In this document: positions 1 through 26,860 of the stretch, piece after piece
Numbering within the stretch: the stretch's first letter is position 1
How the letters are laid out: the number at the start of each line of letters is the position of its first letter
Source: a virus
Direction: 5' to 3' (one strand)
DNA length: 26,860 bases
Virus record (IMG/VR): IMGVR_UViG_3300010885_035331
Coordinates: 1 to 26,860 of that record
Notes under the pieces: model-generated
What the model was told of the DNA's origin: nothing
Database searches by the model: none
What the model saw: the letters and a program-made list of their open reading frames with translations, nothing else
Made by a program: the position numbers and the translations under genes

Positions 1-1
1 A

Positions 2-226
2 CAAATCCATCCAGGACAACTATGGAAACATAAAGATGGAATGGTTTGTATTATAGTACAAGTAGAAGCAATTGTGAATGAAGAGTATGTGGATCGTTAT
101 GCACTTGTTGATGTCGCAGATGGCATTGCTTATGGTTCTTTGGAAGAATATATTGAAGAAGTTTTTCCTACCAACAACGACTCTTTTACACTTGTAAAAG
201 AGTCTAAGTTGAAAGTCAAGATGTAG
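2..226 (+). CDS. Unknown protein, 5'-truncated by the window edge
   Basis: The frame is open from the first complete codon at base 2 to the TAG at 224-226, so the gene probably begins outside the window. An internal ATG at 41 would give 61 residues, but the upstream residues (IHPGQLWKHKDG) read like real protein, so I treat it as partial. The visible part is acidic and short, with a beta-rich start (VCIIVQVEAI) and a helix-forming SLEEYIEEVF stretch. I do not recognise the family. The 3' end of the reading frame contains a 26-bp perfect inverted repeat (179-204). No terminator follows. Confidence 0.55.
   Translation, partial: QIHPGQLWKHKDGMVCIIVQVEAIVNEEYVDRYALVDVADGIAYGSLEEYIEEVFPTNNDSFTLVKESKLKVKM
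179..204. repeat. Perfect 26-bp inverted repeat inside a coding region
   Basis: Arms of 12 bp (GACTCTTTTACA and its reverse complement) are separated by only CT. It encodes DSFTLVKES near the C-terminus of the first gene. No T-run follows, so it is not a canonical terminator. Confidence 0.85.
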
Positions 227-481
227 AAAAGATAGAGGGATACGTGCGTGGTAGAAAAAGATACACGGGGATACATTCTAGTACACAAAGATACACAAGA
301 TATGTTTAAAGTACTCATACAATATCATAAATATTTCAAAATTGACATGATAAAAAAGTCAAATTCACAAAAAAGTAGTTTTGATAAACTTATATATCTC
401 CCGTAAAACATATACACAGGATAATTATAAATAGAGCAAAAGCCTTATTCTATATAGTTAAAACCAATCTAAAATAATAGC
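227..481. other. 255-bp gene-free stretch with GATACA-type repeats
   Basis: No convincing gene on either strand. The first third holds imperfect copies of AGATACAC/GGATAC (about 239-300). The last part holds a TATAAATA late-promoter motif and TAGTTAAAACCAA, which resembles the 19-bp direct repeats found further right. Confidence 0.5.
426..433 (+). promoter_or_regulatory. T4-type late promoter motif TATAAATA
   Basis: Full match to the T4 late promoter -10 octamer, 48 bases before the ATG at 482. Unlike most copies in this window it leaves room for an untranslated leader. Confidence 0.5.
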
Positions 482-688
482 ATGATTACCATTCATAGTA
501 AAATTCGTGAAACTTTAATTCAAGCAGTTAAACGCGCACAAGATAATGCACAAGTATATTCGAGAATTGTAACACTTGATTATCAAGGTATCACTTCACT
601 AGTATATCCACAAGATAATTATCAAGCATTAGTACCAATTAAAATTGGATTATTGACTAGGCAAATCGCTGAGTTGAGTCGATCTTAG
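482..688 (+). CDS. Unknown 68-residue phage protein
   Basis: An ATG-initiated frame lying between a TATAAATA motif and a strong intrinsic terminator, which together make a plausible single-gene transcription unit. The product has an N-terminal amphipathic helix (IRETLIQAVKRAQDNA) followed by a beta-rich second half. It has no transmembrane segment, no signal peptide and no motif I recognise. There is no Shine-Dalgarno sequence before the ATG. Function unknown. Confidence 0.6.
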   Translation: MITIHSKIRETLIQAVKRAQDNAQVYSRIVTLDYQGITSLVYPQDNYQALVPIKIGLLTRQIAELSRS

Positions 689-714
689 TTTAACTAGATA
701 TAATTACTAATTTA

Positions 715-760
715 AGGGTGTTTTTAGGGGACTTTTACCTCTAAAAACACCCTCTTTTTT
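715..760 (+). terminator. Rho-independent terminator
   Basis: A 13-bp perfect stem (AGGGTGTTTTTAG with its complement) and a 13-base loop, followed by CTTTTTT. It lies 27 bp after the stop of the 482-688 gene. Confidence 0.9.
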
Positions 761-1196
761 GACCTAAATCTAACAACTTTTTAACCACTTAAAAACCGCA
801 TTCGACTCTAGGGAAAAATCGCACTTTTTGTTGTACCTATCACGATTTTAAAAATCAGTATTTTTTCAATAATTGAATAAAAACTACCAAAAAATACCTC
901 TAATTTAACAGCCAAATCTAACAACAAATTCTAACCGAAATCTAACAACAAATTCTAACAATCTAACAACAAATTCTAACAAAATCTAACAACAACTAAC
1001 AAAAAATGGTAGTTAAAACCAAGATATTTACGCGGGCGGGCGCGTTTCTCTTTATACTATTTTTTGAAATTGGAATTTCCAAGATGGTAGATAAAACCAA
1101 GATAAATTTATGGGGCACACGGTAAACAAATAATCTGAGGGCCGGGAGTTGCCAGAAAACTTCGCAACCTAGCAACCTACCTAACTAACTACTTGA
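761..1196. other. Gene-free, repeat-dense stretch
   Basis: No gene is supportable here. The stretch contains the left TCTAAC repeat cluster, two of the three 19-bp GGTAG repeats and a GC-rich patch (CGCGGGCGGGCGCG near 1031-1044) set in AT-rich DNA. A possible small hairpin lies near 1150-1172. This is what a replication origin or a control region would look like, but nothing proves either. Confidence 0.5.
917..1000 (+). repeat. Iteron-like direct repeats, TCTAACAACAAATTCTAAC
   Basis: Three perfect copies of this 19-mer begin at 917, 941 and 962, followed by a shortened copy (TCTAACAACAACTAAC) at 985-1000. Seven TCTAAC hexamers occur in 74 bp, and another lies at 769-774. Inverted copies (GTTAGA) lie at 2195-2259. 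Confidence 0.85.
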
Positions 1197-1284
1197 ATGA
1201 TTATTGAATTGAGTATTGATGCCCCCGCAGATTTGATTGACGCCCTTGCAACATGGCAAGAGCAAGGTAGATAAAACCAAGATA
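1008..1284 (+). repeat. Three 19-bp direct repeats GGTAG(A/T)TAAAACCAAGATA
   Basis: Copies at 1008-1026 (T variant), 1086-1104 and 1266-1284; the last two are identical. A partial relative (TAGTTAAAACCAA) precedes the 482 gene. Copies 2 and 3 are each followed by a GCCAGAAA-containing segment, an AACTAAC-rich segment and then an ORF. This suggests a duplicated upstream control module, possibly a phage-specific promoter or operator. Confidence 0.75.
1197..1274 (+). CDS. Possible 25-residue peptide
   Basis: A short ATG frame encoding MIIELSIDAPADLIDALATW plus five more residues. It sits downstream of the same kind of CTAAC-rich, Shine-Dalgarno-free leader as the genes at 1368 and 1850, and has similar GC-rich codon use. 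Its stop lies inside the third 19-bp repeat. It may be a real small gene, a leader peptide or a truncated remnant; only its context supports it. Confidence 0.3.
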   Translation: MIIELSIDAPADLIDALATWQEQGR

Positions 1285-1304
1285 GAATAAAAGCACGACG
1301 GCAA

Positions 1305-1325
1305 ACCCGCTGCCAGAAAGCGGGT
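1305..1325 (+). other. Small stem-loop before the 1368 gene
   Basis: A 7-bp perfect stem (ACCCGCT with AGCGGGT) and a 7-base loop, GCCAGAA. The loop sequence also occurs near 1154. No T-run follows. Confidence 0.5.
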
Positions 1326-1367
1326 GAATGAAAAAAGCAACTAACAAAGCAACTAACTAAAAAAAAT

Positions 1368-1772
1368 ATGTCCACCATCACAAAGCAAGTACAATTTCCG
1401 GTTTCCGGATCACAAGAGTTCAAGGCGTTCGTCACGGCCTGCCGCGAGAGTTACGGGGCCGCTGGTACCACGAAAGAATATAAGGCAATCAGTGAACGGG
1501 AAGTCAGTGACTCAATCCTAGCGTTTATCCACGCCAACCGCATGGAACGCATCAATTGCCTAGTAGATAATGATCTGGGCGAAGAAATCGAGGAAATGCA
1601 AGAGACAGGAATCGACCTTTTCGAGTTGGAAATCAACCGCACGCTTGCTTTACGTGCTACACAAAGCCGTCAAAACACTGCTACCGTCAAGCTGGCCAGC
1701 GCGCAAAATGAAATCGAGTCACTTAAGGCTCAGCTTGCCGCAATGTTAAATGCACAAGTTGGAAGTTATTAA
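1368..1772 (+). CDS. Unknown coiled-coil protein of GC-rich origin
   Basis: 134 residues, ATG start, stop 13 bp before a strong terminator. The N-terminal half is mixed alpha/beta. The C-terminal 60 residues are helical with heptad-like spacing (about residues 95-128), suggesting oligomerisation. No family recognised. Base composition and codon use are clearly richer in GC than in the surrounding late genes, consistent with recent acquisition or with a different expression class. The leader is A-rich and CTAAC-containing, with no Shine-Dalgarno sequence. It lies between TCTAAC clusters of opposite orientation together with the next gene. Confidence 0.7.
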   Translation: MSTITKQVQFPVSGSQEFKAFVTACRESYGAAGTTKEYKAISEREVSDSILAFIHANRMERINCLVDNDLGEEIEEMQETGIDLFELEINRTLALRATQSRQNTATVKLASAQNEIESLKAQLAAMLNAQVGSY

Positions 1773-1784
1773 CTAGCAGATCTG

Positions 1785-1822
1785 GGGCCGATAGCATAAA
1801 AAACTATCGGCCCTATTTTTTC
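1785..1822 (+). terminator. Rho-independent terminator
   Basis: A 10-bp perfect stem (GGGCCGATAG / CTATCGGCCC) with a 9-base loop, then TATTTTTTCT. It separates the two GC-rich genes. Confidence 0.9.
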
Positions 1823-1849
1823 TCCAATATCAATCTAACGAAAAAATCA

Positions 1850-2134
1850 ATGAGCGAAACATCTAAAAATCAAATCATCCTTGCCTTGGACATGGCGGAA
1901 AGCCTGCTTTGTGCCTTGGAAAGCACACTATGCCCCCCACAAGCGTTCGCAAGCATACGGCGGGCCATAGTCCTAGCGGTGACTTCAAAGCTCGCCAAGG
2001 GCAATCCTAGGGCAACCAGGCTAGCCGATGCTGCTGCCGTTGCTGCGCTTGATGCGTATTGTGACTGGCAAACCAGAAAAACCACCGATGAAACACTGGA
2101 CGTGACGCACGCAATCGTTCACTGGCAATTCTAA
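1850..2134 (+). CDS. Unknown 94-residue protein of GC-rich origin
   Basis: ATG start after CTAACGAAAAAATCA, with no Shine-Dalgarno sequence. The product is helical and rich in Ala and Leu, with several Cys in the first third (MAESLLCALESTLCPPQAF) and a Trp near the C-terminus. It has no membrane segment or known motif. Like its upstream neighbour it stands out by GC content. A terminator on each side suggests it is transcribed alone, so a promoter probably lies in the short gap at 1823-1849. Confidence 0.65.
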   Translation: MSETSKNQIILALDMAESLLCALESTLCPPQAFASIRRAIVLAVTSKLAKGNPRATRLADAAAVAALDAYCDWQTRKTTDETLDVTHAIVHWQF

Positions 2135-2140
2135 ACGCTG

Positions 2141-2179
2141 AAAAAATTGCCGCAAGACTTGGCAAACCTTGCGGCAATT
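2141..2179 (-). terminator. Intrinsic terminator for minus-strand transcripts
   Basis: A 12-bp perfect stem (AATTGCCGCAAG / CTTGCGGCAATT) with an 11-base loop. Read on the minus strand it is followed by TTTTTT; on the plus strand it has no T-run. It lies between the convergent 1850 gene and the minus-strand unit ending at 2490. Confidence 0.75.
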
Positions 2180-2194
2180 CTACACGGTGGTTTC

Positions 2195-2259
2195 GTTAGA
2201 TATAGATATACTAACAATTGTTAGGGTTCTGTTAGAAATTGGTTAGATTTTTTGTTAGA
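2195..2259 (-). repeat. Inverted TCTAAC cluster with a 14-bp palindrome
   Basis: GTTAGA, the reverse complement of TCTAAC, occurs at 2195, 2231, 2242 and 2254. The perfect palindrome CTAACAATTGTTAG lies at 2211-2224. Orientation is opposite to the cluster at 917-1000, so the GC-rich gene pair lies between inverted clusters. Confidence 0.75.
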
Positions 2260-2285
2260 ATTTTTTGGCGGGGGGGGCCATGACT

Positions 2286-2459
2286 AATTTTTTTTACCAA
2301 AAATTACAGTTTTCCCCTATAGCGATTTTCAAAATTAATAATTTTTTTTACCAAAAATTACAGTTTTCCCCTATAGCGATTTTCAATTCTATCGCTTCAA
2401 AATCAGAAATGACTAATTTTTTTTACCAAAAATTACAGTTTTCCCCTATAGCGATTTCC
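2286..2459. repeat. Three 45-bp direct repeats
   Basis: Nearly identical 45-bp units at 2286-2330, 2340-2384 and 2415-2459. Each is a T-tract, then ACCAAAAATTACAG, then TTTTCCCCTATAGCGATTT. Copies 1 and 3 are also preceded by TGACT. Offsets of 54 and 75 bp keep all three in one frame, where each would read (MT)NFFYQKLQFSPIAI. On the minus strand each carries CTATAGGGGAAAA. A run of eight G residues (2270-2277) precedes the array. Together with the adjoining sequence this covers the gene-free stretch 2260-2489. Confidence 0.9.
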
Positions 2460-2489
2460 AAATTTAAAATATTTTTAAATTATCACAAG

Positions 2490-2783
2490 TTACCAATTCT
2501 TACACGACCAATAGCCGGGTGTGGTCTTATCTTTTTTCTGAGAGCACTTGTGTCTAGCTCTAAATGACTTTCTTCTTTTGGGATTGGATTTCTTAATACG
2601 AAGATTGGGATCTCCATAATGAACTCTTTTGTATCCCGTCTTGGTTTTCACACATCTCATATACTTTTTATCAGATCTGGTAGAAGCCTGCTGGCCAGTT
2701 ACCTTTGTGCATGTGGTAGCTTCAATAATGATGTCACATCCCAAAGATTCTTGCAACTTATAGTACTCTAAAAATGTAATCAT
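2490..2783 (-). CDS. Small basic phage protein, candidate capsid-internal protein
   Basis: 97 residues. The N-terminus (MITFLEYYKLQES) matches the motif shared by five proteins of this window, and L-Q-E fits the (L/I)-x-E cleavage rule of T4-type prohead proteases. The C-terminal half is strongly basic with conserved-looking RRKSFRARHKCS and TPGYWSCKNW elements. I recall this C-terminal type from other large phages, where its function is unknown. Cys and His are spaced as if they could bind metal. The start follows TAAATA-N5, and that motif overlaps the stop codon of the upstream gene. Role inferred only. Confidence 0.75.
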   Translation of the reverse strand: MITFLEYYKLQESLGCDIIIEATTCTKVTGQQASTRSDKKYMRCVKTKTGYKRVHYGDPNLRIKKSNPKRRKSFRARHKCSQKKDKTTPGYWSCKNW

Positions 2784-2794
2784 GATATTATTTA
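2784..2794 (-). promoter_or_regulatory. Late promoter motif TAAATA-N5 abutting ATG
   Basis: The motif (2789-2794) overlaps the TAA stop of the upstream gene at 2788-2790; five bases separate it from the ATG at 2783. Confidence 0.65.
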
Positions 2795-3585
2795 GTTAGG
2801 GAAACTTGTGCTTGCATCATCTCTTGATACAATTCGGGATAGTTTTTTTGTATAATCTCAAATCTCACCATCTTATAACTATTATCCCGTACTTTCCACA
2901 CCACATAAGAACGTACCCTCACTATATCATTTTTATTCACTACTGTTTCCGCATCAGGTATCCTAGTTAGCTGATCTTTGGATACTGGTCTACCCCGTGT
3001 GTCCATATCAGCTCTATTTCGGTTTTCATATCCAAAGTTTTGATACCACACAACGTCATTTACATTTTTAGGGGTGGCTACAGTTATATAGCCAACGGGC
3101 ACATCAAATGCTCTGGTATTGGATGTAGATGTGGTCTTTGTGGCGTGTTGTAATGTGTTCAGGGACTTCTGACCAATCTGATCTGAATATCTACTCACAC
3201 TATTGGCATATACTCTAAAAGCATAAGACAAGCTATTTGTGAAATAGGTTCCCCCTTCTGCCTTGGCATCCGGCCCCAATTCAAAGGCATTTAGATGTTT
3301 GTGTCCTCTATATAATAAAGAGCCATCTCTGGGAAACTTCTCGAAATCATTTGTGGTGACACCGTGATATTTCAGAGCGTGTTGTAATTGTTGTTGCCAA
3401 TCTGAAGTCTTTGTACTTTCCCGTTCTGCTTTGAATTGTTTTGGATCAAAAGTTTTATAATTTCTCCATTCCGTGTCAGCCTTGGGATAATCCGGGGCAT
3501 CCTTTTTCTTTGATATCATCCCAAATTGATTTCTATTTCTCTGTGTGGAATCTACATATTCATTGAAAAACTCTTTGAAGGTCAT
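2788..3585 (-). CDS. ADP-ribosyltransferase-like protein, candidate packaged effector
   Basis: 265 residues from the ATG at 3585. An ATG 21 bp upstream is in frame, but the late motif ends five bases before the second one. Visible elements fit the R-S-E class of ADP-ribosyltransferases: YRG (Arg about 93), GGTYFTNSLSYAFRVYA (FTNS about 115-118) and DAETVV (Glu about 213). The match is by eye only, and the usual E/Q-x-E is D-x-E here. The N-terminus MTFKEFFNEYVDS carries the shared capsid-targeting-like motif. T4 Alt is a packaged ADP-ribosyltransferase that modifies host RNA polymerase, so a comparable role is plausible. An unrelated fold cannot be excluded. Confidence 0.6.
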   Translation of the reverse strand: MTFKEFFNEYVDSTQRNRNQFGMISKKKDAPDYPKADTEWRNYKTFDPKQFKAERESTKTSDWQQQLQHALKYHGVTTNDFEKFPRDGSLLYRGHKHLNAFELGPDAKAEGGTYFTNSLSYAFRVYANSVSRYSDQIGQKSLNTLQHATKTTSTSNTRAFDVPVGYITVATPKNVNDVVWYQNFGYENRNRADMDTRGRPVSKDQLTRIPDAETVVNKNDIVRVRSYVVWKVRDNSYKMVRFEIIQKNYPELYQEMMQAQVSLTK

Positions 3586-3596
3586 AACATTATTTA
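3586..3596 (-). promoter_or_regulatory. Late promoter motif CATAAATA-N5 abutting ATG
   Basis: TAAATA at 3591-3596. It selects the second of two in-frame ATGs. It is back to back with the plus-strand motif at 3607. Confidence 0.65.
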
Positions 3597-3606
3597 TGTG
3601 TTTCAT

Positions 3607-3617
3607 TAAATATATAG
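3607..3617 (+). promoter_or_regulatory. Late promoter motif TTAAATA-N5 abutting ATG
   Basis: TAAATA at 3607-3612, five bases before the ATG at 3618. With the minus-strand copy at 3591-3596 it forms a divergent promoter pair with only 10 bp between the hexamers. Confidence 0.65.
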
Positions 3618-5411
3618 ATGTATACTTCTCGTTTTGATATTGCCGATATTTATTTGGAAATGATTACCGAAGGTTTGGAAGAAAAAATTCCCCACTTGAT
3701 AGGTCTAGTAAATCCAAATGTGGAAAACAAACCAGCATATATTAAAATGGTGGCGGATAATTTTGATCCATCTCCAAATAGTATGTATATATCGTGGATT
3801 TTAAAGATGCTGAGACAGGGTATTCTACGCGGAGAAGAGGATGCTTCAAAAGTAAAAGAATCACTGGAGACTTTTACCATATTGAAAAATAAACCACAAT
3901 TTCCTTCCATGTACAAAGATATAAATCGTTTCAAATCATGGGGTGATTTGGCGGAAGTTCTCACACAGTTTTCGGATGTAAAGTCTAAAAAGGAACAAGT
4001 TCGCATATCCCGTGAAGAGGGCATTGAATTGATGGAAGAAATAGAACCATATAAATTATACGTAGTGACCAAACAAGAAGCGGCAGCGAAACATTTTAGA
4101 GATACCCATTGGTGTGTAAAAGATCCCCGCCATTTCAACAATTACGGTCCCCCGTATTATTATTTCACCAAAGATGATCAACCATCCACTCTACTTCACT
4201 TGAATTCTGATCAGTGTATGGATGTGAATGACCGAGATACCAGATTGAACAATATCCAACAGGAGATGATGGAAACCGAGAAGATGACCCGATATGTCAT
4301 CGCCCACGATAATACAGATTCAGCTATTTCCAATTATAAAGAAAGAATTGGAGAAGGCTACGAAGGACTCATTGATGAAATGATTCAGAAACAATTGAAT
4401 AAAGTTATAGCTGAGTTTCCACTTGAAATATTTCACTTGGATACCGATAACATATCAGAAGGATATTATAGTGCTTGGGGTTCCATGTCATACGACTTTT
4501 CTGGATTGGAAGACAACTTTGAAGACAGAGAATTTCAAAAAATTGTGCGGAATGCTCTGAGTGAGGTGGGTATATATGTAGATTATTTAGATTCTGAAAA
4601 TTTACAGGTAGATGGGGTCAACTTTACTATAGATTATGATCAACAATCAGATTATCATAGCTCCGGTCCAGTAGATAAATTACACAGTTTCCTGAGAGAG
4701 TTGCAAAACATAGAAGATGATTGGACTGGAACAACTGAAAAATTTAAAGAAAAATTGGATGATGATTTTTTAAGAGCTGGATATATATCATCAGCATGGG
4801 CGACCTTCAATACTAAAGTTCTAGATAACGTGAATTGGAATAGACAATTCCCCCATGCGAGAAGTGACGATTTTTATAAGAGTATAAAGTTTGATTTTTT
4901 CCCTGTGGATGATTCACCGGACTTTTATAAAGCGATATCCAATACTGGACCAATCAATTTAAATAATATTTATATTTATGAAGATACTAAATTATATCCG
5001 ATACTCAAATTGGTATCCAAGTTTTTCATACACACTGGAATAATAACCAAAGATAGCCGAGAGAATTACTTGACAATAATGCTGGAAAAAAGTGGGAAGA
5101 TAAATATTCAATATAGCTCCAAATACGATGAAGACATGACCTTTGATGATTATATGAAAGATATCAAAATCTTCAAATCATTCAATAATAATTACGATAA
5201 TTACGGAGACCAGATAAGGAAGTTTTATGGCGACTATATCTATCCAGCCCTTGGACATCTAAACAAAACGGGGGAATTAAACATCACCGGAAATGAAAAA
5301 ATACCCGTTCTACAAGTAAGAGGTAGAAAAGAACCCAAGGAACAACGACACTTACAATTTAGAGAAGGTACAGTACGAACCTTTGATGAATTGTATGCCA
5401 GATTATTTTAA
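3618..5411 (+). CDS. Large unknown phage protein with a WCVKD/PYYYF module
   Basis: 597 residues, hydrophilic and acidic, with no membrane segment. A conserved-looking core at about residues 164-208 reads HWCVKDPRHFNNYGPPYYYF, then LLHLNSDQCMDVNDRDT. I associate this pattern with uncharacterised proteins of large phages, but know no function. The N-terminus (MYTSRFDIADIYLEMITEG) includes I-T-E before Gly, a possible prohead-protease site, although the shared F-x-x-[YF][YF] motif is not clear here. The C-terminal two thirds looks like several alpha/beta domains. Its end overlaps the convergent metallopeptidase gene by 9 bp. Length and layout resemble the 17266-19128 protein, but I see no clear homology. 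Confidence 0.8.
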   Translation: MYTSRFDIADIYLEMITEGLEEKIPHLIGLVNPNVENKPAYIKMVADNFDPSPNSMYISWILKMLRQGILRGEEDASKVKESLETFTILKNKPQFPSMYKDINRFKSWGDLAEVLTQFSDVKSKKEQVRISREEGIELMEEIEPYKLYVVTKQEAAAKHFRDTHWCVKDPRHFNNYGPPYYYFTKDDQPSTLLHLNSDQCMDVNDRDTRLNNIQQEMMETEKMTRYVIAHDNTDSAISNYKERIGEGYEGLIDEMIQKQLNKVIAEFPLEIFHLDTDNISEGYYSAWGSMSYDFSGLEDNFEDREFQKIVRNALSEVGIYVDYLDSENLQVDGVNFTIDYDQQSDYHSSGPVDKLHSFLRELQNIEDDWTGTTEKFKEKLDDDFLRAGYISSAWATFNTKVLDNVNWNRQFPHARSDDFYKSIKFDFFPVDDSPDFYKAISNTGPINLNNIYIYEDTKLYPILKLVSKFFIHTGIITKDSRENYLTIMLEKSGKINIQYSSKYDEDMTFDDYMKDIKIFKSFNNNYDNYGDQIRKFYGDYIYPALGHLNKTGELNITGNEKIPVLQVRGRKEPKEQRHLQFREGTVRTFDELYARLF

Positions 5412-6038
5412 TTGATCGGATAGATTTAACACCTCTAATAGATTTCTCAGAAGAGGTAGTCTGGCATAATTACCGGGATAATAATCCATATAAGTCTTAT
5501 ATGCTTGGAAGGCATATTTTTTATACTGAGGTAGATATTCTATTGGTATGAATTCCATACCCTTTCGCCAAGCATCCAATTCATACCACAATTTATGAAG
5601 GTTCTTTAAATCCAGATTATTATAATATTCGGATATAGCATCTTCCTCTGCTACGAATGCTCTATATCTAGCATTATGTAAGGGATCATCATATTGTAGG
5701 ATATGTCCGACTTCATGGGCCAGTACAAATAAAGTTCTTATATAAGGTATATCTGATATTGGGTCCTTATACTTTAATTTTTCTCTACTGCTTTCCTTTG
5801 GAGATATACCTATTTTTTTGTCTTTGAAGACTGCATAGGAATAATCGTGCTTGTGGATTTTGAAACCTTTCTGTTTCAAAAGGTCTTTTAATTTCTTGAT
5901 GGAAGTTTGATATTTTGCGCGAGTTTCCGTTCTCGCCATTCTTTCTTCCTCGGCCAATTGTCTTTTGGCTTCCGGGCTTTGGAACCACGTACGAGGATTC
6001 CAAGAAAATTTTTCATAATATACTTTAAAGGTATCCAC
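5403..6038 (-). CDS. HExxH zinc metallopeptidase, candidate packaged protein
   Basis: 211 residues from a GTG start chosen because TAAATA ends five bases upstream. HEVGH at residues 108-112 is the zinc-binding and catalytic motif. A third ligand could be Glu 131/132 (FVAEEDA) or Glu 153 (ELDAW). The segment before it (RTLFVLAHEVGHILQYDDP) is typical of soluble gluzincin-like peptidases. The N-terminus MDTFKVYYEKFSW has the shared capsid-targeting-like motif, followed by a charged helix (about 23-60). There is no signal peptide, so it acts in the cytoplasm or travels in the virion. Substrate unknown. It overlaps the convergent gene at 5411. Confidence 0.8.
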   Translation of the reverse strand: MDTFKVYYEKFSWNPRTWFQSPEAKRQLAEEERMARTETRAKYQTSIKKLKDLLKQKGFKIHKHDYSYAVFKDKKIGISPKESSREKLKYKDPISDIPYIRTLFVLAHEVGHILQYDDPLHNARYRAFVAEEDAISEYYNNLDLKNLHKLWYELDAWRKGMEFIPIEYLPQYKKYAFQAYKTYMDYYPGNYARLPLLRNLLEVLNLSDQLK

Positions 6039-6049
6039 CTCAGTATTTA
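6039..6049 (-). promoter_or_regulatory. Late promoter motif TTAAATA-N5 abutting GTG
   Basis: TAAATA at 6044-6049; its first three bases are the TAA stop of the upstream gene. It decides the GTG start. Confidence 0.6.
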
Positions 6050-6307
6050 ATCTCTACCGTAAAGATAAACTTGACATACCATTATAACATGGTCAACCAA
6101 CCAACATATGGCAGAAGAATAAAAGGCTAATTGTATAGCAAACGAGAGAGACGAGTTCCCATCCAGTATAGCGGTCCAAAATCCAATGTGAAATCCGAGA
6201 CATAGTGTACATTTGAAAAGGTTTTTAAAAAATTTGTATTTACAGAGTGGGATTCTTACAAAGTTTAATATGCTTCCATATTTCAGGATCAAGCACATAC
6301 CCACCAT
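6047..6307 (-). CDS. Small membrane protein with a CTLC motif (DUF1360-like)
   Basis: About 86 residues if started at the ATG at 6307. A TTG at 6334 overlapping the upstream stop would add nine residues, and an ATG at 6298 is also possible. Hydrophobic segments flank the motif KCTLCLGFHIGFW, which resembles the CPYC-GFW signature of DUF1360 membrane proteins; a second membrane stretch is AIQLAFYSSAICWLVDHVIMV. Function unknown. It lies directly after the CC-x3-GC mini-protein gene and probably shares its transcript, since no late motif precedes it. Confidence 0.65.
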   Translation of the reverse strand: MVGMCLILKYGSILNFVRIPLCKYKFFKNLFKCTLCLGFHIGFWTAILDGNSSLSFAIQLAFYSSAICWLVDHVIMVCQVYLYGRD

Positions 6308-6326
6308 TGTAAATGTTTGAAAAAAA

Positions 6327-6524
6327 TTAACCAAGAATTAGTTTTTCTCCGTTTAATGTTTTGACTCCATCGGAAATAAGTTGGGCTTCTTCCTTTTTGA
6401 CAATAATCTTATTTCCATAATCATCGGTGATTTCTACCGTCCCATCTCCCAAATCTTTTACTACTGGACATCCTTTCCCATTACAACACAACCGCACACT
6501 ACTAGCATCAATTCTCTTAATCAT
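6327..6524 (-). CDS. Small CC-x3-GC protein, possible metal binder
   Basis: 65 residues from the ATG at 6524, preferred over an in-frame upstream ATG because the late motif falls just before it. RLCCNGKGCPVV suggests a redox or metal site. The remainder (GTVEITDDYGNKIIVKKEEAQLI) looks like a small beta domain of a type seen in many large phages. No function known to me. Confidence 0.65.
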   Translation of the reverse strand: MIKRIDASSVRLCCNGKGCPVVKDLGDGTVEITDDYGNKIIVKKEEAQLISDGVKTLNGEKLILG

Positions 6525-6538
6525 GGTAGCTATATTTA
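6525..6538 (-). promoter_or_regulatory. Late promoter motif CTAAATA, 8-base spacing
   Basis: TAAATA at 6533-6538; the gap to the ATG at 6524 is eight bases, longer than the usual five. Confidence 0.5.
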
Positions 6539-6560
6539 GTAAAAAAATATAATAATTCAA

Positions 6561-6749
6561 CTATAGTTTCGCTTTTTTTAATTTGGTGTAATATTTTGGG
6601 TCTTCTTCAAGGTGTTGTTTGGCTATCGTTTCCGCCACTCTTTTATTATTAGTGTGTTCATGCTCCACTTCAATACCCATTTTTAATTGCTCTGGATCAT
6701 AATCGATAGAATTATTCACTCTTTTAAAGTATTGTTCAAAACTTTCCAT
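6561..6749 (-). CDS. DUF5661-like small protein with capsid-targeting-like N-terminus
   Basis: 62 residues. The core (LKMGIEVEHEHTNN, then AKQHLEEDPKYYTKL) fits the DUF5661 pattern, in which a conserved His/Glu segment is followed by a helix ending in a PxYYTKL motif. Its N-terminus MESFEQYFKRVNNS carries the shared motif. Function is not established. It follows the RlpA-like gene, whose TAG stop touches its late motif. Confidence 0.7.
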   Translation of the reverse strand: MESFEQYFKRVNNSIDYDPEQLKMGIEVEHEHTNNKRVAETIAKQHLEEDPKYYTKLKKAKL

Positions 6750-6760
6750 AATATTATTTA
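6750..6760 (-). promoter_or_regulatory. Late promoter motif GTAAATA-N5 abutting ATG
   Basis: TAAATA at 6755-6760, directly after the TAG stop of the upstream gene. Confidence 0.65.
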
Positions 6761-7138
6761 CTATTTTTTGAGTTTTCCAATCACTTCTATAGTAACTTCA
6801 GTAATTCCCCTCTTCACAAAATCCAATTCTCTGGCTACTCCGATAGTTACATCCAATATTCTATTACTTATGTTTGGTCCGTGATCAGAAACCGTACATA
6901 TTACACTTTTACCGTTTTTTAGATTGGTTACTTTTACTTTAGTTCCCATGGGAAGAGTTTTGTGGGCTACTGTGAATGCTGTATCGGAGAGTCTTTTACC
7001 ACTCTTCGTCTTCGTTCCATGATTACATTTTACCGAATACCAAGAAGCCTTTCCCTTCTGGATTGGGAAGGAATCTTTAGCCATAACATTACTTGCTAGG
7101 ACTATTCCGACCATTATTATGGTTGCTATAGTTCGCAT
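6761..7138 (-). CDS. RlpA-like double-psi beta-barrel protein, secreted
   Basis: 125 residues from the ATG at 7138, chosen by the full TATAAATA motif and because it starts a classic signal peptide (MRTIATIIMVGIVLASNVMA, cleavage after VMA). The mature part matches RlpA domains: GKASWYSVKCNHG, TKSGKRLSD, TAFTVAHKTLPMGTKVKVTNL and VSDHGP...RILDVT. Bacterial RlpA proteins bind or cleave denuded peptidoglycan, so an exported role in cell-wall remodelling or lysis is likely. It is divergent from the lysis cassette that starts at 7252. Catalytic competence cannot be judged by eye. Confidence 0.85.
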   Translation of the reverse strand: MRTIATIIMVGIVLASNVMAKDSFPIQKGKASWYSVKCNHGTKTKSGKRLSDTAFTVAHKTLPMGTKVKVTNLKNGKSVICTVSDHGPNISNRILDVTIGVARELDFVKRGITEVTIEVIGKLKK

Positions 7139-7151
7139 TGATCTATTTATA
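7139..7151 (-). promoter_or_regulatory. Late promoter TATAAATA-N5 abutting ATG
   Basis: Full T4-type octamer at 7144-7151, five bases before the ATG at 7138. Confidence 0.75.
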
Positions 7152-7251
7152 CCACGGTATTCTATTTTGTCAAGCAAATACTAAATAATAATAGACAAAC
7201 CCGAATCTTTCCGCATCGTTATAACATATTATACACTCAACAAATATTAAA

Positions 7252-7590
7252 ATGACCTCACACACAACCTCCTCGAAAATTACACATGGAAACCAAATGA
7301 TGTTCACCGTCGGTGGATTAATTATGTCTGTAGCCATGATGGTATCATCTTGGTTCCTGAATGAAGCATGGACGAAGATAGCCACAGTGGAAAATAAAGT
7401 ACAAGCATTGGAAATTACTTCTGCTGCCGATCATGCCAACAAATTCACTGTAGTTGATTGGAGTATCGCCAAAACTACTATGGATACCGATAGATTGGCT
7501 CTGGATAGGAGACTTATAAGAGTCGAAGAAAATTCCACAGTTATCAAGGACGCTCTGATTAGAATAGAATCAGGACTAAAGAATAAATAA
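7252..7590 (+). CDS. Membrane-anchored coiled-coil protein of the lysis cassette
   Basis: 112 residues. One transmembrane segment lies near residues 16-38 (MMFTVGGLIMSVAMMVSSWF), followed by a helical, heptad-like tail to the C-terminus (IATVENKVQALEI...LIRVEENSTVIKDALIRIESGL). This is the shape of an i-spanin or of XhlA-like small membrane proteins. As the next gene already looks like a complete u-spanin, a holin-associated or anti-holin role is equally possible. The start follows CAAATA-N5, one mismatch from the late motif. It is first in a four-gene plus-strand cassette. Confidence 0.7.
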   Translation: MTSHTTSSKITHGNQMMFTVGGLIMSVAMMVSSWFLNEAWTKIATVENKVQALEITSAADHANKFTVVDWSIAKTTMDTDRLALDRRLIRVEENSTVIKDALIRIESGLKNK

Positions 7591-7597
7591 AACTGTT
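7584..7597 (+). promoter_or_regulatory. Late promoter motif ATAAATA, 8-base spacing
   Basis: TAAATA at 7584-7589 overlaps the TAA stop (7588-7590) of the previous gene; eight bases separate it from the ATG at 7598. Confidence 0.45.
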
Positions 7598-8290
7598 ATG
7601 AAAATTAAACTGTTGGGTGTCCTACTAGTAGGACTTATGGGTTCTTGTGCTACAAAATCAACCCCACCCGCTATAATCCCTCCCGCTCCACAGAAAGTGG
7701 AGAGTGCATTACCGATAATAAGGAATACTAAACGAGATGTAAATGATGGTATTACCACCAATACTGATACTGGTAATAAATTATCAGAACAAGAACAAAA
7801 AATCAAAGAACAAACCGAAGGAATTGATCGGGCACTGGCAATATCTAATTTGATTAATGGTAAAGTTATATTGAAACAACCAGTAGTTGAAAAAGATACT
7901 ATTGGATTACTCACTGAGATGGGTAAGGTTAAAAGTAATAACATGTTTCTGGAATTATCCAACCATGATTTGATAAAATTAAAAGATACCCAGGACACGA
8001 ATCTCCAAAAAATGTCAGCTTCTCTAGATGCCGCAGAAGAAAAAGTTATCAATAAAGATAATGAAGCAACTCAATTGAGAGATCAATACACTTACCTATC
8101 CCAAAGTCTAGTTACTAAAAATAAGGAAGTGGAAGATTTGAATAAAGCTTTGACAAAAGAGAAAGAGACTTCGGCTACTGCTCTTGTATATAAACATTGG
8201 ATTTGGGGTATTGTTGGAGGATTTATATTATATAATATTATAAAAAATATCCTTCTCATATATTTCCCAATGCTGAAGTTTAGGGTTTGA
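7598..8290 (+). CDS. Unimolecular spanin (u-spanin) candidate
   Basis: 230 residues. The N-terminus is a lipoprotein signal ending LMGSC, with the lipidated Cys at residue 17 and no Asp at +2, which favours the outer membrane. A Pro-rich stretch and a long helical periplasmic region follow (about 55-195, with clear coiled-coil character in AALDAAEEKV-like and KNKEVEDLNKALTKEKE segments). One C-terminal transmembrane helix lies near residues 203-225 (WIWGIVGGFILYNIIKNILL). A lipid anchor at one end and a membrane helix at the other is the architecture of T1 gp11-type u-spanins, which fuse inner and outer membranes as the last step of lysis. The gene order supports this. Confidence 0.75.
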   Translation: MKIKLLGVLLVGLMGSCATKSTPPAIIPPAPQKVESALPIIRNTKRDVNDGITTNTDTGNKLSEQEQKIKEQTEGIDRALAISNLINGKVILKQPVVEKDTIGLLTEMGKVKSNNMFLELSNHDLIKLKDTQDTNLQKMSASLDAAEEKVINKDNEATQLRDQYTYLSQSLVTKNKEVEDLNKALTKEKETSATALVYKHWIWGIVGGFILYNIIKNILLIYFPMLKFRV

Positions 8291-8293
8291 GAC

Positions 8294-8306
8294 TAAATAC
8301 GTTTGT
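8294..8306 (+). promoter_or_regulatory. Late promoter motif CTAAATA, 7-base spacing
   Basis: TAAATA at 8294-8299, seven bases before the ATG at 8307 and three bases after the stop of the u-spanin gene. Confidence 0.5.
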
Positions 8307-8693
8307 ATGAAAGATAAAATTGTAAGTTTCTTTAAAGGTGTTTGGACTTCTGTTGCTGCTAATTCACGGGATATTATTTCCACTCTGTTTTGGATTACTG
8401 CCGTATTATTCGTAACTCAACTAATTGCTTCTGTGGGTAATGCCTGTTCGGTAGATCTTCACGATATAAAGAATTTCGTATTTGCAATTGGTAAATTTGC
8501 TGCCGCTACATTGGTAGGTGTGGGATATATAAGCCATATTACATTTCGGGATAGTTTAGGTCAACACGATCAGAATGAATTCATGGAAACTTGGAAAAAT
8601 GTTCTAACTCCCAAGGAAAGATTAGAGTGGTTTTTCAAAGTTACTCTAGTAGGTCTTGTTGCCGCTGTCATTTGTTTCAGTGTGGGTGTATGA
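8307..8693 (+). CDS. Three-helix membrane protein, holin candidate
   Basis: 128 residues with three predicted membrane helices: about 23-46 (DIISTLFWITAVLFVTQLIA), 55-80 (FVFAIGKFAAATLVGVGYIS) and 108-127 (FFKVTLVGLVAAVICFSVGV). Size, helix number and a position immediately before the endolysin fit a class I holin, which forms the pores that release or activate endolysin. Its TGA overlaps the endolysin ATG (ATGA at 8690-8693), so the two are probably translationally coupled. Sequence alone does not prove holin function. Confidence 0.65.
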   Translation: MKDKIVSFFKGVWTSVAANSRDIISTLFWITAVLFVTQLIASVGNACSVDLHDIKNFVFAIGKFAAATLVGVGYISHITFRDSLGQHDQNEFMETWKNVLTPKERLEWFFKVTLVGLVAAVICFSVGV

Positions 8694-9292
8694 AATATCT
8701 ATTCTTAGGATTAACTTTATCTCTGGCTGGTTTAACAATGTTTAAATCAGGTCCAGTCACTCTTCAATCCCAGAGATGGGATTCTGCTGAGATTAGAGTA
8801 GAAAAACAATCCGAAGTGAGATGGACTGTTAAAAAGATTGAAAGAAATAAAGATAGATATGAATCTATCTCAAAATCTTCCGGCGTACCTTGGCAATTTA
8901 TAGCTTGTTTCCATAACATGGAGTGTGGATTAAGGTTTGATCAACACTTACATAATGGAGATTCATTAACTAAAAGGACTTGGCAGGTTCCTGCCGGAAG
9001 ACCAAAGATCGGTAAACCACCTTTCACTTTCGAGGAAAGTGCCCTTGACGCTCTTCAATATGATAAGATGGACAAGGTACAGTGGAATGACCTTACAAAG
9101 TCTTTAGATGCCATTGAGGGCTATAATGGCACTGGATATCGTAAGAGAGGATTACCATCTCCATATTTATATGCAGGAACATCAGTTGAAAGGCCCGGAC
9201 GTTATGTGCGAGATGGGGTTTGGGATTCTAAAGCTTGGTCTAATCAATTGGGTATCGTACCCATACTCAAGGAATTACATTTCAATTGGTAA
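8690..9292 (+). CDS. Endolysin, lysozyme-like, with N-terminal signal/SAR helix
   Basis: 200 residues. The frame extends upstream to 8591, but the ATG at 8690 is the start because it overlaps the holin stop and begins a hydrophobic leader (MKYLFLGLTLSLAGLTMF) rich in Gly/Ala/Ser/Thr, as in signal-arrest-release endolysins. The catalytic domain matches a phage lysozyme-like family: SGVPWQFIACFHNMECGLRFDQHLHNGD, then a TWQVPAGRP segment, EGYNGTGYRKRGLPSPYL and GRYVRDGVWD. Glu in HNMECG is the likely catalytic acid. It would cleave peptidoglycan once exported. It ends 5 bp from the convergent tRNA gene. Confidence 0.85.
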   Translation: MKYLFLGLTLSLAGLTMFKSGPVTLQSQRWDSAEIRVEKQSEVRWTVKKIERNKDRYESISKSSGVPWQFIACFHNMECGLRFDQHLHNGDSLTKRTWQVPAGRPKIGKPPFTFEESALDALQYDKMDKVQWNDLTKSLDAIEGYNGTGYRKRGLPSPYLYAGTSVERPGRYVRDGVWDSKAWSNQLGIVPILKELHFNW

Positions 9293-9297
9293 AAAGG

Positions 9298-9369
9298 CTC
9301 CCAAGGTTGGTAACGCTCCAACTACCTAGTGTTTAACAGACACCCGCTCTGCTAGTGAGCTACTTGGGA
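9298..9369 (-). tRNA. tRNA-Asn (anticodon GUU) with unusual D- and T-loops
   Basis: A cloverleaf is drawn from the sequence: 7-bp acceptor TCCCAAG/CTTGGGA; U8 A9; 4-bp D stem GCTC/GAGC with 7-base loop ACTAGCA; 5-bp anticodon stem GGTGT/ACACT (one G-U) with loop CTGTTAA, anticodon GTT; 5-base variable loop AGGTA; 5-bp T stem GTTGG/CCAAC with loop AGCGTTA; discriminator G. CC is encoded after it but A is not, so CCA must be completed enzymatically. The D-loop lacks GG and the T-loop lacks TTC. Five T residues follow. Confidence 0.8.
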
Positions 9370-9375
9370 TTTCAC

Positions 9376-9552
9376 TTATTTATTCAACGATTCTATTTTG
9401 TCAATAAAGAACACATCATCTACTTTCAATTTAACACCATTCAATTGAATAGCTCCTTGCTCAAGATCTTTTTTAATTTTTGATTTAGAATGCTCAATAT
9501 TAAAAATTGTTTTCCACACATATTGAATATAATCCACTGCTTTAAAATACAT
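9376..9552 (-). CDS. 58-residue S4-domain-like protein
   Basis: Start placed at the ATG at 9552 because TAAATA-N5 precedes it. A longer in-frame start at 9612 would overlap dUTPase by 56 bp. The C-terminal part (SKIKKDLEQGAIQLNGVKLK) resembles the core of S4 RNA-binding domains, as at the C-terminus of tyrosyl-tRNA synthetase. If so it may bind RNA; the neighbouring tRNA gene is suggestive but no more. Upstream of the S4-like part is one short helix (YFKAVDYIQYVWKTIF). Confidence 0.6.
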   Translation of the reverse strand: MYFKAVDYIQYVWKTIFNIEHSKSKIKKDLEQGAIQLNGVKLKVDDVFFIDKIESLNK

Positions 9553-9563
9553 AGAATTATTTA
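9553..9563 (-). promoter_or_regulatory. Late promoter motif GTAAATA-N5 abutting ATG
   Basis: TAAATA at 9558-9563 overlaps the dUTPase stop codon (9557-9559). It sits inside the end of an early-type gene and could let the S4-like gene be expressed late. Confidence 0.6.
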
Positions 9564-9982
9564 CCGCTTGATCCAAAGCCACCATCCGCTCTTTCAGTTT
9601 CTGATAACTCATCAGTTCTTGTAAATTCTACATCTTCTCTACTTCTCATTTGAATTTGAAGAATTCTATCCCCCACCTTATATATAGGTAAAGTTTTAAC
9701 AACATGATAAAATACTGCTTTATATTCTCCAGTGTATCCTTCATCACCAGTACCAATACAATTACTTAATATCAAACCAGTTTTATGTATCGAACTACGT
9801 GCTCTTAAATCTAATTGAGTATTCTCCGGTAATTCTAAAGAGAATCCTAAACCATATTCATATCTACCATCCCCATAATCTTTAAAAGAAGTAGCTACTA
9901 CATCATAGCAAGCATCAGTATTAAAAGATTTAACTGGAATAGAAGAATTATTATTGAGTAATTTAATTTTAACTTTGGTCAT
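9557..9982 (-). CDS. dut: dUTP diphosphatase (dUTPase), trimeric type
   Basis: 141 residues from the ATG at 9982. It hydrolyses dUTP to dUMP and diphosphate, keeping uracil out of phage DNA and supplying dUMP for dTMP synthesis. The five dUTPase motifs are in order: DACYDVVA; RSSIHKTGL; a GTGDEGYTGEYKAVF segment with the catalytic Asp; VGDRILQIQM; and RADGGFGSSGK, the C-terminal arm that closes over the active site. Length is normal for the family. It has a sigma70-like promoter rather than the late motif, suggesting early expression, and lies near the ribonucleotide reductase gene. Confidence 0.95.
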   Translation of the reverse strand: MTKVKIKLLNNNSSIPVKSFNTDACYDVVATSFKDYGDGRYEYGLGFSLELPENTQLDLRARSSIHKTGLILSNCIGTGDEGYTGEYKAVFYHVVKTLPIYKVGDRILQIQMRSREDVEFTRTDELSETERADGGFGSSGK

Positions 9983-9992
9983 ATACAAACAT

Positions 9993-10020
9993 ATTGTAAC
10001 AGATCAAAATGAAATGTCAA
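9993..10020 (-). promoter_or_regulatory. sigma70-like promoter for dut
   Basis: On the minus strand TTGACA (10015-10020), a 16-base spacer and TACAAT (9993-9998), ten bases before the ATG at 9982. This implies a very short leader. Confidence 0.75.
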
Positions 10021-10027
10021 GATTAAA

Positions 10028-10384
10028 TCAATAATTAGTTCTGTTATTTTTAGCTTTCAACATATTCTTCAAAGCACTTAGTGCCATTACAGCCATTCTT
10101 TCCATTGGATTAGATGAATCATAATCTTCTAGCATCTGATTGATTTTAGCAACCACTTCTCGCTTATCAATCATTTCCTCTGGTACTTCTTCCTGTTGGT
10201 CAAATACCGGGGTGGTTTGGGGGTTGTAATCATCGGCACCTTTGGAGAATGAACCTTTGTACATCACACTACCTTTGGTCTCCACTGGCCTGTAGTGACC
10301 ATTGCCAGTACTTGGTGGTGCAGGGTTACGCATATCACCCGGCCAACCTTCCATATACACATCTCCAAGTTCTTTAATCCACAT
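10028..10384 (-). CDS. Unknown phage protein with a C-terminal helical part
   Basis: 118 residues from the ATG at 10384; five residues further upstream are in frame, but the late motif sits directly before this ATG. The first 75 residues are Gly/Pro/Asn-rich and probably extended (WPGDMRNPAPPSTGNG, SFSKGADDYNPQTTPVF). The C-terminal part is helical (REVVAKINQMLEDY...MERMAVMALSALKNML). No membrane segment. The composition suggests a virion or assembly component, but I do not recognise the family. Confidence 0.65.
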   Translation of the reverse strand: MWIKELGDVYMEGWPGDMRNPAPPSTGNGHYRPVETKGSVMYKGSFSKGADDYNPQTTPVFDQQEEVPEEMIDKREVVAKINQMLEDYDSSNPMERMAVMALSALKNMLKAKNNRTNY

Positions 10385-10395
10385 GAAATTATTTA
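10385..10395 (-). promoter_or_regulatory. Late promoter motif TTAAATA-N5 abutting ATG
   Basis: TAAATA at 10390-10395, five bases before the ATG at 10384. Confidence 0.65.
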
Positions 10396-10506
10396 ACAAA
10401 AAGTGTGTATTTAGCTAGCAGGACTGTTTTTTGAATGACTTGAAAATCGATAATTACAGAATAAATAATCCAGCAACAGATTGACTTTCTTGAACAGTGT
10501 GGTTTA

Positions 10507-12852
10507 ATGGAGCCCAGTCCAAACGACAATTTAATAAAAAATATGAGTATAAAAGCATTATCAGATTACACGTATTATTCCAGATACGCAAGATACAATA
10601 AGAATAAAAATGGCAGAGAAACTTGGGATGAAGCAGTCAAACGAGTATTTGATATGCATAGAGAGAAATATTCAGAACAAATATTACAAAACCCAGAGCT
10701 TGGCCAATTAATTGATTTCGCACAATCAATGCAAAGGAAGAAACGGGTGCTGGCAGCACAGCGTTCTCTGCAATTTGCGGGTGATCCTATTTTCAAACAT
10801 CAACTGAAAATGTTCAATTGTCTATTTACACATATTGATAGGGAACGAGTATTCCAAGAAATTATGTATTCACTATTATGTGGATGTGGAGTTGGTTTTT
10901 CCGTTCAAACACAACACATCAAACAATTACCCGATATAGTACCTCTCAATAAATCTAATAAAACATTCATTATTCAAGATTCTATTGAAGGTTGGGCGGA
11001 TGCGATAGGAGTCCTTATCAGTAGTTATTTGGAAGATCCTACAGAGTTCGGTGAATATAAACAACATAATATCGAATTTGATTATTCATTGATTCGTAAA
11101 GAAGGAACTCTTATTGCTGGTCAATTCAAAGCACCCGGACCAAATGGTTTAAAAATTTCCTTGGGAAAAGTGAAATCTGTAATTGAAAATAGATTACAAT
11201 CAAATGATTTCCTCATTGATAATTTTGCAAAAAAACTTCGACCCATCGACTGTTATGATATAGTGATGCATATCTCCGATGCTGTATTATCAGGAGGAGT
11301 TCGTCGTTCTGCTACTCTATGTCTATTTTCACATGATGATGATAAAATGTTAAACTCTAAAGTTGGTGATTGGTTTATCAAGAATCCTCAGAGAGGAAGA
11401 AGCAATAATAGCGTGGCTCTGTTAAAAGGTCATGTCACAAAAGAAGAATTCCATACTATAATGGAATCCACAAAACATTTCGGTGAACCGGGATTTATTT
11501 GGGTGAATGATTTAGAGCTTGGGTTTAATCCATGTGTTGAGATTTGTCTATATCCTAAAACACGAGATGGTCGTTCAGGTTTTCAAGGTTGTAATCTCAC
11601 AGAAATTAATGGCAAGTGGTGTGATACCAAAGAGAACTTTCTAAAGGCTTGCGAGGCATCAGCTATCATTGGCACATTGCAAGCAGGATATACAGATTTT
11701 AAATATCTAAGTGAATCTTCAAAAGAAATTTTTGAAGAAGAATCATTATTAGGTTGTTCCATCACAGGAATGATGGATAATCCTACTATTCTATTTGATG
11801 ATGATATTCAAAGAGAAGCTGCTGAATTTATTATAAAGACCAATGAAAAGGTTGCAGCTATGCTAGGCATTAAACCCGCAGCGAGAACTACATGTGTAAA
11901 GCCTGCGGGAAGTACATCTTGTGTGTTGGGTACTGCATCCGGCATCCATCCCCATCATGCTAAGAGATATATTCGAAGAGTTCAGGCTAATAAAAATGAG
12001 TTTTGTTTACAGGAAACAGAAAAAAGAAATCCCGCAGCAGTAGAAGATTCTGTTTGGTCTACAAACAAAACTGATAAAGTTATATCATTTATCTGCGAAG
12101 TTCCTGTAGGTTCAATTGTTAAGAATCAATTGAAGGCTGTTGAACTTCTAGAAAAAGTTAGAATTACTCAGAAAAATTGGGTTGAATATGGAACAGTCAT
12201 TGATCGGTGTGTTAATCCAATGTCACGACACAATGTATCAAATACTATAACAGTTAAACCTGATGAATGGTTGGAGGTTGAAAATTTCATATTCGATAAT
12301 CAAAAATGGTTTGCGGGTATTTCATTGCTATCATCATCAGGAGATCTCGATTATGCTCAAGCACCATTCGCTACAGTGATGACCCCCACGGAATTAGTAA
12401 AGGAATATGGGGATGCGTCTGTATTTGCATCTGGTTTAATTGTGGATGGACTATACGCATTCGATGACAATCTTTGGAGAGGATGTGATACTGTTTTAGG
12501 ATTTGGGGAAGATCTTCCAATTGAATGTTTTAAACCCGAATATCCTATCAAGAAGACCAATAAAGAATTATCTATATATTTCTTGGCACGGGATGAATAT
12601 GATATTTGTATTGCTAAAAAGGATTGGGTACGACGGGTAATTCAATTCGCAGACCGATATTTCGATAATGATATTAAACGGGCTACATATTGCTTAAAAC
12701 ATGTATCATTATGGAAAACTTGGTGTGATTTAAAACGAGAGTATAAAGAAATAGATTGGTCTGATACGAAAGAAGAATCAGAAACATATATAAGTGCAGA
12801 TACTTTGGGAGCATCGGCTTGTTCCGGTGGACAATGCGAAATTATTTTTTAA
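10507..12852 (+). CDS. nrdJ: Class II (adenosylcobalamin-dependent) ribonucleotide reductase
   Basis: 781 residues, resembling the monomeric ribonucleoside-triphosphate reductase of Lactobacillus leichmannii. It reduces ribonucleotides to deoxyribonucleotides with a thiyl radical generated from adenosylcobalamin, supplying dNTPs for phage replication. Visible: C105 (FNCLF) and C362 (GCNLTEI), the redox pair; N341-P-C343-V-E345, the radical Cys with its Asn and Glu partners; CVKPAGSTSCVLG and GIHPHHAKRY nearer the C-terminus; and the C-terminal ACSGGQCEIIF with C772/C777 for re-reduction. An in-frame ATG at 10543 is an alternative start. No thioredoxin-like gene is in the window. No B12 riboswitch is evident in the 107-bp leader region. 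ClpP follows 12 bp downstream. Confidence 0.92.
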   Translation: MEPSPNDNLIKNMSIKALSDYTYYSRYARYNKNKNGRETWDEAVKRVFDMHREKYSEQILQNPELGQLIDFAQSMQRKKRVLAAQRSLQFAGDPIFKHQLKMFNCLFTHIDRERVFQEIMYSLLCGCGVGFSVQTQHIKQLPDIVPLNKSNKTFIIQDSIEGWADAIGVLISSYLEDPTEFGEYKQHNIEFDYSLIRKEGTLIAGQFKAPGPNGLKISLGKVKSVIENRLQSNDFLIDNFAKKLRPIDCYDIVMHISDAVLSGGVRRSATLCLFSHDDDKMLNSKVGDWFIKNPQRGRSNNSVALLKGHVTKEEFHTIMESTKHFGEPGFIWVNDLELGFNPCVEICLYPKTRDGRSGFQGCNLTEINGKWCDTKENFLKACEASAIIGTLQAGYTDFKYLSESSKEIFEEESLLGCSITGMMDNPTILFDDDIQREAAEFIIKTNEKVAAMLGIKPAARTTCVKPAGSTSCVLGTASGIHPHHAKRYIRRVQANKNEFCLQETEKRNPAAVEDSVWSTNKTDKVISFICEVPVGSIVKNQLKAVELLEKVRITQKNWVEYGTVIDRCVNPMSRHNVSNTITVKPDEWLEVENFIFDNQKWFAGISLLSSSGDLDYAQAPFATVMTPTELVKEYGDASVFASGLIVDGLYAFDDNLWRGCDTVLGFGEDLPIECFKPEYPIKKTNKELSIYFLARDEYDICIAKKDWVRRVIQFADRYFDNDIKRATYCLKHVSLWKTWCDLKREYKEIDWSDTKEESETYISADTLGASACSGGQCEIIF

Positions 12853-12864
12853 TATATAAAAATT

Positions 12865-13524
12865 ATGAATTGGAAATATAACAACAATAAACGAAGAATG
12901 GGTGATGAGGAATCCGAACAACCGAATTATCAACCCATAATTATTAATTCTAGTGGTCCTGAATATTCCCAGCAGATATCTGCTGGGAATATCAGAGTGG
13001 TAGAAAATAAGATATTCTTTTATGGTGATATTGATGAGGATACGATTCTAGATTTAAATAAAACTCTATTGGAGATAGATATAAAGCTTCAGAATACTAA
13101 AAATATTCTAGGGGAGGATAGCTTCACTCCAATCATCCATCTTCATGTAAGTACTTATGGTGGAAGTATTTTTGCTGCATTTTCTACAGTGGATACCATC
13201 AGAAATTTAAAATCGAAAGTATATACTTACGTCGATGGATCTGTAGCATCTGCTGGTACTCTTCTTACTTCTATTGGTAATAAGAGATTCATTGGTCAAT
13301 ATGGCCATATGTTAATTCATCAATTATCTTCTGGAGTTTATGGTAAGTTCTCGGAAATGGAAGATGAAATTTATAACTGTACAAATCTCATGAAACTTCT
13401 TAAAGATTTTTATAAGAAGAATACAAAAATGCCTATGAAGAAATTGGACGAACTTCTGAAAAAAGATATTTGGTTAAATGCTGAAGAATGTGTTCTATAT
13501 GGGCTTGTAGACGAAATCCTATAA
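12865..13524 (+). CDS. clpP: ClpP-like serine protease
   Basis: 219 residues. A ClpP fold with a complete triad: S129 (DGSVASAGTLL), H152 (MLIHQLSSG) and D201 (KKDIWLNAEECVLYGLVDEIL). The VSTYGGSIFAAFSTVDTI helix segment is also typical. ClpP forms barrel-shaped proteases that degrade unfolded proteins with an ATPase partner, none of which is visible here. T4-like and other large phages sometimes carry ClpP homologues of unclear role, perhaps in prohead maturation or host takeover. The 50-residue N-terminal extension before the fold (hydrophilic, Asn-rich) is unusual and contains a 30-bp perfect DNA palindrome. Probably co-transcribed with nrdJ. It overlaps the convergent spike gene by 6 bp. 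Confidence 0.9.
   Translation: MNWKYNNNKRRMGDEESEQPNYQPIIINSSGPEYSQQISAGNIRVVENKIFFYGDIDEDTILDLNKTLLEIDIKLQNTKNILGEDSFTPIIHLHVSTYGGSIFAAFSTVDTIRNLKSKVYTYVDGSVASAGTLLTSIGNKRFIGQYGHMLIHQLSSGVYGKFSEMEDEIYNCTNLMKLLKDFYKKNTKMPMKKLDELLKKDIWLNAEECVLYGLVDEIL
12963..12992. repeat. Perfect 30-bp palindrome within clpP
   Basis: Two 15-bp arms with no loop, ATATTCCCAGCAGAT followed by its reverse complement. It encodes YSQQISAGNI in the N-terminal extension of the ClpP-like protein. No T-run follows. Confidence 0.95.
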
Positions 13525-15117
13525 TGGAGATGGTGCTATCCAAGCTTCCTTTTTCTCATGATTTTGAGGAAGGGCTTGGGAGATATTATTATGAGCATTA
13601 ATATTTTCAGAGGCAGCGAAATTTCGAACATCTTTATTAGATTGAGTTAATCTCATCGGTATCCCGTTATGGTGATGGCTATGTGGATAATTTAAAATTA
13701 AATTATCGGCAGCCAGACCATAAACGGGATATTTTACATCTCCAACGTGAGCATATCCAATGACCAGAGAATCATCTGTATCAGTGGCAAATTTACCCAT
13801 TAAAATAGTATCTTCTGTCTGGTGAACTTCCAAGGGTGCAGTGATATGTTGACAATATAATTCACCTTCTAATGATATGCCACCACCTACAATTAAATTA
13901 CCCCTCACTCCCATGGCACTTTCAACATATACTTGCCTATTAGTTCTAAGAGTAATTGTTTTAAGTGATTGTAATTCCAGAGATCTTTCCGAGCCTATCA
14001 TGATGCCGTGAGTGGCATTCAATTTAATTTCCTTGTAACCACCCTTTAGAATAGTACCCCCCATCTCCGTTGATCCTGTGGACTTTAAACTAATACCACC
14101 AGAACCTACAGTACGAGAATATCTATTGCCGACTATTTTATCATCATTACCACCGGGAAAGTTTGCACTATTATCCACTTCTTCTATGTGTGGAATATAA
14201 TCATGATTTTTAAAAGTTCCTGTTTCCGATACCAACATTTCGAATGGTTGGCTTCTACCATGCTCATCAATTCTTATACTGGGATAATCATTGAATATTG
14301 CTCCAATTTGTTCAAACTTATTTCTCTTTGTAAAGTAAGTCTCATCTCCACCATGACCCATCTTTTGTTCTATGGGAGTTAGAGTGTCTTGAATGTTTAA
14401 TAACGCATCGTTTATTCGTTGAGCGGAAATATTTGATTTCCAATTACCATTTTCTGTGGCAGCACTACCATCTGCTCCAAATTCTAAAACACCGGGAGCT
14501 TTCGACCCGTATACACCAGCCGCTTGATTTATATCTTTCTTTGTTATTTTTCTTGGTTGAGCTGCAATAGTGTGTCCCCTATCTGGTACACTGGCATAAG
14601 ATACTACTCCATCAACCGTACTAGTCCTTATCGGAGTTCCGATATATCCATTGAATTTATTTTCTACTGCAATGATGGTACTACCCACGACTGGATTTCC
14701 ATCCCTTATGCCAACCAATGGCGTGCTAACACCATTCGGATAACTTACTCCTCCCCGATTAATTTTGAATTGTGAATTGAGATTGGCAATTGGAGAATAT
14801 GTAATTTTCCATTCTTTTATAGCGTCCAATTGGGATTGATCTATAAATCCTTTCAATTGATAAATATTTTCTCCTGTTCTAAAGGTATGATTTTTACCTA
14901 CGAATTCTGTCTTATCATTACCAACAGTTTCAAATAAATCATGAACTACGTTGGTCTGTTTATTGTTGGTTGCGAGTTCAGAAGTGACTACATTAGTCAA
15001 ATTTATGTTTGAACCACTGCGATGGGATAGTTTAATTTTTTCCCTTTCCGTCGTATTATCAATTACCAGCGAGCCACCACGCTGATTTATAATCATTCTA
15101 TTTTTATAAATTGCCAT
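13519..15117 (-). CDS. Baseplate spike protein, beta-helix part (gp5 C-terminal/VgrG-like)
   Basis: 532 residues. The N-terminus (RGGSLVIDNTTEREKIKLSH, then SGSNINLTNVVTSELATNNKQ) is the pattern that opens gp5/VgrG-type spike regions. The middle has long stretches of short beta strands (GGISLKSTGSTEMGGTILKG, LELQSLKTITLRTNRQVYV) consistent with a triple-stranded beta helix. Near the C-terminus HSHHHNGIPMRL is a His cluster that may bind metal at the spike apex. There is no lysozyme domain as in T4 gp5. The ATG at 15115-15117 lies directly after the stop of the OB-domain gene, so the two are one operon. Confidence 0.75.
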   Translation of the reverse strand: MAIYKNRMIINQRGGSLVIDNTTEREKIKLSHRSGSNINLTNVVTSELATNNKQTNVVHDLFETVGNDKTEFVGKNHTFRTGENIYQLKGFIDQSQLDAIKEWKITYSPIANLNSQFKINRGGVSYPNGVSTPLVGIRDGNPVVGSTIIAVENKFNGYIGTPIRTSTVDGVVSYASVPDRGHTIAAQPRKITKKDINQAAGVYGSKAPGVLEFGADGSAATENGNWKSNISAQRINDALLNIQDTLTPIEQKMGHGGDETYFTKRNKFEQIGAIFNDYPSIRIDEHGRSQPFEMLVSETGTFKNHDYIPHIEEVDNSANFPGGNDDKIVGNRYSRTVGSGGISLKSTGSTEMGGTILKGGYKEIKLNATHGIMIGSERSLELQSLKTITLRTNRQVYVESAMGVRGNLIVGGGISLEGELYCQHITAPLEVHQTEDTILMGKFATDTDDSLVIGYAHVGDVKYPVYGLAADNLILNYPHSHHHNGIPMRLTQSNKDVRNFAASENINAHNNISQALPQNHEKKEAWIAPSPL

Positions 15118-15120
15118 ATA

Positions 15121-15867
15121 TTAATTTTCAAACTCTAATGGATATGTCGAGCTTATTTTATTCTCGTTGTCGTTATCATTCATCAACAAAGTCTGTCTTA
15201 AATTTAGATATGTCCCAAAATATACCGGATAATTCAAATCTCCTTCAAAGTGAAATACCCAAACACTACTACCAACTTCAGGCATACCGTATACTCCTTT
15301 ACCTTTGTTGACATATTTCGAAGGTCTATAGGAAAAGGAATAGGGATTACATTTCACTGAGAAATTATTCAGAGGTTTGGAAAAAGCATCTCCCAATGCT
15401 GTCATCTCATTTTCATATAGGAATGCGGGGGAGAAAGAACCCGATTGTACACTGGGGGTATCTTTATTATTTGTCTCGAATCCTTCAGGATAATTACAAT
15501 CAGATATGGTAGATATTTCGCCATCTTTATAATAACGAAAAGTACCAGTCTCTCCTAATATTGGAGCACATGGTTCTGCCCAAGGTATTTTAGCACAAAC
15601 CTCATCAAATAATTTAGTGTCCTCCCAATCAGTATTTGTTTTTCTTTCTGATTCCGTTTTGGGATTACAATTAGTCCCAATACCTTTCATGTTAAAATTC
15701 TGAAACTTTTCCCACCAATCCTCGTATGGTTGATTGGTCAATTCTGGAATATATATTTTTACTCTGTTGAGTTTAAGGGGATCATTGTTTTTGACAACAA
15801 TCCCCCGATAAAAGGCATTATCTACTCTTTTATATTCTTGACCCGCTCCTGATCCTCTGATGAACAC
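15121..15867 (-). CDS. Baseplate hub/spike OB-domain protein (gp5 N-terminal-like)
   Basis: 248 residues from a GTG start. The start of an OB fold is visible: AFYRGIVVKNNDPLKLNRVKIYIPEL, as in gp5/VgrG N-terminal domains. KCNPYSFSYRPSKYVNKGKGVYGMPEVGSSVWVFHFEGDLNYPVYFGTY contains the second conserved part, in which GSSVWVFHFEGD ends the barrel. A ten-codon ORF ends exactly where this GTG begins (TAAGTG), suggesting coupled translation. With the next gene it makes a split, lysozyme-less spike at the centre of a contractile-tail baseplate. Confidence 0.75.
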   Translation of the reverse strand: MFIRGSGAGQEYKRVDNAFYRGIVVKNNDPLKLNRVKIYIPELTNQPYEDWWEKFQNFNMKGIGTNCNPKTESERKTNTDWEDTKLFDEVCAKIPWAEPCAPILGETGTFRYYKDGEISTISDCNYPEGFETNNKDTPSVQSGSFSPAFLYENEMTALGDAFSKPLNNFSVKCNPYSFSYRPSKYVNKGKGVYGMPEVGSSVWVFHFEGDLNYPVYFGTYLNLRQTLLMNDNDNENKISSTYPLEFEN

Positions 15868-15900
15868 TTACTTGAGGGTTTCTTTGTTAGCTTTTGTCAT
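15868..15900 (-). CDS. Possible ten-residue leader peptide MTKANKETLK
   Basis: ATG at 15898-15900, with the TAA touching the GTG of the spike gene. It lies eight bases after a TAAATA motif. Possibly a translated leader that delivers ribosomes to the weak GTG start; it may equally be chance. Confidence 0.3.
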   Translation of the reverse strand: MTKANKETLK

Positions 15901-15914
15901 CTCATTATTATTTA
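15901..15914 (-). promoter_or_regulatory. Late promoter motif TTAAATA before the spike operon
   Basis: TAAATA at 15909-15914, eight bases before the ten-codon ORF and 41 bases before the GTG at 15867. Confidence 0.5.
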
Positions 15915-15923
15915 ATGGACGAT

Positions 15924-16631
15924 TCAATTTGTCGTCAACAAACGGTAGAAATATGCCCGTAATTTTTTATTTTTTGGTAACTTATTAACAAGGAATTGTA
16001 GTTGATATTTCCACCAAGGAAGTTTACCCACTTCTGGAAAATATCTACAGGTATAATCAATCTTCATGGATGATTTATCAACCACAAAAGTTTCCAATAT
16101 GCGAGTATATATTTGTTGTTCCATGAGAATATAAACCAAGGGTCTGCTTTCCTTTAGAAATGCGTTTAATTCCTTTTTTGAATTATATCTAACTATAATT
16201 GCTTCTATTGCCGCCGCACGATTAAACTTTTTATCCCAACTTAACCCTACGGGACCAAATAATTTATTCATATAATAAATACCATCATAGGTGGAAACTT
16301 CTGTGACTCCATCATCCATTCGTACCATGTCAATCGAGTCTTTTATCCATTGATCCTTTTTATTATAAATACCAGAAGCACACTCCACCACCACACCATC
16401 ATCAATTAATTCACTTTCACGATCCATCCAAGCGAAAAAATTATCTGTGCTTCGTTGGTCTTCTTCGGTTATGGTGGTATTATCGAGAGGAGAGTAATCC
16501 TTGCGGATGATAGATGCAGAATCTATTATACAACTGGAGGGTTGTTTACCCTTGATAGCATCTAATACTACTTTAGTATTATATTGAGCCTTTTCATCTT
16601 CTGTCATATTATTATATTCGGGGATAGCCAT
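15924..16631 (-). CDS. Unknown protein of the tail/baseplate region
   Basis: 235 residues, ATG start with a weak motif variant (TAATTA-N4). A soluble, mixed alpha/beta protein with a basic, aromatic C-terminus (LPWWKYQLQFLVNKLPKNKKLRAYFYRLL). I do not recognise a family. Its position between a terminator and the two spike genes, on the same strand, suggests a baseplate or tail-assembly protein, which is inference from context only. Confidence 0.7.
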   Translation of the reverse strand: MAIPEYNNMTEDEKAQYNTKVVLDAIKGKQPSSCIIDSASIIRKDYSPLDNTTITEEDQRSTDNFFAWMDRESELIDDGVVVECASGIYNKKDQWIKDSIDMVRMDDGVTEVSTYDGIYYMNKLFGPVGLSWDKKFNRAAAIEAIIVRYNSKKELNAFLKESRPLVYILMEQQIYTRILETFVVDKSSMKIDYTCRYFPEVGKLPWWKYQLQFLVNKLPKNKKLRAYFYRLLTTN

Positions 16632-16663
16632 GATATAATTACTTTAAATTTGAAAAAGTCAAT

Positions 16664-16698
16664 AAAAAATCCCGTAAAGTTAATTACGGGATTTTTTT
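16664..16698 (-). terminator. Rho-independent terminator, symmetric
   Basis: A 14-bp perfect stem (AAAAAATCCCGTAA / TTACGGGATTTTTT) with a 6-base loop. On the minus strand it follows the gene ending at 16731. The flanking A and T runs would allow it to work in both directions. Confidence 0.9.
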
Positions 16699-16730
16699 CT
16701 AATATGATAAACAAAACACAACCGAGAATA

Positions 16731-17222
16731 TTAAACGTAACCGAGTAAGTACTTACGACGTACTTCTGGATCTGTGACCTCAGTAACACCAGTAGTCACG
16801 GCAGATAGAGGTACAGTGGTCACAGCGGAGAGATGGGTGAATACTGAGTAAGTAGCGATGTTATTTACTGGAACTTCTACAAGTGCCATCACGGTGTTAT
16901 TATAAGCGGTGTCAATTTTGAAGACAGAACCAAGAACATTTACATTAGTAGCAGACACTGGAAGTACCAATACCGATAAGGCAGAAAATCCAAGAGATGT
17001 CAATGTAGAGAATGATAATGACGGGGTAGCCAGAGATGATAATATACTATTCACTAAAGTAGTAGTACGAAGAGCACGAGTAACCAGATTGAAAGCTAAA
17101 CCTTTATCATTGGTGGATAGAGAAATCATGGTCACATCATGTGCAGTAGTGATAGCAGTAGTAATTGGGGGATTACCAGTTTTAACGGCGGACAGGAGAA
17201 TGTTGTCGAATAGGTAGGACAT
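16731..17222 (-). CDS. Unknown Ser/Thr/Val-rich protein, probable virion component
   Basis: 163 residues from the ATG at 17222, selected by the late motif; 26 in-frame residues upstream are excluded. The composition is rich in Thr, Ser, Val and Leu, with alternating beta-like stretches (LGFSALSVLVLPVSATNVNVLGSVF, NNTVMALVEVPVN) and a charged C-terminus (DPEVRRKYLLGYV). This suggests a beta-sandwich structural protein such as a decoration, neck or tail component. No family recognised. Single-gene unit closed by the terminator at 16664-16698. Confidence 0.7.
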   Translation of the reverse strand: MSYLFDNILLSAVKTGNPPITTAITTAHDVTMISLSTNDKGLAFNLVTRALRTTTLVNSILSSLATPSLSFSTLTSLGFSALSVLVLPVSATNVNVLGSVFKIDTAYNNTVMALVEVPVNNIATYSVFTHLSAVTTVPLSAVTTGVTEVTDPEVRRKYLLGYV

Positions 17223-17233
17223 ACTATTATTTA
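17223..17233 (-). promoter_or_regulatory. Late promoter motif CTAAATA-N5 abutting ATG
   Basis: TAAATA at 17228-17233. It selects the ATG at 17222. Divergent from the motif at 17255. Confidence 0.65.
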
Positions 17234-17254
17234 GTGAATACGATACGAAATCAT

Positions 17255-17265
17255 TAAATATAGAT
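17255..17265 (+). promoter_or_regulatory. Late promoter motif TTAAATA-N5 abutting ATG
   Basis: TAAATA at 17255-17260, five bases before the ATG at 17266. Confidence 0.65.
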
Positions 17266-19128
17266 ATGATCTCGTTTAAGTTATTTTTTGAGCAATACAT
17301 GTTAAATGAAGCATTTTCATTAAAACAAGCCAGAAAGAAAGGATTGACCAGAAAATATTCTGGTGCTTATAATGACAGACTAAATGAAGTATTTGATGGT
17401 AAAGACAGATTGATATATCCCATAACCATAAAACATGCACTCAAGAATAGCCACCCGATTTTAAAGACCATTAGAGAGTTTTTATATCAAAAAGGATTTG
17501 ATAATATTGGCACGGAAGAATATCTTTCCGGTATAATTAAAAAAGATAAACAACAATTCAAAATTGGTAGGATTTTACAAAAAGCTAAGGATGAAATTAT
17601 ATATGATTTTGATTCTTCTAATACTATAAAGGGTGATAAATTATTAGAATTGTATAAGACCGATCCCCTGAGAACTTCCAAGACAGGAGATTATTATATT
17701 GTTATATCCAGACATCCCTATGATGTGGCGGGATCTTCTACTGATAGAAGTTGGACTTCTTGTATAGATTTAGGGACCCCTCGAATAAATTATAAAGGAA
17801 AACTCCCAAATGAAGGAGTGAAAAGGAAATACATACAACAAGACATTTCAGAGGGTACTCTGGTGGCTTATATAGTACCCACAAATGAATTGTTACCGAA
17901 TGGTAAGATAACATTGAGAAGACCCATATCTAGAATATTAATGAAACCACACGATTCTGATGTAGGTAAAATATATACAGTGGGGGCTATGTACGGCAAT
18001 AAATATTCCGAATTTGGAGATATGATGAAAGAGTTTGTTGCTAAGAAATTGAATACCAAATTAAAAGGAGGGGAAAAGACTTATTTTAATCCCAAATTAT
18101 ATGATTATGCCAGCGAAGACGAACCAGTTGGTTTTGAGTTCAAAAAAGGAAACAAACTATCGGTGGAAGTTTTGACAGAATTATTAGATTATAATAATGA
18201 CGAAAATGACATTAATAAATATATTTCAATTGAAACTGCTAAAAATGGAGAAGAGATATCATACGATATAACCATGACTTTTAATTTCGGTAATCAAACT
18301 GTAAAAACTTTAGATGAATTGGATCGGATTACAGCTAGACATGTTGATGGTATCGAGTCTAATTTTGAAAAAAGATTAGCTGGTAATTTCTTCCATAATT
18401 TTAAATTGACGGACCTAAGCCCCGAAGTAACTATGATTTCTCTGGGTAATGGTATAGAAGCTCATATAAGATTTCAAATACGAATTCATTCTGGAGAGGA
18501 TGAAAAATATATAGAAGATGAAGATGGTGTTTGGAATACTCTGTATTATAGTATGGAAAGTCTGAAGAGATTTAATTATCAAACTTTAAAAAGTGGATTA
18601 CTTAAAATAGTATCTGAATATGATTGGGAACAGGATGCGAAGGATAAACAAATCACCTTTGATAATGCCTTGGTGAATTATAAAGAAGCCTTGGATAAGG
18701 TTTTACCTATGTATAAATCTCTGGATTATATAAAGGAAATGAAACCTTTTACTATTGATGAAGTATTACAATTAGACACTACACAAATAAGAAACTTGTT
18801 AAATTTGTTAGCCAAAACTCAAACCGCGTTCTCATCTTTAGGACATTTACAATCAAACATATCTTCTAATATACAACGATCCACTGATTTTATAGATAAA
18901 AGACACGAGATATTTTATAATTGGGCGAAGGATAAACTAGGAGTAGATTTAATACATTATAGAGATACTATGAAAGCTAATTGGGGTATTACAAATTTAT
19001 TTAAATATATTGCTGGCTTGGATAGAGAAGTTTATGAAACTTTACTGGATGTGGATAATGAATGGACTAAGATTGAGAGAAATATTCAAACTTTTATTGG
19101 TGATATGGGACAAGGGATTAAGATTTGA
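17266..19128 (+). CDS. Large unknown phage protein with capsid-targeting-like N-terminus
   Basis: 620 residues. The N-terminus MISFKLFFEQYMLNEAFS has the shared motif, and L-N-E before Ala fits prohead-protease cleavage. A conserved-looking core follows: ISRHPYDVAGSSTDRSWTSC (about 147-166), GTLVAYIVPTNELLPNG (about 196-212) and RPISRILMKPH (about 219-229). I associate this core with uncharacterised proteins of large phages. The remainder is mostly helical and charged. No signal peptide or membrane helix. It may be an internal virion protein ejected with DNA, but this rests on the N-terminus alone. It overlaps the convergent endonuclease gene by 11 bp. Confidence 0.8.
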   Translation: MISFKLFFEQYMLNEAFSLKQARKKGLTRKYSGAYNDRLNEVFDGKDRLIYPITIKHALKNSHPILKTIREFLYQKGFDNIGTEEYLSGIIKKDKQQFKIGRILQKAKDEIIYDFDSSNTIKGDKLLELYKTDPLRTSKTGDYYIVISRHPYDVAGSSTDRSWTSCIDLGTPRINYKGKLPNEGVKRKYIQQDISEGTLVAYIVPTNELLPNGKITLRRPISRILMKPHDSDVGKIYTVGAMYGNKYSEFGDMMKEFVAKKLNTKLKGGEKTYFNPKLYDYASEDEPVGFEFKKGNKLSVEVLTELLDYNNDENDINKYISIETAKNGEEISYDITMTFNFGNQTVKTLDELDRITARHVDGIESNFEKRLAGNFFHNFKLTDLSPEVTMISLGNGIEAHIRFQIRIHSGEDEKYIEDEDGVWNTLYYSMESLKRFNYQTLKSGLLKIVSEYDWEQDAKDKQITFDNALVNYKEALDKVLPMYKSLDYIKEMKPFTIDEVLQLDTTQIRNLLNLLAKTQTAFSSLGHLQSNISSNIQRSTDFIDKRHEIFYNWAKDKLGVDLIHYRDTMKANWGITNLFKYIAGLDREVYETLLDVDNEWTKIERNIQTFIGDMGQGIKI

Positions 19129-20689
19129 TTTTCCAAGTGAATAATTTGGACCCACAATCCCAAACTCGATAATAGTTTTCCAGTTTTAATATTTCCTCCT
19201 CTGTCAACTCTTCTTTATAAGAGGGCATGTCTTTTAATTTATTTTTTTGAAACTTCATTCGATGTAATCGAGATTTGAAATCTTTTGTATAATAATAATT
19301 AGGTACAGTATCTTTAACAAAAGTCATTCCTATATTCTCATATACTTTACCAGTATTCCATCTTTTATCACAATAGGAAAATATTTCTTTTGGATTTATC
19401 TGTTTAATAAAGTATTGGAATAACTTTCCGGCTCCTCCAACAATAGAGAAATTGGCAATGGTACAGTATCTACCAAGTTCATATATACCTTCCTTGTTGG
19501 TATTTCCAGTTGCCAGTCTACCTTTATTGAAGGTCATAATCGCTACAATTCTATTATTATATCGTAGACAATATCTATACATCCCACCAATATGTCCCTG
19601 TATATGATATTTTTCTAAAAACGTCTTACAAAAAATCGGAGACACCTCAACAACTTCACATTTACGAGCATATACTTTTCTTTTTACCAATCCAATATTA
19701 GATTTAATTCTATTAAAAACTATTTGCTTTTTTTGAAATATCTCATCATCAAATATAGTGATTAGTCTAATTCCTTGTTCTTCGCATTCTATTTGTTTAG
19801 CCAAGTGGTCCATTTTACCGTAATGGGCAACATAGGTAGAATGCCACCGCAATCCACATAGTTCAATTCCTAGATTTAAAGAAGGAATATATACGTCAAG
19901 TTCTTTTTTAGAGGGTAATATTTTCCTATAATTATACTCATATTTTATATTTTTAGTATCGAGAAAATCCCGTACCAATAATTCATGTTTTGTGCCTATG
20001 GGTTTACAGTGAGTACATACTGGAGAACTACCATTATCAATAGAGGATTTAAAATCTTTATTACATGTTTTACAAGTCCAATCATATTGGATATATCCTT
20101 TGACTCCTGTATATTCTTCCAATGTAAATAATGGAATAAAATTTGGATATCTGGTAGATAATGAACTATAAAATAATTTTCGGTGGGAGGCTTGAGTTTT
20201 TAATATCGTTTCAGGGTTGGATTTTCGACCTTTGACGCGTTGTTTATATTCGTCAGTTTTGGTATAGTTTGAAACTCCATATTTTGACATATTTGTTTCC
20301 AATATTTTTCCTTTACCATATACACTCGACAATACATTATCAGAGTCGTATAATCTATTACAAGTATTCTTTTTAGCTTCTTGTATCTTATCATTATTAT
20401 TCCATTTACATTTATTAGAACAATATTGTAGAAATAGTTTAGTGGTAGTATTAAATTTGGTATACTTCCCACAGGGACACTTAGGATTTTCTAAAATATC
20501 GTTCATGAAACAGAAGGTAGCCAATGAATATGATGAATGTAATAATGGGTCTATTTTTTCATATATTCTTTTAAATCCTTCTTGACCTATAATACCTTGT
20601 AATATCTTTGGTTTGAGATGTCTAAATCCTCCTTTATATTTTTCATCTGCTATCCTTTGTATTTTTTCTTTGATATCCTCATCAGTCAT
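19118..20689 (-). CDS. Homing endonuclease, EDxHD/Vsr-like, with zinc motifs
   Basis: 523 residues from the ATG at 20689, chosen because TAAATA-N5 (AAGGT, also Shine-Dalgarno-like) precedes it; earlier in-frame starts exist at 20704 (ATG) and 20722 (TTG). The N-terminal part has Cys pairs (CPCG, CSNKC, about 70-95), a second zinc motif follows (WTCKTCNKDF...VCTHC, about 200-226), and then the nuclease core KKELDVYIPSLNLGIELCGL with RWHS (about 255-285). The C-terminal region (IVAIMTFNKGR, YELGRYCT, VVGGAGKLFQYFI-like) is the part usually found with these nucleases. It is freestanding, downstream of the capsid gene, and likely spreads by cutting alleles that lack it. Confidence 0.85.
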   Translation of the reverse strand: MTDEDIKEKIQRIADEKYKGGFRHLKPKILQGIIGQEGFKRIYEKIDPLLHSSYSLATFCFMNDILENPKCPCGKYTKFNTTTKLFLQYCSNKCKWNNNDKIQEAKKNTCNRLYDSDNVLSSVYGKGKILETNMSKYGVSNYTKTDEYKQRVKGRKSNPETILKTQASHRKLFYSSLSTRYPNFIPLFTLEEYTGVKGYIQYDWTCKTCNKDFKSSIDNGSSPVCTHCKPIGTKHELLVRDFLDTKNIKYEYNYRKILPSKKELDVYIPSLNLGIELCGLRWHSTYVAHYGKMDHLAKQIECEEQGIRLITIFDDEIFQKKQIVFNRIKSNIGLVKRKVYARKCEVVEVSPIFCKTFLEKYHIQGHIGGMYRYCLRYNNRIVAIMTFNKGRLATGNTNKEGIYELGRYCTIANFSIVGGAGKLFQYFIKQINPKEIFSYCDKRWNTGKVYENIGMTFVKDTVPNYYYTKDFKSRLHRMKFQKNKLKDMPSYKEELTEEEILKLENYYRVWDCGSKLFTWKIKS

Positions 20690-20700
20690 ACCTTTATTTA
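20690..20700 (-). promoter_or_regulatory. Late promoter motif TTAAATA-N5 abutting ATG
   Basis: TAAATA at 20695-20700; the five-base spacer AAGGT doubles as a short Shine-Dalgarno-like element. Confidence 0.5.
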
Positions 20701-20744
20701 ACATATGCTCCAAAGATATCAACCAAAAATATCAACAATTTTAC

Positions 20745-20782
20745 AAAAAAGAAACCGTAGGATCTTCGGTTCCTACGGTTTC
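20745..20782 (-). terminator. Rho-independent terminator of the capsid operon
   Basis: A 12-bp perfect stem (GAAACCGTAGGA / TCCTACGGTTTC) with a UUCG-type loop region; TTTTTT follows on the minus strand. It lies 46 bp after the capsid gene. Confidence 0.92.
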
Positions 20783-20827
20783 TGGGGATTTGTTGTAAGT
20801 CGTTCACTTACAGCGGGTTAGGTTCCA

Positions 20828-22324
20828 TTAAAGGAAAACTGAAACTCCGCCGGGGGTGAATGCTTGCCCAAGACCTTTTACGATTACGAGATGGTAATAA
20901 AGATTTGCACCAAAGATATTATTAACAATACCATAACGGGTCATTAGACCAACGCGAGGGGTAAAGTTAATTGGATCAATAGCACGTTGTACCATGATCG
21001 GAATATATGGACAAAAGATAATACCTGTATCATAATATTCAGAACCTTTATAACCCAAAAGCGCATACTCAACAGGTTGGGTATAAGGAGCAGTTGTTGC
21101 TGAACCTGTACCGGAACCACTATTGGTGTACTTGTTATTGTTATAGTTGGTATTCTGAACTTCAGTTCTTGTATCACGATAAACGGTGAAACGAGCACCA
21201 ACTGTACCTACCTTTGCGATACCAACACCAGTAGTCGAGACTGTGCCATTGATTTCGAAAATCTTAAAGTCGGGTAGCATTTCGAGGATGCTGCAAACGC
21301 GAGGAGTTGCAATAATGAAATTGGCAGCACCACGACGATTACGAGCAGCCATACGGCCAGCTTCGATAATAAGTTTTTGGTAGAAAGTTAGATTACGTTC
21401 AGCAGTCCAACGACCGTCAGCACTAATAGGACTCCAGAAGGAGAACCCAGCCCCGTAACCAGCATTAAACGCAGATTGGATCATACGCATAACAACTTCA
21501 CGGTCAATTTCAGCTTGGAGTTCATAAGACATTGCATTAGTAAGCTCACCATCGATGTCGATGCCTTGCATATTTTTAATGTCTTGTTCCAGTTCAATTG
21601 ACCAACGAGTTGCCAAGCGGCGTGTTCCAGCTTCAACGGATGTCTTTTCAAACTTCATTTCAATCTGAGGGATATTACCAGTATTTTCATAGTTGGCAAG
21701 AAGTTGAGCGACACCTGTATCTTGATCTGCGAATGACCACACACCAGCTAGGCCGGATAGTGAAGCACTTGATGCGCCAGAGAATCGGGTATCAAGTAAT
21801 TGATAACCAAGTTCTGAGCCATTGGTAGCATCACCGTTACCAGTGTAAACACCAGGACCACTACCGCCACCAGCGTTACCAGTACCACTAGTGTTAGAAA
21901 CACCAGAAGTATCAGCAGCAAGGAAGGTTGATTGATACTCGTAACGCAGAGCGAAAGCAAGACCAACCGGGCCACCCATAGGTTGGACACCGCAAATCTC
22001 GTTAGAGATTAGTTCAGGGAAAGTACGACGAATCATAGGAATGAGGATTTTTGGAAGCCGACTATCGCCAGAAGCATATCCGTCACTATTAGGGGAGACA
22101 TTTGGACCACCCGCACCAGTTGCGCCGAATAAACCGCCAGTAGAGTTACTACCAGCTTCTTCTAAACACCATCTTTCTTGATTTTCTAACAAAATTGCGG
22201 TACTACGATATGCGTGTTCGTTTTGGATTTCGTGAACATCTTTGGAGGTATAGTCCAGGATGTTCTTCCATTTTGAAACAACTGCATTCACGTAATTAGG
22301 ATCGTTATTTTGAGGGATTTTCAT
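20828..22324 (-). CDS. gp23: Major capsid protein, gp23-like
   Basis: 498 residues. Recognisable T4 gp23 features: the N-terminal LLENQERWCLEEAGS region, EICGVQPMGGPVGLAFALRYEY (about 110-131), and the C-terminal NFTPRVGLMTRYGIVNN segment. It builds the hexamers of the head shell. The N-terminal 56 residues are probably removed during maturation: L54-E55-E56/A57 fits the (L/I)-x-E rule of the prohead protease, close to the T4 site at residue 65. There is no late motif at its start; expression may come from the upstream core/scaffold promoter. A strong terminator follows. Confidence 0.93.
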   Translation of the reverse strand: MKIPQNNDPNYVNAVVSKWKNILDYTSKDVHEIQNEHAYRSTAILLENQERWCLEEAGSNSTGGLFGATGAGGPNVSPNSDGYASGDSRLPKILIPMIRRTFPELISNEICGVQPMGGPVGLAFALRYEYQSTFLAADTSGVSNTSGTGNAGGGSGPGVYTGNGDATNGSELGYQLLDTRFSGASSASLSGLAGVWSFADQDTGVAQLLANYENTGNIPQIEMKFEKTSVEAGTRRLATRWSIELEQDIKNMQGIDIDGELTNAMSYELQAEIDREVVMRMIQSAFNAGYGAGFSFWSPISADGRWTAERNLTFYQKLIIEAGRMAARNRRGAANFIIATPRVCSILEMLPDFKIFEINGTVSTTGVGIAKVGTVGARFTVYRDTRTEVQNTNYNNNKYTNSGSGTGSATTAPYTQPVEYALLGYKGSEYYDTGIIFCPYIPIMVQRAIDPINFTPRVGLMTRYGIVNNIFGANLYYHLVIVKGLGQAFTPGGVSVFL

Positions 22325-22389
22325 ATGATATATTTTTCTTTCTATATTTTGTTCAAGCCTAGAGGGGCTTCAAGGTTCTTGGGGGATTC

Positions 22390-23265
22390 TTATTTGATAC
22401 CCTTACCCCTTGAGAGGGCAGTGAGGTAATCATTTTGAAGATCATTATTATTTACCTTTTCAGCCACAACTTTTTGAATTGGGGCTACATCAGGCTTAAC
22501 AGTCCGTGATCGAAGGGCTTCTTCTTTCAGAACTTTAAGTTTGGAAGTCTCTTGCTTTTCAAAGAGACGTAGAGTATAATCAAAATTCTCTTCGATAAAC
22601 TTTAGAGATTTATCTTGAAGTGCTTTACGAAGGAAGTTCTTTTTGGTTTCAGGTAACTTGGAAGTTTTTGCTTCTAGGAACATGTTGACTTCAGTTTTTT
22701 GATTTGCCTCATAAAGATTTTTAAATTGAGTTTTCAATTCTTTATTTTCTACTTGAAGTTTTTCAATCTGATCTTTACCATCCACAATTGCAGTCTGGAC
22801 TGATTCCTTCATCATAACAGAATCAACAGCCAATACTTTACGGAGATTTTCTAGAACATTGAAAGCGGTCTTGTTTTTAACAGCGATTGATAGATCATTC
22901 TTATCAACTGAATTAGCAATGAACTCTTCCAAATAATTACTGATTTGTTCAACTAGAACATTCTTGAAATTGGAAGCACCTTTCTTTAGATTACGCTCAT
23001 AAAGTTTTACAACATTGACTAATTTGGAAGCGTTGTTCTTATCGACTGCTTCAACCACTTTCATCATTTTATTGGCACGGTCTTTATCAAGAGTATCAAC
23101 AAGAACTTTTAGTTTGTGGGCATATAGTTCATCCTGTTCTAGAAGTGCTGCTTCAATACCCAAATCAACCTTGGCCTTGAATGCTTCTTCGATGGCAGTT
23201 AGGGTATCAGGAGTTAGAACCTTCTGAACGTCTTCTGTAAATAGATTTTTAAGATTTTTATTCAT
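22390..23265 (-). CDS. Prohead scaffold protein, gp22-like
   Basis: 291 residues, almost entirely helical and highly charged (long Lys/Glu/Asp-rich stretches, for example KDQIEKLQVENKELKTQF about 167-184). This composition and the position between core protein and capsid protein are those of T4 gp22, the internal scaffold degraded by the prohead protease. Several internal (L/I)-x-E-like sites exist. The ATG follows the stop of the core gene by five bases without a late motif, so it is operon-internal. Confidence 0.85.
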   Translation of the reverse strand: MNKNLKNLFTEDVQKVLTPDTLTAIEEAFKAKVDLGIEAALLEQDELYAHKLKVLVDTLDKDRANKMMKVVEAVDKNNASKLVNVVKLYERNLKKGASNFKNVLVEQISNYLEEFIANSVDKNDLSIAVKNKTAFNVLENLRKVLAVDSVMMKESVQTAIVDGKDQIEKLQVENKELKTQFKNLYEANQKTEVNMFLEAKTSKLPETKKNFLRKALQDKSLKFIEENFDYTLRLFEKQETSKLKVLKEEALRSRTVKPDVAPIQKVVAEKVNNNDLQNDYLTALSRGKGIK

Positions 23266-23270
23266 ATGTT

Positions 23271-23711
23271 TTAGAATAGTGGTTTGGATAGTTCTTGTTC
23301 AATTTTGGTTTGAAGTTTGGACTCCACTGCTTGCTTAATATATTTATCCGCAGCGGCATAATTTTTTAATATAATACATTCAATAAAATTAATTATGTCG
23401 GTATTCTCTTTTAATTTCTCTTTTCTATCATAAGAACCCTTACCTTTTTCGGGTTTTTCTGTTTTGGTTCTACCATCAACCTTACCAGATGACCGCATAC
23501 GCTCTTTTACTTTTGGAGCCTTTACAGTCATTTTGGTTTGTTCATCTTCTTCATCTTCAGATTTGGCTTTCTTTTTGGATTTCTTTTCACCAGCTAAAGC
23601 ATAAGCAATGGCAACTGCCTGTTTTTTAGGCTTGCCTGCTTTAATTTCCGTGGAGATATTCTTAGAAAATCCTTTTTTAGATTTTGCTGCTTTTCCTTTT
23701 TCTAATGGCAT
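23271..23711 (-). CDS. Small prohead core protein, gp67/68-like with basic N-terminal module
   Basis: 146 residues in two parts. Residues 1-45 (KGFSKNISTEIKAGKPKKQAVAIAYALAGE) match the small basic DUF6496-like pattern. Residues 100-146 (NFIECIILKNYAAADKYIKQ, then SKLQTKIEQEL) resemble the helix of T4 gp67/gp68 prohead core proteins. A very charged linker (KKSKKKAKSEDEEDEQTK) joins them. T4 core proteins carry the acidic part after the helix, so the order here is different. Its place between protease and scaffold supports a core role. Confidence 0.7.
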   Translation of the reverse strand: MPLEKGKAAKSKKGFSKNISTEIKAGKPKKQAVAIAYALAGEKKSKKKAKSEDEEDEQTKMTVKAPKVKERMRSSGKVDGRTKTEKPEKGKGSYDRKEKLKENTDIINFIECIILKNYAAADKYIKQAVESKLQTKIEQELSKPLF

Positions 23712-23722
23712 ATTATTATTTA
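23712..23722 (-). promoter_or_regulatory. Late promoter motif CTAAATA-N5 abutting ATG
   Basis: TAAATA at 23717-23722, preceded by a second TAAATA at 23725-23730 whose first three bases are the stop of the protease gene. It probably drives core, scaffold and capsid genes. Confidence 0.65.
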
Positions 23723-23727
23723 GTTAT

Positions 23728-24396
23728 TTAACAGAGAGTGTTGATAAACTTGAGGATTTGTTCTCTCAGATAGTTATCAACATCATGTTTTGGTAGAGTA
23801 GATATGGCTTTTTCGAAATTATCGTATTGTTCTTCGTAAGAACCATCGTCGGAAATATACCATTGTTTCGCTTCCAAAATACCATTAACAAATGCTTTAG
23901 GGAAACTTGGATCTGCCACAACATCAATAGCCACCAGATGCATATTTTCTACAATATTGCAATCTGATGATTCTTTGAGACTACCCAAACAACGGGAACT
24001 GACCCCAATCTTAATACCATCATTTATGAGAGAGCGAAGTATTTGGCCACATGGGGTTGATAAAACTTTCGATTTACCATAGAACACATTATTATCTTCA
24101 GTTAATTGAGTTACTACGTGACAAGTTTCTTTAAGATCAATCTCTGCATGGCTAGGATGTCCAAGTTGTCCCATCGCTCTACCGGGAGTTACCATTTCAT
24201 TTAGATATCTATTAACTTCATTACGCATTTCATGTATTTGATATCTGCGCTTGTTTTTATTGATACCTTCCGCCATTAAGAATGGTCCAGATATATATAA
24301 AGTAGATGGACTCTTTAAATCTTTCTGTTCTTCCAAGATTTCAAAATCATCTAAACTAGAATGTAATTCGGATATCAGCTTCAATTTTAATGCCAT
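23728..24396 (-). CDS. gp21: Prohead maturation protease, gp21-like (S77/U9 type)
   Basis: 222 residues. Serine-protease core: H80 in GQLGHPSHAE, S133/S134 in IGVSSRCLGS and Asp 158/162 in AIDVVADPSFP form the likely triad. It digests scaffold and core proteins and trims the capsid protein inside the prohead, usually after (L/I)-x-E. The N-terminal SGPFLMAEGINKNKRRYQIHEM segment is also typical. First gene of the head module, with its own late motif. Confidence 0.92.
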   Translation of the reverse strand: MALKLKLISELHSSLDDFEILEEQKDLKSPSTLYISGPFLMAEGINKNKRRYQIHEMRNEVNRYLNEMVTPGRAMGQLGHPSHAEIDLKETCHVVTQLTEDNNVFYGKSKVLSTPCGQILRSLINDGIKIGVSSRCLGSLKESSDCNIVENMHLVAIDVVADPSFPKAFVNGILEAKQWYISDDGSYEEQYDNFEKAISTLPKHDVDNYLREQILKFINTLC

Positions 24397-24407
24397 GTAT
24401 ATATTTA
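24397..24407 (-). promoter_or_regulatory. Late promoter motif CTAAATA-N5 abutting ATG
   Basis: TAAATA at 24402-24407, five bases before the ATG at 24396. Confidence 0.65.
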
Positions 24408-24490
24408 GTTATATTATTGATAAATCAAGGGTATATTTTATTAAAGGAGTATAAATCCATAAAGATCATTGATCTTTTACACTGAAGTAT

Positions 24491-24501
24491 TAAATAAATA
24501 T
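24491..24501 (+). promoter_or_regulatory. Late promoter motif TTAAATA-N5 abutting ATG
   Basis: TAAATA at 24491-24496, five bases before the ATG at 24502. A separate AAAGGAG at about 24443-24449 is too far upstream to serve this start. Confidence 0.5.
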
Positions 24502-25677
24502 ATGAAACATTTAAAATGTCGGAGATTTACCGAACAAATGGTTAGGGATATATCGGCATCCTATAATAGTTTAACGGAATGGAATTCAAAAGACCCTTCC
24601 AGTTGTAGAGCAGCTAAGAGATTTGGGATATATGAAGAATTGAAAAACACTAAAAATATTCGAAGAGAATCTACTCCCCAACGAATGATTAAATTTATAT
24701 TTGATAAATTATTAAGTGAGGATGGAATATATAATTGTAGGTCTGTAATTACGCCATTTGAAATAGATGTGTATTATGATTCAAGAAATTTCGGAATAGA
24801 ATATAATGGACATGCTTTTCATTTTGGGAGATATTATGATGAAAATAGAGAATATAGGAAAAGACAAAAAGAAGAAGAGATGTCCAACATATGGTTATTT
24901 CATGTAAATGAAGATCGACATTATAACTATAATGAATACGATTCATTTATAAAGAAATATATTATAGATAATTTAACTAAAATAAATGATTGGTGTAAAA
25001 CTAATATTACACCAACTGAAATTGATAATATAGACCTACAAAATATAGATGATATATTAACTTTTAATTGGGACGAAGTTTTAAAATTAATTGATTCTTA
25101 TGAATGTGGTTCAGAATTTAGGAAAAATCATAGGTCTCTTTACCATACTATAATTAGTAAAAATAGAAAAGATATTTTAAATTACATAAACAATAAAACC
25201 GTAAATTATTATAAACAGATATATGATAACTATAATGATGAATTATATAATTTATCCATAACACATTTATCATATGACCATTTCTACAAAGATAAAACTA
25301 TATATGGTAAATGTAATAAAAGAAAATTAATACCGAAAATAAAAAAATGGTTTTTAGATAAAGAAATTGAAAATTCCGATGAATTTATAACTGCCATGAT
25401 AGATAAACATAACACCTATGGAGATTTTTATAGGAATTTTGAAGATTTGTACTACGCTGAAAAGAGAGGACTTCAAGATACCATAAAAACATTATTTTAT
25501 ACTAAGAATAAAGATAATAATTTAATACCATGGTTTAAAACTCTATCAATCGAAGAACAATATGAATATCTGAGAAGTAATTATACCACCTCTACGTTTA
25601 TAGTGGATAAGCGATTATACGACTATTATAATAGAAGAAAACAACTTCCCATTATTCGAGAATTACTTTCAAGCTAA
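24502..25677 (+). CDS. Homing endonuclease with EDxHD-like core and five DNA-binding-type repeats
   Basis: 391 residues from the ATG at 24502; a TTG start at 24469 is possible. The nuclease core is near residues 80-110: PFEIDVYYDSRNFGIEYNG followed by HAFH, the same class as the 19118-20689 enzyme but with little other similarity. An N-terminal repeat (LTEWNSKDPSSCRAAKRFG) and four C-terminal repeats (CGSEFRKNHRSLYH, YDHFYKDKTIYGKC, YGDFYRNFEDLYYAEKRG, TSTFIVDKRLYDYYNRRK) share an F-x6-LY pattern known from modular phage nucleases, probably for DNA recognition. It is inserted between the protease and head-completion genes. It overlaps the convergent gene by 9 bp. Confidence 0.8.
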   Translation: MKHLKCRRFTEQMVRDISASYNSLTEWNSKDPSSCRAAKRFGIYEELKNTKNIRRESTPQRMIKFIFDKLLSEDGIYNCRSVITPFEIDVYYDSRNFGIEYNGHAFHFGRYYDENREYRKRQKEEEMSNIWLFHVNEDRHYNYNEYDSFIKKYIIDNLTKINDWCKTNITPTEIDNIDLQNIDDILTFNWDEVLKLIDSYECGSEFRKNHRSLYHTIISKNRKDILNYINNKTVNYYKQIYDNYNDELYNLSITHLSYDHFYKDKTIYGKCNKRKLIPKIKKWFLDKEIENSDEFITAMIDKHNTYGDFYRNFEDLYYAEKRGLQDTIKTLFYTKNKDNNLIPWFKTLSIEEQYEYLRSNYTTSTFIVDKRLYDYYNRRKQLPIIRELLSS

Positions 25678-26124
25678 ATCCTTATCAGTTATTATTATAA
25701 ACTCCATCCCACGCTGTTTTGCGAACTCTCTAGCATTGGTCCACTTGTCACAATTATTTTTATACATAATTTGTTCATAAAGTAATGCACTTTTCTTTTT
25801 ACGATTCTTGGTATTTGGTTCTAGTGTTTGTTTATACGGTTTCACTTCAACCAAATAATTTTTAAGAACTTCTCCTTCTTTAATGGATACTACAAAATCT
25901 ATATAATACTGGCGATTCTTACCTTTAACAGTATCATAGTATGGTATAGAGAATGGTTCACTGGCCCATTTTAAAACATTATCATTTTTATCACAGAATT
26001 GACAAAATTTTAATTCTAACCCAGAACGATAAATTGGAAGTTCTTTACCGACATATTTTTCCGAATTTCTAGGATTATAATATCCTTGGTGATAGTTGGG
26101 GTTTTTATTTAATCCTAATCCCAT
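25669..26124 (-). CDS. Head-completion nuclease, gp4-like (TnsA fold)
   Basis: 151 residues. A PD-(D/E)xK core is visible: E37 (SGLELKFCQFCD), D76 (YYIDFVV) and E93-x-K95 (LVEVKPYKQT). The opening (GYYNPRNSEKYVGKELPIYRSG) is characteristic of T4 gp4/gp50 head-completion proteins, which act on the packaged head before tail attachment. The ATG lies inside the end of the HNH gene (20-bp overlap) with AAAGG three bases upstream. This is one of the few genes here with a Shine-Dalgarno-like element, suggesting translation from a joint mRNA. Confidence 0.85.
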   Translation of the reverse strand: MGLGLNKNPNYHQGYYNPRNSEKYVGKELPIYRSGLELKFCQFCDKNDNVLKWASEPFSIPYYDTVKGKNRQYYIDFVVSIKEGEVLKNYLVEVKPYKQTLEPNTKNRKKKSALLYEQIMYKNNCDKWTNAREFAKQRGMEFIIITDKDLA

Positions 26125-26440
26125 GAGCCTTTACATCCTCCACAACATTCGGATTATTTATTTTCCACGAAGAATGACCATTTACTGTATGTCCAAACTT
26201 TAGATGACATTCAGATCCCATCTTCTCGCACAGGGTAATAAAATTAGTATTATCTAATTCTAATTCTGGATTCAAATGAAAAGCTTGAATATGATGAACT
26301 TGGGTATGATCTAATCCACCACAAGCAGCACAACTCGGATGTATCTCCAACCAATGCTTTCTAACAGTAGGCCAATGATTACTACGCTTATGCTTTATAT
26401 GAGTAATAACTTTAGCTATTACATGAATGGGGTTCCTCAT
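26105..26440 (-). CDS. HNH endonuclease-like protein
   Basis: 111 residues. Zinc-type HNH motif: C37-x2-C40 (HPSCAACGG), H49-H50 (QVHHI), N64/N66 (LDNTNFITLC) and C78-H79 (ECHLKFGH). The C-terminal SWKINNPNVVEDVKAHG is typical of a phage HNH family. It could be a homing enzyme or a helper of DNA packaging; its tight overlap with the head-completion gene favours a stable association with head genes. Confidence 0.85.
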   Translation of the reverse strand: MRNPIHVIAKVITHIKHKRSNHWPTVRKHWLEIHPSCAACGGLDHTQVHHIQAFHLNPELELDNTNFITLCEKMGSECHLKFGHTVNGHSSWKINNPNVVEDVKAHGIRIK

Positions 26441-26451
26441 GTATATATTTA
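26441..26451 (-). promoter_or_regulatory. Late promoter motif TTAAATA-N5 abutting ATG
   Basis: TAAATA at 26446-26451, five bases before the ATG at 26440. Confidence 0.65.
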
Positions 26452-26475
26452 ATATATCACATCATCTCATGTACA

Positions 26476-26860
26476 TTATAGTAATGCTGTTACAATCCAG
26501 TTGGTACCATTAGAACACACCAGACATTTAGCAGCACCACCTGTCATTACAGTCAAACCTACAGTCGGAGTTAATGCATTGGTAACTCCAGCTATACCGA
26601 ATAAGTATGACGCAGCAGCGGGCAAGTTAGCTACCAAGTAACTACCAATAGTAACAACACCTGTAGCACTAATATTTCCAACTACAGTAAGTTTTTCATT
26701 AGGTGTCGTAGTACCAATCCCGACAAGCCCACCACTTGTTATAGTCATCCGTGTGCTACTGGCAGTTTGGAATGCCATATCACGATTACTAGCACTTGTA
26801 GGTAGGGTTTCTGTGCCAATTACAAAAGTATTATTAACCCACTTTAGAGAAGCTCTTTCA
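26476..26860 (-). CDS. Tail-fibre-like protein, C-terminal part (truncated by the window)
   Basis: The frame is open to the right edge, so the N-terminus lies outside; 127 residues are visible. GGLVGIGTTTPNEKLTVVGN is a repeat-type element common in phage fibres and needle-like appendages (GIGTTTPxEKL-V-G). It continues with NISATGVVTIGSYLV and a short Gly/Ala-rich, beta-rich end (GGAAKCLVCSNGTNWIVTALL). It probably contributes to host recognition. An internal ATG at 26778 is not taken as the start. Confidence 0.75.
   Translation of the reverse strand, partial: ERASLKWVNNTFVIGTETLPTSASNRDMAFQTASSTRMTITSGGLVGIGTTTPNEKLTVVGNISATGVVTIGSYLVANLPAAASYLFGIAGVTNALTPTVGLTVMTGGAAKCLVCSNGTNWIVTALL

Follow-up and report, generated by a model that had tools for sequence, protein, structure and literature searches.

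A conserved single-copy intergenic element closes a small-gene array in a clade of uncultivated T4-like phages

Downstream of the orf134 gene family, in the virus record IMGVR_UViG_3300010885_035331 (analysed whole, 26,860 bases, and here called the window) and in uncultivated relatives of its phage, lies an intergenic element that closes an array of tiny genes. Because the element is conserved, present in a single copy per genome and fixed in its internal spacing, a cis-acting site is supported as its putative nature. We tentatively read it as a composite terminator/boundary site that closes the array in a ~200-kb T4-like phage clade.

The major head protein and head maturation protease of the window are T4-like, and the closest cultured capsids are those of cyanophage myoviruses (~31% identity). 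Single-protein searches with orf134 and orf94 in viral contigs gave no match; relatives were reached via the capsid gene, which led to ~80 uncultivated relatives of the window phage. orf134 also had no match among GenBank phages. The relatives are all metagenome records and may be fragments. Their sizes include 197–212 kb, and the 211.7-kb record G038 is probably circular, its capsid gene being split across both record ends. The near-identical sets G014/G015 and G021/G037/G041 were each entered once in counts.

Layout and variants of the element

The element was recovered in 14 further records besides the window, with 12 distinct versions in all, and consists of a core (GTTAGRAWTTG), a gap of 35–36 nt, CCATR and then AT-rich DNA. 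The invariant part of the core comprises GTTAG and positions 8 (A), 10 (T) and 12 (G), and in one version the core ends in TAG. The gap from core to CCATR (CCATG or CCATA) is 35–36 nt in 12 of 12 distinct versions, ten records having been recognised first by the core, with no gap length preset, and G021, G032 and L173, which count less for the spacing, by searches that allowed a limited gap range; the background frequency of CCATR is 0.0023 per base. In the window, the core (TGTTAGAAATTGG; positions 2230–2242, on the plus strand, as are all features below unless stated) is shared with relatives, in which it lies downstream of their orf134 homolog; in the window it is followed after exactly 35 nt by the conserved CCATG (2278–2282) and by three AT-rich direct repeats of ~50 nt (2280–2476; start-to-start distances of 54 and 75 nt), each with TTTTCCCCTATAGCG.

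The sequence of the spacer is not conserved apart from a G- or C-run ahead of CCATR. R-loop priming by a G-run was considered and rejected, since the same strand of the GC tract is rich in C in G003, G007, G038 and G032. The AT-rich DNA after CCATR forms tandem repeats in about half of the versions: significant direct repeats are present in the window, G003, G007, G015, L173 and G021, and G038 has a short one; Tandem Repeats Finder reports arrays at the element in G007, G014, G003 and G021, and iterons in G007 and G038. In stability, the G007 tract ranks in the lowest 0.05% of its genome. Upstream of the core, an 11-nt periodicity is strong in G007 (z 7.0) and G030 (z 5.3); it is moderate in G038, weak in the window and absent in G003, G004 and G015.

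These repeats bear on the main rival explanation, doubtful but to be weighed, in which the element is a secondary replication origin of the T4 oriE type; an initiator, for which the orf134 product might serve, would bind the iterons, and the AT-rich repeats next to them would melt. The iteron-like periodicity in G007 and G030, weaker in G038, the tandem AT-rich repeats and the low stability of the G007 tract are consistent with it, as is the example of T4 itself, in which 12-nt repeats at even spacing adjoin the small early genes at oriE, and strand switches are close to several of the origins (PMC3016281). However, fewer than half of the 12 versions have clear iterons, and no initiator family was recognised in orf134, for which the AlphaFold model is poor (pLDDT 60). 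In a search for gp59 the control was silent, and no Rfam family matched positions 650–2600 near its gathering score.

A hairpin is predicted at or beside the core in every version, with unrelated stems. In G038, G003 and the G021 group, it encloses the core and ends in a T-run; no T-run comes right after the core hairpin in the window, G004, G007, G013, G015 or G030.

A profile search with orf134 matched 8 of 36 records, all eight of which carry the element. In G011 the element lies at the contig start, and L173, found by its DNA pattern, has an orf134 homolog. The element is also present in the G021/G037/G041 group and in G032, in which orf134 was not detected; in G032 (locus L182), an ORF upstream of the element contains VKKQYAVTCSQATKEILDTIKK and looks like a putative distant relative of orf134. 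Exact matches to TGTTAGRAATTGGTTAGA in L123, L125 and L126 were set aside as chance, as were most of the pattern matches (L167, L169–L172, L174–L176 and L178): all lack both a GC tract ahead of CCAT and AT-rich repeats behind it, and the majority read as coding.

The small-gene array and the genes of the window

The tiny genes of the array, which we take to be early and have named accordingly, each have a local promoter-like motif. The 211.7-kb G038 record has 16 copies of this motif (TTAAAACCNNNNTARRAT), 15 of them on one strand at 170.0–177.8 kb, in the 8.3 kb that immediately precede the element. The next ATG usually follows exactly 6 nt later, a spacing that would fit a −10-like hexamer driving a leaderless transcript. 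Other motifs have the same role in G003, G013, G021, G030 and G032. The motif often overlaps the preceding stop codon, both in G038 (L138–L148) and in the window.

The G038 motif is present in the window at 458 (TTAAAACCAATCTAAAAT; 458–475), 6 nt before the ATG of a 68-aa ORF of the array (482–688) whose homologs in G003 and G038 likewise lie upstream of their element; a pattern scan places an intrinsic terminator at 715–753 that closes this gene. Variants of the motif are repeated at 1008–1026 (copy 1, GGTAGTTAAAACCAAGATA), 1086–1104 (copy 2) and 1266–1284 (copy 3, upstream of orf134). Copy 1 is directly followed by a GC hairpin (ACGCGGGCGGGCGCGT; 1030–1045), and similar GC-rich sequence without an ORF occurs in G003, G038 and G030; the hairpin and its likes are possibly a small RNA. 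The stop codon of a conserved micro-ORF (MIIELSIDAPADLIDALATWQEQGR; 1197–1274) overlaps copy 3, and micro-ORFs of this kind (25–29 aa; ISIDAxxDLIDALA) are conserved upstream of orf134 in five phages. The micro-ORF, the three motif copies and the ~50-nt AT-rich repeats at 2280–2476 had been overlooked in the initial annotation.

That annotation had described two GC-rich genes with their own terminators and CTAAC-containing leaders. The composition holds: orf134 (1368–1772), which adjoins the element in relatives too, and orf94 (1850–2134), for which no relatives were found, have GC contents of 48% and 53%, versus 35% for the window. The leaders are likewise borne out, CTAAC being present ahead of the micro-ORF (1181 and 1185), orf134 (1341 and 1353) and orf94 (1835). 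As for the terminators, the hairpin after orf134 (GGGCCGATAG/CTATCGGCCC, then TATTTTTT; 1785–1821, stem 1785–1813) is convincing on reading, although absent from the pattern-scan list; the strong hairpin after orf94 (2145–2179) lacks a T-run. On the minus strand at 2490–2783, a 97-aa ORF matches phrog_7595, and a DNA match to Roseobacter phage CRP-738 falls in the same ORF.

Two repeat clusters of different kinds

Counted on both strands, TCTAAC occurs 24 times in the window, versus 14.9 expected from shuffles, and 13 of the 24 sites fall within 765–2260 (1.5 kb), with only 11 in the other 25.4 kb, so that the sites are concentrated here. The window contains CTAAC/GTTAG chains of 8 and of 6, whereas chains of five or more arose in only 2 of 500 mononucleotide shuffles of it. 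The repeats themselves are as first described. On the left (917–1000) are three perfect 19–20-mers plus partials, TCTAACAACAAATTCTAAC occurring exactly three times (917–935, 941–959 and 962–980) with a partial copy up to 1000. On the right (2195–2259), GTTAG is found at 2195, 2220, 2231, 2242 and 2254, the last four spaced 11–12 nt, with four copies of GTTAGA in the region (2195, 2231, 2242 and 2254) and a single copy of the palindrome CTAACAATTGTTAG (2211–2224).

The two clusters are different kinds of thing. The left cluster has no counterpart in relatives, three close TCTAAC having been sought in 50 of them with none found, and it appears, as far as tested, to be private to the window phage. 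Dense CTAAC/GTTAG chains in relatives, among the loci compared, occur only downstream of orf134, and the right cluster is, by its sequence, the window phage's copy of the conserved intergenic element. The support for a cis-acting site rests on the right cluster.

The opposite orientation of TCTAAC and GTTAGA in the window and the GC-rich genes between them had also suggested a mobile cassette bounded by inverted repeats; an integron-like array was considered as well, since TCTAAC...GTTAGA resembles attC ends. We regard both as very improbable. The block is not absent as a unit from relatives, which keep orf134 and the micro-ORF, and partly the 68-aa gene, in the same order and place; the idea of two matching clusters as the frame of a cassette is not supported, the left one having turned up in none of the 50 relatives searched; and no tyrosine recombinase (PF00589) was detected in six relatives, with control genomes positive. 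Integron-type recombination at the TCTAAC/GTTAGA ends was rejected for want of this recombinase.

Position in the genome

In the full-length records G003, G007, G014 and G038, with both curves computed treating records as circular, the element lies 1.9–4.9 kb from where cumulative GC skew, which here follows gene orientation, peaks globally, and 2.2–9.5 kb from the peak of the transcription-strand curve; the corresponding values for the partial G021 record are 5.9 and 1.1 kb. Splitting third-position skew by strand gave no consistent replication signal. Transcription converges at the region of the element, where the reading direction of the genome flips; since the genes to its right run in the same direction in G003, G004, G007 and G011, this convergence is a regional tendency rather than a strict rule.

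The opposite extremum, the skew minimum, lies 58–74 kb further on in G003, G007, G021 and G038, where it adjoins a UvsY-like gene and a uvsW-type helicase gene (identified by profile in G003 and G038, and by reading in G007 and G021); in G038 a gene for a late sigma factor comes next. G014 differs in that its minimum lies elsewhere, and no uvsY/uvsW-type genes were seen in the stretch read. At the divergent switch in G003 (L203:1–1200) and G038 (L140:1–3500), an AT-rich intergenic stretch is preceded by GGGGTGGTGGGCGGGCTAGGTA, and the skew-minimum region of G038 has ~12 copies of TATAGTAAT.

An origin with iterons at the element, as first proposed, is in keeping with the 11-bp iterons of some relatives, the AT-rich repeats and the proximity to a skew extremum (within 5 kb in the four full-length genomes). 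The skew itself, which had been suggested as a check, speaks against this proposal, the element lying at the cumulative maximum, opposite to the usual polarity, whereas a conventional bidirectional origin is expected at the minimum. Under ordinary polarity the main origin would lie at the skew minimum, with the element at the far side, and the uvsY–uvsW minimum, which has the setting of T4 oriF, is the better candidate for the main origin.

A position at the skew maximum would suit a replication-terminus, partition-like or packaging site, present in a single copy with protein-binding boxes, and the fixed spacing, suggestive of a nucleoprotein complex, would suit it as well. Such a site is nevertheless unlikely: proteins of the Ter, Par or packaging-site kind were not recognised, and T4-like phages package by the headful without a known fixed site. 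For the partition-like locus of the initial annotation, no partition gene was recognised.

Discussion

For a terminator/boundary site, we count the constancy of the gap (12/12), the T-run hairpins, the position at the skew maximum, the array motif and the co-occurrence with orf134 (8/8). Transcription of the array would be stopped at the element by one or two hairpins. The core, the 35–36-nt spacer, CCATR and the AT-rich tract would together make up a single DNA site to which a phage protein probably binds, and this site would insulate the early arm from the late region that reads in the opposite direction. The GTTAG, CTAAC and CTGATAG boxes, which in the window, G007, G030 and G038 are phased at ~11 nt, may be extra copies of the core box, of which the left cluster may represent a private amplification in the window phage.

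What can be read at the sequence level is a core with its spacing, a single copy, the end of an array, a convergent switch and predicted hairpins, some with T-runs. Against a terminator, a plain one needs neither a fixed spacer to CCATR nor AT-rich tandem repeats, and six versions have no classical T-run right after the core hairpin. The fixed spacing and the AT-rich repeats look more like the footprint of a protein–DNA complex. It is conceivable, if rather doubtful, that the element represents a previously undescribed class of control site (an origin, a terminus or a fork/transcription barrier) to which a phage protein, possibly that encoded by the adjacent orf134, would bind.

Several known systems share parts of this layout. 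Iteron plasmid replicators have short direct repeats, a GC tract and AT-rich repeats in a row; the element also has these in series, but no Rep protein was recognised and iterons are absent in most of its versions. With intrinsic (Rho-independent) terminators it shares GC hairpins, T-runs in several relatives and a place at the end of a co-oriented array; it differs in its conserved loop sequence, the fixed 35–36 nt to CCATR and the AT-rich repeats. T4 oriE (iterons beside repEA/repEB) resembles it in even repeats of ~11–12 nt, present in some versions of the element, in small early genes and in a strand-switch region; unlike oriE, however, the element has iterons that are not universal, a position at the skew maximum and a core at fixed spacing to CCATR and AT-rich repeats. 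T4 oriF, ori(uvsY), likewise uses an AT-rich tract in a strand-switch region, but the UvsY-/UvsW-like genes of this clade are at the other switch, 58–74 kb away, so that oriF corresponds to the skew minimum and not to the element.

The element thus offers a precise, testable landmark in a large uncultivated T4-like group, with one copy per genome, at a strand switch and in a fixed layout. The clade also provides natural variants with and without iterons, of interest for T4 oriE, where what the iterons do is still described as ill defined (PMC3016281). The finding also points to uvsY–uvsW as the place to seek the main origin.
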